From assembly GCA_017856235.1 (NCBI GenBank), contig JAFMFH010000003.1:1-64000 (forward strand): 64,000 nt of DNA. The letters are read 5' to 3'. Positions 1 through 64,000 of this stretch are shown piece by piece (within the stretch, counting starts at the first letter, position 1; each line of letters begins with the position of its first letter). Position numbers and translations under genes: made by a program. The notes under the pieces were generated by a model. The model did not search any database. It saw only the letters and a program-made list of their open reading frames with translations, and had not been told where the DNA came from. This DNA is from Flavobacteriaceae bacterium. Lineage in GTDB: Bacteria; Bacteroidota; Bacteroidia; Flavobacteriales; Flavobacteriaceae.

Positions 1-399
1 AAAGATCAAAAGCTTTTTGTAAATAGAATTGACGCAAAAGAAGGATCAAAAGTTTCTTTTGATAATGTACTTCTTATTGATGATGGAAAAAAAGTTCAAG
101 TTGGAAAGCCAAATTTATCTGGAACCTCAGTTGAAGCAAAAGTAGTATCTCATTTAAAGGACGATAAAGTAATTGTTTTCAAAAAGAAAAGACGTAAAGG
201 ATATAAAGTTAAAAATGGCCATAGACAAGCAATAACTGAAATTATTATTCAAGGCATAAGTGAAAAAAAAGTTGAGCCAAAAAAAGAAGTAGAAACTACA
301 AAGAAAACAACAGCTGCAAAGAAAACAACAGCTGCAAAGAAAACAACAGCTGCAAAGAAAACAACAACTGCAAAGAAAACAACAGCTGCAAAAAAGTAA
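1..399 (+). CDS. rplU: 50S ribosomal protein L21, 5' end missing
   Basis: Frame 1 is open from the first base to TAA at 397-399, so the gene begins outside the window (roughly the first 15-18 residues are missing). The visible part carries the L21 core ending in the basic RRKGYKVKNGHRQ segment typical of the family. L21 binds 23S rRNA in the large subunit. Beyond the usual end (about ...IIIQGI) there is a Lys-rich tail of about 45 residues made largely of KKTTAA repeats. rpmA follows after 6 bp, the usual rplU-rpmA pair. Tail extensions on L21 are common in Bacteroidota, but the near-perfect repeat is notable. Confidence 0.95.
   Translation, partial: KDQKLFVNRIDAKEGSKVSFDNVLLIDDGKKVQVGKPNLSGTSVEAKVVSHLKDDKVIVFKKKRRKGYKVKNGHRQAITEIIIQGISEKKVEPKKEVETTKKTTAAKKTTAAKKTTAAKKTTTAKKTTAAKK
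301..390 (+). repeat. Five tandem 18-bp repeats inside rplU
   Basis: Units start at 301, 319, 337, 355 and 373; each encodes KKTTAA. Four copies are identical (AAGAAAACAACAGCTGCA) and the fourth has one substitution (GCT to ACT, Ala to Thr). The array keeps the reading frame and ends two codons before the stop. Copy number could vary by slippage without breaking the frame. Confidence 0.95.
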
Positions 400-405
400 T
401 TAGTT

Positions 406-666
406 ATGGCACATAAAAAAGGAGTTGGTAGTTCAAAAAACGGAAGAGAATCAGAGTCGAAACGACTAGGAGTTAAAATATTCGGTGGACAATTTGCTCA
501 AGCTGGTAATATAATTGTAAGGCAAAGAGGAACTGTTCATAATCCAGGCGAAAATGTTTATCTTGGTAAAGACCACACTCTTCATGCTAAGATTGATGGT
601 ATTGTTACTTTCAAAAAGAAAACAAATAATAAATCTTATGTTTCTATTGAGCCTGCTAAGGCTTAA
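406..666 (+). CDS. rpmA: 50S ribosomal protein L27
   Basis: 86-residue protein beginning [16 protein letters not shown], the standard L27 N-terminus that reaches toward the peptidyl-transferase centre. The [16 protein letters not shown] and HPG-like (HNPGENV) segments are family signatures. The start codon lies 6 bp after the rplU stop, so the two are co-transcribed and probably translationally coupled. There is no cleavable N-terminal extension of the Firmicutes type. Its stop TAA (664-666) interlocks with the stop of the convergent ahcY gene (663-665). Confidence 0.97.
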
Positions 667-1985
667 TACCTATAATATTCTGGTTTAAATGGTCCATTTT
701 TTTGGACTCCAATATATTTTGCTTGATCACTAGACAGTTCTTCAAGTTCTACACCTAATTTATCTAAATGAAGCTTAGCAACCATTTCATCTAAGTTCTT
801 AGGTAGCATATAAACTTTGTTTTCGTATTTATCAGCATTTTTCCAGAGTTCTATTTGTGCTAATACTTGATTAGTGAATGAATTACTCATTACAAAACTT
901 GGGTGACCGGTCGCACAACCCAGATTAACAAGTCTTCCCTCTGCAAGAATTATAATTTCTTTATCCTTAGATATTCTATATGAATCAACTTGAGGTTTAA
1001 TCGTAGTTTTTTGTTCAGAAAAATTAGTTTCTAACCAGTTCATGTCAATCTCGTTGTCAAAATGACCAATATTACATACTATAGTTTTGTCTTTCATCAT
1101 TCTGAATGCTTCTTCATTTACTATATCCTTATTTCCTGTAGCTGTAACTACAATATCGGCATTAGAAACTACAGTCTTTAACTTTTTAACTTCGTAACCA
1201 TCCATTGAGGCTTGAAGAGCACAGATAGGATCTATCTCTGTAACTGTTACTATCGATCCAGCACCTCTGAATGAGGCAGCAGTTCCTTTACCGACATCTC
1301 CATATCCACAGACAACAACTCTTTTACCTGCAAGCATAATATCAGTAGCTCTTCTCACTGCATCAACTGCACTTTCCTTACAACCATATTTATTGTCAAA
1401 CTTAGATTTTGTAACAGAATCATTAACATTAATTGCAGGAAGAAGAAGTGTGCCATTTTTCATTCTTTCATATAATCTATGAACTCCTGTAGTTGTTTCC
1501 TCAGATAAACCTTTAATCCCAGATACAAGTTCTGGAAACTCATCAAGGACCATATTTGTAAGATCACCCCCATCGTCAAGTATCATGTTTAAAGGATTTT
1601 TATCTTCACCAAAAAATAATGTTTGCTCAATACACCAGTTAAATTCATCTTCTGTCATACCTTTCCAAGCATACACTGGGATTCCTTTAGCTGCAACAGC
1701 TGCTGCTGCATGGTCTTGAGTAGAGAATATATTACATGAGCTCCATGTAACCTCAGCTCCCAGATCAACTAATGTTTCAATCAAAACTGCAGTTTGAATT
1801 GTCATATGAAGACAACCTGCAATTCTAGAGCCCTTAAGCGGTTTATCACTCTTGAATCTATCTCTTAATGCCATTAATCCAGGCATTTCTGCCTCTGCAA
1901 GTTCAATCTCTTTCCTTCCCCAATCGGCTAAAGAAATATCTTTTACTTTGTATGCAACGTACTTGCTATCTGTTTTATTTTTCAT
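663..1985 (-). CDS. ahcY: S-adenosylhomocysteine hydrolase
   Basis: Cytosolic NAD-dependent enzyme that splits S-adenosylhomocysteine into adenosine and homocysteine in the methyl cycle. I place the start at the ATG at 1985 ([16 protein letters not shown]), giving 440 residues, the family length; an upstream in-frame ATG at 2039 would add 18 residues and overlap the divergent gene at 2033. Visible motifs are [20 protein letters not shown] near the N-terminus, the NAD-binding [10 protein letters not shown] near residue 227, and the C-terminal KPEYYRY end. It shares overlapping stop codons with rpmA on the other strand. A promoter candidate lies just upstream within the start of the divergent gene. 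Confidence 0.97.
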
Positions 1986-2001
1986 ATGTATATTTATGGA
2001 G

Positions 2002-2032
2002 CTAAAATACCTGAAATAATCTATTTTATCAA
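2002..2032 (-). promoter_or_regulatory. Candidate ahcY promoter
   Basis: On the minus strand, TTG (2030-2032) is followed after 20 nt by TATTTTAG (2002-2009), matching the Bacteroidota -33/-7 pattern TTG-N17-23-TAnnTTTG at all but one -7 position. It sits about 17 bp before the chosen ahcY start, which supports the start at 1985 rather than 2039, since the longer start would lie upstream of this promoter. Pattern match only. Confidence 0.4.
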
Positions 2033-2650
2033 ATGCCATTTCTTAAAGATTTCATAATTAATAATTCTACTAAAATTCTTCTTTGGAAAATAATACCAGG
2101 AGAATTAGATGAGACACAATTAAGTATGGATGACAAAATCTTATTAAAAACAAGAAAGGGAAACAAATCAAAAGAATATTTTCTAGCTGTAAGAAAACTT
2201 ATAAAAAATGAGGATCCAGAAATTATCATTAAGTATGATTTAAATGGGAAACCATACTTGAATACTCAAAAAGGCATATCTATCTCTCATTCTAATGAAA
2301 TAGTTGCTATCGGTATTTCTAATGAAATAGATTATGGAATTGATGTTCAATATAAAACTGATAAAATATTAAACATCCAAAATAAATTTCTAAGTAATAA
2401 TGAAAAGCAAAATCTGGGAGATACCCCCAGTTTAGAATCATTAATAAAATTATGGTCGGCAAAAGAATCAATATATAAGGCTCTAGGTATAAAGGGAGTA
2501 AGTTTTTCAAATGATTTAGAAATTGATATCAAAAAAAATAAAGATTTATTTAAAGTAGGATATTATAAAAAGGATAATAATAAGATTAAATTTGACTTGA
2601 GTTTTTTTAACATAGATGAGTATATAGTTTGTTACGCTAACAAATCTTAA
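2033..2650 (+). CDS. 4'-phosphopantetheinyl transferase, Sfp superfamily
   Basis: 205-residue protein predicted to transfer phosphopantetheine from CoA to a carrier-protein serine, making holo-ACP. The two family signatures are visible: YGIDVQ with Asp104, and [12 protein letters not shown] with Glu145 and Lys149, which bind Mg2+ and act in catalysis. The N-terminal half is divergent, as is usual in Bacteroidota homologues. In this genome the likely substrate is AcpP (62360-62593), but a secondary-metabolite carrier cannot be excluded. The pnuC-like gene follows 3 bp later on the same strand. The ahcY promoter candidate overlaps its first codons. Confidence 0.88.
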
Positions 2651-2653
2651 TTA

Positions 2654-3292
2654 ATGGATCAAATTTTTGACTTTCTTTTTTCTCAGTATCCATCATATTC
2701 TCCTTCATTCATTTATTTGGAATTATTTGCTGTTATAATGAATATTACTAGCGTAGTTTATGCAAAAAAAAATAATATTTTAGTTTATCCTACAGGATTA
2801 ATTGGTACAGGAATTTTTGTCTATATCCTTTTGAATTTTTCATTGTTAGGAGATACTATTATTAATGCCTACTTTTTCTCAATGTCAATATACGGATGGT
2901 ACTTTTGGTCTAGAAAAAAAGATGAAGTTTTTGTTAATCAGGTTTCTACAATAAATCGATATGAAATTAAATATTTATTTATTCTTGCAATTTCAAGCTT
3001 GATTTTCATATACTTTGTTTACGATTATTTTGATAAATGGAATAACTGGACCGCATATGTTGACAACATAACAACTGCAATATTTTTTATTGCAATGTGG
3101 TTAATGGCTAAAAGAAAAGTAGAAAGTTGGATTTTTTGGATTATTGGAGATTTAATAACTGTGCCTTTATACTTTTATAAAGGATTAACTATATCTTCAA
3201 TCCAATATATTATTTTTCTTATACTTGCAGTATTAGGATATATTTCATGGAAAAAAATCTTAGACAAGAATCATCAGAAGTTAAAAAAATAG
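2654..3292 (+). CDS. PnuC-family vitamin transporter (thiamine or nicotinamide riboside)
   Basis: 212-residue polytopic inner-membrane protein with about seven hydrophobic segments. The family WxxW element is present as GWYFW (about residue 82), and the segment SWIFWIIGDLITVPLYFYKG near residue 155-175 is typical of PnuC. Proteins of this family move unphosphorylated vitamins by facilitated diffusion, with trapping by a cytoplasmic kinase. The gene overlaps the next one by 46 bp, and that gene is a P-loop kinase of the NadR type, fitting such trapping. Because the next downstream gene is a TPP-riboswitch-controlled outer-membrane receptor, I favour thiamine as substrate (PnuT type), although sequence annotation would default to nicotinamide riboside. 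Confidence 0.85.
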   Translation: MDQIFDFLFSQYPSYSPSFIYLELFAVIMNITSVVYAKKNNILVYPTGLIGTGIFVYILLNFSLLGDTIINAYFFSMSIYGWYFWSRKKDEVFVNQVSTINRYEIKYLFILAISSLIFIYFVYDYFDKWNNWTAYVDNITTAIFFIAMWLMAKRKVESWIFWIIGDLITVPLYFYKGLTISSIQYIIFLILAVLGYISWKKILDKNHQKLKK

Positions 3293-3813
3293 TTATATGT
3301 GGTCCTGAATCAACTGGAAAGTCTACTTTAACTCAAAATCTATCTTTATATTACAATACTAGTTTCGCTAAAGAATTTGCTAGAGATTTTCTTCAACATA
3401 AATGGGACATAACCAACACAGTATGTTCAAAAAAAGATCTAATTGATATAGTCAAAGGGCAGATAGATAATGAGAATAAAGCACTTTTAAAAGCAAACAA
3501 ATTCTTGTTTTGTGATACTAATATACTTACAACAATTGCATGGTCTAAAACACACTTTAATGGATATTGCAATAAGTGGATCATTGATCAATCAAAAAAA
3601 TTAAGTTATGATTACTACCTAATTTTAAATGTTGACACAGAGTGGGTTCAAGATGATTTAAGAGACAGGCCAAATGACAGAGAAAAAATGTTTGAGGCTC
3701 ATAAATTGGAATTGGATTTGCTTGGGGTGTCCTATGACATTATAAAGGGTTCTGACTATAAGAAAAGATTTGAAGATTCAATAGACCTTATAAGTAAAAA
3801 ATTCTTAATTTAG
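3247..3813 (+). CDS. NadR-type P-loop nucleoside kinase
   Basis: 188-residue protein with Walker A GPESTGKS at about residues 19-26, followed by EFARDFL, and CDTNILTTIAW in the middle, the layout of the C-terminal kinase domain of NadR. It has no NMN adenylyltransferase domain and no DNA-binding domain. The known domain phosphorylates nicotinamide riboside. The 46-bp overlap with the transporter gene is long; no later Met or GTG/TTG start precedes the P-loop in frame, so the overlap appears real. Next to a TPP-controlled receptor it may phosphorylate thiamine instead; this is inference. The gene ends a few bases before the riboswitch. Confidence 0.75.
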   Translation: MEKNLRQESSEVKKIVICGPESTGKSTLTQNLSLYYNTSFAKEFARDFLQHKWDITNTVCSKKDLIDIVKGQIDNENKALLKANKFLFCDTNILTTIAWSKTHFNGYCNKWIIDQSKKLSYDYYLILNVDTEWVQDDLRDRPNDREKMFEAHKLELDLLGVSYDIIKGSDYKKRFEDSIDLISKKFLI

Positions 3814-3816
3814 ATT

Positions 3817-3890
3817 TGAATTGGGGTGCTTAGAATAAGCTGAGATTAAACCCATAGAACTTAGACAGGTAATACTGTGAAAGGAATTTA
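3817..3890 (+). promoter_or_regulatory. TPP riboswitch (THI element)
   Basis: The stretch contains the conserved TPP aptamer pieces in order: GGGGTGC (3823-3829), GCTGAGATT (3839-3847), ACCCAT (3850-3855) and, near the end, the region ACTGTGAAAGGAA (3874-3886). P1 can form between TGAATT (3817-3822) and AATTTA (3885-3890), six pairs with one G-U. The purine-rich AAAGG at 3880-3884 lies 8 nt before the ATG at 3893, so ligand binding would hide the ribosome-binding site directly. No separate terminator hairpin is seen, so control is probably translational. It starts right after the stop of the kinase gene. Confidence 0.93.
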
Positions 3891-3892
3891 TA

Positions 3893-6049
3893 ATGAAAAA
3901 ACATATACTTCTTGTACTAATTAGTACATCATCTTTCTCACAAGAAATAGTTAACCAAAAAGTCCAGGACTCTCTAATTAAAACTCTTAATTTAGAAGAG
4001 GTTACTGTTAATGCTATTAAAGCAAAATACGATACCCCAGTATCATTTGTAAATGTTACTAAGCAAGATCTTGATAAAGTTAATCTTGCTCAAGATATTC
4101 CCAGTCTTTTAAAAAATACACCTTCAGTAATCACTCACTCAGATGGAGGTTCTGGTATTGGATATTCTTCTATCAGAATTAGAGGTTCTGATCAGACAAG
4201 AGTAAATGTGACAATTAATGGAGTCCCATATAATGACTCAGAATCTATGCAAGTTTATTGGGTTGATTTACCTGACTTTGCTTCATCAATTGAAAGTATT
4301 CAAGTTCAAAGAGGAGTGGGGACTTCAACAAATGGATCTGGTGCATTTGGGGGAAGTATTAATATTCAAACAAATGCGGCTTCAGAGAATTCTTTTTTTG
4401 AGGTTAACAATACTTTAGGAAGTTACAACACAATTAAAAATTCAGTTGGCTTCTCAACAGGCTTTATTAATAAATTTGAGTTATCAGGAAGAATCTCTAG
4501 GATTATATCAGACGGTTATATTGATAGATCAGGATCCAACCTTCGCTCATACTTTTTGCAAGGTATCTATAGAGATGAAAATACTCTAGTCAAATTATTA
4601 AATTTTGCTGGTCATGAGATAACAGATCAAGCATGGTATGGAATAGATTCAGCAACTTTAGAATCAAATAGGAAGTATAATATGGCTGGAGAATTTTATG
4701 ATGAAGAAGGAAACTCTTTATATTATAAAGATCAGGTTGACAATTATAAGCAAGATCACTACCAACTCCACTGGAATCAAAATTATATAGGTGGTTGGGC
4801 TTCAAATTTTGGACTTCATTACACATATGGTAGAGGTTTTTATGAGAATTACAATGTAGGATATGATAGCCCTGATTATATTGATAGAAGATGGTTAGAT
4901 AATGATTTTTATGGCTTTATTTTTAGTTTAAGCCGAAGAACAAAAAAATATAATTCTATAATTGGAGGTTCATATAATAAATATTCTGGTGAACATTATG
5001 GAGAGTATTTATGGATTGATCAAGATTCAAATTCTATAAACAGCTATGACTTTAAGGAAAAATTTTACGATGATTATGGAAACAAGAATGAGTTTAATAT
5101 TTATGCTAAAATTGATTATTATATAAATGATAAATTATCTATTTATGGAGATCTACAGTATAGAATTATAAAATATGATGCGGGAATATCTGCTAATTCA
5201 GTTTTTACAGGTTATGTTGAGGAGGGTTTTAGCCGTCTGGATAAGATCTTTAATTTTTTTAACCCAAAGTTTGGACTATTCTATAATTTAAATGATTCTA
5301 ATAATATATATTTTTCTTATGCTAGAGCGCAAAGAGAGCCAACAAGAACAGACTATTCTAATGGAAGTCCTGATGCAGAAAAATTAAATGATTTTGAACT
5401 AGGTTGGAAATTAACTTTAGAGAATAGTTCAATTAATGTTAACGCCTTTTATATGATTTATGAGAATCAACTTGTGTTAACTGGCCAAAGAGATATTAAT
5501 GGATATGAAATTAGAAGAAATATTGGTGAGTCTTTTAGATTAGGAATTGAGTTAGACTCAAACATTACCTTAAGCTCTAAACTAAATTTAAACACAAATC
5601 TTTCAATTAGTAGTAATAAGAACCAAGATTTTTATTCAATTTTTGATGGAATTCTTAAGAACTATGGAAATACAGATTTAGCTTATTCTCCCAGCCTTAT
5701 AGCAAACAATATAATTGATTATTCACCAAATGATAAAGTAATAATTTCATTAAGATCCAATTATGTAAGTGAACAATATTTTGCGCAAACTAATTCACCA
5801 ATTTCTAAACTAGACTCATTTTTTGTTCATGATTTAAACTTCATTCATAAAATGAGTATTGAAGGACTATCAGATGATATAAACCTCAAGATTTTAGTTA
5901 ATAATTTATTTAACTCCAAATATGTTAGCTATGGAGGTTACTATACTTATGATGTGCCAATAGATAATCAAATTAAAACTTATGAGGGGACATATTACTT
6001 CCCTCAAGCAGAGATAAACATACTTATAGGTTTAGACTTTAAGTTTTAA
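3893..6049 (+). CDS. TonB-dependent outer-membrane receptor, probably for thiamine or a precursor
   Basis: 718-residue protein with a short signal peptide (MKKHILLVLISTSSFSQ). A plug domain follows: LEEVTVNA, then IPSLLKNTPSV, SSIRIRGSDQTRVNVTINGVP and ESIQVQRGVGTSTNGSGAFGGSINI, all typical. The rest is a long aromatic-rich beta-barrel ending in phenylalanine (LDFKF), as expected for an outer-membrane barrel. TonB/ExbB/ExbD energise import of the ligand. It lacks a SusC-type carboxypeptidase-like N-terminal repeat and has no SusD partner. The TPP riboswitch directly upstream implies repression by thiamine pyrophosphate and so a thiamine-related ligand. A clear terminator follows the stop. Confidence 0.93.
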   Translation: MKKHILLVLISTSSFSQEIVNQKVQDSLIKTLNLEEVTVNAIKAKYDTPVSFVNVTKQDLDKVNLAQDIPSLLKNTPSVITHSDGGSGIGYSSIRIRGSDQTRVNVTINGVPYNDSESMQVYWVDLPDFASSIESIQVQRGVGTSTNGSGAFGGSINIQTNAASENSFFEVNNTLGSYNTIKNSVGFSTGFINKFELSGRISRIISDGYIDRSGSNLRSYFLQGIYRDENTLVKLLNFAGHEITDQAWYGIDSATLESNRKYNMAGEFYDEEGNSLYYKDQVDNYKQDHYQLHWNQNYIGGWASNFGLHYTYGRGFYENYNVGYDSPDYIDRRWLDNDFYGFIFSLSRRTKKYNSIIGGSYNKYSGEHYGEYLWIDQDSNSINSYDFKEKFYDDYGNKNEFNIYAKIDYYINDKLSIYGDLQYRIIKYDAGISANSVFTGYVEEGFSRLDKIFNFFNPKFGLFYNLNDSNNIYFSYARAQREPTRTDYSNGSPDAEKLNDFELGWKLTLENSSINVNAFYMIYENQLVLTGQRDINGYEIRRNIGESFRLGIELDSNITLSSKLNLNTNLSISSNKNQDFYSIFDGILKNYGNTDLAYSPSLIANNIIDYSPNDKVIISLRSNYVSEQYFAQTNSPISKLDSFFVHDLNFIHKMSIEGLSDDINLKILVNNLFNSKYVSYGGYYTYDVPIDNQIKTYEGTYYFPQAEINILIGLDFKF

Positions 6050-6075
6050 TCAAAATTTTGTAAATTAGAGTAAAT

Positions 6076-6098
6076 ATCCCCTCTAATAGGGGATTTTT
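6076..6098 (+). terminator. Intrinsic terminator after the receptor gene
   Basis: A perfect 6-bp stem ATCCCC/GGGGAT (6076-6081 with 6089-6094), 7-nt loop, and a run of five T (6094-6098). It lies 26 bp after the receptor stop and 9 bp before the greA start, so it separates the thiamine locus from greA. It is the only convincing G+C-rich terminator hairpin I noticed in the window. Confidence 0.85.
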
Positions 6099-6107
6099 GC
6101 ATTGAAT

Positions 6108-6581
6108 ATGAGCAAGATATCATACTACACTGAAAAAGGTTTAAAGGATCTTAGAAAGAAGCTAGATCATTTAAAAGATGTTGAGCGTCCACTTGCATCT
6201 CAAGCTATTGCTGAGGCAAGAGATAAAGGTGATTTAAGTGAAAATGCAGAGTATGATGCTGCAAAAGAAGCACAGGGTCTCTTAGAACTTGAAATTTCTA
6301 AATTAGAAGAAACACTTTCAAATGCCAGAATCATAGATGAATCTCAGCTTGATTCATCAAAGGTATTAGTTCTATCTACTGTTAGAATTAAAAATCTTGA
6401 TAATTCTACAATAATGGAATATAAATTAGTTGCTCAGAGTGAAGCTGACCTTGCAAAAGGAAAAATTTCAGTTGATTCTCCTATTGGAAAGGGTTTACTA
6501 GGTAAAAAAGTTGGAGATACTGCAGAAATCTCTATACCAAATGGTAATGTTAAATTTGAAATTCTTGAAATTTCAAGATAA
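6108..6581 (+). CDS. greA: Transcript cleavage factor GreA
   Basis: 157 residues from ATG 6108 (MSKISYYTEKGLKDLRKKL), the usual GreA length; a TTG at 6102 would add two residues. The N-terminal coiled-coil carries the family segment EARDKGDLSENAEYDAAKEAQ, with the acidic tip residues that place Mg2+ in the RNA polymerase secondary channel. The C-terminal FKBP-like domain ends SIPNGNVKFEILEI. GreA rescues backtracked polymerase by stimulating transcript cleavage. Its TAA overlaps the next ATG by one base (TAATG), so translation is probably coupled. Confidence 0.97.
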   Translation: MSKISYYTEKGLKDLRKKLDHLKDVERPLASQAIAEARDKGDLSENAEYDAAKEAQGLLELEISKLEETLSNARIIDESQLDSSKVLVLSTVRIKNLDNSTIMEYKLVAQSEADLAKGKISVDSPIGKGLLGKKVGDTAEISIPNGNVKFEILEISR

Positions 6582-6970
6582 TGGCATCAATTTTTACAAA
6601 AATTATTCAAGGAAAAATACCATCATATAAGATTTATGAAGACGAAACTTATTATGCTTTTCTTGATATTAATCCAAATGCATTAGGTCATACATTATGT
6701 ATTCCAAAAAAAGAAGTAGATGAGCTATTTGATCTTGACGATGAAACATACAAAGGCTTAATGATTTTTTCAAAAAAAATTGCTCGAGCACTAAAAAAAG
6801 CATTAGATTGTAAAAGAATTGGATTAAGTGTAATAGGACTGGAAGTCCCGCATGTTCATGTGCATTTGATACCTATTAACAAGATGGATGATATGTCGTT
6901 TAACTCAAAGATTAAATTAAGTGATGATGAGCTTAACGATATAATGGAAAAAATTAAATCTTATTTATAA
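6581..6970 (+). CDS. HIT-family nucleotide hydrolase (HinT-like)
   Basis: 129-residue protein with the histidine-triad signature HVHVHL (His91, His93, His95) after GLEVP, and the N-terminal FTKIIQGKIPSYKIYED typical of HinT. These cytosolic enzymes hydrolyse purine nucleoside phosphoramidates such as aminoacyl-adenylate adducts. Length is slightly above the E. coli protein. It is joined to greA and to the next gene by one-base TAATG overlaps at both ends, so the three form an operon. The precise substrate cannot be read from sequence. Confidence 0.93.
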   Translation: MASIFTKIIQGKIPSYKIYEDETYYAFLDINPNALGHTLCIPKKEVDELFDLDDETYKGLMIFSKKIARALKKALDCKRIGLSVIGLEVPHVHVHLIPINKMDDMSFNSKIKLSDDELNDIMEKIKSYL

Positions 6971-7338
6971 TGGAATTATTAGGAAAAATTAAACATATTG
7001 GTGATATCAAAACATATGGAGACAACGGTTTCAGAAAAAGAGAACTTGTCCTTACAACTGAAGAACAATATCCTCAACATATTTTGATTGAATTTATCCA
7101 AAATAACTGCGAGTTATTAGACAATTATAGTATTGGACAAACTGTAAGAATTGGAATCAATATTAGGGGGAGAGAGTGGGAGAGTCCTGATCAAGGCATA
7201 AAATATTTCAATTCAATACAAGGCTGGAGAATAGAATCTTTAGATGATCAAGTTATGGATTCTGCTGCGGAGGACTTACCAATAGAAAGTGAGAATTACC
7301 CTAAAGATGACCTAACAGAAGATGACTTACCTTTCTAG
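6970..7338 (+). CDS. DUF3127 protein with SSB-like acidic C-terminal tip
   Basis: 122 residues. The N-terminal ~85 residues match the DUF3127 pattern (MELLGKIKHIGDIKTYG, FRKRELVLTTEEQYPQHILIEF, GINIRGREW), a small predicted OB-fold protein common in Bacteroidota and without a firm function. The C-terminal ~35 residues are acidic and disordered-looking and end DDLPF, which closely resembles the DDDIPF tip by which single-strand DNA-binding protein recruits repair and replication partners. I infer nucleic-acid binding. It is last in the greA-HIT operon; its stop abuts the stop of convergent tsf with no bases between. Confidence 0.8.
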   Translation: MELLGKIKHIGDIKTYGDNGFRKRELVLTTEEQYPQHILIEFIQNNCELLDNYSIGQTVRIGINIRGREWESPDQGIKYFNSIQGWRIESLDDQVMDSAAEDLPIESENYPKDDLTEDDLPF

Positions 7339-8160
7339 TTAGACTAATCCAACTCTTGAAAAACCTGTTACTTCAGCATTATCTGATTGAGACTTAAGAT
7401 AATCAGAAATACTCTGTTTGTTATCTTTAATGAATTGTTGATTTACAAGAGTATTTTCCTTAAAAAACTTTTTTAATTTTCCCTTTGCTATGTTTTCAAG
7501 CATATCTTCAGGCTTACCTTCTTGTCTCAACTGATCTTTTGCAATTTCAATTTCCTTTTCTATAATATCTTGACTAACACCATCTTCATTTAATGCAACT
7601 GGATTCATTGCAGCAACCTGCATAGAAATGTCTTTAGCAACTTCACTTGCATTATCAAACTTTTGAGATAGGCCAACAATTGAAGCAATCTTATTACCTG
7701 CATGAATATAAGAACCAACATATTCAGAGGTTAAGTATTTAAAAGACCCAATTTCAATTTTCTCACCAATAACGCCAGTTTGCTCTAAAAGTTTATCAGA
7801 TACTTTCATTCCATTAAAATCTGAATTAAGCAATGAGTCTTTATCTTTAAAGTTCAATGCATGATCTGCAAGACTTTGAGCTAATTGAATATAATCTTCA
7901 TTTTTTGCAACAAAGTCTGTCTCACAATTTAAAGAAATTATAATACCGTAAGTATTGTCATCACTGACTTTTGCCAGAACAACTCCTTCAGAAGAATCTC
8001 TGTCAGCTCTGTTTGCAGCTACTTTTTGACCTTTTTTTCGAAGAACTTCAACAGCTTTTTCAAAATCTCCGTTAGATTCCTCAAGAGCTTTTTTACAATC
8101 CATCATTCCAGCTCCAGTGGATTGTCTTAACTTATTTACATCAGATGCAGTTATTTTCAA
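7339..8160 (-). CDS. tsf: Elongation factor Ts
   Basis: 273 residues, starting MKITASDVNKLRQSTGAGMMDCKKAL, the conserved N-terminal UBA-like domain that contacts EF-Tu. The nucleotide-exchange core is marked by LNCETDFVAKN, near residue 80, and VAAMNP in the middle. EF-Ts releases GDP from EF-Tu in the cytosol. It follows rpsB by 26 bp and is the last gene of the rplM-rpsI-rpsB-tsf operon. The coding region ends exactly at the stop of the convergent DUF3127 gene. Confidence 0.97.
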   Translation of the reverse strand: MKITASDVNKLRQSTGAGMMDCKKALEESNGDFEKAVEVLRKKGQKVAANRADRDSSEGVVLAKVSDDNTYGIIISLNCETDFVAKNEDYIQLAQSLADHALNFKDKDSLLNSDFNGMKVSDKLLEQTGVIGEKIEIGSFKYLTSEYVGSYIHAGNKIASIVGLSQKFDNASEVAKDISMQVAAMNPVALNEDGVSQDIIEKEIEIAKDQLRQEGKPEDMLENIAKGKLKKFFKENTLVNQQFIKDNKQSISDYLKSQSDNAEVTGFSRVGLV

Positions 8161-8186
8161 TTTTGTAAAATTTAAAGATTAATGAT

Positions 8187-8954
8187 TTATTCTTCAGAAG
8201 TATCAACCTCATCAGTACTTTCAGTTTCTTCTGATAATTTTTTTTGATCAGCAATTTCTTTCTCATTCTTTCTCTCATCAAGAGATTCTTGAATTGCATT
8301 ACAAACAATATCTAAAATTTTTTCTATAGATTTTGAAGCATCATCATTTGCAGGAATGATAAAATCAACATCATTGGGATCAGAGTTGGTATCAACCATT
8401 GCAAAAATTGGAATTTTAAGCTTTTGAGCTTCTTGGACAGATATTTTTTCATTTAGAGTATCTACTACAAAAATAGCTCCAGGCAGTCTAGTCATGTCTG
8501 ATATGGAACCTAGATTTTTTTCAAGTTTTGCTCTCTGTCTATCTACTTGTAGTTTTTCTTTTTTTGAAAGTGTTTCAAATGTACCATCAGATTTCATCCT
8601 ATCGATTGCATTCATCTTCTTAACAGCTTTTCTAATCGTAACAAAGTTTGTAAGCATTCCGCCAGGCCATCTTTCAGTAATGTATGGCATGTTTACAGAG
8701 TTTGCTTTTTCAGCTACAATATCTTTTGCTTGTTTTTTAGTTGCTACAAATAGAACTTTTCTGCCAGATAGCACAATTTTTTTAAGAGCATTAACAGCAT
8801 CTTCAAGTTTTGCAGCAGTTTTGTAGAGGTTAATAATGTGTATACCATTTCTTTCCATATAAATATATGGAGCCATATTAGGATTCCATTTTCTGGTTAG
8901 ATGTCCGAAGTGAACACCTGCATCCAATAATTCTTTAACGTCAGTATTTGCCAT
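8187..8954 (-). CDS. rpsB: 30S ribosomal protein S2
   Basis: 255 residues; MANTDVKELLDAGVHFGHLTRKWNPNMAPYI and the RLPGAIFVVDT segment are S2 hallmarks, as is PIFAMVDTNSDP. The C-terminal ~30 residues are acidic (ending TESTDEVDTSEE), an extension often found in Bacteroidota. S2 assembles late on the 30S subunit and is required for S1 binding. It begins 3 bp after the rpsI stop and continues to tsf, the usual rpsB-tsf pair. Confidence 0.97.
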   Translation of the reverse strand: MANTDVKELLDAGVHFGHLTRKWNPNMAPYIYMERNGIHIINLYKTAAKLEDAVNALKKIVLSGRKVLFVATKKQAKDIVAEKANSVNMPYITERWPGGMLTNFVTIRKAVKKMNAIDRMKSDGTFETLSKKEKLQVDRQRAKLEKNLGSISDMTRLPGAIFVVDTLNEKISVQEAQKLKIPIFAMVDTNSDPNDVDFIIPANDDASKSIEKILDIVCNAIQESLDERKNEKEIADQKKLSEETESTDEVDTSEE

Positions 8955-8957
8955 ATA

Positions 8958-9344
8958 TTATCTTTTTGAGAATTGAAATTTCTTTCTAGCTTTTTTCTGT
9001 CCAAATTTCTTTCTTTCAACCATTCTAGGATCTCTAGTCATTAAACCCTCCGCCTTTAATGTTGATTTAAATTCTTCGTTAAATTCAACCAAAGCTCTTG
9101 AAATTGCAAGCCTTACAGCTTCTGCCTGACCATTTACACCTCCACCTTTGACGTTTACAGATAGATCAAACTTATCCTTAGTATCAGTTAGGTTAAAAGG
9201 TTGTAGTATTTTGTATTGAAGAATAGCTGTGCTAAAAAAATCAGAGTAGGATTTCTTATTAACTGTAATATTACCTTTGCCTTCTGACATGTAGACTCTT
9301 GCAACAGATGTTTTTCTTCTTCCTATTTTATGAATTACTTCCAT
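8958..9344 (-). CDS. rpsI: 30S ribosomal protein S9
   Basis: 128 residues, starting MEVIHKIGRRKTSVARVYMSEGKGNITVN and ending in the basic tail KKFGQKKARKKFQFSKR, whose last Lys-Arg contacts P-site tRNA. GGGVNGQAEAVRLAISRAL is the family signature. Its ATG overlaps the rplM stop by one base, giving translational coupling of the classic rplM-rpsI pair. Confidence 0.97.
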   Translation of the reverse strand: MEVIHKIGRRKTSVARVYMSEGKGNITVNKKSYSDFFSTAILQYKILQPFNLTDTKDKFDLSVNVKGGGVNGQAEAVRLAISRALVEFNEEFKSTLKAEGLMTRDPRMVERKKFGQKKARKKFQFSKR

Positions 9345-9799
9345 TATATTTTACTATTAACATCAATTGGTTTTGGCTTTTGTGCTTCATGATTATGTTC
9401 AGATCCTGGAAAAACTTTAAGATTTCTGAATAAATCTGCACCTAACTTGTTTTTTGGAAGCATTCCTTTGACTGCTTTTTCTACAAGCTTAATATTATTT
9501 TTTTTGTGAAGTTTATCAGCTGTGATGATTCTCTGTCCTCCTGGATATCCAGTGTGGCTTATATATTGCTTTTGAGACCACTTTTCACCTGATAAAGTTA
9601 CTTTTTCAGCATTGATTACTACAACATTATCACCACAATCAACATGGGGAGTAAAATTAGTTTTGTGTTTACCTCTTAATAATTTAGCAACAATAGATGC
9701 TGTTCTTCCTAATGGTAATTCAGAGGCATCAACAAGAACCCAGTCCTTGTTAACTGTCTTTCTGTTTGCCGAAATTGTCTTGTAACTAGTTTTAGTCAT
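9344..9799 (-). CDS. rplM: 50S ribosomal protein L13
   Basis: 151 residues. It contains the L13 features KDWVLVDASELPLGRTAS, RGKHKTNFTPHVDCGD and GYPGG, followed by AVKGMLPKNKLGADLFRNLKV. L13 is an early assembly protein that binds 23S rRNA. It is the first gene of the rplM-rpsI-rpsB-tsf transcription unit, and a strong -7 box lies 27-34 bp upstream. Confidence 0.97.
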   Translation of the reverse strand: MTKTSYKTISANRKTVNKDWVLVDASELPLGRTASIVAKLLRGKHKTNFTPHVDCGDNVVVINAEKVTLSGEKWSQKQYISHTGYPGGQRIITADKLHKKNNIKLVEKAVKGMLPKNKLGADLFRNLKVFPGSEHNHEAQKPKPIDVNSKI

Positions 9800-9825
9800 T
9801 AATATTATTATAAATTCTTGGCGTG

Positions 9826-9833
9826 CAAATGTA
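9826..9833 (-). promoter_or_regulatory. -7 box of the rplM operon promoter
   Basis: The minus strand reads TACATTTG followed by C, a perfect match to the Bacteroidota -7 consensus TAnnTTTG(Y). It is 26 bp before the rplM ATG. No TTG is found at the expected -33 distance, so the second half of the promoter is not seen. Confidence 0.55.
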
Positions 9834-9868
9834 CTATTTTAATGAATTTTAAAAAAACTTTTTTCTAA

Positions 9869-12649
9869 TTAATGTGCTTCTAGCCAGTTTTTACCAAATT
9901 CTAGGTCAATTTTTAGAGGTACTTTAAGCTTAACAGCAGATTCCATAGTGGTTTTAACGATATCTTTAATCTGATCTTTTTCAGAATTATGTACATCAAA
10001 TACAAGTTCATCATGAACTTGAAGAAGCATTTTTGATTTTAAAGATTGTTTTTTGAACTCAGAATTAATATTTATCATAGCAATTTTGATAATATCAGCT
10101 GCACTACCTTGAATAGGAGCATTTATTGCATTTCTTTCTGCACTACTTCTAAGCATATTATTTTGGGAATTGATATTCTGTAGATATCTTCTTCTACCCA
10201 TTATAGTTTCAACATATCCATTATTTCTTGCGAAATCAATTTGATCAGACATATATTTTTTTAAACCAGGATAGTTTAAGAAATAGTTATCTATCATAAC
10301 TTTAGATTCAGATCTATTTAAATCAGTCTGTTGGCTAAGTCCAAATGCAGAAACCCCATAAATAATTCCAAAATTTACTGTTTTTGCATTTCCCCTTTGT
10401 TCACGTGTTACATTTTCTGGGTCAACATTATATATTTTAGAGGCGGTCATTGTATGAATATCTTGATTATTTGTAAATGCATCAATCATATTTTCTTCAT
10501 TACTTATAGATGCGATTACTCTTAATTCAATTTGAGAATAATCAGCTGCCATCAATATATAATCACTATTTCTAGGTATGAAAGCTCTTCTGATTTTCTG
10601 ACCGTTTGCAGTTCTTATTGGAATGTTTTGTAAATTAGGATTATTGCTAGAGAGTCTTCCAGTTGTGGTTACAGTTTGATTAAAACTACTATGAACTCTA
10701 TTAGTTAACCTACTTACCTCTTTAGGTAAAGATTTTACATAAGTATTTTGAAGTTTATCAAGAGATCTCCATTCAAGAATTTTCTCTATAATTTTATGAT
10801 CATTAGCTAAACTTGAAAGAACTTCTTCTGATGTAGAATATTGACCAGTTTTAGTTTTTTTTGCCTTGCTTACTAGCTTTAACTTATCAAATAAGATTTC
10901 ACCTAGTTGTTTGGGTGAATTCAGATTAAATTCTTCACCAGCTTTTTTGAAGATTTCTTTTTTTAATTTTCCTAAATCCTCTTCAAACTCTTTATCTAGT
11001 TTTTTTAGATAGCTGGTATCTATTTTTATCCCTTCTGTTTCCATATCACTTAATACATTAATCATTGGAATCTCAATATCATAAAAAATCTTATTAAAAT
11101 TATTGACTTCAATTTCTTTATCAAAAACACCTTTCAGCTGAAGAGTGATATCTGCATCTTCACTTGCATAATTTGTAATTTTATCAATTGAAACATCCCT
11201 CATTGATATTTGATTTTTTCCTTTCTTTCCTATTAAAGATTCAATTGAAATTGGAGAATAATTTAGGTAAGATTCAGAAAGGGTATCTAGGTTATGCCTC
11301 ATATCTGGATTAATAAGGTAATGTGCAACCATTGTATCATATATTGGATACGACACATTAATATTATACTTTTTTAATACTTGGATATCAAATTTTATAT
11401 TGTGTCCAACTTTAATAATTTCAGTAGATTCAAAAAAAGGTTTTAAAATTTCAAATGATTTTTCATGGACTGACTTATTATTTGTTATAGGCAAATAATA
11501 ACCTATTCCCTTTTTCCAAGAAAAAGATATTCCAACAATATTTGTTTCAAATGCATTTAATCCCTCTGTTTCAGTATCAAATGCTACAACTTCTTGCTTC
11601 ATCATTTTATCTACTAATAAATTTAACTCTTCAAATGATTCTACTTTTTGATATGTTGACTTTAAGTCATTTAAGTTGTCTATATTGGATTTTAAATTAT
11701 AGGTTTCACTAAATAAATCTCCCTGAACAGCTTCAGCACCTTTTTCTTGTGATTTGATAGAATTAGTTCCAAAAATTTTAAAAAAAGTCTCTTTTATTCT
11801 TTTAAACTCTAATTCGTCAAATACTTTTAAAACTTTCTCTTTATCAGGATCTGATAATTTAAATTCATCGAGATTATAATCGATTGGAACATCCAAGATT
11901 ATTTTTGCTAATTTTTTTGACAATACACCCAATTCTTTATTTTCGATTATCTTTTCACCAAGTTTCCCGGTTACTTTATGAGCATTTTGAAGCAAATTTT
12001 CTAAACTCCCATATTGTTTAATAAATTTTTTTGCAGTTTTGTCACCAACACCTGGAAGTCCAGGAATATTATCAACTGAGTCCCCCATCATTCCTAAATA
12101 ATCAATTACTTGATCAGGCGATCCAACCTCAAATTTATCTTTAACCTCATCTACTCCCCAGATCTCCATACTATTACCCATTCTTGCAGGTTTACATAAA
12201 AAAATATTATCTGAAACTAATTGGGCAAAGTCCTTATCAGGAGTAACCATATATACTTTAAAATTATTCTCCTCTGCATCTTTTGCAACAGTTCCAATAA
12301 TGTCATCTGCTTCAAAGCCTTCTTTTTCAAGAATTGGAATTTTCATTCCCTTTAATATTTCTTTTATATATGGAATTGCAACAAGGATTGGTTCAGGTGT
12401 TTTATCTCTGTTACTCTTATACTCCTCAAACATTTCAGAACGAGTTACAGATCCACCTTTATCAAATGCAACTGCTAAGTAATCTGGATTTTGAGTTCTT
12501 ATTATGTCAAATAAAGAATTCATAAAACCTAAAATAGCAGAAGTGTCAGTACCCTTTGAATTAATCCTTGGATTTTTAATGAAAGCATAATATCCTCTAT
12601 AAATTAATGCATAAGCATCCAATAAAAAAAGATTCTTCGAGTTTTCCAT
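9869..12649 (-). CDS. polA: DNA polymerase I
   Basis: 926 residues with all three domains. The 5' nuclease (about 1-290) has ADDIIGT and GDSVDNIPGLPGVGDKTA. The 3'-5' proofreading domain (about 330-520) keeps its catalytic acids: FDTETEG (Asp358, Glu360), GHNIKFD and the YASED element. The polymerase domain has NLQNIP, DYSQIELRVIAS and VHDELVFDV, which hold the metal-binding aspartates. It fills gaps and removes Okazaki primers. Unlike some bacteria, no proofreading residue appears lost. A -7 promoter box lies 27 bp upstream. It faces away from tadA. Confidence 0.97.
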   Translation of the reverse strand: MENSKNLFLLDAYALIYRGYYAFIKNPRINSKGTDTSAILGFMNSLFDIIRTQNPDYLAVAFDKGGSVTRSEMFEEYKSNRDKTPEPILVAIPYIKEILKGMKIPILEKEGFEADDIIGTVAKDAEENNFKVYMVTPDKDFAQLVSDNIFLCKPARMGNSMEIWGVDEVKDKFEVGSPDQVIDYLGMMGDSVDNIPGLPGVGDKTAKKFIKQYGSLENLLQNAHKVTGKLGEKIIENKELGVLSKKLAKIILDVPIDYNLDEFKLSDPDKEKVLKVFDELEFKRIKETFFKIFGTNSIKSQEKGAEAVQGDLFSETYNLKSNIDNLNDLKSTYQKVESFEELNLLVDKMMKQEVVAFDTETEGLNAFETNIVGISFSWKKGIGYYLPITNNKSVHEKSFEILKPFFESTEIIKVGHNIKFDIQVLKKYNINVSYPIYDTMVAHYLINPDMRHNLDTLSESYLNYSPISIESLIGKKGKNQISMRDVSIDKITNYASEDADITLQLKGVFDKEIEVNNFNKIFYDIEIPMINVLSDMETEGIKIDTSYLKKLDKEFEEDLGKLKKEIFKKAGEEFNLNSPKQLGEILFDKLKLVSKAKKTKTGQYSTSEEVLSSLANDHKIIEKILEWRSLDKLQNTYVKSLPKEVSRLTNRVHSSFNQTVTTTGRLSSNNPNLQNIPIRTANGQKIRRAFIPRNSDYILMAADYSQIELRVIASISNEENMIDAFTNNQDIHTMTASKIYNVDPENVTREQRGNAKTVNFGIIYGVSAFGLSQQTDLNRSESKVMIDNYFLNYPGLKKYMSDQIDFARNNGYVETIMGRRRYLQNINSQNNMLRSSAERNAINAPIQGSAADIIKIAMININSEFKKQSLKSKMLLQVHDELVFDVHNSEKDQIKDIVKTTMESAVKLKVPLKIDLEFGKNWLEAH

Positions 12650-12675
12650 TAATACATGAATATTTTATGAATATA

Positions 12676-12683
12676 CAAAGATA
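12676..12683 (-). promoter_or_regulatory. -7 box of the polA promoter
   Basis: The minus strand reads TATCTTTG, a perfect TAnnTTTG match, with 26 bp to the polA ATG at 12649. No TTG sits at the usual -33 spacing (the nearest is 14 nt away). Pattern match only. Confidence 0.5.
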
Positions 12684-12726
12684 AATCATCGTTAATTCAA
12701 ATGCCTCTATTTTGTAAATTAGCTAT

Positions 12727-13164
12727 ATGGAACTAAATCATAATCAATTTATGAAAAAAGCTCTTCAAGAGGCAAACTATGCTTTTTTTAAAGATGAAGT
12801 TCCTGTTGGGTGCGTTATTGTTCATAATAACGAAATTATTTCAAGGTCTTCAAATATGGTTGAATTATTAAATGACTCAACAGCTCATGCTGAATTAATT
12901 GCTATTACATCAGCTCAAAACAATTTGAATAGTAAGAATTTAGAAAAGTGTACCTTATATACAACACTTGAACCATGTATGATGTGTTTTGGAGCTATTT
13001 ACTGGTCAAAGATTAAAACTATAGTCTATGGTGCTCCTGACCTAAAAAGAGGCTTTTCAAATCAGATAGTAAATTTAGATAGAGATATTAAAATTATTAA
13101 AGGGGTTTTAGAAGCAGAGTCTAAGGAGTTAATAGATAGCTTTTTTAAAAAAATCAGAGATTAA
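12727..13164 (+). CDS. tadA: tRNA adenosine(34) deaminase
   Basis: 145 residues. Zinc-site motifs are present: HAELIAI (His and catalytic Glu) near residue 57 and TLEPCMMCFGAI (two Cys) near residue 85. The enzyme converts A34 to inosine in tRNA-Arg(ACG). The related guanine deaminase family has a similar motif, but the length and the N-terminal HNQFMKKALQEANYA with EVPVGCVIV match TadA. The 3' end overlaps the convergent small gene by 11 bp. Upstream is the polA/tadA divergent region of 77 bp. Confidence 0.92.
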   Translation: MELNHNQFMKKALQEANYAFFKDEVPVGCVIVHNNEIISRSSNMVELLNDSTAHAELIAITSAQNNLNSKNLEKCTLYTTLEPCMMCFGAIYWSKIKTIVYGAPDLKRGFSNQIVNLDRDIKIIKGVLEAESKELIDSFFKKIRD

Positions 13165-13402
13165 AGTCACCAGCTTTCTCTCTCATTTTTTTTAAGTTTT
13201 CATTACTAAGAGTATAATCTTTTAGCTTCTTTCCTTTCCATCTAATTGCAAGAAATAATGGCATGAAAATCAAAGTTCCTATTAAAACAGATATTCCAAT
13301 AATTAAATCTCCTGTTTGATCACCTATTAATTCTTTTGAAAAAATTCCAATAAATACACCTATAAAAACTAAATAGGATAATATTTTAACAAAAATTTTC
13401 AT
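13154..13402 (-). CDS. Small membrane protein of unknown function
   Basis: 82 residues, not recognised. Two hydrophobic segments (about 5-22 and 33-54) are separated by a short acidic loop (KELIGDQTGD), followed by a basic cytoplasmic-type tail (RWKGKKLKDYTL). It lies 2 bp after the aspS stop on the same strand, so it is co-transcribed with aspS, and its 3' end overlaps tadA by 11 bp. The tight spacing and hydropathy pattern support a real gene, but no function can be inferred. Confidence 0.65.
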   Translation of the reverse strand: MKIFVKILSYLVFIGVFIGIFSKELIGDQTGDLIIGISVLIGTLIFMPLFLAIRWKGKKLKDYTLSNENLKKMREKAGDFNL

Positions 13403-13404
13403 TT

Positions 13405-15144
13405 CTACTTTTGTGATAAATCTTTTAACTGCTCTTTAGTTAATTTTGATGGAGCATCAATCATCAAGTCTTTCCCACTATTATTTTTAGGAAAAGCAAT
13501 AAAATCCCTGATTACATCTTTTCCTTTAAGAACTGCAGCGAGTCTATCAAGTCCAAAGGCAATACCACCATGAGGTGGAGCACCATACTTCAACGCCTCA
13601 ATTAAAAAACCAAACTGACTTGTGTATTCTTCTTTACTCATTCCTAATAATTCAAAAACTTTCATTTGTGTGTCAAAATCATGAATTCTAATTGAACCAC
13701 CACCAATCTCATTCCCATTTAAGACTAAATCGTATGCATTTGCTAAAACTTTTTCAGGCTCTTTATTCAGAATATCTAAAAATTCTGGTTTTGGTGAAGT
13801 AAAAGGGTGATGCATTGAAAAGAATCTATTTTCCTCTTCGTCCCATTCAAATAAAGGAAAATCAGTAACCCATAAAGGGCAAATTTTTTCTTGATCAATT
13901 AAATTAAATCTACTTGCTAATTCAACTCTAAGTGATCCTAACTGTTCAAGTGTTTTTTTATATTCTCCAGACAAAATAAAAATTATATCTCCAGGCTTTG
14001 AAGAAATTTTTTCAGAAATAACCCCTAAATCTGACTCTGAAAAAAACTTATCAAATGAAGATTTTAATGATGAGTCATTGTTATGTTTTATCCATAATAA
14101 ACCTGAAGCTCCTATTTGAGGTCTTTTAACCCAATCAGTAATTTCGTCAATTTCTTTTCGTGTAAGATCAGATTTTCCTTTAACATTAATACAAACACTT
14201 AATTCATTATTATCAAAAATTTGAAAGTTTTTACCCTTTACTTCATCTGAAATGTTATTTATTAAAAGCTCATATCTTAAGTCGGGTTTATCAGTTCCAT
14301 ATTTTTCTAGGGCAGACTCATATGTCATTCTATCAAAAGTTACGTTGTTAGAACCTAAAAATTTTGAAAAAATTCTTTTCATTAAACCTTCAAATTGTTG
14401 AAGCACATCCTCTTGATTAACAAACGACATTTCACAATCAATTTGAGTAAATTCAGGCTGCCTGTCAGCTCGTAAATCTTCATCTCTAAAACATTTTACA
14501 ATCTGATAATATTTATCAATACCACCTATCATTAGAAGCTGCTTAAAGATTTGCGGAGATTGAGGCAGAGCATAATAATGATCAGGATTTAACCTACTTG
14601 GAACAATAAAATCTCTTGCACCCTCAGGTGTTGACTTAATCAGATAAGGAGTTTCAACATCAATAAAATTATTTTCTGACAAATAATTTCTAACTTCTAG
14701 AGATAAACTGTGTCTAAAAATTAAGTTTTCTTTTATTGGCTCTCTTCTTATATCAAGATATCTATACTTCATTCTTAATTCTTCACCCCCATCTGACTCA
14801 TTTTCTATTGTAAATGGTGGTGTTAAAGACTTATTCAGTATAATTAAACTGGTAACTAAAATTTCAATTTCACCAGTATTAATGTTTTCATTAATACTCT
14901 TTCTTTCAATAACTGAACCTTCAACTTCAATTACAAATTCCCTTCCAAGTTGACTAGCAGTGGTAAAAATCTTGTCGTTAGATCTATCTTTGTCAAATAC
15001 AAGTTGAGTAATACCATATCTATCTCTTAGATCAACCCAAATTATAAAACCCTTTTCTCTGATTTTATTTACCCAGCCAGAAAGTTTTACTTTTTGCCCA
15101 AGGTTAGATTTTGTTAATTCACCACAGTTATTAGTCCTATTCAT
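13405..15144 (-). CDS. aspS: Aspartate-tRNA ligase
   Basis: 579 residues, the size of the bacterial type with a GAD insertion domain. The N-terminal OB-fold anticodon-binding domain starts [25 protein letters not shown]. Class II motifs follow: motif 2 as [19 protein letters not shown] near residue 215, and motif 3 as [12 protein letters not shown] near residue 540. It charges tRNA-Asp; whether it also charges tRNA-Asn depends on genes outside the window. It follows the RND pump gene in the reverse direction's opposite order (pump downstream of aspS), with 20 bp between. Confidence 0.96.
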
Positions 15145-15164
15145 AAATTATTGTGTAAATATAA

Positions 15165-18100
15165 CTAGATATTTTTTAGTTTAATTCTGGCAAGATGTAT
15201 TATATAATACATAGATGGAACAATAATTAAAGTAAGAAAAGTTGCAAATGTTATTCCAAAAATAACGGTCCAAGCAAGAGGTCCCCAGAAAACAACATTA
15301 TCTCCACCTAAGTATACATTTGGATTCCAATTAGCAAAAAGAGAGAAGAAATCAATATTTAAACCAATCGCAAGTGGAATCAATCCAAAAATAGTAGTAA
15401 TAGCTGTGAGTAAAACAGGCTTAAGTCTTGCCTTACCTGCTATTTTAATAAGCTCCATAGCTGTGACCTTATCAATTATATCATCTTTTGACATGTTTAA
15501 ATCTATTTTTTTTCTATCAAATAATAGTTGAGTATAGTCTATTAATACAACTGCATTATTTACAATAATTCCAGTAAGAGAAATTATCCCAAGCATGGTC
15601 ATAAGTATACTGAATGTTAAATTAAAAATTACTATACCCAGAAATACTCCAGTAAAGCTTAATACAATTGATGCAAGAACAATAAATGGTTTAGATATTG
15701 AGTTAAATTGAAACACAAGTAATAAAATAATTAATGCTATACCTGATAAAAGAGCTCCAGATAAAAATTCTTGATTTTCGGATTGTTGTTTAATTTCACC
15801 AGTAAATTTATATTCTACACCCTGTGGTGCCTCATAACCAGATAAAGCAATTTCAGCAGTATTTACAATCTCATTAGCATTTGATCCTGCAAGTATTGAT
15901 GAATATAAAGTCACTACTCTTTGAAGATCAATATGCTTAATTGCACTAAATGATGTAATATTTTTTTGATCAACAATTGATGCTATTGGAACCTCCTTTG
16001 TTTTACCAGTTGACTGGTCTCTAAAAACAATGTTCTGATTAATAATAGAGTTTATATCATTTTTAAATTCTTCATCAAATCTTACATTAATCTCATAATC
16101 TTCTCCTCTGAGTTTATATATTCCAGCTTTAGACCCTATTATTGAATTCCTAATTGTTTGTCCAACCAGTCCAGTAGGAATTCCAAGTTCGCCAGCTTTT
16201 TCTCTATCTACGTTAAACTCAAGCCCTGGCTTACTCCTGCTAACATCAATCTTTAGTTGTTCTATTCCCTCAATGTTCTCCTGATTTAAATAATTCTTCA
16301 TTGAAATTGCAGTTTCAATTAATTGCTCATAATCTTCTCCGTAAATTTCAATATTTACAGGGTATCCTCCTGGAGGTCCTTGTGAATCTTTTTCTACAGA
16401 AATTGCAATTCCTGGAAACTTATCAATTAATTCAACTTGAATTTCTTTTCTTAATTCTTCACTTGACATTCCTCTTCTAAATTTGAATTCTCGCATTGTC
16501 ATTGTAATCAAAGATTTGTGAGGAATTTCGCCAGTACCTCCGGCATCTGTCTCAGGGTTTCCAGCACCTTCTCCTACCTGAGATATAGCAGATTCAACTA
16601 AAAAATTATAGCCATTATCGATGTACTTTGAGTTATTTACTACCTTGTAAATCTCTGACTCAATTTGCATTGAAGTTTCATTTGTTTTCTTAATATCTGT
16701 GCCTTCAGGATACTCTAAATAAACTAGTATTTGTTGGGGTTCATTATCAGGAAAGAATTCAACTTTAGGCGGAAATATAGCCATTAGTAAAATTGAAACA
16801 AAGAATAAAGAAATTGTTCCAAACAGAAATAAATAAGGTCTAAATCCTGCAAGTGCAAATGATAGAAATTCGTTATACCTATTTTCCAATTTTACCAATA
16901 ATGTATTTTGAAATTTTACAGCAGAATTTTTAATAAAATACTTGTAAGACCAGAATAAAAAACATATAAACGCAAGTAAAGATCCAATTGCTCTAGTGTT
17001 CTGGAATAAAACAAAAACTATAGCAAGTCCTCCAAGGATATATGTCATCTTCATAAGATTTGTTCTACTAATTTCTCTCTCACTTAAATCCATGAAACTT
17101 GAAACTAACATTGAATTGAAAAAAATTGCAACTATCAATGATGATCCTAAAATTGCAGAGAGTGTAATAGGGAAGTATATCATAAATTCACCAAGAGTTC
17201 CAGGCCAAGTGCCTAAAGGAATAAATGCAGCAATAGTAGTAGCAGTAGAAACAATAATAGGAAGGGCAACTTCACCAATACCTAATTTTGCAGCTTGAAC
17301 TCTTGACATACCCTCTTTAGACATTAATCTATATATGTTCTCTACAACAACGATACCATTATCTACTAAAAGACCAAGACCCATTACAAGTCCAAATAAA
17401 ACCATCCTATTTAAAGTAAAACCAAAAGCAGATAAGATTACCAATGACATGAACATGGACATTGGAATTGCAAACCCAACAAAAAGTGCGTTTCTAAGAC
17501 CAAGAAAAAATGTTAGAACAGTAACAACTAGTATTATTCCAAAGATTAAATTATTCATTAAGTCATTAACTGAATTAATTGTATACTCAGATTGATCATT
17601 TTGAATAACTACATCTAAATTTTCAGGTAAAAAATTCTCTTTTGCATCTTTAATAATCTCTTGAATTGAATTTGATGCAAAAATTGCATTTTCCCCACCT
17701 CTTTTAATAACCTCAAGCATAACTGTCTTTTGGTCAAATGATCGAGTAAATGAAGTTGCTTCTTTCTCTTTAAAACTAACTGATGCAACATCTTCTAGAT
17801 AAACTGGACCATCATCCCTCTTAACTATAAGCCTATTTAATTGCGAAGGATCAGATACTTCTCCAATTATTTTTACATTCCTTCTTTGTCCATCTGAAAT
17901 TAAACTACCAGCTGAAATAGTAATATTTTCTTGAGATATTGCATCTATGATATTACCAAAACTTGTTTTAGTAGCCTTCATTTTATAAGGATTTACAGCA
18001 ATTTCAACTTCAAAGTCTTGTATACCTCTTACCTCTACAGTCTTAACTTGAGGTAGCCTTTCAATTCTTGTATCTAGATATTCTGCATATTCTTTTAGCT

Positions 18101-18590
18101 CTTCAACTGTATAATTACCAACTAGACTTATGTTTAATACAGGGAATCTCTCCGCTATATCAAATTCAAAAATATTTGGATCAACTTTAGCATTATTAAA
18201 AGTTGGCCAATCGTCACCTACAGTTACATTATCTACTAAATCTTTTACTCTTAGCCTTGCAACTTCAGTAGGTATGTCATCATCAAATTCAATATTTATA
18301 ATTGATATACCTTCACTTGAAGTTGATTCAATCTCAATAAGTCCAATAACACCTTTAATTTCTTGTTCTAATGGATCTGTTATTAACTTTTCAATTTCTT
18401 CAGCATTGTTTCCAGGATAAATAGTTGTTACAAAAATATTTGAGGAATTAATTTCTGGGAATAACTCTCTTGGCATGGTTTTATATGCGGTAATACCTGA
18501 GACTAAAAAAATTGTCATTAAAACATAAATAATAGTCTTATTATTTATTGCCCAGCTTGAGAGAAAAAACTCTTTATTTTTTTTATCCAT
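15165..18590 (-). CDS. RND-family efflux pump inner-membrane subunit
   Basis: 1141 residues of the AcrB/hydrophobe-amphiphile efflux type: N-terminal TM1 after SSWAINNKTIIYVLM, two large periplasmic loops (about 45-335 and 640-930) and twelve TM segments. The TM4 proton-relay site reads GLLVDNGIVVVENI (Asp410-Asn411) where AcrB has Asp-Asp, and the TM10 site reads IVNNAVVLIDY where AcrB has Lys. It is driven by proton or possibly another cation. The order TetR, TolC-like, adaptor, pump is one operon with 1-2 bp gaps. The exported substrate cannot be read from sequence. Confidence 0.93.
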   Translation of the reverse strand: MDKKNKEFFLSSWAINNKTIIYVLMTIFLVSGITAYKTMPRELFPEINSSNIFVTTIYPGNNAEEIEKLITDPLEQEIKGVIGLIEIESTSSEGISIINIEFDDDIPTEVARLRVKDLVDNVTVGDDWPTFNNAKVDPNIFEFDIAERFPVLNISLVGNYTVEELKEYAEYLDTRIERLPQVKTVEVRGIQDFEVEIAVNPYKMKATKTSFGNIIDAISQENITISAGSLISDGQRRNVKIIGEVSDPSQLNRLIVKRDDGPVYLEDVASVSFKEKEATSFTRSFDQKTVMLEVIKRGGENAIFASNSIQEIIKDAKENFLPENLDVVIQNDQSEYTINSVNDLMNNLIFGIILVVTVLTFFLGLRNALFVGFAIPMSMFMSLVILSAFGFTLNRMVLFGLVMGLGLLVDNGIVVVENIYRLMSKEGMSRVQAAKLGIGEVALPIIVSTATTIAAFIPLGTWPGTLGEFMIYFPITLSAILGSSLIVAIFFNSMLVSSFMDLSEREISRTNLMKMTYILGGLAIVFVLFQNTRAIGSLLAFICFLFWSYKYFIKNSAVKFQNTLLVKLENRYNEFLSFALAGFRPYLFLFGTISLFFVSILLMAIFPPKVEFFPDNEPQQILVYLEYPEGTDIKKTNETSMQIESEIYKVVNNSKYIDNGYNFLVESAISQVGEGAGNPETDAGGTGEIPHKSLITMTMREFKFRRGMSSEELRKEIQVELIDKFPGIAISVEKDSQGPPGGYPVNIEIYGEDYEQLIETAISMKNYLNQENIEGIEQLKIDVSRSKPGLEFNVDREKAGELGIPTGLVGQTIRNSIIGSKAGIYKLRGEDYEINVRFDEEFKNDINSIINQNIVFRDQSTGKTKEVPIASIVDQKNITSFSAIKHIDLQRVVTLYSSILAGSNANEIVNTAEIALSGYEAPQGVEYKFTGEIKQQSENQEFLSGALLSGIALIILLLVFQFNSISKPFIVLASIVLSFTGVFLGIVIFNLTFSILMTMLGIISLTGIIVNNAVVLIDYTQLLFDRKKIDLNMSKDDIIDKVTAMELIKIAGKARLKPVLLTAITTIFGLIPLAIGLNIDFFSLFANWNPNVYLGGDNVVFWGPLAWTVIFGITFATFLTLIIVPSMYYIIHLARIKLKNI

Positions 18591-18591
18591 T

Positions 18592-19755
18592 TTAATCTAT
18601 AAGTTTTACTCTTTGAGAATCCTCTACACTATAAGCTCCTTCTAAAACAACTATATCCCCTATATTAAGACCTTGTGTAACTTCAACATCATCTTCACTT
18701 TTATTTCCAAGTGTAATAAATTTTTTAGAAGTTAAATAAACTCCCTCTTTGTTATCTTTAGACATCACGTATACAAAATTTTTACCAAGAGCATCTTCTC
18801 TAACTATTCTAAGTGGAATTACTATTGCATCATCTTTTTTATATATGTTAATTTTGATTTTTGCATCGAGGTTTTGCTTAATTCTATTATCAAAATTTTC
18901 TACAGGTACTTCAATTCTAAATGTTCTACTATTAGGATTTATAAAGTTACCTGTCTGATTAACTGATGATTTATACTCCATATTTAAAAGGGGTATTTGA
19001 ACAATTGCTTCAGTGCCCTCAGTAATAAATGAGATATATTTTTCAGAAACGAAGGACTCAGCATAAATTATGTCAAGATTTACCAGTCTAAGAATTTGAG
19101 AAACACCAGGTATTAAGTTAGATCCAACATTAGAAATAATTTCATCTATTTTTCCATCAAATGGAGCATATATTTTTGTTTTTGAAAGTCTATCTTTCAT
19201 TTGTGCAACCATTTTTTTACTTGCTTCATAATCTGTTTTACTCTTTAAAAATTGAATTTCAGAGCCAATATTATTGTCCCATAATCTTTGTGTTCTTTCA
19301 AAATTCTCTTTAGTAAACTCTGACTGTATAACCATCTGTTCATATTGTTCATTAAGACCAGAATCATTGATTTCTGCCAAAAGCTGTCCTTTTTTTACCT
19401 CTTGACCCTCACTTACAAAAACTTTTTCTAGTGTTCCTTGAAATTCTGAAAGTATTAAAACGTTTTTTCTAGTTTTAAGATTTGCTTGTGCCTCAATGTA
19501 AGTATTAAAATTAGTTTGTTTAATTTCATATTTTGATACAAGCGTAAGCCTTTCATTTTCATCTAAAAATGAGATTCCTTTGTTTATTTCGTTAAGTTCT
19601 ACTGTCATTGTATTCATTGCATCAACATATTCTTTCTTTCGTTTTTTAAGCTCCTCTATATCTCCTGATTCAATTAATGATTCGATTGATGTATTTCTAG
19701 AAGAGTTACATGCACTTATTATTATGATTAGTAAAAGGGTATAAATTTTATTCAT
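18592..19755 (-). CDS. Efflux periplasmic adaptor (membrane fusion) lipoprotein
   Basis: 387 residues. A lipoprotein signal ends at IISAC (Cys16). Then a coiled-coil start, a lipoyl half-domain (ILSEFQGTLEKVFVSEGQEVKKGQLLAEI), an alpha-hairpin, the second lipoyl half (IYAPFDGKIDEIISNVGSNL) and beta-barrel and membrane-proximal domains, ending VVLEGAYSVEDSQRVKL. This is the HlyD/AcrA layout. It links the pump to the TolC-like channel across the periplasm. One base separates it from the pump gene and 2 bp from the outer-membrane factor gene. Confidence 0.93.
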   Translation of the reverse strand: MNKIYTLLLIIIISACNSSRNTSIESLIESGDIEELKKRKKEYVDAMNTMTVELNEINKGISFLDENERLTLVSKYEIKQTNFNTYIEAQANLKTRKNVLILSEFQGTLEKVFVSEGQEVKKGQLLAEINDSGLNEQYEQMVIQSEFTKENFERTQRLWDNNIGSEIQFLKSKTDYEASKKMVAQMKDRLSKTKIYAPFDGKIDEIISNVGSNLIPGVSQILRLVNLDIIYAESFVSEKYISFITEGTEAIVQIPLLNMEYKSSVNQTGNFINPNSRTFRIEVPVENFDNRIKQNLDAKIKINIYKKDDAIVIPLRIVREDALGKNFVYVMSKDNKEGVYLTSKKFITLGNKSEDDVEVTQGLNIGDIVVLEGAYSVEDSQRVKLID

Positions 19756-19757
19756 GA

Positions 19758-21083
19758 TTAATTGTTATATAATGTTTCTAACTCTGTTTTGACTGAGATA
19801 ATCTCTAAAACTGAATTCAAATATTTTTGTTGAGAATCTAATAATTGGAGCTGAGCTTGTCTAAGTTCAAAAGAATTTACTATGCCTTCAAAGAACTTTA
19901 TAGAGTTCTTATCTTCAATAGACATTGATAATCTCATATTCTTTTCATTAACACTAAGAGATTGAATAGCTAGCTGATACTCGTTTAATTTTTGTTGGAC
20001 CTCTGCGCGTTTTTTTTCTTTTTGTTCCTCGAGATTTGTTGCTGCCTTATCCATTGCAATTTTAGCTTTTTGAGATGAGACATTTAATTTATTTGCATTT
20101 GTAAGTGGAAGTTCAAACTTTACTCCAAAAACTGATGATCCAAACCAATTCTGTGTTTTGCTGGTAAAGTCAAATTCATTATTGTATCCTATGTAGGTTC
20201 CACTTATAAATCCAGAAAGTTTTGGGAGTTGCTTTGATTTTTCTAGCTTATACTCTATTCTTTTAGTATCAAATAAATTTTGAGAAATCTTTACGTCAAT
20301 ATTTTTATCAGCATTAAAACCATCTATTGAATTTGAAAAAATAATATTTTCTCGAATAAAATCATCAATTGAGGTTGTAAGCATTAATTCATCTTCAAGA
20401 TTGATGCCTAAAATCAATTTCAATAAATTGAGCTGGTTTTCCTTTGTTTTTTTTGTTTGAAGAAGTGAAAGCTCAGCTTGGGCGAGAGTTATTTTAATCT
20501 GCTCAACATTTTCAACCTCTTCAAATCCATTTTCGTAAAGTTTAGTTACTTCAAATAAATCTCTCTTAAAATTTTCTAAATTATTCTCTAATAATATTAT
20601 TCCCTCGTTAAGAGTCACTACTAGACTGTAAAGCTTTATAATAGACTCTCTTATTTGCAGAAAAGTCTTTTCATAAAAGTTTTCTGAACCAGATAAATAA
20701 ATCTGACTATACTCAAGTCCAACAAGCCATGAACCATCAAAAAGTAGTTGCTCCATTCTAACTGAGCCAATTGCAGATTGCTCAGTTCCAAATTGAATCT
20801 CTGAGAAATCTCCTTTATTGCCCCCAAAAAATTCAGCTGGTATAAGTGATGTTTGGAGTTCAAGGTTATTTAAATAATTTAATTCTAATGAAACATTTGG
20901 TAGTCCAATTGCAATAGTTTTCCACCTTTCCTTAAACGCCATTTGAATCTCTCTTTCAGCATTTTTTAAATTTCTATTATTTTCAATACCGTATTCCACT
21001 GCCTCATCTAAACTTAGACTTAGTATGTCATCTTGAGCAAATACTGTAGAACTAAAAAATATTATTAATAATAATTTTCTCAT
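19758..21083 (-). CDS. TolC-family outer-membrane efflux channel
   Basis: From the ATG at 21083 (MRKLLLIIFFSSTVFAQ, a normal signal peptide) the protein has about 441 residues; an upstream in-frame start at 21107 would add a hydrophilic stretch before the signal and is unlikely. It shows the two-fold repeat of long coiled helices with LSLDEAVEYGIENNRNLKNAEREI at the start, typical of OEP family proteins. It forms the exit duct of the tripartite pump. Its ATG overlaps the TetR stop as ATGA, so the regulator gene is translated first. Confidence 0.92.
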   Translation of the reverse strand: MRKLLLIIFFSSTVFAQDDILSLSLDEAVEYGIENNRNLKNAEREIQMAFKERWKTIAIGLPNVSLELNYLNNLELQTSLIPAEFFGGNKGDFSEIQFGTEQSAIGSVRMEQLLFDGSWLVGLEYSQIYLSGSENFYEKTFLQIRESIIKLYSLVVTLNEGIILLENNLENFKRDLFEVTKLYENGFEEVENVEQIKITLAQAELSLLQTKKTKENQLNLLKLILGINLEDELMLTTSIDDFIRENIIFSNSIDGFNADKNIDVKISQNLFDTKRIEYKLEKSKQLPKLSGFISGTYIGYNNEFDFTSKTQNWFGSSVFGVKFELPLTNANKLNVSSQKAKIAMDKAATNLEEQKEKKRAEVQQKLNEYQLAIQSLSVNEKNMRLSMSIEDKNSIKFFEGIVNSFELRQAQLQLLDSQQKYLNSVLEIISVKTELETLYNN

Positions 21084-21688
21084 TTTTTTATCATTTGAAT
21101 TATCCAAGCTGGAATTAATTTTTTTCTTTTAGTCATCATTATGTTAAAATCCTTTTTAGAAAGATTTTCAATCTTCATAATTATTGGACTACACATAAAT
21201 GGAAAAACAATTATACTTAAAACATTAGTTACAAAATGAATGGGATCAACCTTTATGTAAATACCCTTTTTTACACCCTCTTGATATTGAGCTACAAAGT
21301 TTGACGTCATTATCATTTTTGTTGTAGGCATTTTTAAGAAAGATGTAGGATTATTTTTTAATTCATTTAAAACAAAAGTTGGAAGTAAAGGCTCAGCAAT
21401 AATCATATCGATATATTTTTCAGAACACAGTTTTAGTTTTTGTTCAAGTGAAGTCTTCTCATCATTATAAACTTCAACCATTTTACTGAGAAATTCATAC
21501 AAGGTCTCAAACATTATAATTTCAAATAGCTTTCTTTTACTTCTGAAATAATAATTTAACATTGCAAGGTTAATATCTGATTCTCGAGCAATATCCCTGG
21601 TTGTAGTTGCACTATATCCTTTTTTTAAAAAAAGTGATTTAGCAGCATCCTTAATTTTAATTTCTGTATCGGAATAATTGTTTTTCAC
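21080..21688 (-). CDS. TetR-family transcriptional regulator
   Basis: About 202 residues from a GTG at 21688 (reading KNNYSDTEIKIKDAAKSLF); a GTG at 21724 would add 12 residues with no family similarity. The N-terminal helix-turn-helix is clear: AAKSLFLKKGYSATTTRDIA, then NLAMLNYYFRSKRKLF. The C-terminal ligand domain is variable. It is first gene of the efflux operon and overlaps the TolC-like gene by 4 bp, so it most likely represses its own operon in response to the pumped compound. The operator would lie in the 100 bp toward 21793, but I see no convincing palindrome there. Confidence 0.88.
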   Translation of the reverse strand: MKNNYSDTEIKIKDAAKSLFLKKGYSATTTRDIARESDINLAMLNYYFRSKRKLFEIIMFETLYEFLSKMVEVYNDEKTSLEQKLKLCSEKYIDMIIAEPLLPTFVLNELKNNPTSFLKMPTTKMIMTSNFVAQYQEGVKKGIYIKVDPIHFVTNVLSIIVFPFMCSPIIMKIENLSKKDFNIMMTKRKKLIPAWIIQMIKK

Positions 21689-21792
21689 AATACTAAATTT
21701 GTGCTGCAAAATAAAATTAATCACATGAATTAAACAAATGATTAATAAAAAATTAACAATTAATTAAATAGTATATTTATTGTTTTTAATTA

Positions 21793-22758
21793 ATGAAAAA
21801 TTTAATTACAAATTTTGAAAGTTTTCTAAAGTCAGAATTGATTTATTCTGATCCTACAAATCTTTATCAGCCAGTTAAATACATTCTTGAATCTGGAGGT
21901 AAAAGGTTAAGGCCTCTAATTACAATGAATATCTGTGATATTTTGTCAAATGATTCAATAAAAGCTCTGCCTGCATCTGCTTCTCTTGAGATATTTCACA
22001 ATTTTACTTTGGCCCATGATGATATTATGGATAACTCATTAATGAGAAGAGGTAGAGAAACTCTACACTCTAAATGGAACATAAATACAGGAATTTTATC
22101 AGGAGATGTAATGCTTATAATCTCTTATGAGTTTCTAAAAAAATATGATGATCTGATTTATATAGAATTGTCTAAACAACTTATAGAAACTTCTAGACTT
22201 TTATGTGAGGGGCAGCAATATGATATTGACTTTTCTAGTCAAGATATCGTAGCTGAAGATAAATATTTTAAAATGATTCAAAATAAAACTGCTGAATTAA
22301 TTGCTTGTTCATACAAATTTGGTGGTATTGTTTCAAATACAAAAGATATAAATAAACAAATATTGTATGAAATAGGATTGAATCTTGGAATTGCATTTCA
22401 GTTAGAGGACGATTTACTAGATTGTTTTGGAGATGAAAAAAAATTTGGAAAAAGAATTGGGGGAGATATTATTGAGAAAAAAAAGACATTACTTTACATT
22501 AATACGATTCAAAATTTAAGTAAAAATCAGAGAATAGAATTTGAAAAAACATTTTACTCAGATGAGTTAAATGAAAAGTCAAAGATTAATTTAATTAAAA
22601 ATTTCTATCAAGATTCCGGATCTGTAGATTATCTAAAACAAAAAGTTAAAGAATATTCAGATAAAGCTTCTTATAATATTAGTCAACTAGATTTAGACAC
22701 AGACAAGAAGAATCAAATACTTAATTTCTCAAGAAATCTTTTAGATAGACAGATCTAA
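21793..22758 (+). CDS. Trans-isoprenyl diphosphate synthase, probably GGPP synthase
   Basis: 321 residues with both Asp-rich motifs: DDIMD (Asp76-Asp80, followed by RRG) and DDLLD (Asp206-Asp210), plus GGKRLRP near residue 36. It condenses IPP onto an allylic diphosphate in the cytosol. Phe71 is five residues before the first motif and there is no two-residue insertion in that motif; in the family this pattern limits the product to about C20, so GGPP is favoured over an octaprenyl chain for menaquinone. The convergent neighbour is lycopene cyclase, which fits carotenoid synthesis. Its last 38 bp overlap that gene. Confidence 0.85.
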
Positions 22759-23896
22759 CTCTTTTAATTAAAGATTTAACAAAAGTCACAATGTCTACTG
22801 ATATAAAAATTCTAATCTCTTCAAAAATATTAGTTTTTTCACTAAGAAATTTAAATAGTAAAAGTGGGTCATTATTTCTAAAAAGATCAGAAAAAACCCT
22901 ACTTCCTCTTCCTTTTGAATCAACAAGAACATCTAAAAATAACACATCATAATACCAAAATCTATTTTTAAATTTTAGTTTTGATAAAGGCTTATCTTCT
23001 TTAAGAAATTTAAGAATAATCTCAATTTTTTCAATTGAGTTTTTAATAGTATATCCAGTGCTGGGTTTTGTCCAACCACCAGAAGTTCCAATTTTTATAA
23101 AATTGTCAGTATTTGCATTAAAAAAAGGATAACAGGTCATTGGAATCACCCCCTTTTCTATTTCAGTTATTTTATATTTTTTAATACCCTCTAAATCAAG
23201 ATACTTTTTAATCTCTTTTTCATAATCTGAATTCTTCATGATTTCACCCCCAAAAAAAGTATATTCGAAGAGAGCACTTTTTTTAGAAAAAGGTAGTACA
23301 TACATGAACCTAATTTCTTGATGTTGATCAATACTAAAATCCATAAATCTTATTTTTTCTTCATCAAAAAAATCTTCTTGGGTTTCAATTGTCCATCCAA
23401 GAAAGTGCTGCTTTATTAGTGGGTACTTCTTAAATTCAAATTCATCTGGATTATAAATACTTGAAAAAGCTATTGAGCATTGAAAATTTCCTTTATCAGT
23501 TTGAATATAATTTAGACCAGATTCCTTAATAATATCCGTAACAACTGCATTTAAATAAGTAAAATTTGAAGCTCTATCGATCTTTCTTTTCGTAAATGAA
23601 TAGAATTCATCAGATCTAACCATTTTATATTTATATGGTTTAAGACTAAAAGAGTTACTAAATTCCAAGTCTCTAAATTCAGCTTTCCCCCATGATTTAA
23701 AAACTATTTTGTCTAGAATGTTTTTTTGATTATCCCAAAAACTAAATGTTTTATCATTATTAATTTTTTTCTCTTTTTCAATAACTAGAACTCTTTTATT
23801 ATCAAAAAAACTATCGGAAATTAATAAATTGGAAAGAAGGAGACCAGTAGCACCACCACCACAAATTATATAATCATATTTTTCATCAATTTTCAT
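22721..23896 (-). CDS. crtY: Lycopene beta-cyclase
   Basis: 391 residues. N-terminal dinucleotide-binding fold [19 protein letters not shown], then [20 protein letters not shown] and the [17 protein letters not shown] element, all characteristic of CrtY-type cyclases, and [14 protein letters not shown] near residue 270. It is membrane-associated and closes both ends of lycopene to make beta-carotene, the precursor of zeaxanthin and of retinal. No crtB, crtI, crtZ or blh is in this window. The gene converges on the GGPP-synthase-like gene with a 38-bp coding overlap. Confidence 0.92.
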
Positions 23897-23955
23897 TGGT
23901 TATGGTAGGTCTTATATTTATTTTTGTAGATAAATTAAAGAAACAATATACAAAT

Positions 23956-24777
23956 ATGGATCAAATAATTGAATATTTCTCAAACCTAGATCCAGTATTG
24001 GGAGCATTGTATGCAACCTTATTTACCTGGGGTCTAACTGCACTTGGAGCTTCTTTAGTATTTCTTTTTAAATCAATGAGTAGAGCGACTTTGGATGGCA
24101 TGTTAGGTTTCACTGGTGGTGTAATGGTTGCAGCTAGTTTTTGGAGTCTTTTGTCTCCAGCAATTGAAATGAGTGCAGGCGAAGGCTTTATCAAGGTTAT
24201 GCCATCTGCAATTGGATTTGGTTTAGGAGCATTATTCATATTTGCATTTGATAAAATATTACCTCATTTACATATTAATTTTAAACAAGAAGAAGCTGAG
24301 GGTATTAAAACTCCATGGAGAAGGACAACCCTTCTAACTCTTGCGATTACTTTACATAATATACCAGAGGGACTTGCTGTAGGTGTTTTATTTGGTGGGG
24401 TAGCTGCTGGAATTCCTGAAGCATCTGTTGCTGGTGCTGTTGTTCTTGCTTTTGGTATTGGACTTCAGAACTTTCCCGAAGGAATAGCCGTAGCAATGCC
24501 TCTAAGAAGGGCAGGTTTGAGTAAATTTAAAAGCTTCTGGTATGGTCAGCTTTCTGCTATTGTGGAGCCGATAGCTGGAGTTATTGGAGCACTTGCAGTA
24601 ACTTTCTTTACACCTATTTTACCTTATGCATTATCATTTGCAGCAGGAGCTATGATATTTGTTGTAGTTGAAGAGGTCATTCCTGAGACTCAGCTTGATA
24701 AATACACTGATATTGCAACTTTAGGATTTATAGGTGGATTTATAGTAATGATGATCCTTGATGTAGCATTGGGTTAA
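23956..24777 (+). CDS. ZIP-family divalent metal transporter
   Basis: 273 residues from ATG 23956 (MDQIIEYFSNLDPVLG); an open frame runs 60 bp further upstream but lacks family similarity. Eight TM segments are visible. Metal-site motifs are HNIPEGLAVG in TM4 and QNFPEGIAVAMPLRRAG in TM5, plus VEPIAGVIG and VVEEVIPE. The sequence is of the ZupT/GufA group, which imports Zn2+ and other divalent metals down a gradient. Its last 4 bp overlap the stop of convergent thiL. Confidence 0.92.
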   Translation: MDQIIEYFSNLDPVLGALYATLFTWGLTALGASLVFLFKSMSRATLDGMLGFTGGVMVAASFWSLLSPAIEMSAGEGFIKVMPSAIGFGLGALFIFAFDKILPHLHINFKQEEAEGIKTPWRRTTLLTLAITLHNIPEGLAVGVLFGGVAAGIPEASVAGAVVLAFGIGLQNFPEGIAVAMPLRRAGLSKFKSFWYGQLSAIVEPIAGVIGALAVTFFTPILPYALSFAAGAMIFVVVEEVIPETQLDKYTDIATLGFIGGFIVMMILDVALG

Positions 24778-25826
24778 TCTCTATTTCTAAAAGAATCCCA
24801 GCCTGAGCTACTAAGATTTATTTTTTGACCCAAACTAGTGATCATACAATTATCATTTTTTTTATTTAAACATGATCCAATAATTGACAAGAAGTCAGAA
24901 TTTTCAATTTTTTTCTTAAATCTTTTGGGAACAGTAAATAATAATTCATAGTCTTCTCCTCCATTAAGAGCAGCAATTGTTGGACTAATTTTAAACTCAT
25001 CACATACTCTCTTGGTCTCCTCTGAAATAGGTATTTTATCTTCATATATATGAAAAGATAAACCTGAATTATCAGAGAGATGATTAATTTCTGACGAAAG
25101 ACCATCACTTATGTCTATCATTGAGGTTGGATTTATATTTAGTTCTTTTAGATGGTTTATAATATCTAATCTTGCTTCTGGCTTTAGCTGTCTTTCTATA
25201 CAATAACTATAATTAGAAAGATCTGGTTGAGATTTAGGATTAACCTCAAAAACTTTTTTCTCTCTTTCAAGTACTTGGAGTCCCATATATGCAGACCCTA
25301 GGTCACCTGAAACTACAAGTAAATCTTCTTCTTTAAAGCCTTTTCTTAGTGTAAACTTATTACTCTCCGTATTACCAATACATGTAACAGATATCATTAA
25401 TCCTTTATTAGTAGAAGTTGTATCACCACCAATTAAGTCAACTCCATAAAATGAGCATGCAAGTTTTATGCCCTCATACAGTTCCTCTAAAGCATCAATT
25501 TTAAATCTGTTTGAAACAGCAATAGAAACTAATACCTGTGATGGTTTTACATTCATTGAAATTACATCAGAGATATTTACTACAACACTCTTGTAACCAA
25601 GATGTTTTAAAGGAACATAAGATAAATCAAAATGAACACCTTCAACCAAAATATCTTGAGATATTGCTATGTTGGTTTTATCAAAACATAAAATTGCTGC
25701 ATCATCACCAATATCAACTTTTGTAGAATTATTCTTGTTTTTAAAAGATTTTGTTATCCTTTTAATAAGCTCTATTTCACTGATACTTTGAACATCATCT
25801 GAAGTATCTTCTTCTTTATCATCCAT
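24774..25826 (-). CDS. thiL: Thiamine-monophosphate kinase
   Basis: 350 residues. Family signatures: VDIGDDAAIL (metal-binding Asp pair) near residue 37, SQDILVEGVHFDL, VVVNISDVISM, LIGGDTTST and MIDISDGLSSEINHL. It phosphorylates thiamine monophosphate to the cofactor TPP. It is the only thi biosynthetic gene in the window. With a thiamine kinase (possibly the NadR-like protein at 3247) it would complete salvage from imported thiamine; this link is inference. A perfect -7 box ends 4 bp before the ATG, predicting a leaderless mRNA. Confidence 0.95.
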   Translation of the reverse strand: MDDKEEDTSDDVQSISEIELIKRITKSFKNKNNSTKVDIGDDAAILCFDKTNIAISQDILVEGVHFDLSYVPLKHLGYKSVVVNISDVISMNVKPSQVLVSIAVSNRFKIDALEELYEGIKLACSFYGVDLIGGDTTSTNKGLMISVTCIGNTESNKFTLRKGFKEEDLLVVSGDLGSAYMGLQVLEREKKVFEVNPKSQPDLSNYSYCIERQLKPEARLDIINHLKELNINPTSMIDISDGLSSEINHLSDNSGLSFHIYEDKIPISEETKRVCDEFKISPTIAALNGGEDYELLFTVPKRFKKKIENSDFLSIIGSCLNKKNDNCMITSLGQKINLSSSGWDSFRNRD

Positions 25827-25830
25827 AGTT

Positions 25831-25838
25831 CAAAATTA
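25831..25838 (-). promoter_or_regulatory. -7 box of the thiL promoter, next to the start codon
   Basis: The minus strand reads TAATTTTG, a perfect TAnnTTTG match, with only 4 bp between its last base and the thiL ATG. Transcription normally begins a few bases after this box, so the mRNA would start at or very near the A of the ATG. No -33 TTG is seen at standard spacing. Confidence 0.5.
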
Positions 25839-25930
25839 ACTCAAATGAATCATTTATTTTACTTATGAATTATAACATAATTATGGATTTATTAACACTC
25901 AGAAATATTCCATAAACCCTTATTTAATTG

Positions 25931-25938
25931 TATATTTG
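25931..25938 (+). promoter_or_regulatory. -7 box of the suf operon promoter
   Basis: TATATTTG followed by C is a perfect Bacteroidota -7 match, 26 bp before the sufB ATG at 25965. No TTG is at the expected -33 spacing. I found no convincing IscR-like or other operator in the 138-bp region between thiL and sufB. Confidence 0.55.
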
Positions 25939-25964
25939 CAAAAAGTTATCAAGGATTTTTTTTT

Positions 25965-27410
25965 ATGGCGTACACGGAAGAAGAATTAAAAAAACAGCTT
26001 GAAACCAAAGAGTATGAATATGGTTTTTACACAGAGATAGACTCTGAAACATTCCCTGTAGGTTTAAATGAAGAAGTTGTGAAAGCAATTTCAAAGAAAA
26101 AAAATGAACCAAAATGGATGACTGATTGGAGATTAGATGCATACTCAACATGGAAATCTATGGCTGAACCTAACTGGCATAATTTAAAGTATGCAAAGCC
26201 TAACTTTCAAGATATTTCTTATTACTCAGCACCAAAAAAGAAGCCAGATTTAAAATCTCTTGATGAAGTTGACCCTGAGTTATTAAAGACATTTGATAAA
26301 TTAGGTATATCTCTGGATGAACAAAAAAAGCTTAGTGGTGTTGCAATGGATGTTGTTGTTGATTCTGTTTCGGTTGCTACCTCTTTCAAGGATACACTAG
26401 AGCAGAAAGGAATTATATTTTGCTCAATTTCTGAAGCTATTCAAAATCATCCTGAATTAGTAAGAAAATACATTGGTACAGTTGTTCCAAAGAAAGATAA
26501 CTATTATGCTGCATTAAACTCTGCAGTTTTCTCTGACGGCTCTTTTTGTTACATTCCCAAAGGTGTAAAATGCCCTATGGAATTATCAACTTATTTTAGA
26601 ATAAATCAGGCAGGTACTGGACAATTTGAAAGAACACTTGTAATAGCGGATAAATCAAGCTATGTCAGTTATCTTGAGGGTTGCACAGCTCCCTCAAGAG
26701 ATGAAAATCAGCTTCACGCTGCTGTTGTAGAATTAATTGCTTTAGATGATGCTGAGATAAAATATTCAACAGTTCAAAACTGGTTTCCTGGAGATAAAAA
26801 AGGAAAAGGAGGAGTCTATAATTTTGTTACAAAAAGAGGTGTGTGTCATGAAAGGTCAAAAATATCTTGGACTCAAGTTGAAACCGGGTCTGCTGTTACA
26901 TGGAAATACCCATCTTGTATTTTAAAAGGGAATCATTCAATTGGTGAATTCTATTCTATTGCTGTTACAAACAATTTTCAGCAAGCAGATACAGGAACTA
27001 AAATGATACATATTGGCAAAAACACCAAAAGCACAATTATTTCTAAAGGTATTTCTGCTGGAAAATCTCAAAATAGCTATAGAGGACTTGTACAAATATC
27101 ACCCCTTGCTAAAAATGCCAGAAACTTTTCACAGTGTGATTCTTTATTAATGGGAAATGAATGTGGAGCTCACACATTTCCATATATTGAAGTTCAAAAT
27201 AAAACTGCTCAAATTGAGCATGAAGCTACAACTAGTAAAATAGGTGAGGACCAAATATTTTATTGTAATCAAAGGGGAATCGATACAGAAAAAGCTATTG
27301 CATTAATAGTTAATGGCTTTAGCAAAGAAGTTCTAAATAAATTACCCATGGAATTTGCCGTTGAAGCACAAAAATTATTAGAAATCTCTCTTGAGGGATC
27401 AGTCGGATAA
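25965..27410 (+). CDS. sufB: Fe-S cluster scaffold subunit SufB
   Basis: 481 residues, the normal length. The region [27 protein letters not shown] and [15 protein letters not shown] with the C-terminal helix repeat ([14 protein letters not shown]) are SufB hallmarks. SufB forms the SufBC2D scaffold on which Fe-S clusters are built. It is first gene of a sufBCDSE-DUF59 operon; in relatives an A-type carrier gene often precedes sufB, but here the upstream gene is thiL on the other strand. Confidence 0.97.
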
Positions 27411-27419
27411 AATTAAGAT

Positions 27420-28169
27420 ATGTTAGAAATAAATAATTTACATTGTAAAATAGAAGGTAGATCAATTTTAAAGGGGATAAACCTGAAAATTAATAAAGGT
27501 GAAATTCATGCAATTATGGGTCCTAACGGTTCTGGTAAAAGCACACTTGCAAATGTTATCTCAGGACACGAAGATTACGAAATCACTAAAGGAAATATTT
27601 TCTTTAAAGGTCAAGAAATTAATGAATTTAGTCCAGAGGAGAGAGCACATGAAGGAGTATTTATGTCATTTCAATATCCTGTAGAGATTCCAGGAGTTAC
27701 GGTAACTAATTTTATAAAAACTGCTATCAATGAATCAAGAAAATCAAAAGGTTTAGACGAAATGCCTTCTAGTGAAATGCTGAAAAAGATTAGAGAAAAG
27801 GCAGCTTTACTTCAAATAGACTCAAACTTTTTATCAAGATCTCTTAATGATGGCTTCTCTGGTGGAGAAAAGAAAAGAAATGAAATTTTTCAAATGGCTA
27901 TGATGGAACCTGAATTAGCTGTTCTTGATGAGACAGATTCTGGTTTAGACATTGATGCTCTTAAGATAGTAGCTAATGGAGTTATTAAGTGCAGTAATGA
28001 AAATAATTCTGTTCTAGTAATTACCCATTATCAAAGGCTACTTGATTACATTGTTCCAGATTTTGTTCATGTAGTGATGGATGGTAAAGTTGTAAAATCT
28101 GGAGACAAAGACCTTGCAAAAAAAATTGAAGAAATAGGATACGATTGGTTAAAAAATGAGAAGTCATAA
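27420..28169 (+). CDS. sufC: Fe-S assembly ATPase SufC
   Basis: 249-residue ABC-type ATPase. Walker A GPNGSGKST at about residue 37, Q-loop at FQYP, signature FSGGEKKRNE near residue 145, Walker B with LAVLDETDSGLD, and switch His in ITHYQR. It is a soluble ATPase that drives conformational change in SufB-SufD rather than membrane transport. It begins 9 bp after sufB. Confidence 0.97.
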   Translation: MLEINNLHCKIEGRSILKGINLKINKGEIHAIMGPNGSGKSTLANVISGHEDYEITKGNIFFKGQEINEFSPEERAHEGVFMSFQYPVEIPGVTVTNFIKTAINESRKSKGLDEMPSSEMLKKIREKAALLQIDSNFLSRSLNDGFSGGEKKRNEIFQMAMMEPELAVLDETDSGLDIDALKIVANGVIKCSNENNSVLVITHYQRLLDYIVPDFVHVVMDGKVVKSGDKDLAKKIEEIGYDWLKNEKS

Positions 28170-28170
28170 C

Positions 28171-29487
28171 ATGAACTTTCAAGAAAAATTATTGGACTCC
28201 TTTATTGCTTTTGAACAAGATATTGATTTGCTAAATCCAATTCACAAATACAGAAAGGATGCATTAAAAAGATTTGAAGATTTAGGCTTTCCTTCAAAAA
28301 AGGATGAATCTTGGAAGTATACCTCTCTTAAACCTTTAGTTCAAAAGGACTATAATTTATATCCAAAATCTAATATTCATATTGAATTAAAAGATGTTAA
28401 AAAATATTTTCTTAATGATATTGACTCATTTAAAATTGTATTTATAGATGGAGTATACAGTCCATTCCTTTCAAAAACTACTCATGATGGTGTGGATATA
28501 TGTGTTCTTTCAGCTGCATTATCAAAAGACAAATACAAAAAAAGAATTAAGAAATATTTTAACAAAGTAGTACCAAGTTCAGAAAGCTTAGCATCATTAA
28601 ATACTTCTTACACAAAAGAAGGCGCTTATGTTTATATTCCAGAATCTATATCTCCTGAAGATCCAGTTCAAATAATGCATTTTTCAACGGGAAATCAAAA
28701 TTCAATATGGCTACAACCTAGAAATTTAATAATCGCTGACAAAGGATCTAAAGTTGAAATTATTGAAAGACACCAAAGTCTTAAAGATCATTCAGTTGTA
28801 ACAAATAGCCTAACTGAAATTTACGCTGAAAAAAATGCTTTCATAGATTACTACAAGATTCAAAATGACTTGAATACTTCTTGCTTAATTGATAATACTT
28901 TTATCAGTCAAGAGAGAGATAGCAATGTAAGTGTTCATACTTTCTCCTTTGGGGGTAAACTAACAAGAAACAATCTTAATTTTTATCATAAGGGTGAAAA
29001 TATTAATTCAACATTAAAGGGTATTACCATTTTAGAGGAGAATCAACATGTTGATCATAATACACTTGTTTATCACGCACAACCAAATTGTGAAAGTCAT
29101 CAAGATTATAAAGGAATTTTTTCTGATAGGTCTGTAGGAGTATTTAATGGCAAAATTATTGTAGATAAAATTGCTCAAAAAACCAATGCTTTCCAACAGA
29201 ACAATAATATTCTTATAGATAATAAATCAAAAGTAAACACAAAACCTCAACTAGAAATTTTTGCTGATGATGTAAAATGTTCTCATGGTTGTACAGTTGG
29301 ACAGCTTAATAAGGAAGCGCTTTTCTATCTAAAGACAAGAGGAATTCCAGAAAAAGAAGCTAAAGCACTACTTACATATGCTTTTGCAAATAATGTACTT
29401 GAGAGTGTAAAAATTCCTAATCTTAAAAAAAGAATTAATTCGTTAATTGCGAAAAAATTAGGAGTCAATCTAGGATTCGATTTATAA
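28171..29487 (+). CDS. sufD: Fe-S cluster assembly protein SufD
   Basis: From ATG 28171 (MNFQEKLLDSFIAFEQ) the protein has 438 residues; an earlier in-frame ATG at 28156 would overlap sufC by 14 bp. Features are FPSKKDESWKYTSLKPL in the N-terminal domain, the beta-helix core with HTFSFGGKLTRNNLNFYHKG and the C-terminal DDVKCSHGCTVGQL with its conserved His/Cys. SufD pairs with SufB and takes part in iron entry. Its stop overlaps the sufS ATG by one base (TAATG). Confidence 0.96.
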   Translation: MNFQEKLLDSFIAFEQDIDLLNPIHKYRKDALKRFEDLGFPSKKDESWKYTSLKPLVQKDYNLYPKSNIHIELKDVKKYFLNDIDSFKIVFIDGVYSPFLSKTTHDGVDICVLSAALSKDKYKKRIKKYFNKVVPSSESLASLNTSYTKEGAYVYIPESISPEDPVQIMHFSTGNQNSIWLQPRNLIIADKGSKVEIIERHQSLKDHSVVTNSLTEIYAEKNAFIDYYKIQNDLNTSCLIDNTFISQERDSNVSVHTFSFGGKLTRNNLNFYHKGENINSTLKGITILEENQHVDHNTLVYHAQPNCESHQDYKGIFSDRSVGVFNGKIIVDKIAQKTNAFQQNNNILIDNKSKVNTKPQLEIFADDVKCSHGCTVGQLNKEALFYLKTRGIPEKEAKALLTYAFANNVLESVKIPNLKKRINSLIAKKLGVNLGFDL

Positions 29488-30701
29488 TGTTTGATGTTTA
29501 CAAAATAAGAGAAGATTTCCCTATTCTAGGTCGTAAAGTCAATAATACCGATTTAGTTTACTTTGATAATGCTGCAACTTCTCAGACTCCAAATCAGGTT
29601 ATAGATTCGATCTCTAATTATTATAAAAAATATAATTCAAATATTCATAGAGGTCTTCACTCTCTAAGTGCTGAAGCTACTAGCCAATATGAAGAGTCAA
29701 GATCAAAAGTAAGAGAGCACTTTGGTATTTCTCAAAACCATGAAGTCATTTTTACATCAGGAACAACTCATGGTATAAATATTATATCATCTGGACTTCA
29801 AAGCTTTTTAACTAAAAAAGATGAGATTATTGTTTCTGCAATGGAGCATCACTCAAATATTGTCCCATGGCAAATGCTTTGTGAAAAAACGGGTACAAAT
29901 TTAAAAGTTATTCCTATAAATAATGACGGTACGTTAAATATAGAAGAATATAAATCTATGCTAAATCCTAATGTTAAGTTTGTTTTTGTAAATCATGTAT
30001 CTAACACTTTAGGAACAATTAACCCAATTGAACAAATTATAGAATTAGCCCACAAGAATAAATCAAAAGTACTAATTGATGGAGCTCAAGGGGCAGCTCA
30101 TTTAAAGATTAATCTTATGGAATTGAATGTGGACTATTATGTTGCTTCAGCTCATAAACTTTGTGGTCCAACTGGAGTAGGATTTCTTTACGGGAAATCT
30201 GAACTTTTAAAATCGCTTCCTGCTTATCAGGGTGGAGGTGAAATGATTTCAAATGTAACTTTTGAAAAAACTGAATATGCTGATTTACCTCATAAGTTTG
30301 AAGCAGGTACACCCAATATTGCAGGTGTAATTGCTTTTGGAACAGCCCTTGATTATATGAATTCAATTGGATTTGATAATATCGAAAACTATGAAAAAGA
30401 ACTTTTAGAATATGCTACTGAAAAACTAAAAAAGATTGATGGAGTCAAAATATATGGAGATAACAAACAAAAAATTTCAGTTATATCATTTAATATTGGG
30501 AATCATCATCCATCTGATATTGGTTCAATTCTTGATCAGTTTGGAATCGCTGTGAGAACTGGTCAACATTGTACTCAACCAATAATGGATTTCTATAAAA
30601 TACCTGGTACTGTTCGAGCATCTTTTTCATTTTATAATACAAAAAGTGAAATTGATTTATTCATTGACGCTTTATTAAAAGCCTCGAAAATGTTGGGATA
30701 A
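29487..30701 (+). CDS. sufS: Cysteine desulfurase SufS
   Basis: 404-residue PLP enzyme of group II. The PLP lysine is Lys224 in SAHKLCGPTG and the persulfide cysteine is Cys362 in RTGQHCTQP. NAATSQTP and MEHHSNIVPW are also conserved. It removes sulfur from cysteine and hands it to SufE. It starts one base inside the sufD stop codon, and sufE follows after 16 bp. Confidence 0.97.
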   Translation: MFDVYKIREDFPILGRKVNNTDLVYFDNAATSQTPNQVIDSISNYYKKYNSNIHRGLHSLSAEATSQYEESRSKVREHFGISQNHEVIFTSGTTHGINIISSGLQSFLTKKDEIIVSAMEHHSNIVPWQMLCEKTGTNLKVIPINNDGTLNIEEYKSMLNPNVKFVFVNHVSNTLGTINPIEQIIELAHKNKSKVLIDGAQGAAHLKINLMELNVDYYVASAHKLCGPTGVGFLYGKSELLKSLPAYQGGGEMISNVTFEKTEYADLPHKFEAGTPNIAGVIAFGTALDYMNSIGFDNIENYEKELLEYATEKLKKIDGVKIYGDNKQKISVISFNIGNHHPSDIGSILDQFGIAVRTGQHCTQPIMDFYKIPGTVRASFSFYNTKSEIDLFIDALLKASKMLG

Positions 30702-30717
30702 TTCATTATTTTTAAAT

Positions 30718-31140
30718 GTGCAAACAATACAGCAAATACAGAATGAAATTATTGATGAATTTGAATTTTTTGATGATTGGTCTGAAAAATATCAATACTT
30801 AATTGATTTAGGAAAGAATCTTCCCAAATTTGATAATAAGTATAGAATAGACTCAAATCTAATAAAAGGATGTCAAAGTAAGGTATGGATAAATTCATCG
30901 TTTAATAATAACATAGTTATATTTGAAGCGGATAGTGATGCTATTATTTCAAAAGGAATTATTTCTCTTTTAATTAGAGTCTTCTCTGGTCATAAACCAG
31001 AAGATATTTTAGAAGCAAAGATTGACTTCATTGAAAAAATAGGATTACATAACCATCTATCACAAACTAGAGCAAATGGTTTACTAGCTATGATAAAACA
31101 AATTAAAATATATGCTTTAGCATATCAGTCTAAAAAATAG
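30718..31140 (+). CDS. sufE: Sulfur acceptor protein SufE
   Basis: 140 residues, starting with GTG at 30718 (QTIQQIQNEIIDEF); an ATG two bases earlier is in another frame and gives no SufE. The acceptor Cys52 is in LIKGCQSKVW. NHLSQTRANGLLAMI near the end is a family feature. SufE takes persulfide sulfur from SufS and passes it to SufB. It is fifth in the suf operon, with 3 bp to the next start. Confidence 0.95.
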   Translation: MQTIQQIQNEIIDEFEFFDDWSEKYQYLIDLGKNLPKFDNKYRIDSNLIKGCQSKVWINSSFNNNIVIFEADSDAIISKGIISLLIRVFSGHKPEDILEAKIDFIEKIGLHNHLSQTRANGLLAMIKQIKIYALAYQSKK

Positions 31141-31143
31141 AAT

Positions 31144-31470
31144 ATGTCAAATAATAAAATGAATTCACAAGATCTTGGCGAAAAAATTGTAAAAGAATTA
31201 AAATCAATCTTTGACCCTGAAATTCCAGTAGATATATATGAGCTAGGATTAATTTATGATGTTTTTGTAAACGAAGATAATGAAGTAAAAATCCTAATGA
31301 CTTTAACAACTCCAAATTGTCCAGTTGCAGAAACTTTACCCCAAGAAGTTGAAGAGAAGATTAAATCTATTGATGAGGTTAAAACAGCCGAAGTTGAGAT
31401 CACCTTTGATCCACCTTGGACTAAAGATCTAATGAGCGAAGAAGCAAAACTAGAACTAGGATTTTTGTAG
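31144..31470 (+). CDS. SUF-associated DUF59 (MIP18-like) protein
   Basis: 108 residues. The DUF59 signature is visible: IFDPEIPVDIYELGLIYDV, MTLTTPNCPVAETLP with the conserved Cys, and VEITFDPPWTKDLM. Proteins of this family (SufT, PaaD group) help mature Fe-S proteins, although the exact step is unsettled. Location right after sufE in the same operon supports the role. It is 6 bp upstream of the next gene. Confidence 0.92.
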   Translation: MSNNKMNSQDLGEKIVKELKSIFDPEIPVDIYELGLIYDVFVNEDNEVKILMTLTTPNCPVAETLPQEVEEKIKSIDEVKTAEVEITFDPPWTKDLMSEEAKLELGFL

Positions 31471-31476
31471 GAATTA

Positions 31477-32355
31477 ATGAAAAAAAATTTATTCATTTTA
31501 TTTCTTGTTATAAATGTAAATCTTTTTTCACAAGAATCAATAAATAAAGATTCACTCTGGAATACAAGAGGAAATGTTGCCTTTTTATTAAATCAAACTG
31601 GATTTAGTAATTGGGTTGGAGGTGGAACAAATAATTTTTCTGGAACGATAAAGTTTGACTATGAATGGGAATATAGAAATATTGGATGGGATTGGCTAAC
31701 CAACCTAGAATCTGCTTACGGTTTAGCAAAGTTTAAAAATGCTCCATTTGCTAGAAAAATTGATGATAGAATTTTATTACAATCAATTATTGGTAAAGAG
31801 TTTACAAAGAATTTATCATTTTCTGCTTTTTTTAATTTTACATCTCAAATAGGCAGAGGTTACAAATACATAAAAGATTCTGAGAATAATGAAATAAGAG
31901 AACTAACTACTCAAGCCTTATCTCCGGCATATTTTCAATTAGGATCTGGTTTTTTATGGAAAAAAAGTGAAAAATTGTGGCTTAATTATTCCCCAATAGC
32001 ATCAAGATTAATCATGGTTAGTAAAAGGTTTACCGAAAATTTGAGAGATAATCAAAAATATTTTGGTGTTGAAAAAAGCAAGTCTTCAAGATATGAGTTG
32101 GGAGCAAATTTGACATTTCATTCCGAGGGATTACTCTTTGAGAATATAAACTACAAGCAGGATTTAAAGCTTTTCTCAAATTATTTAGAAGATGCCTCAA
32201 ACATTGACCTTGATTATCTTGTTCAAATTGATTTTGATATTAACCCACTGTTATCTACACAATTAATTTTTCAATTAATATATGATGATAATGCAATATC
32301 TAGACTACAGGTTAGAGAAGTATTTGGAGTAGGAGCTCAACTAAAATTAAATTAG
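31477..32355 (+). CDS. DUF3078 protein, predicted outer-membrane barrel
   Basis: 292 residues with a signal peptide ending LFSQES. The segment DSLWNTRGNVAFLLNQTGFSNW with WVGGGTNNFSGT defines DUF3078. Alternating hydrophobic and aromatic residues through the rest and the final strand (VREVFGVGAQLKLN) suggest a small outer-membrane beta-barrel. Function unknown. It regularly follows the suf genes in Flavobacteriia, as here (6 bp gap), but that does not prove a role in Fe-S assembly. Confidence 0.85.
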   Translation: MKKNLFILFLVINVNLFSQESINKDSLWNTRGNVAFLLNQTGFSNWVGGGTNNFSGTIKFDYEWEYRNIGWDWLTNLESAYGLAKFKNAPFARKIDDRILLQSIIGKEFTKNLSFSAFFNFTSQIGRGYKYIKDSENNEIRELTTQALSPAYFQLGSGFLWKKSEKLWLNYSPIASRLIMVSKRFTENLRDNQKYFGVEKSKSSRYELGANLTFHSEGLLFENINYKQDLKLFSNYLEDASNIDLDYLVQIDFDINPLLSTQLIFQLIYDDNAISRLQVREVFGVGAQLKLN

Positions 32356-32356
32356 T

Positions 32357-33655
32357 TTGACTTCTAAACTAAACATTTTAATTATTACTTACTATTGGCC
32401 ACCATCAGGTGGATCAGGTGTTCAGAGATGGATGTATTTTTCAAAGTATTTAAAAGAAATGGGGCATAATCCTATTGTTATTACAGTAGATGAAAAATAC
32501 GCATCATACAATCAAAAGGATTACTCTCTATTAAAAGAAATAGATAATATTGAAACATACAAAACAAAAAGTTTTGATCTTCTAAAACTATACTCATTTA
32601 TAAAATCTGGAAATACAACAAAAAGTATACCTCAATCATATATTCCAAATAAGTCATTCTTTGATAAGTTTACATCATTTTTAAGACTTAATTTCTTCAT
32701 TCCTGATTCAAGAGTTGGCTGGAATCAATATGCATATAATAAAGCTATTAATATAATTAGAAATAAAAACATTGATTGTCTAATAACAACTGGTCCCCCT
32801 CATTCAACTCACTTAATAGGACTAAAAATTCATAATAAATATAAATTCAAATGGATAGTTGACTTAAGAGATCCGTGGACTGAAATATTTTACTTAAAAA
32901 ATAGATTTAGATTTAATTTTTCAAGACAAAAGAACAAAAAACTTGAATCAGAAGTTTTAGAAAATTCTGATGCAATTATTACTACAGTTGGAGAGAAATA
33001 TCATAAAATTTTATCTGATAAAGTGTCTAATAAAGAAAAAATTTTTAAGATTTATAATGGGTTTGATAAATCAGTTTATGAGAAAATTAGTATTGATAAA
33101 ACAAATCATTTTAATATTGTTTTTACAGGTGTTTTATCAAAAAATCATAATTATAAAGTCTTCAGGGATGCAATTGAAGTATTAAGTCCAAAAAAAAATG
33201 GACTTAGGATAAAGTTAATTTTAGCTGGCAAAATTGATGTGGATTTAAAAAATATTTTTTCTAAAAATATTGAAATAGATTACAAAGGATATGTAAATCA
33301 TGAAACAGCAATTAGGTTAATAAAATCATCTCATTTACTTGTTAATTTCATGTATGAAAATACTGAGGAAACAGATATGGTGTCAGGAAAACTTATAGAG
33401 TATATTGCAAGTGGAACACCAATTATTAATTTTTCAAACTCTGGGAAGGAGTCTGAAAATGTTTTAAAGCTTTCAAAAAAGTCATTTAATGCAGATTCTT
33501 CTTCTGAAAAGAAAGTTGTAAAATTTATTACTGATGAATATAATGACTGGATAGCAGGAGATTACAAAAAGAGCGCTGTAGATAACATTGACTATTTATC
33601 AAGAGAGAGTCTAACAAAGAAACTACTTGACATAATTAATAAAATTAACTCTTAG
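32357..33655 (+). CDS. Family 4-type glycosyltransferase
   Basis: 432 residues starting from a TTG at 32357, one base after the DUF3078 stop: TSKLNILIITYYWPPSGGSGVQRWMYFSKYL. This GT-B N-terminal pattern with YYWPPSGGSGVQRW is typical of Bacteroidota GT4 enzymes. VDLRDPW near residue 170 and LIEYIASGTPII near residue 350 (nucleotide-sugar domain) support it. It probably builds surface polysaccharide or a glycolipid; donor and acceptor are unknown. Its 3' end overlaps convergent nadD by 11 bp. Confidence 0.85.
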   Translation: MTSKLNILIITYYWPPSGGSGVQRWMYFSKYLKEMGHNPIVITVDEKYASYNQKDYSLLKEIDNIETYKTKSFDLLKLYSFIKSGNTTKSIPQSYIPNKSFFDKFTSFLRLNFFIPDSRVGWNQYAYNKAINIIRNKNIDCLITTGPPHSTHLIGLKIHNKYKFKWIVDLRDPWTEIFYLKNRFRFNFSRQKNKKLESEVLENSDAIITTVGEKYHKILSDKVSNKEKIFKIYNGFDKSVYEKISIDKTNHFNIVFTGVLSKNHNYKVFRDAIEVLSPKKNGLRIKLILAGKIDVDLKNIFSKNIEIDYKGYVNHETAIRLIKSSHLLVNFMYENTEETDMVSGKLIEYIASGTPIINFSNSGKESENVLKLSKKSFNADSSSEKKVVKFITDEYNDWIAGDYKKSAVDNIDYLSRESLTKKLLDIINKINS

Positions 33656-34217
33656 AATTTAAAAAACTGATTACTTCCTTTGGTACAAGATGATCTATTT
33701 TCTGGTCTTCTTTCAATAGGTATCTAATGTGGCTACTTGAAATTTTAATTTTTGGTGCATCAACTAATTTTATGTTACTATTTTTTAATATTTCATCAGG
33801 AATTTTATGTTCAGTATCTCTAGGGTAAACATAAACTTCAGCAATTTCTATAATTTCTTCATAATCTTTCCATTTATTAAACCCTACTAAGTTATCCTCT
33901 CCAATTAAAAGGATAAGGTTGTTGTATTCATGTCTTTTCTTAAACTCCTTTAATGTGTCAATTGTGAAATTAGGCCTAGACATTTTAAATTCAATATCAG
34001 AAACCTTTACATTTTTGAAGCTTTTAAAAACAGTTTTAGCTAGTTCAAGTCTTTCAATATCATTAATAAAAGCATCCTCAATTTTAAATGGACTTTGAGG
34101 GCTAATCACTACAAGGACTTCATCTAATTCTGGCAGTTCTGAAAAATACTTTGCTAATGTAACATGACCATTATGAATTGGGTTGAAAGTTCCAAGATAC
34201 AAACCTACATTACTCAT
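33645..34217 (-). CDS. nadD: Nicotinate-nucleotide adenylyltransferase
   Basis: 190 residues. The nucleotidyltransferase signature GTFNPIHNGHVTLA near residue 9 and the C-terminal SSHIRYLL (ISSTxxR-like) motif are clear. It makes nicotinate adenine dinucleotide from NaMN and ATP in NAD synthesis. It overlaps the gmk stop by 8 bp (gmk first), so the pair is co-transcribed, and it overlaps the glycosyltransferase gene at the 3' end. Confidence 0.95.
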   Translation of the reverse strand: MSNVGLYLGTFNPIHNGHVTLAKYFSELPELDEVLVVISPQSPFKIEDAFINDIERLELAKTVFKSFKNVKVSDIEFKMSRPNFTIDTLKEFKKRHEYNNLILLIGEDNLVGFNKWKDYEEIIEIAEVYVYPRDTEHKIPDEILKNSNIKLVDAPKIKISSSHIRYLLKEDQKIDHLVPKEVISFLNSKS

Positions 34218-34782
34218 TCTCTATAAATTCATTTACAAGATTTGATGCTATTTTTTTTGATTCTTCAAGGTCATTATTAATTATGATTTTATCAAATTTT
34301 GATGCATAATCTAGCTCTAATTCAGCTTTGTTAATCCTCCTATTAATTTCATCATTTGAAATATCTCCTCTTGAAACTAATCTTTTCTTCAAAGTATCAA
34401 TACTTGGTGGCATAACAAAAATAGATAATGTATTATCAGGATACATTTTTTTAATATTAAAACCTCCTACAACATCAATGTCAAAAAGTGCTATTTCATT
34501 ATTTGCCCATATATTTTCAACTTCAGATTTAAGAGTTCCATAATGAACACCTCCATAAACTTCTTCAAATTCAATAAACTCATTGTTCTCAATTTTTTTT
34601 TTGAACTCGGTATTTGATAAAAAGTGATAATCAAGCCCATCTTTTTCGTTCCCTCTAGGTGATCTGGATGTAGCAGATATTGAAAAATTTGTATTACTAA
34701 ATTGAGATAAAATATGTTTCACAAGCGTAGTTTTTCCTGCTCCTGAAGGAGCTGAAAAAACAATAAGCTTATTTCTATTCAT
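34210..34782 (-). CDS. gmk: Guanylate kinase
   Basis: 190 residues with the P-loop SAPSGAGKTTL at about residue 9, the GMP-binding SATSRSPRGNEKDGLDYHFL and FIEFEEVYGGVHYGTLKSEV. It phosphorylates GMP to GDP in the cytosol. It overlaps nadD by 8 bp, and 41 bp separate it from the DUF1080 gene upstream, so it may also be read from the sugar operon promoter. Confidence 0.96.
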   Translation of the reverse strand: MNRNKLIVFSAPSGAGKTTLVKHILSQFSNTNFSISATSRSPRGNEKDGLDYHFLSNTEFKKKIENNEFIEFEEVYGGVHYGTLKSEVENIWANNEIALFDIDVVGGFNIKKMYPDNTLSIFVMPPSIDTLKKRLVSRGDISNDEINRRINKAELELDYASKFDKIIINNDLEESKKIASNLVNEFIENE

Positions 34783-34823
34783 CTATAGTTTGTTATGAGG
34801 ATAATATTTTGGAATTCTAGATA

Positions 34824-35543
34824 TTAATATAATTTTCTTATTTTGATATTTCTAAACCTTACGTCACTTCCGTGGTCTTGAAGACCAATTTTACCTGATT
34901 TAAAAGCACCAAAAGCTAAAAATTCTTCGTTTGACCCAGCCTTTTTTGTGTAGTACTCTTTATACCTAAACTTAGACTTTGAAACAAGATTATCCCATTC
35001 AGGGCCAGATAGAGGAAATGAAAAAGCAAATTGACCATTTAATTTTACTGTACCTATATTATTCTTATGATCGATTGTTAAAATTAAATGATTCCACTCT
35101 CCGTGGTTCTTTACTTGAAGGGCTTTGTTTTCTGTGCTAACTAAATCATATAAAGATGGACTTTTATGAAGTTTAGTTGAGGTCAAGAAATTTTTATTGT
35201 CTAACACTTGTATTTCGGGGCCAGTCTTAAATGCTTCGTCGAAATCGGGAAGTTCTTGAACACCATAAAATATTCCACTATTCCCACCCTTTGATATGTT
35301 CCATTCAATGGATAGTTCAAAATTTGAATATTCATTATCAGTGACAATGTCCTGTTTGCTATCTCTGTTATTTGTAAAAACAAGTTCACCATTACTAATT
35401 GACCATTGACTACCTATAGACTCACCATTATATTGGTGCCATCCATTAAAAGACTTTCCATCAAATATATATGTCCATTCACTATTTTGAGAAAAACAAA
35501 AACTTGAAATTAATATAAGAGTTGTAATGAATAATTTTTTCAT
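34824..35543 (-). CDS. DUF1080 (3-keto-disaccharide hydrolase family) secreted protein
   Basis: 239 residues with a signal peptide ending CFSQNSEW. The concanavalin-like DUF1080 domain starts YIFDGKSFNGWHQYNG, has FELSIEWNISKGGNSGIFYGV in the middle and ends HDHGS-like QDHGSDVRFRNIKIRKL. The family has members acting on 3-keto-glycosides; others are uncharacterised. It is last of five co-oriented genes beginning at 39892 (2 bp after the TIM-barrel gene). It should act in the periplasm or on the cell surface. Confidence 0.88.
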   Translation of the reverse strand: MKKLFITTLILISSFCFSQNSEWTYIFDGKSFNGWHQYNGESIGSQWSISNGELVFTNNRDSKQDIVTDNEYSNFELSIEWNISKGGNSGIFYGVQELPDFDEAFKTGPEIQVLDNKNFLTSTKLHKSPSLYDLVSTENKALQVKNHGEWNHLILTIDHKNNIGTVKLNGQFAFSFPLSGPEWDNLVSKSKFRYKEYYTKKAGSNEEFLAFGAFKSGKIGLQDHGSDVRFRNIKIRKLY

Positions 35544-35545
35544 GA

Positions 35546-36598
35546 CTATAAACCTAATATATTTTTTAAATCTTCTTCATTAGTATCACCACCAGCAAAA
35601 TCATCAAATTTTTTGTTGGTACAATTTATAATTAAGTCATTTATAAATTTTGAACCTTCTATGGCTCCTTGTTCAGGACTTTTGATACAACATTCCCACT
35701 CCATTACTGCCCAAACATCACATCTGTATTGTGTTAGTTTTGAAAATATGGTTTTAAAATCAATCTGCCCATCTCCCAAAGATCTATATCTACCTGCTCT
35801 ATCAGCCCAATCTAAATATCCACCAAATGCTCCTTTTTTACCTGTTGGATTAAATTCAGCATCTTTAACGTGAAATGATTTTATAAATTCATGATAATGG
35901 TCAATATATGTTATATAGTCAAGTTGTTGAAGAATAAAATGACTTGGGTCATATAGTATGTTTACTCTCTTGTGATTTTTAGTTGCTTTAAGAAATCTTT
36001 CAAAAGTAATTCCATCATGAAGATCTTCTCCAGGATGAATTTCATAACAAACATCGACTCCATTCTCATCAAAAACATCTAGAATTGGAAGCCATCTTTT
36101 TGCAAGCTCTTCAAATCCCATTTCAACTAATCCTTTAGGAGCCTGGGGCCAAGGATGCCAAGTATGCCACAATAATGCACCTGAAAAAGTAGCATGTGCT
36201 TTTAAGCTAAGTCTTCTACTAGCAACTGCTGCCTTTTTCACAGTGTCAATTGCCCACTTGGTTCTTTCTTTTGGATTCTTCTTTAGTTTATCAGGTGCAA
36301 AATTATCAAACATCAGATCATATGAGGGATGAACTGCTACTAATTGACCTTGAAGATGGGTTGATAATTCTGTAATTTCTAATCCATAAGACTTTACCTT
36401 ACCAAGAAGTTCATCACAATAATCTTGACTCTCAGCAGCTTTATCTAAATCAATTAAAAAACTCTCCCATGTTGGTATTTGAATTCCTTTATATCCAAGA
36501 TCAGCAGCCCATTTACACATCCCTTCAAGAGAATTAAACGGAGCTTTTTTATCTACAAACTGAGCTAAAAAAACTGCAGGACCTTTTATTGTTTTCAT
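35546..36598 (-). CDS. Cytosolic TIM-barrel isomerase/epimerase or lyase-like protein
   Basis: 350 residues, xylose-isomerase-like TIM barrel. Predicted metal ligands are visible in order: Glu in CYEIHPGEDLHDG, Asp in LYDPSHF, His in SFHVKDAEF and Glu in VMEWE. No signal peptide (MKTIKGPAVFLAQFV). The group contains sugar isomerases, epimerases and 3-keto-glycoside lyases or hydratases, so the reaction is open. It sits between the dehydrogenase gene (7 bp) and the DUF1080 gene (2 bp), pointing to a step on a keto-sugar. Confidence 0.82.
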   Translation of the reverse strand: MKTIKGPAVFLAQFVDKKAPFNSLEGMCKWAADLGYKGIQIPTWESFLIDLDKAAESQDYCDELLGKVKSYGLEITELSTHLQGQLVAVHPSYDLMFDNFAPDKLKKNPKERTKWAIDTVKKAAVASRRLSLKAHATFSGALLWHTWHPWPQAPKGLVEMGFEELAKRWLPILDVFDENGVDVCYEIHPGEDLHDGITFERFLKATKNHKRVNILYDPSHFILQQLDYITYIDHYHEFIKSFHVKDAEFNPTGKKGAFGGYLDWADRAGRYRSLGDGQIDFKTIFSKLTQYRCDVWAVMEWECCIKSPEQGAIEGSKFINDLIINCTNKKFDDFAGGDTNEEDLKNILGL

Positions 36599-36605
36599 TA
36601 TAAAA

Positions 36606-37742
36606 TCAATTTAATTTTACCCAAATGTTACCTTTTTTATGAGATTCAACAGCTTTCTCAATAAACATCATACCTCTTAAGCCATCATTTAAAGAAGGGT
36701 ATTCACCATCAAATTCTATTGTCCCATTTATCTCTCTAGCAACTCCATTATAAATATTTGCCATTGAATCAAACATTCCTTCAGGGTGACCTGGAGGTAA
36801 TTTAGTTGAAATTTTAGCAAAATTAGAATTGTAATCATGTCCTGGCTTTAATATTTTTAATGGGTCTGACTCACTTAATTGATATAAATAATTTGGGTTT
36901 TGTTGCTCCCATTTTAAGCCTCCCTCTTTGCCATAAATTGCAACGGTAAAATTATTCTCCTCTCCAGTTGCTATTTGACTAGCCCTAATAACACCTTTAA
37001 TTTTATCAGAGAATCTAATTAAAATTGTACCATCTACATCCATAATATTATCATCATAGACGTAGTTTAAATCAGATAGAAGTTCTTTCACTTCCATTCC
37101 TGTTACATATTCTAGCATATCAAATGCATGTGTTCCTATGTCTCCAATACAACAACTAATTCCTGACTTATCAGGTTGAAGTCTCCAGGTTTCAGAACGT
37201 CTTTTGGAATCATGAATGATTGGGTTTATCCAGCCTTGATAATATTGAAGATCAACACGTTGTATATCACCTATTTCTCCAGCCTTAATCATTTCTTTCA
37301 TTTGCCTTATCATTGGATAACCAGTATATGTGTATGTTACGGCAAATGTTAGCTTCTTTGATTTGTATATATTTTCTAAATCTCTGGCTTCTTCATAGGT
37401 AGTTGTCATTGGCTTTTCACAAATGACATTGAAGTTATTTTCTAAAAGCTTTTTAGCCATAGGATAATGAAGAAAATTAGGTGTTAGAATTGATACAACT
37501 TGAATTCTTTCATTTTCGTCAAGTTTTAACTCCTCCTCAATCATCTTTTCATAGTCCTCATATATTCTTTTTTTATTTAATCCTATTTCTTCAGCAAATT
37601 TTAAATTCTCAGAAAAATCTGGATTAAATACACCTCCAATTATTTCATAGTTATCATGCATAGATGATGCAATTCTATGAACTATTCCAATTAGAGAATC
37701 ACCACCACCACCTAAGATTCCTAGTCTAATTTTATTTTTCAA
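36606..37742 (-). CDS. Gfo/Idh/MocA-family NAD(P)-dependent sugar dehydrogenase
   Basis: 378 residues. N-terminal Rossmann fold IRLGILGGGGDSLIGIVHRIA, conserved CEKPMTTTYEEARDLE near residue 110, and the C-terminal domain with GDIGTHAFDMLEYVTG supplying the catalytic His. No signal peptide, so it works in the cytosol. Members oxidise or reduce sugars at C1, C2 or C3. In this operon it could reduce a 3-keto sugar. Its start overlaps the permease gene by 11 bp. Confidence 0.9.
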   Translation of the reverse strand: MKNKIRLGILGGGGDSLIGIVHRIASSMHDNYEIIGGVFNPDFSENLKFAEEIGLNKKRIYEDYEKMIEEELKLDENERIQVVSILTPNFLHYPMAKKLLENNFNVICEKPMTTTYEEARDLENIYKSKKLTFAVTYTYTGYPMIRQMKEMIKAGEIGDIQRVDLQYYQGWINPIIHDSKRRSETWRLQPDKSGISCCIGDIGTHAFDMLEYVTGMEVKELLSDLNYVYDDNIMDVDGTILIRFSDKIKGVIRASQIATGEENNFTVAIYGKEGGLKWEQQNPNYLYQLSESDPLKILKPGHDYNSNFAKISTKLPPGHPEGMFDSMANIYNGVAREINGTIEFDGEYPSLNDGLRGMMFIEKAVESHKKGNIWVKLN

Positions 37743-38940
37743 CTTCTATTTTCTCGTTTTTAAATGTTACAATAAAAATCACTAATACCACTGCTGCAAA
37801 TATTGCTGGAAATGTCCAAATTTGAGTCCAGTCATGTCCTGACTCAATAGCATATTGATCAGTAATAATCCCTGCAAGTCTAAAACCAATTAACATTCCA
37901 ATTCCATAAGTTGCAAGAGCAATTAAACCTTGAGCTGCACTTTTATATCTCTCACCTGCTTTATAGTCGGTATATATTTGGCCAGAAACAAAGAAAAAAT
38001 CATAGCAAATTCCATGAAGAACAATACCGAAAATTAACATCCAAATATTTGATCCAGTATCTCCAAATGCAAATAGAACATATCTTAAACTCCATGCAAG
38101 CATTCCAATAATAAGTGTTTTTTTAATCCCATATTTATTAAGAAAAATTGGAAGTAATAAAATAAATAATGCTTCAGATATTTGACCTAATGTCATAACA
38201 CCTGCAGCGTTAGCCATCCCAAGTTCATTTAAAAATAAATTAGCATCCTGATAGTAAAAAGCTAGAGGTATACATATCAGTATAGATGATAGGAAAAAAA
38301 CTAAATATCTACCATCTCTTAAAAGCTGAAGAGCATCAAGACCTAAAATTTCTCTAAGGCTTGGACTCTCGTTTTTTGCTTTTGGAGGAGTTTTTGGTAA
38401 AGTAAAACTAAAAACACCTAATGTTACCGACACTATTGCAGCTAAATAAAAAGTATATTCAAGTGTTTGCATAGCTTCCCAGCCAACTCCATAACTAATT
38501 ACAAGACCAGCGACAATCCATCCTATAGTACCCCAAACTCTAATTTTTGGAAATTCCTTAGAAGGATCTTTCATTTGTCTAAAGGCTATAGAATTAACTA
38601 AAGCTAGGGTTGGCATATAAAGTATCATATATATTAATATGTATGGATAGAATGCGTCAAAACCTAAAGCTATTGAACACATAAAGAGAAGTCCTCCTCC
38701 AACAATGTGAATAATGGCTAGAATTTTTTCTGCATCAAAATATCTATCTGCAATTAATCCAATAATAAATGGAGCAATAATTGCACCCCATGATTGAGTC
38801 TCATATGCTAATGAAATTTCTCCTCCAGATGCAGTAAAAGCTTGTGAAAGAAAAGTTCCCATTGTAACAAACCAACATCCCCAAATAAAAAACTCAAGGA
38901 ACATCATTACACTAAGTTTAATATTTATTGTTTTACTCAT
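37732..38940 (-). CDS. MFS permease of the nucleoside/H+ symporter type
   Basis: From ATG 38940 (MSKTINIKLSVMMFLEFFIWGCW) the protein has 402 residues; a start at 38958 would overlap the preceding gene. About twelve TM segments. MFLEFFIWGCWFVTMGTFL and GLIADRYFDAEKILAI are typical of the Bacteroidota NupG-like group, whose members often sit in sugar or keto-sugar clusters instead of nucleoside loci. It probably imports the mono- or disaccharide product into the cytosol. One base separates it from the upstream gene. Confidence 0.87.
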   Translation of the reverse strand: MSKTINIKLSVMMFLEFFIWGCWFVTMGTFLSQAFTASGGEISLAYETQSWGAIIAPFIIGLIADRYFDAEKILAIIHIVGGGLLFMCSIALGFDAFYPYILIYMILYMPTLALVNSIAFRQMKDPSKEFPKIRVWGTIGWIVAGLVISYGVGWEAMQTLEYTFYLAAIVSVTLGVFSFTLPKTPPKAKNESPSLREILGLDALQLLRDGRYLVFFLSSILICIPLAFYYQDANLFLNELGMANAAGVMTLGQISEALFILLLPIFLNKYGIKKTLIIGMLAWSLRYVLFAFGDTGSNIWMLIFGIVLHGICYDFFFVSGQIYTDYKAGERYKSAAQGLIALATYGIGMLIGFRLAGIITDQYAIESGHDWTQIWTFPAIFAAVVLVIFIVTFKNEKIEVEK

Positions 38941-38941
38941 A

Positions 38942-39892
38942 TTAAATGGATTTGCCAACTTTAATTAATAAATCTCTAGTAGCTTTGATTCCTTCTTCTT
39001 CAGACAACCCTTCACCTTCATATTCAACACCAACATAACCAGTGTATCCAAAACTTTTTACAATTTTCAACATTCTCATGTAATCAATAGTCTTTTCATC
39101 TCCATTATCATCAAAGTCATTTGATTTAGCACTAACTGCAAATGCCTTTGGCATCATTTCTTCTACACCTTGATAAAAGTCATACATTTTTTCACAAGAA
39201 CCATCAAATACTGAACCATAACCCTCATCAGCCATACAGAAATTGCCAAAATCAGGTAGAGTACCAACATTGTCCATATTTGTTCCATAAATAACATTCA
39301 TGAGCTCTGGAATATTGGAAGTAATTCTACCATGATTTTCAACAATTACATTTATCCCAGTTCCTTTCGCATACTCTCCGAGCCTTGATAAACTATCAAT
39401 TGATAAGTTTTTCCATGTCTCAACATCTTTAGAACCATATAGATTTAATCTTATTGATGAGCAATTCATCTCAGCAGCAGCATCAATCCACAATTTGTGA
39501 TTATCTATTGCATTTAGTCTCACATCCTCATTCTCATCAGCTAAATCACCTTCCTCATCTATCATTATAAGTACATTTTCGACTCCATTATCATTTGCCA
39601 GTTGATTATTCATTTTAATAAATTCTTTTATAGCTGAGGATTTATCTTCACTTTTCATTACATCATCATATAATTGGTTAACATACTCAAGACCAGAAAA
39701 TCCAAGCTCATTCGATTTTTTTGCAAACATATAGGGGGACATTTCTCCACCTCGAATTGCTTTATGAAGTGACCATTGAGCAAGAGATAGCTTAAAAAAT
39801 AATTCTTTTTGAGTTTCACAAGAAATATATCCTAAAGATGATATACCCAGCGCACCAGTTGAAGCTAATTTGATAAATTCTTTTCTTTTCAT
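38942..39892 (-). CDS. Exported TIM-barrel isomerase/epimerase-like lipoprotein
   Basis: 316 residues. The N-terminus MKRKEFIKLASTGALGISSLGYISC has a Tat-like start (KRKEFIK) and a lipobox-like Cys25, so it is likely exported. The AP-endonuclease-2/xylose-isomerase fold follows: LAQWSLHKAIRGG, GFSGLEYVNQ, VENHGRITSN, LPDFGNF and GVEYEGEG, with Glu/Asp metal ligands. Homologous exported proteins occur beside GMC dehydrogenases in many Bacteroidota, without settled function. First gene of the reverse operon, divergent from the GMC gene across 95 bp. Confidence 0.82.
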   Translation of the reverse strand: MKRKEFIKLASTGALGISSLGYISCETQKELFFKLSLAQWSLHKAIRGGEMSPYMFAKKSNELGFSGLEYVNQLYDDVMKSEDKSSAIKEFIKMNNQLANDNGVENVLIMIDEEGDLADENEDVRLNAIDNHKLWIDAAAEMNCSSIRLNLYGSKDVETWKNLSIDSLSRLGEYAKGTGINVIVENHGRITSNIPELMNVIYGTNMDNVGTLPDFGNFCMADEGYGSVFDGSCEKMYDFYQGVEEMMPKAFAVSAKSNDFDDNGDEKTIDYMRMLKIVKSFGYTGYVGVEYEGEGLSEEEGIKATRDLLIKVGKSI

Positions 39893-39987
39893 AATATTCG
39901 GTTTTTTATATTAGTATAAATATAAATTTAAATAATTAATTACGATTTGAATTATTAATTCTTTAAATTGAAAAAAATTAGATAAAA

Positions 39988-41694
39988 ATGCAGAATAAAT
40001 TTGACGCTATAGTTGTTGGAACTGGAATAAGTGGTGGATGGGCAGCAAAGGAATTAACTGAGAAAGGCCTCAAAACTCTAGTGCTTGATAGAGGTAGAAT
40101 GATTAAACATATTGACGACTACCATACAGCAAATATGGATCCATGGGAATTTGAAGGAGGAAACACTATTACTCAAGAAACATTGAAAAGGCAACCTAAA
40201 CAAAGTAGAACAGGATATGTAACTCAAGAGTCGCACAAACATTTTTTTGTTGATGATTTTGATCATCCATATAATGATGATGAGAATAAATTTAATTGGA
40301 TTAGGGGTTATCATGTAGGGGGGAGATCTTTAACATGGGGGAGACACACTTACAGACTAAGCGAGTTTGATTTTGAAGCAAATTTAAAAGATGGAATTGC
40401 AGTTGATTGGCCTATAAGATATAAAGATATTGCTGCTTGGTATGATTATGTTGAACAATACATTGGAGTTCAAGGGAGGGCAGAAGGGCTTCCACAATTT
40501 CCTGATGGTAAGTTTTTAAAACCTTTTGAGCTTAATGTACTTGAGAAGCATATGAGAAATAGCATTGCAAATAATTTTTCAGATGGTAGAATTCTTTCAA
40601 ATGCAAGAACTGCTCATATAACTGAAGGAACTAAACCAGGCCTTGGAAGAGTAACATGTCAATATAGAGATAGGTGTATGAGAGGTTGTCCATATGGAGC
40701 TTATTTTAGTAGTAACTCATCAACTTTACCTGCAGCTGAAGCTACTGGTAATATGACACTTATGCCAAATTCAATTGTACATGAGATCATATATGATCAA
40801 GATAAGAAAAGAGCAAAAGGCGTGAGAGTAATAGATTCAGAAAATAATCAATCTTACGAATACTTTGCCAAAGTAATTTTTTTATGTTCGTCAGCTATTG
40901 GTTCAACTTCAATACTAATGCAATCAAAATCTAATAGATTTCCTAATGGAATGGGTAACGACTCAGGAGAACTAGGTCATAATTTAATGGATCATCATTT
41001 TCAAGTTGGTGCCTCTGGAACTTTTGAAGGATTTAAAAATAAAACAACTTATGGAAGAAAACCTGCAGGTTTTTTTATCCCAAGATTTAGAAATATCGGT
41101 GGTGTAACCAATAGAAGTGACTTTATAAGAGGATATGCATATCAAGGAGGTGCATATAGGGGCTATCAAAGTGTAGCTGATAGTAAAGAAGAGTTAATAT
41201 CATATGGACCAAGGTTAAAAGAAAATATAGTTAAGTATGATGAATGGACTGCTAGTATGACTGCTTTTGGCGAGATTCTTCCTTATCATGAAAATAAGAT
41301 GACTTTAGATTATGAAAAGAAGGATAAATGGGGTCTTCCAACAGTTACTTTTGACGCAAAAATTAAAGAAAATGAATTAGCTATGAGAAAGGATATGAAG
41401 GAACAAGCAGAAGAAATGCTTGAACGATCTGGTTTTAAAGATGTATATGGATGGGAGAGTAAATATGTTTTTGGGAATGGTATTCATGAGATGGGTACTG
41501 CTAGAATGGGAAGAGATCCAAAGACATCTGTTTTGAATGCAAATAATCAAATCCATGAAGTTAAAAATGTATATGTCACAGATGGTGCATGTATGACTTC
41601 TGCTGGAAATCAAAACCCATCAATAACATATATGGCACTCACTGCAAGAGCTGCTAATCATGCTGTTGAGGAATTAAAAAAACAAAACTTGTAA
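39988..41694 (+). CDS. GMC oxidoreductase, putative FAD/Fe-S sugar dehydrogenase catalytic subunit
   Basis: 568 residues. FAD-binding FDAIVVGTGISGGWAAKEL at the start and the LVLDRGR ADP site. Between residues 224 and 238 the sequence reads CQYRDRCMRGCPYGA, a C-x5-C-x3-C-P-x-G-A motif comparable to the Fe-S site of bacterial FAD glucose and glucoside dehydrogenases. The catalytic pair is probably His500 (GNGIHEMGTARMG) and Asn543 (GNQNPSIT). It has no signal peptide, so export would depend on the small subunit next to it (one base apart). Substrate likely a sugar or glycoside hydroxyl; position of attack cannot be read. Confidence 0.9.
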   Translation: MQNKFDAIVVGTGISGGWAAKELTEKGLKTLVLDRGRMIKHIDDYHTANMDPWEFEGGNTITQETLKRQPKQSRTGYVTQESHKHFFVDDFDHPYNDDENKFNWIRGYHVGGRSLTWGRHTYRLSEFDFEANLKDGIAVDWPIRYKDIAAWYDYVEQYIGVQGRAEGLPQFPDGKFLKPFELNVLEKHMRNSIANNFSDGRILSNARTAHITEGTKPGLGRVTCQYRDRCMRGCPYGAYFSSNSSTLPAAEATGNMTLMPNSIVHEIIYDQDKKRAKGVRVIDSENNQSYEYFAKVIFLCSSAIGSTSILMQSKSNRFPNGMGNDSGELGHNLMDHHFQVGASGTFEGFKNKTTYGRKPAGFFIPRFRNIGGVTNRSDFIRGYAYQGGAYRGYQSVADSKEELISYGPRLKENIVKYDEWTASMTAFGEILPYHENKMTLDYEKKDKWGLPTVTFDAKIKENELAMRKDMKEQAEEMLERSGFKDVYGWESKYVFGNGIHEMGTARMGRDPKTSVLNANNQIHEVKNVYVTDGACMTSAGNQNPSITYMALTARAANHAVEELKKQNL

Positions 41695-41695
41695 A

Positions 41696-42241
41696 ATGGA
41701 TAGAAGAAAGGCTATAAAAAGAATTGGAGCCTCTTTCGGCGCGATCACAATTTCATCTGGAGTTATTTCATTAGTTCAATCATGTAATTCTTCTACTACT
41801 GACAAAGAGCTTAGTTTTTTTAGTAACAATGAAATAAATTTTCTAGACAGAATCCTAGAAATTATTATTCCTGAGACTGATTCTCCAGGAGCAAATTCAT
41901 TAAATCTTTCAAAATTTATTGATGCTTATGTTTCCAAAAACATTAGAACTGAAGATCAAAAATATCTAAATGCAATGATTGAAGAATTTATCAAAATGAT
42001 ACTTTTATCTGAAAAAAAGTCATCTATTAAAGATGTTGATAATTTAACTCTAGAAAGATATTTTTCAGAACATATAGATAACGAAAGCATGATAGCTCAA
42101 GATGGTAATAATTATTCTCAAATATGCGATTTGTTTCGTGAAATGGCTGTTAATTCTTATAGGGCTAGCGAGTACGTTATGGTTAATAAACTTGGATTTG
42201 TTTCAATCCCTGGTTATTATGATGGTAATGTTGATATTTAA
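41696..42241 (+). CDS. Gluconate 2-dehydrogenase subunit 3-family small subunit (Tat carrier)
   Basis: 181 residues. Tat-type N-terminus MDRRKAIKRIGASFGAITIS with Arg-Arg, and a lipobox-like LVQSC (Cys30). After it, FFSNNEINFLDRILEIIIPETDSPGA is the family signature (IIPxTDTPGA-like). In characterised relatives this subunit carries the folded catalytic subunit through the Tat pore and aids its maturation. It follows the GMC gene by one base. Its stop overlaps the convergent cytochrome c gene by 4 bp. Confidence 0.9.
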   Translation: MDRRKAIKRIGASFGAITISSGVISLVQSCNSSTTDKELSFFSNNEINFLDRILEIIIPETDSPGANSLNLSKFIDAYVSKNIRTEDQKYLNAMIEEFIKMILLSEKKSSIKDVDNLTLERYFSEHIDNESMIAQDGNNYSQICDLFREMAVNSYRASEYVMVNKLGFVSIPGYYDGNVDI

Positions 42242-42645
42242 TCAATAAGTCTAAAGTACTCTAGAATTTCTCTTACTTCTTCCTCCAATAAATTTTGATT
42301 ATACATATATTCAAAATTATATTCCTCTAGCAACTCTATCGCAATTGGATCTTCTTCAAGCATTTGAATAGGGTTTAAAATCATATTCATTATCCACTCT
42401 GGTGACCTTCTACCAAGAATTCCTGACATAGCTGGACCAATATAATCTTCATTGATCATGTGACAGGATGTACAAAGTTGATTAAATAATTTTTCACCAG
42501 AGTTTGCCATTGAAATATTCACTTTGTCCTCAAGTATAACATTAGTAATTGGACCTATTCCTTTATTAGACAAAGAATCAGATTTTTCAGGATTATTTTG
42601 ACACCCGATTGAAATGAATAAAAGAATTAATAAAACCTTTTTCAC
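42238..42645 (-). CDS. Mono-haem cytochrome c lipoprotein
   Basis: 135 residues. Lipoprotein signal ending SIGC (Cys15), then one CTSCH haem-binding motif (Cys58, Cys61, His62) and a likely axial Met114 in YMYNQNLLEEEV. It is a small class I cytochrome facing the periplasm. Its 3' end overlaps the GMC small-subunit gene and it lies 26 bp after the azurin gene on the same strand, so a dehydrogenase-cytochrome-cupredoxin electron path is plausible. It could instead serve cytochrome oxidase alone. Confidence 0.88.
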   Translation of the reverse strand: MKKVLLILLFISIGCQNNPEKSDSLSNKGIGPITNVILEDKVNISMANSGEKLFNQLCTSCHMINEDYIGPAMSGILGRRSPEWIMNMILNPIQMLEEDPIAIELLEEYNFEYMYNQNLLEEEVREILEYFRLID

Positions 42646-42671
42646 TAAAATAAGTTTTTAAAATTAATCTT

Positions 42672-43169
42672 TTAAAGTACAATAAACTCACCCATCATTA
42701 GTTGATAGTGACCTGGAAATGAACAAATAAATGTATAGGTGCCAGGTTCAGGAGCATCGAAAGTTATTGTATCAGACTCTCCTCCTCCTAACATTTTTGT
42801 ATATGCAATTTCATCGCCACCTTCAGGAATATAATCATTATCTCTTGCACTAACTGCTCTAAGAGCATAATCATCAATATCAACATCTTTTTTTATTAGC
42901 ACAAAGTTATGCCCCATTGAAATAGCAGGGAATTTACCATTATGATTTAATGTTAAAGTAACAATTTCATTCGCTTTCACTCTAATAATTCTTTTATCAA
43001 ATTTCATCTGATCATTAGAGTTTAAGATTATATTATTTGAAACTGAATTATTTTGAGCGGAAACATTATCTTCTTTAACTCTTTCATATTGAAAATTCTC
43101 TTTTGATGTATTCGAATTATTACAGGAAAGAATTAATAAAATTGTTAGAATTGAAAGAAGCTTTTTCAT
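42672..43169 (-). CDS. Azurin-like blue copper lipoprotein
   Basis: 165 residues. Lipobox ILSC (Cys16), linker of about 35 residues rich in Asn/Ser, then an azurin fold. Type 1 copper ligands are His87 (SMGHNFVL), Cys149, His154 and Met158 (CSFPGHYQLM), with the same spacing as azurin. It shuttles electrons in the periplasm, usually to a terminal oxidase. It precedes the cytochrome c gene in one transcription unit with a good promoter upstream. Confidence 0.92.
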   Translation of the reverse strand: MKKLLSILTILLILSCNNSNTSKENFQYERVKEDNVSAQNNSVSNNIILNSNDQMKFDKRIIRVKANEIVTLTLNHNGKFPAISMGHNFVLIKKDVDIDDYALRAVSARDNDYIPEGGDEIAYTKMLGGGESDTITFDAPEPGTYTFICSFPGHYQLMMGEFIVL

Positions 43170-43186
43170 AAAAGTTTTATTTAGTT

Positions 43187-43218
43187 CAAATTTATCATAG
43201 AAAATTTAAAATACACAA
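43187..43218 (-). promoter_or_regulatory. Promoter of the azurin-cytochrome c pair
   Basis: On the minus strand TTG (43216-43218) is followed after 21 nt by TAAATTTG (43187-43194), a full match to the Bacteroidota -33/-7 pattern. The -7 box ends 17 bp before the azurin ATG, giving a short leader. This is the best complete promoter match I found in the window. Confidence 0.6.
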
Positions 43219-43249
43219 CACAAACTAATTAATATTTCTGATTTGACAA

Positions 43250-44140
43250 TCAAACATTCTTATTCTTAATAGATACAAGATAAACTCCTATAAATACTAA
43301 TGTACATGCTATTATTTTTGTTAAATCTAAATTGTCGTTAGCAGTTATTAATGCAAATATTATGGTTATTATTGGCTGAAGATATATGAATGAGCCAATT
43401 ACTGTTGGAGATAATGTCTTTAATGCATAGATATTTAATAGATATGTCATAAATGTTGTGCCAATAATTACATAAATCATTCTCCAAATAGCATACCAAG
43501 GTAATTTAGCCCATTCTACTTCAATAAATTGATTATATGTAATAGGGGTTGATAAAACTAATCCAATCAAGAATAACCATTTCATTAAAGTAAAAATGTT
43601 GTATTTCGCAGTTAAAGGCTTAACTATTATTAAATATCCTGCATAGGCAGAGGCATTAAGTAAGAAAAATGAATTTCCTAAAGGAATATTTGGTGCGTTT
43701 ATACCTATTTTACTACTATTAATAATTAAAAAAAGTGCGCCAGAAAATCCAATAATAATTCCTAATATCTTTTTAATTGTAACTTTTTCCTTTAAGAAAA
43801 AATAAGATAAAATTAGAACAAGAATAGGAGCTAAAGTTATTATTACTCCACTATTGATTGGAGTCGATAATTCAAGACCTCTAAAAAAAGCTAACATATT
43901 TGTGCACATGCCTAGAATTGAAGCAAAAACTATCTTGAGAATGTCTTTGGATTCAATCTTTTCTTTTGGAGTAAAAAAGCTAATCAACCAAAAAAGAGCT
44001 GTTGCTCCCAGAAGTCTAAGCATAATAAAACCTGATGAACCTATATACACTGGCATTAGTTCTTTAGCAACAGTATGATTGATTCCATATATTGTTGTTG
44101 CTATAAATGCTGCAGCTAATGCGAGAGATCTGTTGTTCAT
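43250..44140 (-). CDS. EamA/DMT-family transporter
   Basis: 296 residues with ten TM segments in two EamA repeats; NHTVAKELMP and ALKTLSPTVIGSFIYLQPIITIIFA are typical. The family exports or imports amino acids, nucleotide sugars or other metabolites; the substrate is not inferable. It stands alone on the minus strand, separated from the divergent trans-sulfuration gene by 76 bp and from the azurin gene by 80 bp. Confidence 0.85.
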   Translation of the reverse strand: MNNRSLALAAAFIATTIYGINHTVAKELMPVYIGSSGFIMLRLLGATALFWLISFFTPKEKIESKDILKIVFASILGMCTNMLAFFRGLELSTPINSGVIITLAPILVLILSYFFLKEKVTIKKILGIIIGFSGALFLIINSSKIGINAPNIPLGNSFFLLNASAYAGYLIIVKPLTAKYNIFTLMKWLFLIGLVLSTPITYNQFIEVEWAKLPWYAIWRMIYVIIGTTFMTYLLNIYALKTLSPTVIGSFIYLQPIITIIFALITANDNLDLTKIIACTLVFIGVYLVSIKNKNV

Positions 44141-44202
44141 CTATTAATTTGCAACAAAGAAAATCATTTTAGGTTAAAAGTATAGCTAAAGTCCAATATC
44201 TT

Positions 44203-44210
44203 TATATTTG
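44203..44210 (+). promoter_or_regulatory. -7 box next to the start of the trans-sulfuration gene
   Basis: TATATTTG followed by C, a perfect -7 match, ends 6 bp before the ATG at 44217. The expected transcription start falls at or just before the ATG, so the transcript should have almost no leader. No -33 TTG is seen. Confidence 0.5.
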
Positions 44211-44216
44211 CTTAAT

Positions 44217-45368
44217 ATGAAGAAAAAATTAAGATTTAATTCTAGAACTATACATGGTGGACAAATTTTAGATCCTGCATATGGATCTGTGATGACACCC
44301 ATTTATCAAACATCTACTTATGCTCAAACTTCTCCTGGTGTTCATAAAGGTTATGAATACAGCAGAACCCATAATCCAACTAGAACTAATTTTGAAAGAT
44401 CAATCGCTTCTCTTGAAAATGGCAATTATGGTTTAGCCTTTGCCTCAGGATTAGCTGCAATTGATGCTATTATTAAGACTCTAGATCCTGGTGATGAGAT
44501 AATATCTACAAATGATCTTTATGGTGGAAGTTATAGATTATTTAAACAAATATTTGAGAAATATCATTTAAAGTTTCATTTCGTAAACATGGAAAATTTA
44601 GACGAAGTTTCAAATAAATTAAATAAGAAAACTAAACTTATTTGGGTTGAAACACCTACAAATCCTATGATGAATGTTGTTGATATAGAATCAATATCAA
44701 AAATTGCTAAAAAAAATCAAGCACTTCTTTGCATTGATAATACTTTTGCATCTCCTTATATACAAAGACCACTTGAGCTAGGAGCAGATATAGTTATGCA
44801 TTCTGCTACAAAATATATCGCTGGTCATAGTGATGTTGTTATAGGAGCTATTGTTGTTAACGATGAGCAACTTTATAACAAGCTATCATTTATTCAAAAT
44901 GCTTCTGGAGCTACACCTGGACCAATGGATTGTTTTCTTACACTAAGAGGAATTAAGACATTGCATTTAAGAATGCAAAGGCATTCAGAAAATGCTGAAA
45001 AAGTAGCAATCTTCTTGAGAAATCATGATAAAATAGGTAATGTATACTGGGCAGGATTTTCAGATAATAAAAATTACAAAATTGCTGAAAAGCAAATGTA
45101 TGTATTTGGAGGTATGGTCTCATTCATCCCGATTGACAATTCTTTTGAATCTGCAAAAAAAATAGCAGAGAATCTTAAATTATTCACTCTAGCTGAATCA
45201 CTTGGCGGAGTGGAAAGTCTTTGCTGTCATCCAGCGAGTATGACACATGCTTCAATACCTCCAGAGGAAAGAAAAAAATCAGGACTAGTAGACTCTTTAT
45301 TGAGGCTAAGTGTTGGGATTGAGGATTCAGATGATCTTATAGAAGATTTAAATAATGCAATTGGTTGA
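44217..45368 (+). CDS. Cystathionine gamma-synthase/lyase-family PLP enzyme
   Basis: 383 residues from ATG 44217 (MKKKLRFNSRTIHGGQ). Cys/Met-metabolism PLP family features: YEYSRTHNPTR, SGLAAIDAII, YGGSYRLF, WVETPTNPMMNV, LLCIDNTFASPY and the PLP lysine in HSATKYIAGHSDV, with SLGGVESLCCHPASMTH near the end. The family cannot be split into synthase, gamma-lyase or beta-lyase from motifs alone; a trans-sulfuration step linking cysteine and homocysteine (see ahcY) is likely. The lpxH gene follows by 2 bp. Confidence 0.9.
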   Translation: MKKKLRFNSRTIHGGQILDPAYGSVMTPIYQTSTYAQTSPGVHKGYEYSRTHNPTRTNFERSIASLENGNYGLAFASGLAAIDAIIKTLDPGDEIISTNDLYGGSYRLFKQIFEKYHLKFHFVNMENLDEVSNKLNKKTKLIWVETPTNPMMNVVDIESISKIAKKNQALLCIDNTFASPYIQRPLELGADIVMHSATKYIAGHSDVVIGAIVVNDEQLYNKLSFIQNASGATPGPMDCFLTLRGIKTLHLRMQRHSENAEKVAIFLRNHDKIGNVYWAGFSDNKNYKIAEKQMYVFGGMVSFIPIDNSFESAKKIAENLKLFTLAESLGGVESLCCHPASMTHASIPPEERKKSGLVDSLLRLSVGIEDSDDLIEDLNNAIG

Positions 45369-45370
45369 TA

Positions 45371-46138
45371 ATGGATATTCCAGTAAACAAAAAAATTTAC
45401 TTTTCATCAGATAATCATCTAGGAGCACCTTCCCTTAAAGAAAGTCATTCAAGAGAAAAAATCTTTGTTTCATGGTTAGATTCAATTAAAGATGATGCTG
45501 ACATCATTTTCTTGTTAGGAGATTTATTTGATTTCTGGTTTGAATATAATGAGGCTATCCCAAAAGGATTTACTAGAGTTTTAGGAAAATTAGCTGAGCT
45601 ATCTGATTCAGGAATAAAAATTTATTTTTTTGTTGGAAACCACGACTACTGGATGAATGATTATTTTGAAAAGGAGTTAAACATTAAGGTATTTAGATCA
45701 CCTGAACTTTTTGTATTTAATTCAAAATCATTCTATGTGGGACATGGCGACGGCCTTGGTCCTGGTGACTACGGATATAAAAGGATGAAATTGGTATTAT
45801 CAAATAGTATTTTCATTAGAATGTATAGACTGATTCACCCTGATATAGGCTTGAGGCTTGGTAAATATCTTTCACAAAAAAATAAATTATTGTCAGGAAA
45901 AGAGGATCTAAAATTTAAAGGAAAGAATAAAGAATGGTTAATTCAGTATTGTGAAAAAAAACTATCTAAGGAACATGTTGATTATTTTATTTTTGGACAC
46001 AGACACCTACCTATTGTTCATCAATTAAAAACAAAATCTAAATACATTAATCTAGGAGATTGGATTACACATTATACCTATGGTGTATTTGATGGTAAAA
46101 CGTTTAATATTAGGACCTACTCTGTTAAAAATGATTGA
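45371..46138 (+). CDS. lpxH: UDP-2,3-diacylglucosamine diphosphatase-type phosphoesterase
   Basis: From ATG 45371 (MDIPVNKKIYFSSDNHLG) the protein has 255 residues. Metallophosphoesterase motifs are in order: SSDNHLG, GDLFDFW, GNHDYW, GHGDG and GHRHLP. This matches LpxH, which cleaves UDP-2,3-diacylglucosamine to lipid X in lipid A synthesis at the inner membrane. Bacteroidota commonly use LpxH. It overlaps the hflX start by 8 bp and follows the PLP-enzyme gene by 2 bp. Confidence 0.9.
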   Translation: MDIPVNKKIYFSSDNHLGAPSLKESHSREKIFVSWLDSIKDDADIIFLLGDLFDFWFEYNEAIPKGFTRVLGKLAELSDSGIKIYFFVGNHDYWMNDYFEKELNIKVFRSPELFVFNSKSFYVGHGDGLGPGDYGYKRMKLVLSNSIFIRMYRLIHPDIGLRLGKYLSQKNKLLSGKEDLKFKGKNKEWLIQYCEKKLSKEHVDYFIFGHRHLPIVHQLKTKSKYINLGDWITHYTYGVFDGKTFNIRTYSVKND

Positions 46139-47330
46139 TCCAAAAAAATCAAATTATGAGAATACTGTTTTAGTTGGAGTAATTAATGATTCCCAAGATG
46201 ATGAAAAATTATCAGAATTTTTAGAAGAACTTGAGTTCTTGTCTGTTACCGCTGGTGGAAATGTTATTAAAAAATTCACTCAAAAGATAAATACACCAAA
46301 TCCAAGAACATTTATTGGAAAAGGAAAAATAGATGAGATATTAAATTATGTTAAAGTCAATGATGTCTCAGTAGTAGTTTTTGATGATGAACTATCTCCC
46401 ACTCAACAAGCAAATATTGAAAGAATTTTAAAGTGTAAAATTCTTGATAGAACAGCTCTTATTCTTGATATTTTTGCTCAAAGAGCCAAAACAAGTTATG
46501 CTAAAACTCAAGTTGAACTAGCTCAGTATGAATATTTGTTACCGAGACTAAAAGGATTATGGACGCACCTAGAAAGACAAAGAGGAGGTATTGGTATGAG
46601 AGGTCCTGGTGAGACTGAGATAGAAACTGATAGAAGAATTGTAAGAGATAAAATTTCACTATTAAAAAGAAAAATATCTACAATTGATAAGCAGATGAGG
46701 ATCCAGAGAGGAAATAGAGGGTCATTAGTTAGAGTGGCATTAGTAGGTTACACTAATGTAGGGAAATCAACAATAATGAATATTTTGTCTAATAGTAATG
46801 TTTTTGCAGAAGACAAATTATTTGCAACACTTGATACAACAGTGAGAAAAGTTGTTATTAATACATTACCTTTTCTTTTAACGGATACAGTAGGTTTTAT
46901 AAGAAAATTGCCAACACAGCTTATTGAGTCTTTCAAAAGTACTTTGGAAGAAGTTAAAGATGCAGATATTTTATTACATATTGTTGATATATCTCATCCT
47001 AGTTTTGAAGATCATATACAATCCGTAAATAATATTTTGAATGAAATTAACTGTCATAACAAATATAACTTAATGATTTTCAATAAAATTGATAAGTATC
47101 AAGCTGTTGATTTTAATGATTCAAACTCAGGAAAAAACAGCTACTATTCTTTACACCAATGGAGGAATACATGGATGAATAAGACTAATGGTAAGGCATT
47201 ATTTATTTCAGCTAAGAATAAAGTTAATTTTGATAATTTAAGAAAAGAAATATATGAGATAGTGAAGAATGTAGATATGAGTCATTATCCAAAAAATGAT
47301 TATTTATACCCGGAGTACTTTTCAAAGTAA
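46131..47330 (+). CDS. hflX: GTPase HflX
   Basis: From ATG 46131 (MIDPKKSNYENTVLVGVIND) the protein has 399 residues; an upstream in-frame start at 46080 lies inside lpxH and is less likely. Features: the HflX N-terminal domain with NPRTFIGKGKI and FDDELSPTQQANIE, the linker GGIGMRGPGETEIETDRR, and the G domain with G1 GYTNVGKST, G3 DTVGFI and G4 NKID. It is a ribosome-associated GTPase that splits stalled ribosomes under stress. It overlaps lpxH by 8 bp. A weak AT-only hairpin covers its stop (47324-47342). Confidence 0.94.
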   Translation: MIDPKKSNYENTVLVGVINDSQDDEKLSEFLEELEFLSVTAGGNVIKKFTQKINTPNPRTFIGKGKIDEILNYVKVNDVSVVVFDDELSPTQQANIERILKCKILDRTALILDIFAQRAKTSYAKTQVELAQYEYLLPRLKGLWTHLERQRGGIGMRGPGETEIETDRRIVRDKISLLKRKISTIDKQMRIQRGNRGSLVRVALVGYTNVGKSTIMNILSNSNVFAEDKLFATLDTTVRKVVINTLPFLLTDTVGFIRKLPTQLIESFKSTLEEVKDADILLHIVDISHPSFEDHIQSVNNILNEINCHNKYNLMIFNKIDKYQAVDFNDSNSGKNSYYSLHQWRNTWMNKTNGKALFISAKNKVNFDNLRKEIYEIVKNVDMSHYPKNDYLYPEYFSK

Positions 47331-47357
47331 TATTTTTACTTTAATCAATTTAACCAA

Positions 47358-47387
47358 TTGTTAACATAAGATTTAGTTATAAATTTT
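47358..47387 (+). promoter_or_regulatory. Candidate promoter of the MoxR/Bat operon
   Basis: TTG (47358-47360), 19-nt spacer, then TAAATTTT (47380-47387), one base from the TAnnTTTG consensus, 29 bp before the moxR ATG. The TTG is part of an imperfect palindrome TTAAC-CAATT-GTTAA (47350-47364) that could be an operator; that is speculative. Confidence 0.4.
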
Positions 47388-47416
47388 CAAATTTGTTTTA
47401 ATTAAATTCAATAGTC

Positions 47417-48421
47417 ATGAGTGATACAAATAAAGATGTAGATTTAAGTAAAAAGGATGAATTAATAAAAAAAGAAAGTGCTTTCGTAGATCTACTTTCA
47501 ATGGAGATTAATAAAAAAATTATTGGTCAGAAAACAATGATTGAAAGGCTTTTAATAGGTCTATTAGGTAAAGGACATATTTTACTTGAAGGTGTTCCAG
47601 GACTTGCCAAAACACTTGCTATTAACAGCCTTAGTAATGCTGTTAAAGGCTCATTTAGCAGGATTCAATTTACTCCAGATCTTCTTCCTGCTGATGTAAT
47701 TGGAACTATGATTTATAATATGAAATCAGGTGCATTTTCTATTAAACAGGGACCAGTTTTTGCAAATTTTGTATTAGCAGATGAGATAAATAGAGCACCT
47801 GCTAAAGTTCAATCAGCATTGCTTGAAGCTATGCAAGAAAAACAGGTAACTATTGGTGATAAAACATTCAAATTATCTGATCCTTTTCTAGTTATGGCTA
47901 CTCAAAATCCTGTTGAACAAGAAGGTACATATCCTCTTCCAGAGGCGCAAGTAGACAGGTTTATGCTAAAAGTTGTAGTAGATTATCCTAAACTCGAAGA
48001 AGAACAAAAGATTATAAATATGAATTTATCTTCAAAAGAAGACAAAATAAAGCCAGTAGTGACAACTAAACAAATATTAACTGCTCAAAATTTAGTTAAT
48101 GAAGTATACATGGATGAAAAAATTGAAAAGTACATATTAAATCTAATTTTCTGTACTAGATATCCAGAAAAATATAATCTTAAAAACTTATCCCCTCTTA
48201 TTTCATTTGGTGCTTCACCTAGGGGTAGTATCAACTTGGCTCTTGCATCTAAATGTTATGCATTTATAAACCACCGAGGCTTTGTAATACCAGAAGATGT
48301 AAGAGAAGTCATAACTGATGTACTTAGACATAGAATTGGCTTAACCTATGAAGCTGAGGCTGAAAATGTAACTACTGAAGACGTAATTAAACAGATAGTA
48401 AATACAGTTGAAGTACCATAA
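47417..48421 (+). CDS. MoxR-family AAA ATPase
   Basis: 334 residues. Walker A-type LEGVPGLAKT near residue 58, PDLLPADVIGT, Walker B with FVLADEINRAPAKVQSALLEAMQE, and the sensor segment MATQNPVEQEGTYPLPEAQVDRFM, all MoxR hallmarks. MoxR proteins are chaperone-like ATPases that act on VWA-domain partners or on their client complexes. First gene of an eight-gene operon, 3 bp ahead of the DUF58 gene. Confidence 0.95.
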   Translation: MSDTNKDVDLSKKDELIKKESAFVDLLSMEINKKIIGQKTMIERLLIGLLGKGHILLEGVPGLAKTLAINSLSNAVKGSFSRIQFTPDLLPADVIGTMIYNMKSGAFSIKQGPVFANFVLADEINRAPAKVQSALLEAMQEKQVTIGDKTFKLSDPFLVMATQNPVEQEGTYPLPEAQVDRFMLKVVVDYPKLEEEQKIINMNLSSKEDKIKPVVTTKQILTAQNLVNEVYMDEKIEKYILNLIFCTRYPEKYNLKNLSPLISFGASPRGSINLALASKCYAFINHRGFVIPEDVREVITDVLRHRIGLTYEAEAENVTTEDVIKQIVNTVEVP

Positions 48422-48424
48422 TTA

Positions 48425-49288
48425 ATGGATTCTAAAGAATTATTAAAGAAAGTAAGACAAATTGAAATAAAAAGTAGAAGGCTTAGTGACAACCTTTTTG
48501 GAGGAGAATATCTCAGTACTTTTAAAGGTAGGGGTATGACTTTTAGTGAAGTTAGAAAGTATGAATTTGGTGATGATATTAGATCGATTGACTGGAACGT
48601 AACAGCAAGATATAATGAACCCTTTATAAAAGTATTTGAAGAGGAGAGGGAACTAACATTAATGCTTTTAATAGATGTAAGTGGTTCGGAAAACTTTGCA
48701 ACTAGCAATAAACTGAAGAAAGAAATAATTACAGAAATTGCTGCAACATTGGCATTCTCTGCTTTAAAAAATAATGATAAAGTTGGTGCAATACTTTTTA
48801 CTGATGATATTGAGTTATTCATTCCTCCAAATAAGGGTAAGAGGCATATACTTAGGATAATAAGAGAATTAATTGAGTTTAAGCCTAAAAGCCATAAAAC
48901 TAATATTAATTCATCACTTAGGTTTCTCTTAAGTATAATTCAAAAAAAAGCAATTGTATTTATTTTATCTGATTTCATTGATAAAGATTATGATAAATCC
49001 TTAAAACTTGCAGCTAAAAAATTTGATCTTACGGGAATAAGAATTTATGACCAAATGGAAACTAAGATGGCAAAAATAGGTTTTGTGCAAATGATTGATG
49101 CTGAAACAAATGAACTTATATGGGTTGATACAACCTCAAAGAGGTTAAGGGAAAACTATAATCTAAATTATGCTAATTCAGTAAAGTATTTTGAAACTCT
49201 GTTTAATAAAAATGGAGCAGGAGTTATTAATTGTGAAGTTGATGATAGTTATGTAAAAAAACTTCTGGGATATTTTAAACAACGATAA
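48425..49288 (+). CDS. DUF58 domain protein
   Basis: 287 residues. The DUF58 signature is GRGMTFSEVRKYEFGDDIRSIDWNVTAR near residues 35-62, followed by a VWA-like region with LMLLIDVSGSENF (MIDAS-type DxSGS). It is soluble and a standard partner of MoxR in this operon type; the molecular role is unsettled. It is followed directly by the next gene with no gap. Confidence 0.93.
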   Translation: MDSKELLKKVRQIEIKSRRLSDNLFGGEYLSTFKGRGMTFSEVRKYEFGDDIRSIDWNVTARYNEPFIKVFEEERELTLMLLIDVSGSENFATSNKLKKEIITEIAATLAFSALKNNDKVGAILFTDDIELFIPPNKGKRHILRIIRELIEFKPKSHKTNINSSLRFLLSIIQKKAIVFILSDFIDKDYDKSLKLAAKKFDLTGIRIYDQMETKMAKIGFVQMIDAETNELIWVDTTSKRLRENYNLNYANSVKYFETLFNKNGAGVINCEVDDSYVKKLLGYFKQR

Positions 49289-50857
49289 ATGAAATTTTTT
49301 TTAATTCTATACCTATCTTTAAGCACTTTATTATATAGTCAAAATCCAAATTTTGATCAGGATATAATTATATCTACCAATGTAGATACTACCGAAGTAA
49401 AAATAGGTGAAGAATTAAATTTAAAAATTGATATATCCTCAAAAAATAAATACAATATTTCATTTGATGAAATTCCAAATTTTATGCCTTTTGAGATTAT
49501 AGAGTCATTTGATACTGATACAATTCAAGAGTCATCTACTTATTCAAAGAGGTACTCATTAATAAATTTTGAGCCTGGAGAATATTGGATTCCACCTCAA
49601 AAAATATACTTTAATCAGACAATAAAATATTCAGATTCATTATTAATTGTCGTAAACGATGTTGAGGTTGATACTTTGAAACAAAACCTTTATGACATAA
49701 AACCAATTATTCCTGTTAAAAGAAATTATCAAAATCTACTAATAAGGATATTTATTGCAATAATTGTTGGTTTTATTGTATTCCTTCTTTACCGATATTA
49801 TTTGCTGAAAAAAAACATAAAACCTACTGTAGAAGAAAAATCTTTATTTGAATTGGTAAATGAGAAATTAGAAAATTTGAATAGTTTAGATCCTAATTCT
49901 CAGATTGAATTCAAAGAATATTACACAATTTTAATTGATATTTTCAGGGAATATCTTGAATCTCAGATTAAAATACCTGCTATGGAGAGTACTTCCAAGG
50001 AACTTATATTAAGAATTAATTTACTTAGAGATAGTGGTAATTATAATTTTGAAAAAAGTAAAATAAGTAAGCTTGAAAGTCTTTTCAGTAAGTCTGATTT
50101 AGTCAAATTTGCAAAATCACTTCCTACGAAATCAGATATTAAAAATGACTTAGATTTTATATCAGACTTTATTGATGATACAGAAAAAATTTATAATGAA
50201 AAATTTAATATAGTTGAAGACATAGAACCCAAAAATGAGGAATATTCAATTATTGACGACCTAAAAACTTTTTTAAAATATTCGTTTTTAATTCTATGCT
50301 CAATTCTCTTTATATCAATTTTGCTATTTGGTTATTATCCTGTTAGAGATACTATATTAATGAATCCTACAAAAATTCTAATGTCTAAAGAGTGGTTCAC
50401 AAGTCAATATGGTTCTCCTCCAGTTGAATTAAATTCTCCAAATATTTTAGTTAGATCAAATGACACCCTTTATGATAGCAAATTTGTTATGGGGGATTTT
50501 AAAGATGATTTTTTTATAACAATTGATTTTAAAGATGTTATAGAAGTTGAAAATAACCCAAGCCTTGATTTAATAAAAAATGATTTAATAAATCATTTTC
50601 AAACTATGGGCTCAAAAAATATACTTTTAAAGGAGGATCAGTTTACAATTAAATCTGGAGATACTGGGTTAAGACTTTTTGGAAGTCTTGATATTGAAAT
50701 TAAAAACAGATTAATTAGATCTAATTTTACTACTGTTATTCTTCCCTATGATAAGAAAACTATTAGACTTACAATAGTTCATAGAGCAGATGATAGATAT
50801 GCGGACAATATAAAGTCTAGGATTTTAGAAAGCTTTGATATAGTAAAAGAATTGTAA
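49289..50857 (+). CDS. Bat operon membrane protein with extra C-terminal domain
   Basis: 522 residues, not one of the five named Bat proteins. A signal peptide (LSLSTLLYSQ) is followed by a beta-rich periplasmic domain resembling BatD repeats (about 20-135), a TM segment (about 152-172), a cytoplasmic helical part with LDPNSQIEFKEYYTILIDIFREYLE as in DUF4381-type proteins, a second TM (about 330-350) and a C-terminal ~170-residue domain of unknown fold. It lies between DUF58 and batA and shares a one-base TAATG junction with batA. A membrane anchor or assembly role in the Bat complex is inferred from context. Confidence 0.75.
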   Translation: MKFFLILYLSLSTLLYSQNPNFDQDIIISTNVDTTEVKIGEELNLKIDISSKNKYNISFDEIPNFMPFEIIESFDTDTIQESSTYSKRYSLINFEPGEYWIPPQKIYFNQTIKYSDSLLIVVNDVEVDTLKQNLYDIKPIIPVKRNYQNLLIRIFIAIIVGFIVFLLYRYYLLKKNIKPTVEEKSLFELVNEKLENLNSLDPNSQIEFKEYYTILIDIFREYLESQIKIPAMESTSKELILRINLLRDSGNYNFEKSKISKLESLFSKSDLVKFAKSLPTKSDIKNDLDFISDFIDDTEKIYNEKFNIVEDIEPKNEEYSIIDDLKTFLKYSFLILCSILFISILLFGYYPVRDTILMNPTKILMSKEWFTSQYGSPPVELNSPNILVRSNDTLYDSKFVMGDFKDDFFITIDFKDVIEVENNPSLDLIKNDLINHFQTMGSKNILLKEDQFTIKSGDTGLRLFGSLDIEIKNRLIRSNFTTVILPYDKKTIRLTIVHRADDRYADNIKSRILESFDIVKEL

Positions 50858-51861
50858 TGTTTAAAGATTTGTACTTAGCAAACCCAGAATATCTTTTTAT
50901 TTTGATAATTATACCAATAATATTATTTTTTTGGTATAAGTTAGGAAGATATACTCAGGCATCACTTACACATTCTTCTTTATCATATTTAAAGACTAAA
51001 AATTCGTTTTTAACTAAGCTTAGACCTCTCTTAAATATAATAAGAGTGTTAGTTATCTTACTATTAATAATTGCGATTTCTAGACCTCAATCTAAGTCAA
51101 CATCTAAAAGGATTACAACATCAAGAGGCATTGATATTGTTATGGTTATTGATATCTCTTCAAGTATGTTATCTAAAGATCTAAAACCAGATCGATTAAC
51201 TGCCTTAAAAAATGTTGCTTCAAACTTTATTGATGATAGACCAAATGATAGGATAGGTTTAGTAGTTTATGCAGCTGAGAGTTATACTAAAACGCCTGTT
51301 ACTACTGACAAATTAATCCTTAAGCAATCTCTGTCTGAAATTAATTATGAGGCTCTTCTAGAAGATGGAACAGCTATTGGCATGGGACTGTCAACTGCAG
51401 TTAATAGGCTTAAAGAGAGTACTGCTAAAAGTAAGGTAATTATTTTGCTCACCGATGGAGTCAACAACTCAGGATTTATAGATCCTAGAATTGCTGCAGA
51501 ACTAGCTGCTGAGTATGAAATTAAAACATATACTATTGGTCTAGGAACAAATGGAAGAGCACTTGCACCAGTCTCAATTCTTCCCAACGGAAATTTCCAA
51601 TTTAGTCTTACAAAAGTTGAAATTGATGAGGATCTTTTAAGATATATCTCAGAAAAGACATCTGGAAGATATTTTAGAGCAACTGATAATTTAGAACTTC
51701 AAAATATTTATAACGAGATCAATAAATTAGAGAAGACAGAAATAAAAGAAACTATTTTCACTAATGTTTCTGAAAAATACAGGCCCTTTGTAATGTTAGG
51801 GTTTATATTATTTGTTATAGAAGTATTTGCAAGAAAAACAATATTTAAAAGCTTTGTATAA
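50857..51861 (+). CDS. batA: VWA-domain membrane protein BatA
   Basis: 334 residues. Two N-terminal TM segments, a von Willebrand A domain with the MIDAS motif DISSSM in IVMVIDISSSML (about residue 95) and LLTDGVNNSG, then a C-terminal TM (RPFVMLGFILFVIEVFA). The VWA domain is expected on the periplasmic side. It joins the preceding and following genes by one-base overlaps at both ends, so it is translationally coupled with them. Confidence 0.92.
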   Translation: MFKDLYLANPEYLFILIIIPIILFFWYKLGRYTQASLTHSSLSYLKTKNSFLTKLRPLLNIIRVLVILLLIIAISRPQSKSTSKRITTSRGIDIVMVIDISSSMLSKDLKPDRLTALKNVASNFIDDRPNDRIGLVVYAAESYTKTPVTTDKLILKQSLSEINYEALLEDGTAIGMGLSTAVNRLKESTAKSKVIILLTDGVNNSGFIDPRIAAELAAEYEIKTYTIGLGTNGRALAPVSILPNGNFQFSLTKVEIDEDLLRYISEKTSGRYFRATDNLELQNIYNEINKLEKTEIKETIFTNVSEKYRPFVMLGFILFVIEVFARKTIFKSFV

Positions 51862-52901
51862 TGTATGAGATAGACATTACATATTTTCTTTATTTAGCAT
51901 TAGTAATTCCGCTATTAGTTATTGTGAATTATATCTACATGTTGTGGAGGAAGAAAGTACAGAATTCATTCTCAAAGCATGATTTATTAGAACACATTAG
52001 CCCTAATAGATCTAATTTCAAACTTAATCTTAAGCTTATTCTAGAATGTTTAGCTATTTTATGCTTATCCATAGCACTTGCTAACCCAAAAATAGGAACC
52101 GAGCTTAAAACAATTAACAGAGAAGGGGTTGATATTGTTTTTGCTGTAGATGTATCTAAAAGTATGCTTGCAGAAGATGTAGCTCCAAATAGACTATTAA
52201 GATCAAAAAGAATAGTTTCAGAAATAATAAACTCTTTATCAAGTGATAGGGTTGGTATTGTTGCTTATGCAGCTCAGGCTATTCCGCAAGTTCCTCTTAC
52301 TACAGATTTTGCTTCTGTAAAAAACTTTCTCCAGATTATAGATACGGATATGCTATCATCTCAAGGAACATCAATTGATGCTGCATTAAATCTATCTGTA
52401 AATTTCTTTGATCAAAATTCAGAGACAAATAGAGTTTTAATACTTATCTCTGATGGAGAAGATCATGATGATATACCTGATGATTTAATTAACTTAATAT
52501 CATTAAATGACATAAACTTAATAACAATAGGAATTGGAGAAGATTCAGGATCTACTATACCAATTAGATTAAATGGAGCAATTGATTCATACAAAAAAGA
52601 TGTTAATGGAGAAGTAGTTATTACCAAAAGAAATAGTTTGATCCTTAATAAAATAGCAGATTCTTCTGATGGTGATTATATTGACGGAAATTTTACTGAA
52701 GAAGCCTTAGGTCAAGTAAAATCTATACTTAATGAAATAGATAAGTCTGAGTTTGAAACATCTCAGTTCATTGATTATAAACAACAATTTCAATTATTTT
52801 TATTTTTGTCTCTGTTATTTATAATTTGTGATGTATTTGTTTTTCAGACTAAAACAAAATGGATACAGAATTTAAATTTATTTAATGAAAATAAAGATTA
52901 A
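51861..52901 (+). CDS. batB: VWA-domain membrane protein BatB
   Basis: 346 residues with the same layout as BatA: N-terminal TM segments, MIDAS motif DVSKSM in IVFAVDVSKSML near residue 93, ISDGEDHDD, and a C-terminal TM. BatA and BatB are paralogues and probably form a heteromeric membrane complex. The 3' end overlaps batC by 17 bp. Confidence 0.92.
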   Translation: MYEIDITYFLYLALVIPLLVIVNYIYMLWRKKVQNSFSKHDLLEHISPNRSNFKLNLKLILECLAILCLSIALANPKIGTELKTINREGVDIVFAVDVSKSMLAEDVAPNRLLRSKRIVSEIINSLSSDRVGIVAYAAQAIPQVPLTTDFASVKNFLQIIDTDMLSSQGTSIDAALNLSVNFFDQNSETNRVLILISDGEDHDDIPDDLINLISLNDINLITIGIGEDSGSTIPIRLNGAIDSYKKDVNGEVVITKRNSLILNKIADSSDGDYIDGNFTEEALGQVKSILNEIDKSEFETSQFIDYKQQFQLFLFLSLLFIICDVFVFQTKTKWIQNLNLFNENKD

Positions 52902-53619
52902 GATACTTCATGTTGCTTTTTTATTTTTCACTTTCATGTCATTCTCACAAAGTGATCCAAGTAACTTTGTTCTAAAAGGTAATGCTGATATTTTGAATAA
53001 GAACTACAAAGATGCTGAGGTTGAATATAGAAAGGCTATATCTACTAATAAAAATCAAAATAAAGCAAGTCATAACTTAGGTAATCTTTTATTTGAAAAT
53101 CAGAACTATGATGAGGCTATTCAAGAGTATTTCAAAACACAAAAAAACTCAGAAATAGACCTTGAAAAACATTCAGCTTTTCATAATCTAGGAAATTCTT
53201 ATATGAAGAAAAAGGATTATGCGCAAGCAGTAGAAGCATATAAAAATGCTCTTAGAAATAATTCTGCAGATGATGAAACTAGATATAATTATGCTCTTGC
53301 AAAGAAATTTTTAGAAGGAGACAAACGTCAAAATTCTGAAAATAGTGAAGATTCAGAAGAAGAAAAACAGGATCAATCAGAAGATCAGAAGGAGAATCAA
53401 GATAAAGATCAAAACAGTGATCAAAATTCTGAGTCAGAACAGGAAAAACCAAAAGATCAAGATGATAAGGAAGAACAAGAACAAGGTGGAGGTCTTTCAA
53501 AACAACAAATGGAAAATCTTTTAGAAGCTGTAAATAATATTGAAAAGGACTTAAATGAAAAACTTAAGTCTGGTAAAAAGAAATTACAAACAACAAAAAA
53601 ATCAGAAAAAGATTGGTAA
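52885..53619 (+). CDS. batC: TPR protein BatC with acidic low-complexity linker
   Basis: 244 residues. A signal peptide (AFLFFTFMSFSQ) is followed by three TPR units (about 25-140: NKASHNLGNLLFENQNYDEAI, SAFHNLGNSYMKKKDYAQAV, DETRYNYALAKKFLEG), then about 60 residues made almost only of Glu, Asp, Gln, Lys, Ser and Asn, then a helix with GGGLSKQQMENLLEAV that resembles the conserved BatC end. A periplasmic scaffold role is likely. It overlaps batD by 7 bp. Confidence 0.88.
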   Translation: MKIKIKILHVAFLFFTFMSFSQSDPSNFVLKGNADILNKNYKDAEVEYRKAISTNKNQNKASHNLGNLLFENQNYDEAIQEYFKTQKNSEIDLEKHSAFHNLGNSYMKKKDYAQAVEAYKNALRNNSADDETRYNYALAKKFLEGDKRQNSENSEDSEEEKQDQSEDQKENQDKDQNSDQNSESEQEKPKDQDDKEEQEQGGGLSKQQMENLLEAVNNIEKDLNEKLKSGKKKLQTTKKSEKDW

Positions 53620-55349
53620 GAAATATAACAATATTGATACTTGCTTTGAATAGTTTATTTATCTCTGCTCAGGTAAAGTTTGATGCATCTGTAAGTAAAA
53701 CTAAACTTGGACTAAATGAAAGATTGAGAGTTGATTTTGTAATGAATCAAAACGGTGATAATTTCTCACCTCCTGATTTTGAAAATTTTCAAATAATTGG
53801 AGGTCCAAATCAATCTATAAAGACTTCATATGTTAATGGTGAGAGGAGCTTTTCAAAAACATATTCATATTTTCTCCAACCCCTAAAAAAGGGTTCTATT
53901 AGAATTAAACAGGCAAGCGTTGAGATAGATGGAGAATTATATAAATCTCTTCCAATAGAGGTACTAATAACTGATTCAGTTAGTCAGCCATCAGAATCTG
54001 TTACTCAATACTATAACGATGACGATATAGAGTTACGCGCTTTAATTTCAAAAGGCTCTCCTTACCTTAATGAACCAATAACAGTTATATATAAGCTATT
54101 TTATAAAGCTCCAATAAATATCTCAGATGCTAGAGAGACTGAAACCCCAAACTATAAAGATTTTTGGAGTCAGATTATAAAGATTCCTCAATTAAAAGTC
54201 CAAAGGGAAATATATAAAGGTCAAAATTATAATACAGTAGAGTGGAGAAAAGTCGTTTTGTATCCTCAAAAATCTGGTCAACTTGAAATATCTCCATTAT
54301 CGTTAAACCTTGTACTTGATGTCCCTACTGATAAAAGAGATTTTTTTGGAAATATTATTTATGATCAAACAACTCTGGTTATTTCAACTGGAATGAGAAC
54401 AATAAATGTTAAAGATCTTCCCTTGAAGAATAAGCCATTAAATTTTACTGGTGCTGTTGGTCAATTTGAGTTTGATGTAATTCTTAACAAATCTTCTCTT
54501 AGAGCAACTGAATCTTTTCAAGCTGAACTAAAAGTAAAAGGTGAAGGTAATTTAAAACTTTTTGATTTACCTGATCTTCAAGTACCAAGTTCCATGGAAT
54601 TATTTGAACCACAAAGAGAAGAATCAATTAACACAAATCTTTCAGGCATGAGTGGTTCAGTAACTAAATTATTTACAGTAATTCCAAGATTTCAAGGTAG
54701 CTTTCCTATTGAGGAGGTTGAATTCTCATATTTTGACCCTCAATTAGAATCATATAAAACAATTAAATCTCCTAGACTAACAGTCGATGTATTTGATGGA
54801 CCTACAATTACCAACTCATCATTAAATAATACAAATGTTATTACACCTAATGACTCATTTAGATTTATTAAGACAAAGACTAACTTAATTAAGATAGATG
54901 ATAGTAAGTTTTTTGAATCTCAATTGTTTTACGTTTTAGTTTCTTCACCTTTTGCAATGGTTATTGCTTTTGTTATGCTGACTACCTATACTAGATCTAG
55001 AAAGTCATCAACTATAGAATTACAAAAGACTCAAGAAAAAGAAATAAATAAAATGATTGATGCTGCAAAAAAATCATTAAACGATAAGAATATATTTTAT
55101 GACCTAATTGAAAAAGTCTTATTAAAAACGTTGTTATTAAAATTTTCAATAAATATTGAAAACTTTAATAAAGAGAAGATTAAAAGTATATCAAGAGATA
55201 AAGGAATTGATGAAAAAACTATTTCAAAAATTATTCAATTAATTGAAAATTGTGAAAGTGCTAAATATTCAAGATCCTCGAATTCAATTATGAAAAATGA
55301 CTTGAAGAATGCAAAAGAAGTTATTAACCTGATTTTAAAAAATAAGTAA
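53613..55349 (+). CDS. batD: BatD family protein
   Basis: 578 residues from a TTG at 53613 (VRNITILILALNSLFISAQ, signal peptide). Beta-domain repeats with FDASVSKTKLGLNERLRVDF and SFSKTYSYFLQPLKKGSIRI, followed by KPLNFTGAVGQFEFDVIL, are BatD features; a TM segment (about 445-465) and a cytoplasmic helical tail follow. The long extracytoplasmic part likely binds BatA/BatB. The stop overlaps the batE start by one base. Confidence 0.92.
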   Translation: MVRNITILILALNSLFISAQVKFDASVSKTKLGLNERLRVDFVMNQNGDNFSPPDFENFQIIGGPNQSIKTSYVNGERSFSKTYSYFLQPLKKGSIRIKQASVEIDGELYKSLPIEVLITDSVSQPSESVTQYYNDDDIELRALISKGSPYLNEPITVIYKLFYKAPINISDARETETPNYKDFWSQIIKIPQLKVQREIYKGQNYNTVEWRKVVLYPQKSGQLEISPLSLNLVLDVPTDKRDFFGNIIYDQTTLVISTGMRTINVKDLPLKNKPLNFTGAVGQFEFDVILNKSSLRATESFQAELKVKGEGNLKLFDLPDLQVPSSMELFEPQREESINTNLSGMSGSVTKLFTVIPRFQGSFPIEEVEFSYFDPQLESYKTIKSPRLTVDVFDGPTITNSSLNNTNVITPNDSFRFIKTKTNLIKIDDSKFFESQLFYVLVSSPFAMVIAFVMLTTYTRSRKSSTIELQKTQEKEINKMIDAAKKSLNDKNIFYDLIEKVLLKTLLLKFSINIENFNKEKIKSISRDKGIDEKTISKIIQLIENCESAKYSRSSNSIMKNDLKNAKEVINLILKNK

Positions 55350-56086
55350 TGAGACTACTTTACATTTTTTTATTTTTTTTAAATAACCAAAGCCTAGATT
55401 CTATCTTTGAAAAATCAAATGACCTCTATACAAACGGAAATTATCAAATGGCAATTGAGGGCTATCAAACCATTTTAAATTCAGGCTTTGAAAGTGCTGA
55501 GGTATACTATAATCTTGGAAATGCATTTTATAAGCTTAATAATATTCCAGAAAGCAATTTCTTTTATGAAAAGGCAAAAACTATATCTCCTTCTGATGAA
55601 GATATATTAATGAATTTATCTTTTGCTCAGAATCTAAGGATTGATAAAATTGAAAAACTTCCAATTACACAAACTCAAAATCTAAAAATTAATACTCTAA
55701 ACATTTTAAGTGAGAAAGGATGGTCTGTACTATTAATAATCTTGGTTTGGATTTCGTGTATTTCATTAATTTTATACCTATTAATTAAAAATCCGATACA
55801 AAAAAGAATCTTTTTCTCTCAATTTATTATACTATCAATTACAGCAATAGGTGTGTTAATGATTAACTATGAAAAAAAGGAATTAAATAATGAAAAGTTC
55901 GCTATAGTATATGATAAAGAAATTGAAGTGTGGTCTGAGCCTAATAAAATATCAGATCTTAAATTTTTACTACATGAGGGTACAAAAGTAAAGCAGATTG
56001 ATACTATTCAAGACTGGGTAAATATTCAACTTGAAAACGGAACATTAGGTTGGATTCAATCCTCTAGTATTAAAATATTAGATTAA
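55349..56086 (+). CDS. batE: BatE family TPR-SH3 protein
   Basis: 245 residues. A signal-anchor-like start (LLYIFLFFLNN), TPR-like repeats (NDLYTNGNYQMAIEGYQTIL, EVYYNLGNAFYKLNNIPES), two TM segments near residues 125-165, then a bacterial SH3 domain (EIEVWSEPNKISDLKFLLHEGTKVKQ) in the C-terminal third. Last gene of the operon. Its 3' end overlaps convergent cvpA by 9 bp. Confidence 0.9.
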   Translation: MRLLYIFLFFLNNQSLDSIFEKSNDLYTNGNYQMAIEGYQTILNSGFESAEVYYNLGNAFYKLNNIPESNFFYEKAKTISPSDEDILMNLSFAQNLRIDKIEKLPITQTQNLKINTLNILSEKGWSVLLIILVWISCISLILYLLIKNPIQKRIFFSQFIILSITAIGVLMINYEKKELNNEKFAIVYDKEIEVWSEPNKISDLKFLLHEGTKVKQIDTIQDWVNIQLENGTLGWIQSSSIKILD

Positions 56087-56575
56087 ATTATTTGTATACT
56101 TATAATTAATTATCTCAACTGAGTTAAAAATAATTTCGGACAGAATATGTAGCTGTATCATAAGATTAGATTCACTAATTATTTTTATAGGAATAAGATT
56201 GAAACTAAAAATAATCTTTGATAAAATCAGTAGTATTAACAGAAACTTTAACCCTCCAAATAAACATCCAAGAAGACTGTTTAGTAGGCCTAAGTATACA
56301 AATTTTATAAGTTTTGTGAATCCTTTTGCAATGAAAATAATAGCTGAATATGATAGCAGAAAAATTAAGATAAAGACTATAATATTTAATATGTCAAAAT
56401 TTATATTAATTAATTCTACTATCTGTCTTGAAATGATATCATCAAGGTTTGTTGAAATAAAAAAAGAAATAAAAATTCCAAAAAAACCAGATAGTTCAAT
56501 TATTAGTCCTTTACTATACCCCTTTATTATACCGTAACCTAATAATGCAATTAATATTAAATCAATTAAATTCAT
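56078..56575 (-). CDS. CvpA-family membrane protein
   Basis: 165 residues, four TM segments. MNLIDLILIALLGYGIIKGYSKGLIIEL is the CvpA/colicin V production signature. Family members affect envelope stress tolerance or septation, with no settled biochemical role. It is divergent from pheS (70 bp between) and its 3' end overlaps batE. Confidence 0.88.
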   Translation of the reverse strand: MNLIDLILIALLGYGIIKGYSKGLIIELSGFFGIFISFFISTNLDDIISRQIVELININFDILNIIVFILIFLLSYSAIIFIAKGFTKLIKFVYLGLLNSLLGCLFGGLKFLLILLILSKIIFSFNLIPIKIISESNLMIQLHILSEIIFNSVEIINYKYTNNLI

Positions 56576-56586
56576 AAAACTTAATA

Positions 56587-56594
56587 TATATTTG
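56587..56594 (+). promoter_or_regulatory. -7 box of the pheS promoter
   Basis: TATATTTG followed by C matches the -7 consensus fully, 51 bp before the pheS ATG. The leader of about 45 nt contains GGATCGTCATAGACG (56607-56621), partly able to fold, but I see no leader peptide or T-box. No -33 TTG at standard distance. Confidence 0.45.
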
Positions 56595-56645
56595 CAATAT
56601 ACAGAAGGATCGTCATAGACGTTTAATTTTATTAAAAAAATTAAT

Positions 56646-57650
56646 ATGATTGATAAACTAGATGAACATATTTACTATATCAAAAAATTCAAATCAAAAG
56701 ACATTGACGAGATAGAGTCTTTTAAGATTCGGTTTCTTGGCAGAAAGGGAATAATTAATGATTTATTTAGTGAATTTAAAAATGTCCCTTCTGATCAAAA
56801 AAAGGAGTATGGTCAAAAAATAAATGAGTTAAAAAATTTAACTCAGAATAAGTATGATGAATTAAAATTAAGTAACTCAAAGTCTGATAAAAGTATTTCA
56901 GAAGATTTAACAAAACCTGGATTCCCAATTCCTAAAGGAACTTTGCACCCAATAACTTTAATCAAGAATCAGATAATTGAAATTTTTTCAAAAGTTGGAT
57001 TTGAATTATCAGATGGGCCTGAAATTGAAGATGATTGGCATAATTTTACTGCTCTTAATCTTCCAAAGCATCATCCTGCAAGAGATATGCAAGACACTTT
57101 CTTCATACAACAAGATCCTGATGTTCTATTAAGAACTCATACATCTTCAGTACAGGTTAGGTATTTAGAAAATAATCCTCCTCCACTGAAAATTCTATCA
57201 CCTGGAAGAGTTTACAGAAATGAGGCTATTTCATCTAGATCTCATTGTATCTTTCATCAAGTTGAAGGAATCTATGTTGATGAAAACGTATCGTTTGCGG
57301 ATTTAAAACAGATGATTCTATATTTCACAAAGTCAATGTTTGGAAAGTCAAATTTAAGATTTAGACCTTCTTTCTTTCCATTCACTGAACCCAGTGCAGA
57401 AGTAGATATATATTGGGGACTTGAAACGGAAACCGATTATAGAATTACAAAGGGGACAGGTTGGCTTGAAATTATGGGCTGTGGTATGGTAGATCCACAT
57501 GTTCTAGAAAATTGTAATATTGATTCAGAAAAATATACTGGATACGCATTTGGATTAGGTATAGAGAGAATTGCAATGTTAATTTACCAAATCCCAGATA
57601 TTAGATTATTCTTTGAGAATGATGTAAGATTTTTAAATCAGTTTAAATAA
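56646..57650 (+). CDS. pheS: Phenylalanine-tRNA ligase alpha subunit
   Basis: 334 residues. N-terminal coiled-coil ([17 protein letters not shown]), then class II motifs: motif 1 around PKGTLHPI, motif 2 [10 protein letters not shown]...GRVYRNE and motif 3 [14 protein letters not shown] near the end. Forms a heterotetramer with PheT, which is not in the window. The stop lies 5 bp from the stop of the convergent aldehyde dehydrogenase gene. Confidence 0.97.
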
Positions 57651-57655
57651 TTAAT

Positions 57656-59194
57656 TTATTCTAATTCAAATTTTATTCCTTGGGCTAGGGGAAGTTCAGA
57701 TGAGAAATTGATTGTATTTGTTTGTCTTCTCATGTAGATTTTCCAAGCATCAGAACCACTTTCTCTTCCACCACCAGTATCTTTTTCACCACCGAATGCA
57801 CCCCCAATTTCTGCACCAGAAGTTCCTATGTTAACATTTGCTATACCACAATCACTTCCCCAATGTGATAAGAATAATTCAGCATCTTTTAAATTATTTG
57901 TCATAATTGCAGAGGAAAGCCCTTGATCAACCTCATTTTGAATTTCAATTGCATTTTCTAAATCTCCAGAATACTTTATAAGGTATAATATTGGAGCAAA
58001 TGTTTCTTTATGTACAATTTTTAATGAATGATCAACTTCTGCAATAACAGGTTTTACATAACATCCGCTATCATATTGATTTCCAGATAACACACCACCC
58101 TCAACTAACCAATTACCTCCTTCTTTTTCAATCTGAGATAGAGCTTCTTCATAAGATTTTACTGCATCTAAATCAATCAGAGGACCTACATGCATATTGG
58201 GATCAAGTGGATTACCAATTTTAATTTGACTGTAAGCTTTAACTAAAGCATCTTTAACTTTTTCATATACTTTTTTATGAACAATAAGTCTTCTTGTTGA
58301 AGTACATCTTTGTCCACAAGTTCCAACTGCACCAAAAACAGTTCCCATAATTGTCATCTTTAAATCAGCTTCAGGAGTAACTATAATTGCATTATTGCCT
58401 CCAAGCTCTAGTAAAGTTTTACCTAATCTAGCTCCTACCTTTTCAGCAACAATTTTCCCCATTCTAGTTGACCCTGTCGCCGATAGAAGAGGTATATTTT
58501 TAGACTCAGATAATAACTCACCAATTTTGTAATCACCATTAATTAGACATGAAACACCTTCTGGAATTTTATTTTCTTTGAAAACCTCACCAATTAATTT
58601 CTGACAAATTATACTGCACAATGGAGTTTTTTCACTTGGTTTCCAAATTGTTACATTACCACATACCCATGCTAATGCAACATTCCAACTCCAAACTGCG
58701 ACAGGAAAATTAAATGCAGAAATAATACCAATTACTCCAAGGGGGTGATACTGTTCATACATTCTATGTGTAGGTCTTTCAGAGTGCATTGTTAGTCCGT
58801 GTAGTTGTCTTGAAAGACCAACTGCAAAATCACATATATCAATCATTTCCTGAACTTCACCAAGTCCCTCTTGATAGGATTTGCCCATTTCATATGATAC
58901 TAAAGTTCCTAGTAATTCTTTTTCTTCTCTTAATTTATTTCCAAATTGTCTAACTAATTCTCCCCTCTTTGGTGCTGGAATTTTTCTAAAATCATCAAAA
59001 GCTTTTTTAGAAATTTTAATAATATAATCAAAGTCTTTTTTTGACCCACATGATACTTCTCGAATTAATTTACCATCTACAGGAGAAACACTTTTAATAA
59101 CTTCTCCAGAACCAAACCAATTATTTCCACTAGAGCATCCATTGGCTAATTGATCAATATTATACTTATCAAATAATTTATCTAAATTTTTCAT
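57656..59194 (-). CDS. ALDH7-type aldehyde dehydrogenase (aminoadipate semialdehyde)
   Basis: 512 residues. Catalytic Glu263 in LLELGGNNA and Cys297 in CGQRCTSTRR, with FNFPVAVWSWNVALAWVCGN and WKPSEKTPLC, which match the ALDH7 (antiquitin/AmaB) group. This group oxidises alpha-aminoadipate semialdehyde in lysine breakdown. The gene follows pyk by 2 bp on the same strand, but no other lysine catabolic gene is nearby, so the substrate remains likely but unproven. Confidence 0.88.
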   Translation of the reverse strand: MKNLDKLFDKYNIDQLANGCSSGNNWFGSGEVIKSVSPVDGKLIREVSCGSKKDFDYIIKISKKAFDDFRKIPAPKRGELVRQFGNKLREEKELLGTLVSYEMGKSYQEGLGEVQEMIDICDFAVGLSRQLHGLTMHSERPTHRMYEQYHPLGVIGIISAFNFPVAVWSWNVALAWVCGNVTIWKPSEKTPLCSIICQKLIGEVFKENKIPEGVSCLINGDYKIGELLSESKNIPLLSATGSTRMGKIVAEKVGARLGKTLLELGGNNAIIVTPEADLKMTIMGTVFGAVGTCGQRCTSTRRLIVHKKVYEKVKDALVKAYSQIKIGNPLDPNMHVGPLIDLDAVKSYEEALSQIEKEGGNWLVEGGVLSGNQYDSGCYVKPVIAEVDHSLKIVHKETFAPILYLIKYSGDLENAIEIQNEVDQGLSSAIMTNNLKDAELFLSHWGSDCGIANVNIGTSGAEIGGAFGGEKDTGGGRESGSDAWKIYMRRQTNTINFSSELPLAQGIKFELE

Positions 59195-59196
59195 AA

Positions 59197-60627
59197 CTAT
59201 ATTTTTGATACACGAATAGTATTTACCATACCTTTTTTTTCAATTGGCATTGATGTAAGGTTTACAACTTTGTCATTTTTTTGCAGAATATTATTATCAA
59301 TAGCAATTTTATTAATTTCTTCAATTGTTCTATCAGTACTTTCTGTCCCATTATAAAAGAAAGCTTTTACTCCCCATAATAAATTAAGCTGAGTTAATAT
59401 TCTCTTATTTGATGTAAAAACTAGAACGTGGGTTTTAGGTCTCCAAGAGGATATTTGATATGCTGTATAACCACTATTTGTTAGTGTGCTAATAGCTTTT
59501 GCCTTTGTATCATTAGCAATTTTAGCTGCATGATAACAAATGGATTTTGTTATAAACCTTTCTGATTCATAATCAGTTGGGTGTTTATGTTTTAAAGAAA
59601 TTAAATCAGAATTCTCTACTTTAGCTATAATTTGAGAGATTGTTTTAATTACTTCAATAGGATGATCTCCAACCGAAGTTTCTCCAGAAAGCATTACTGC
59701 ATCCGCACCATCCATAATTGAATTTGCAACATCATTAACCTCAGCTCTATTCGGGTTCAAGCTCTTCATCATACTCTCCATCATTTGAGTAGCAATTATT
59801 ACTGGTATTCTAGCTTTTTTTGCCTTATAAACTAATTTTTTTTGAATTAGAGGGACTTCAGTAGGATTGATTTCAACTCCAAGATCACCTCTAGCAACCA
59901 TAATACCACTAGCAGATTTCATGATTTCATCAATATTTTTAACTCCTTCAGGTTTTTCAATTTTTGCAATTATTGGGATTCTATGATTGGTAGTTTTATC
60001 TAATAATTTTATTAATGATTCTATATCAGAACTATTCCTTACAAATGAAAGTGCAATCCAATCTACATTTTGTTTTGCAGAAAAAATCGCATCCTCAATA
60101 TCTTTCTCAGTTAGTGCAGGTTGGGAAATATTAGTATTTGGTAAATTAAATCCTTTTTTGGAAGACAGTATTCCGCCCTGAATTACTTCAGCTATAATTT
60201 CATCTTTTTTATCTATAACAATAACCTTAAGAATAATTTTTCCATCATCTATAAGAATCTTCTCACCTTTTTTTATATCCTTTGCAAGATTATTGTAATT
60301 AAGGTATAATTTCTTATTATCCCCTTTAAACTCTTTGCCGGTTTTAATAATTATATTATCTCCTTCTACAAGCTTAGTATTTTTAACAACTTCTCCTATC
60401 CTAAGCTTAGGTCCTTGAAGATCAGCAAGAATTGAAGTATTTGTTGATAGGAGATCATTAATTTTTCTTATTTCCTGAATAAGTTTTTCCGCTTCTTTAT
60501 GAGTTGAATGCGAAAAGTTAATTCTTAAGACATCAACACCTTCTTTAATAAGACTCTTAATATTTTCAACTGAAGATGAAGCTGGGCCAAGAGTAGCAAT
60601 TATTTTAGTTTTCTTTATCCTTTTCAT
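59197..60627 (-). CDS. pyk: Pyruvate kinase
   Basis: 476 residues. MKRIKKTKIIATLGPASSSVENI at the start, MVARGDLGVEINP, and AVMLSGETSVGDHPIE are family signatures for substrate and metal sites. It makes pyruvate and ATP from phosphoenolpyruvate in glycolysis. Its ATG overlaps the stop of the small upstream gene by 4 bp. Confidence 0.96.
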   Translation of the reverse strand: MKRIKKTKIIATLGPASSSVENIKSLIKEGVDVLRINFSHSTHKEAEKLIQEIRKINDLLSTNTSILADLQGPKLRIGEVVKNTKLVEGDNIIIKTGKEFKGDNKKLYLNYNNLAKDIKKGEKILIDDGKIILKVIVIDKKDEIIAEVIQGGILSSKKGFNLPNTNISQPALTEKDIEDAIFSAKQNVDWIALSFVRNSSDIESLIKLLDKTTNHRIPIIAKIEKPEGVKNIDEIMKSASGIMVARGDLGVEINPTEVPLIQKKLVYKAKKARIPVIIATQMMESMMKSLNPNRAEVNDVANSIMDGADAVMLSGETSVGDHPIEVIKTISQIIAKVENSDLISLKHKHPTDYESERFITKSICYHAAKIANDTKAKAISTLTNSGYTAYQISSWRPKTHVLVFTSNKRILTQLNLLWGVKAFFYNGTESTDRTIEEINKIAIDNNILQKNDKVVNLTSMPIEKKGMVNTIRVSKI

Positions 60628-61089
60628 ATTTCAAAATTAAAATTTTCAAATGTTTGTTCTTCAGATAATATATAAGTAAATGATATATGTGGAATTTTTG
60701 ACATTTTTTCAATCAAATTTAATGTTGAAAAGTAGCAGTTTTGTTTAATAAAGAAGTCTACCTCTTTATGTGATTCAATCAAAGATAACTCTTTTGAGCT
60801 TGAGAAACTAAAAAGAGAATCTTTAAGACTGGACTCATTACCTTCAATCATATATTTATTTTCAAAAAGTTCAAAGTCAATCCCTTTTTCATTTATTTTC
60901 CATTCAAAACATGGAACTTTGTAGGTACCATCTATAAGAATATCATTTTTTGATCTTATAAAATTTGTATAACAGTATTTATTTATTTGGAAGGCAAGAG
61001 AATAAATTTTTAGATTTGAATGTATAGCAATTAATTTGTAAGTATCCTCTTTAGCTGATTCAAGTTTGAAAATTTTTTTGATAACTCAA
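60624..61089 (-). CDS. IPExxxVDY-like small protein, frame broken by a seven-A run
   Basis: Family call is moderate, made from position between fabF and pyk, length and sequence. The frame that ends at 60624 is open back to a TGA at 61086-61088, with no ATG, GTG or TTG before Met at 60851. Yet that upstream part reads as good protein: KLESAKEDTYKLIAIHSN. On the minus strand a TTG at 61087-61089 lies 10 bp after the fabF stop and would start this protein if the run of seven A (61073-61079) had six. The corrected protein has 154 residues, the family size. The name-giving motif is degenerate (IESHKEVDF). An ATT or ATC start is an alternative. Function unknown; it overlaps pyk by 4 bp. Confidence 0.55.
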
Positions 61090-61099
61090 TGAATTATTA

Positions 61100-62350
61100 C
61101 TAATTAATTTTTTTAAATATAACGCATGCATTATGGCCACCAAATCCAAATGTATTTGACATTGCAACATTTATTTCCTTTTTTTGAGCGGAGGAGAAAG
61201 TAAAGTTCAATTCGGAATCAATATTATCATCATCATTAAAATGATTAATAGTTGGAGGGACTATACCATGCTTCATTGCTAGCAAACAAGAAATAGATTC
61301 AATAGCACCTGCGGCTCCTAATAAGTGACCTGTCATTGATTTAGTGGAATTTATATTTAAATTGTATGAATGATCTTGAAAAACATTCTTAACTGCCATA
61401 GATTCTGCAACATCTCCCAGCGGTGTTGAGGTACCGTGCATATTAATATGATCAACATCAGTATAATCAAGACCAGCATCATCTAAACAGTTTTTCATAA
61501 CTTTAATTGCACCTCTTCCCTCTGGATGTGGTGCTGTCATATGATAAGCATCACATGATAATCCACCTCCAGCAAGTTCTGCATATATTTTAGCCCCTCT
61601 ATTAATTGCATGTTCATATTCTTCTAAAATTAATGCTCCAGCACCTTCACCAAGGACGAATCCATCTCTGTCTCTATCAAATGGTCTAGAAGCTGATGCT
61701 GGATCATCATTTCTTGTAGATAATGCATGCATTGCATTAAATCCAGCTACCCCAGCAATTGTTATTGGTGCCTCTGAGCCACCAGCAACAATTACATCGG
61801 CATGACCAATTCTAATATAATTTAATGCATCAATTAAAGCATTGGAAGATGAAGCGCAAGCAGATACAGTTGCATAGTTTGGACCTTGAAAACCATATTT
61901 CATTGCTATAAGACCAGGAGCAATATCTGGAATCATTTTTGGAATAAAGAAAGGATTAAACCTAGGAGTTCCATCTCCGTCTGCAAAATTTAAAACCTCA
62001 TTTTGAAATGTTTCTAATCCTCCGATACCAGCCCCCCAAATTACACCTATCCTATCATAATTTGGACTACTTTCAATTAATTTGGAATCATTAATCGCCT
62101 CTTTGGCAGCCACGATTCCATATTGAGAAAAACGGTCATATCTTCTATATTCTTTTTTTTCAAAGTGGTCTTCGGGATTAAATCCTTTTAGCTCACAGGC
62201 AAACTTTGTTTTAAAATTTGAAGTATCAAAATGAGTAATATTAGCACAACCACTAGTACCACTTACAAGACCATTCCAATATGAGTCTAAGTCATTACCA
62301 ATTGGAGTTAAAGCTCCCATTCCAGTTACTACAACTCTTCTTGATGTCAT
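61100..62350 (-). CDS. fabF: 3-oxoacyl-ACP synthase II
   Basis: 416 residues. Catalytic triad: Cys in TVSACASSSNALIDA near residue 163, His in NMHGTSTPLGD near 303 and His in KSMTGHLLGAAGAIE near 340. It condenses malonyl-ACP with acyl-ACP in fatty acid elongation. It follows acpP by 9 bp. In relatives rnc is usually next; here only 10 bp separate its stop from the TTG of the small frameshifted gene. Confidence 0.97.
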   Translation of the reverse strand: MTSRRVVVTGMGALTPIGNDLDSYWNGLVSGTSGCANITHFDTSNFKTKFACELKGFNPEDHFEKKEYRRYDRFSQYGIVAAKEAINDSKLIESSPNYDRIGVIWGAGIGGLETFQNEVLNFADGDGTPRFNPFFIPKMIPDIAPGLIAMKYGFQGPNYATVSACASSSNALIDALNYIRIGHADVIVAGGSEAPITIAGVAGFNAMHALSTRNDDPASASRPFDRDRDGFVLGEGAGALILEEYEHAINRGAKIYAELAGGGLSCDAYHMTAPHPEGRGAIKVMKNCLDDAGLDYTDVDHINMHGTSTPLGDVAESMAVKNVFQDHSYNLNINSTKSMTGHLLGAAGAIESISCLLAMKHGIVPPTINHFNDDDNIDSELNFTFSSAQKKEINVAMSNTFGFGGHNACVIFKKIN

Positions 62351-62359
62351 TAATTAAAT

Positions 62360-62593
62360 TTATTTTGATTTTTCTATAAACTCAATAGCTTGACCAACAG
62401 AAATAATGTTCTCAGCCTGGTCATCAGGTATTTGAATATCGAATTCTTTTTCGAATTCCATTATTAATTCTACAGTATCTAGAGAATCTGCACCAAGATC
62501 ATTTGTAAAACTTGCCTCAGGAACAACTTCGTTCTCATCAACCCCTAATTTATCTACTATTATTGCTTTTACTCTTGAAGAAATATCTGACAT
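62360..62593 (-). CDS. acpP: Acyl carrier protein
   Basis: From ATG 62593 ([18 protein letters not shown]) the protein has 77 residues, the normal size; an upstream in-frame start would add ten residues. The phosphopantetheine serine is in [17 protein letters not shown]. It carries fatty acyl chains and is the probable target of the transferase at 2033. It precedes fabF. A -7 box lies 27 bp upstream. Confidence 0.97.
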
Positions 62594-62620
62594 AATATAT
62601 TTATTTATGAGTTCAGTTGA

Positions 62621-62628
62621 CAAAATTA
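62621..62628 (-). promoter_or_regulatory. -7 box of the acpP-fabF promoter
   Basis: The minus strand reads TAATTTTG, a perfect TAnnTTTG match, 27 bp before the acpP ATG. No TTG at the normal -33 distance (the nearest is 12 nt away). Pattern match only. Confidence 0.5.
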
Positions 62629-62726
62629 AAAAACTTTAATCAAAACTCGTGTAAAATTCTAAATTATACCTTTATTTGTTAAATAAAAAAGTTTTTCATA
62701 AAAGTTATGAACCGCTCAAATTATTT

Positions 62727-63293
62727 ATGAATAATAAAATTGTAGTTTTTATATCTGGTAGGGGTTCTAACGCCATAAATATTATTAATTACTTCAGTAA
62801 TAATGATGATTTTTACGTTTCACATGTCTTCTCAAACAATAAGCATTCTGATTTTGTTAATCATTTAAAAAACACAAATGTTCAATATTTTTTATTTAAA
62901 GATGCTGAAATTAGTGGTAAGGTTTTTAACGAACTTAAAAAGATAAAACCTAAGCTAATAATCCTAGCAGGGTTCCTAAAAAAAATTCCTCTTTCATATA
63001 TAAAGTTTTTCAAAAATAAAATTATTAATATTCATCCATCTCTTCTTCCTAAGTATGGTGGAAAAGGAATGTACGGATTAAATATCCATAAAAAGGTTAT
63101 TGAAAATAAAGAAGCCGAAACAGGTATTTCTATTCACTATGTTTCAGAAGATTATGATTCAGGTAAAATTATATTCCAAAAGAAATTAAAAGTAGATAAA
63201 TATGACACACCTGAAAAACTTGAAGAAAAAATTCATAAGTTAGAGTATCAATATTTTCCCAAAGTAATAGAATCTCTTTTAAAAAAAATATGA
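62727..63293 (+). CDS. purN: Phosphoribosylglycinamide formyltransferase
   Basis: From ATG 62727 (MNNKIVVFISGRGSNAINIIN) the protein has 188 residues, the family length; a TTG at 62676 adds 17 unrelated residues. The folate-site motif INIHPSLLPKYGGKGMYG and SIHYVSEDYDSGKII are clear. It formylates GAR in purine synthesis using 10-formyl-THF. Divergent from acpP; its stop overlaps the rnhA start by 4 bp. Confidence 0.94.
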   Translation: MNNKIVVFISGRGSNAINIINYFSNNDDFYVSHVFSNNKHSDFVNHLKNTNVQYFLFKDAEISGKVFNELKKIKPKLIILAGFLKKIPLSYIKFFKNKIINIHPSLLPKYGGKGMYGLNIHKKVIENKEAETGISIHYVSEDYDSGKIIFQKKLKVDKYDTPEKLEEKIHKLEYQYFPKVIESLLKKI

Positions 63294-63751
63294 ATAAGTC
63301 AATTACTATTTATACAGATGGTTCGTCAATAGGAAACCCTGGACCTGGTGGTTACGGAATAGTTATGCTAGTAGAAGGCGAAGATTACAAAAAAGAATTT
63401 AGCCAGGGGTTCAAATTGACAACTAACAATAGAATGGAGCTTTTAGCAGTAATAATTGCTCTTGAAAAAATCAAGATTAAAAATTCTAATGTTACTATAT
63501 TTACTGATTCAAAATATGTTTCAGATGCAGTTGAAAAAGGCTGGGTATTTGACTGGAAGAGAAAAAATTTTAAGAACAAAAAAAATCCTGATTTATGGAT
63601 ACGATTTTTAAATATTTACAATGAGCATAAAATTAAATTTCATTGGGTAAAAGGACACAGCAATGACTTTTACAATGATAGGTGTGATCTTTTAGCAAAT
63701 AATGCTGCTCAAGGTTCAAGCCTAATTGAAGATTCAGGTTATACTAACTAA
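63290..63751 (+). CDS. rnhA: Ribonuclease HI
   Basis: 153 residues. Catalytic acids are visible in order: Asp in IYTDGSSIGNPG, Glu in NRMELLAV, Asp in FTDSKYVS, and Asp in GHSNDFYNDRCDLLAN. It degrades RNA in RNA-DNA hybrids. It starts 4 bp inside purN (ATGA) and continues into a sugar-kinase-like gene 10 bp later. Confidence 0.95.
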   Translation: MNKSITIYTDGSSIGNPGPGGYGIVMLVEGEDYKKEFSQGFKLTTNNRMELLAVIIALEKIKIKNSNVTIFTDSKYVSDAVEKGWVFDWKRKNFKNKKNPDLWIRFLNIYNEHKIKFHWVKGHSNDFYNDRCDLLANNAAQGSSLIEDSGYTN

Positions 63752-63761
63752 AATCAATTAA

Positions 63762-64000
63762 ATGTCAAACAAATCATTATTAATAGTAGCTTCATTAGCA
63801 TATGATGGAATCGAAACTATTGAGTATAAAGTTGATCGAACATTAGGTGGAGCAGGATCATTCATATGTTTGTCTGTAAAACATTTTGACTGTATCTCTT
63901 CAATAATATCAGTTGTAGGTAATGATTTTCATAATGAAGATCTAGAATTACTTAAATCTTGTGGTGTAGACATATCAGGAATAGAAATTAAAAAAAATGA
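63762..64000 (+). CDS. PfkB-family sugar kinase, 3' end missing
   Basis: ATG at 63762 opens a frame that runs off the window (79 codons visible). SNKSLLIVASLAYDGIETI, GGAGSFICLSVKHF and ISVVGNDFHNEDLELLKSCGVDISGI match the N-terminal half of PfkB/ribokinase-type proteins. The substrate is unknown; the active-site C-terminal motif lies outside. Its 10-bp spacing after rnhA suggests the same operon. Confidence 0.82.
   Translation, partial: MSNKSLLIVASLAYDGIETIEYKVDRTLGGAGSFICLSVKHFDCISSIISVVGNDFHNEDLELLKSCGVDISGIEIKKN

Follow-up and report, generated by a model that had tools for sequence, protein, structure and literature searches.

A marine Flavobacteriaceae bacterium with a small, reduced genome (1.22 Mb assembly, 92% complete) is unable to make vitamin B1, and three of its neighbouring genes appear to take up thiamine and retain it in the cell by phosphorylation. 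We analysed the window, that is, the whole 64,000-nucleotide stretch at the start of contig JAFMFH010000003.1. We read the locus as a thiamine salvage system consisting of a TonB-dependent receptor, a PnuT-type transporter, a stand-alone kinase and ThiL, in which the kinase replaces thiamine pyrophosphokinase (TPK); we put the probability of this reading at about three in four (0.76). Marine Flavobacteriia are major consumers of vitamin B1.

The genes of the locus lie in the order phosphopantetheinyl transferase, PnuC-like transporter, kinase, TPP riboswitch, TonB receptor, all on the forward strand, with 46 bases shared by the transporter and kinase genes. The relevant features of the window are as follows.

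2033–2650, forward strand: phosphopantetheinyl transferase, first in the gene order.
2654–3292, forward strand: PnuC-family inner-membrane transporter (PF04973, E 1.1e-48), predicted PnuT (thiamine facilitator).
3247–3813, forward strand: stand-alone kinase with the NadR ribosylnicotinamide-kinase fold (PF13521, AAA_28/NadR-RNK-like, E 8.8e-34), predicted thiamine kinase.
3812–3902, forward strand: TPP riboswitch aptamer (RF00059), 58.2 bits, above the gathering score.
3817–3822, forward strand: P1 5′ strand TGAATT, partner of 3885–3890.
3880–3890, forward strand: ribosome-binding region AAAGGA overlapping the P1 3′ strand AATTTA; the GGA–ATG distance and P1 pairing are conserved in the genus.
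3893–6049, forward strand: TonB-dependent receptor (PF00593/PF07715), predicted OMthi-type thiamine receptor.
24774–25826, reverse strand: ThiL thiamine-phosphate kinase (TIGR01379, 287 bits against a cut-off of 184), last step of the inferred route.
33645–34217, reverse strand: NadD nicotinate-nucleotide adenylyltransferase (TIGR00482, 140.6 bits against a cut-off of 112), which bears on an alternative role in NAD metabolism.

A wider order of AHCY, phosphopantetheinyl transferase, PnuC, kinase, receptor, GreA and HIT genes (window 663–7338) is kept in many Flavobacteriaceae, with no obvious metabolic reason.

In the proposed mechanism, the receptor would carry thiamine over the outer membrane and would be produced only when TPP is scarce, with TPP binding closing P1 over the receptor's ribosome-binding site. 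The PnuC-like protein (PnuT) would then allow thiamine to diffuse across the inner membrane, the stand-alone NadR-RNK-like kinase would trap it by conversion to thiamine monophosphate (TMP), and ThiL would convert TMP to TPP. The kinase would stand in for TPK, which fills this slot in Bacteroides-type operons.

The covariance model for RF00059 scored the window aptamer at 58.2 bits against a gathering score of 54.3, confirming the first-pass annotation of a TPP aptamer between the kinase and receptor genes; this was the only match in the 1.22 Mb assembly. Counting the window, the genus has 17 kinase loci, and each carries this aptamer 3′ of the kinase; the Rfam cut-off was exceeded in 13 of the 16 other loci, and the remaining loci share the same aptamer core. 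The annotation had also claimed that the aptamer hides the receptor's ribosome-binding site, and the anatomy agrees. The GGA motif at 3883–3885 is part of the conserved 3′ segment of the aptamer, and the P1 3′ strand (3885–3890) ends 2 nt before the receptor ATG at 3893. In the window, P1 consists of six uninterrupted base pairs, and at least five P1 pairs form in the tested register in all but three of the 17 genus sequences (the exceptions are L014, L017 and L018). A plain MFE fold by itself did not form P1, as would be expected of a ligand-stabilised helix. Conservation of this anatomy in the genus means that masking of the ribosome-binding region by P1 is well supported; repression of the receptor on TPP binding is the predicted consequence. 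In the window, the riboswitch is placed to control the receptor only, not the transporter–kinase pair.

The Rfam gathering cut-off missed most Flavobacteriaceae aptamers, and a custom covariance model was therefore built from 19 aptamers. Intact-core TPP aptamers missed by the RF00059 cut-off in Flavobacteriales (L033, L034, L036, L040–L042, L044–L046, L048 and L049) were recovered by the custom model with strong scores. A motif search hinted at a TPP aptamer immediately 5′ of pnuC in Arenibacter (L191), but this candidate was dropped because both the Rfam and the custom model were blank there.

The case for a thiamine kinase starts from the gene content of the genus, for which 25 genomes were searched (G000–G024). 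ThiE (PF02581, TMP synthase) was found in none of the 25, a sub-cut-off match in G006 not being counted, and TPK (PF04263) was likewise found in none. ThiL was present in all 25, so that loss of ThiE and TPK is unlikely to be an assembly artefact even though most of the genomes are incomplete. With ThiE and TPK missing, and ThiL kept together with a single TPP-regulated receptor, there is therefore a thiamine-phosphorylating step that lacks a known enzyme. Judged by gene content, imported thiamine is able to reach TPP in the genus only via some thiamine kinase. The genome's own APH protein was considered for this role and rejected: its score lies well under the ThiK cut-off, and the gene upstream of it is, judged from sequence, acyl-CoA dehydrogenase-like. 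Among eight kinase-bearing genomes checked outside the genus, three (G034, G043 and G056) carry the kinase and ThiL while lacking TPK, any APH-type kinase and any ThiE above cut-off; therefore a ThiK-like enzyme cannot be the general answer.

The first-pass annotation placed ThiL at the end of the route, and the gene is indeed located where it said. Its presence does not by itself prove that TMP is the product, and we rejected that argument: ThiL is near-universal in Bacteroidia (196 of 197 genomes). This includes 29 genomes with TPK but without ThiE, where TPK should make ThiL unnecessary. Since ThiL is therefore not diagnostic, and since the kinase sits in TPK's operon slot, the kinase might be a pyrophosphokinase that makes TPP directly, as TPK does, leaving ThiL outside the route. 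NadR-RNK and related P-loop kinases transfer one phosphate, however, and ThiL is retained throughout the genus although ThiE is absent. We consider direct synthesis of TPP very unlikely, and TMP is the predicted product.

To see how the kinase is distributed, its profile was run on 197 Bacteroidia genomes that were at least 90% complete, and TPK, ThiL, ThiE and the riboswitch were searched for in the same set. Two-domain NadR proteins were left out, a ThiE call required E < 1e-24, which kept TenI-like paralogs out, and G206 was counted as kinase-positive, as the tree showed its kinase to be N-terminal. Omission of one endosymbiont-sized genome left 196, of which 91 have only the kinase, 51 only ThiE and 29 only TPK; a further 10 have the kinase and ThiE, six have ThiE and TPK, four have all three and five have none. 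A kinase or TPK is thus present in 120 of 125 ThiE-free genomes compared with 20 of 71 ThiE-bearing genomes. Relatives are not independent, so ThiE was shuffled within families: 171 genomes have exactly one of ThiE and (kinase or TPK), against 158.8 ± 2.7 after shuffling, and none of 20 000 shuffles was as high as observed. Among the TPK-free genomes of the eight mixed families, 26 have the kinase and no ThiE, 13 have ThiE and no kinase, two have both and one has neither. Genome reduction in general would not lead to such an either-or distribution. The counter-examples are 14 kinase genomes that also have ThiE, four of which also have TPK.

Gene context ties the same kinase to TPP-regulated uptake. 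Of 80 named Flavobacteriaceae loci, 78 have a PnuC gene next to the kinase, as do 57 of 71 further loci. TPP aptamers were found in 51 of the 80 named loci with the 19-aptamer model, always on the kinase's strand, and in 28 of the 71 further loci, always on that strand and always directly before a receptor. The aptamer is on the kinase strand even where no PnuC lies beside the kinase (L044, L045, L092, L098 and L135). None of the seven two-domain NadR loci has a TPP riboswitch. These counts argue against the possibility, raised in the first-pass annotation, that homologous pairs mostly sit beside NAD genes, and they uphold its linking of the PnuC-like/NadR-like pair to thiamine, with thiamine as the inferred substrate of the kinase. 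Against this link, there is no aptamer within about 6 kb in 29 of the 80 named loci and 43 of the 71 others.

Three genomes of one family (L140, L141 and L145) have the order riboswitch, receptor, PnuC, TPK, which matches the known Bacteroides operon. In kinase genomes the order is PnuC, kinase, (other genes), riboswitch, receptor, and the kinase holds TPK's slot. The window receptor is 37–39% identical over its full length to the receptors of the TPK-containing operons and 26% identical to a NadR-linked receptor. In the PnuC tree, the NadR-linked proteins from five loci form a clade (support 100/99) that excludes the window transporter and stands apart from the Flavobacteriaceae kinase-linked group; the sister position of three TPK-linked proteins to the kinase-linked group has a support of only 85/84. 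The annotation's view of transporter and receptor as thiamine importers is supported, but these roles are not new (PnuT/OMthi, PMC5613172).

In some families the kinase lies beside ThiE or TMP-TENI-like genes (L099, L110, L122, L125 and L127). A TMP-TENI-like gene is found just upstream of the PnuC–kinase pair in four of these loci (L099 4707, L110 4819, L125 4832 and L127 2526), and the only one scanned, in L110, is far below the ThiE cut-off. This context fits a role in thiamine metabolism, but such neighbours could also be taken to mean that the substrate is one of the thiamine precursors, HMP or hydroxyethylthiazole, and not thiamine itself. We regard this last reading as extremely improbable: lacking ThiE, the genus could not join the two halves, and known TPP-regulated PnuC proteins carry thiamine (PMC7749635, PMC5613172).

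The window kinase has 188 residues, with a Walker A motif GPESTGKS, D90–T91 and lid residues R139/R145. Both sequence and predicted structure group it with the NadR kinase domain, and its AlphaFold model (pLDDT 94) has NadR 8x7f as the best PDB match. All family models name it NadR-related. It belongs to PF13521, not to the TPK domain family, and PF04263 is absent from the genome. The match to TIGR01526 covers only the C-terminal half (162–325) and reaches 96.6 against a cut-off of 341. The window kinase carries no NMN adenylyltransferase domain, and a further NadR-like match was absent from every genus genome. In a 97-sequence tree, all two-domain NadR kinases form one clade (98/91) and every stand-alone kinase falls outside; the rows L158 and L156, labelled K, are two-domain proteins with the kinase domain starting at residues 151 and 172, respectively. 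At positions 72 and 76 the stand-alone kinases conserve Q and E, where most NadR have H and I; at 137 they conserve D, against G in every NadR compared, and at 142 P. These four residues are candidates for determining substrate specificity; published NR-binding residues of NadR were not found in the open-access literature searched.

Several relatives have additional domains. In L036 (5797–7911) the kinase is fused to DUF4301 (PF14134) in a protein of ∼700 residues, suggesting a functional link for that uncharacterised domain. Fusions to aldose 1-epimerase (L128, 5066–6508) and to a GNAT acetyltransferase (L152, 6021–7004) were also seen, and large C-terminal extensions, likewise giving ∼700 residues in all but recognised by length only, occur in L138, L139, L185, L195, L209, L218, L228–L230 and L239.

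Taken at face value, the family models and the fold would make the PnuC–kinase pair an importer and phosphorylator of nicotinamide riboside, as annotated, with the thiamine receptor next door incidental. None of the 25 genus genomes encodes NadA (quinolinate synthase), so NAD is probably made via pyridine salvage; nicotinamide riboside could be the source of the pyridine, and this reading keeps some weight. NadD is also present and might accept NMN. Nevertheless, the kinase has neither the adenylyltransferase domain nor a second NadR-like protein to accompany it, genuine nicotinamide riboside loci have two-domain NadR in clades of their own and without a TPP riboswitch, and a nicotinamide riboside role predicts no complementarity with ThiE or TPK. 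We therefore judge it unlikely. The shared fold, and the likely auxotrophy of these reduced genomes for both vitamins, would also be compatible with a broad-specificity kinase that phosphorylates both thiamine and nicotinamide riboside. Five genomes (G025, G073, G188, G203 and G249) keep both the kinase and a two-domain NadR, however, suggesting a division of labour; in G025 (Flavobacteriaceae) the PnuC–kinase pair (L038) coexists with a separate receptor–PnuC–NadR cluster that has no riboswitch (L039). Dual specificity seems quite unlikely to us.

The comparative evidence thus supports well the assignment of the kinase as a putative thiamine kinase. Beyond the window, we think it probable that B1 salvage in about half of the sampled Bacteroidia (105 of 196 genomes) normally begins with a so far unassigned class of thiamine kinases, derived from the NadR RNK fold, which has replaced TPK in PnuT operons and is now annotated as NAD metabolism or as a generic AAA ATPase. 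Plasmid relatives, for example, carry either the label 'AAA family ATPase' or that of an ATPase/kinase with a part in NAD metabolism. If named, the kinase would close a pathway gap, so that B1 auxotrophy and uptake could be called correctly from genomes and metatranscriptomes, and would correct a widely copied NAD annotation. It would also provide an example, open to testing, of a nucleoside-type kinase that has moved from one vitamin to another.

Thiamine is a transport substrate of PnuT, and Bacteroides depends on TPP-regulated receptors to take it up (PMC5613172; PMC7749635); PnuT is described as a thiamine facilitator (Jaehme et al. 2018, as cited in PMC7749635). Pathway reconstructions score thiamine auxotrophs by ThiL/ThiN alone and list no thiamine kinase (PMC6593275). 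The kinase is the new part, since both thiamine transport by PnuC-type proteins (PnuT) and TonB receptors under TPP control (OMthi) are already known. The first-pass annotation held that thiamine kinase activity appears not to be an established function for this family; the open-access papers searched likewise contained no such assignment for a NadR-like kinase, although an earlier prediction in the subscription literature is possible.

The closest known system is the OMthi-pnuT-tnr3 (TPK) operon of gut Bacteroidetes (Costliow and Degnan 2017, PMC5613172), which shares with the window a TPP riboswitch, a TonB receptor, a PnuC-family transporter and a dedicated thiamine-phosphorylating enzyme, the last being predicted here. 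The window differs in having a NadR-RNK-like kinase in place of TPK, another gene order and a riboswitch that follows the transporter–kinase pair. Its transporter resembles PnuT in PF04973 membership and thiamine gene context, with a predicted specificity for thiamine, but has a partner kinase with the NadR fold. That kinase shares its fold, catalytic motifs and 25–27% identity in the best structural matches with NadR ribosylnicotinamide kinase (1lw7, 8x7f and 6gyf); unlike NadR, it has no adenylyltransferase domain, falls in a separate clade, carries Q72/E76 where most NadR have H/I, and has the lid motif D-L-R-D-x-P-x-x-R where NadR has D-G-L-R. The predicted reaction, thiamine to TMP, is that of the thiamine kinase ThiK/YcfN, which has the APH fold, unrelated to that of the window kinase.
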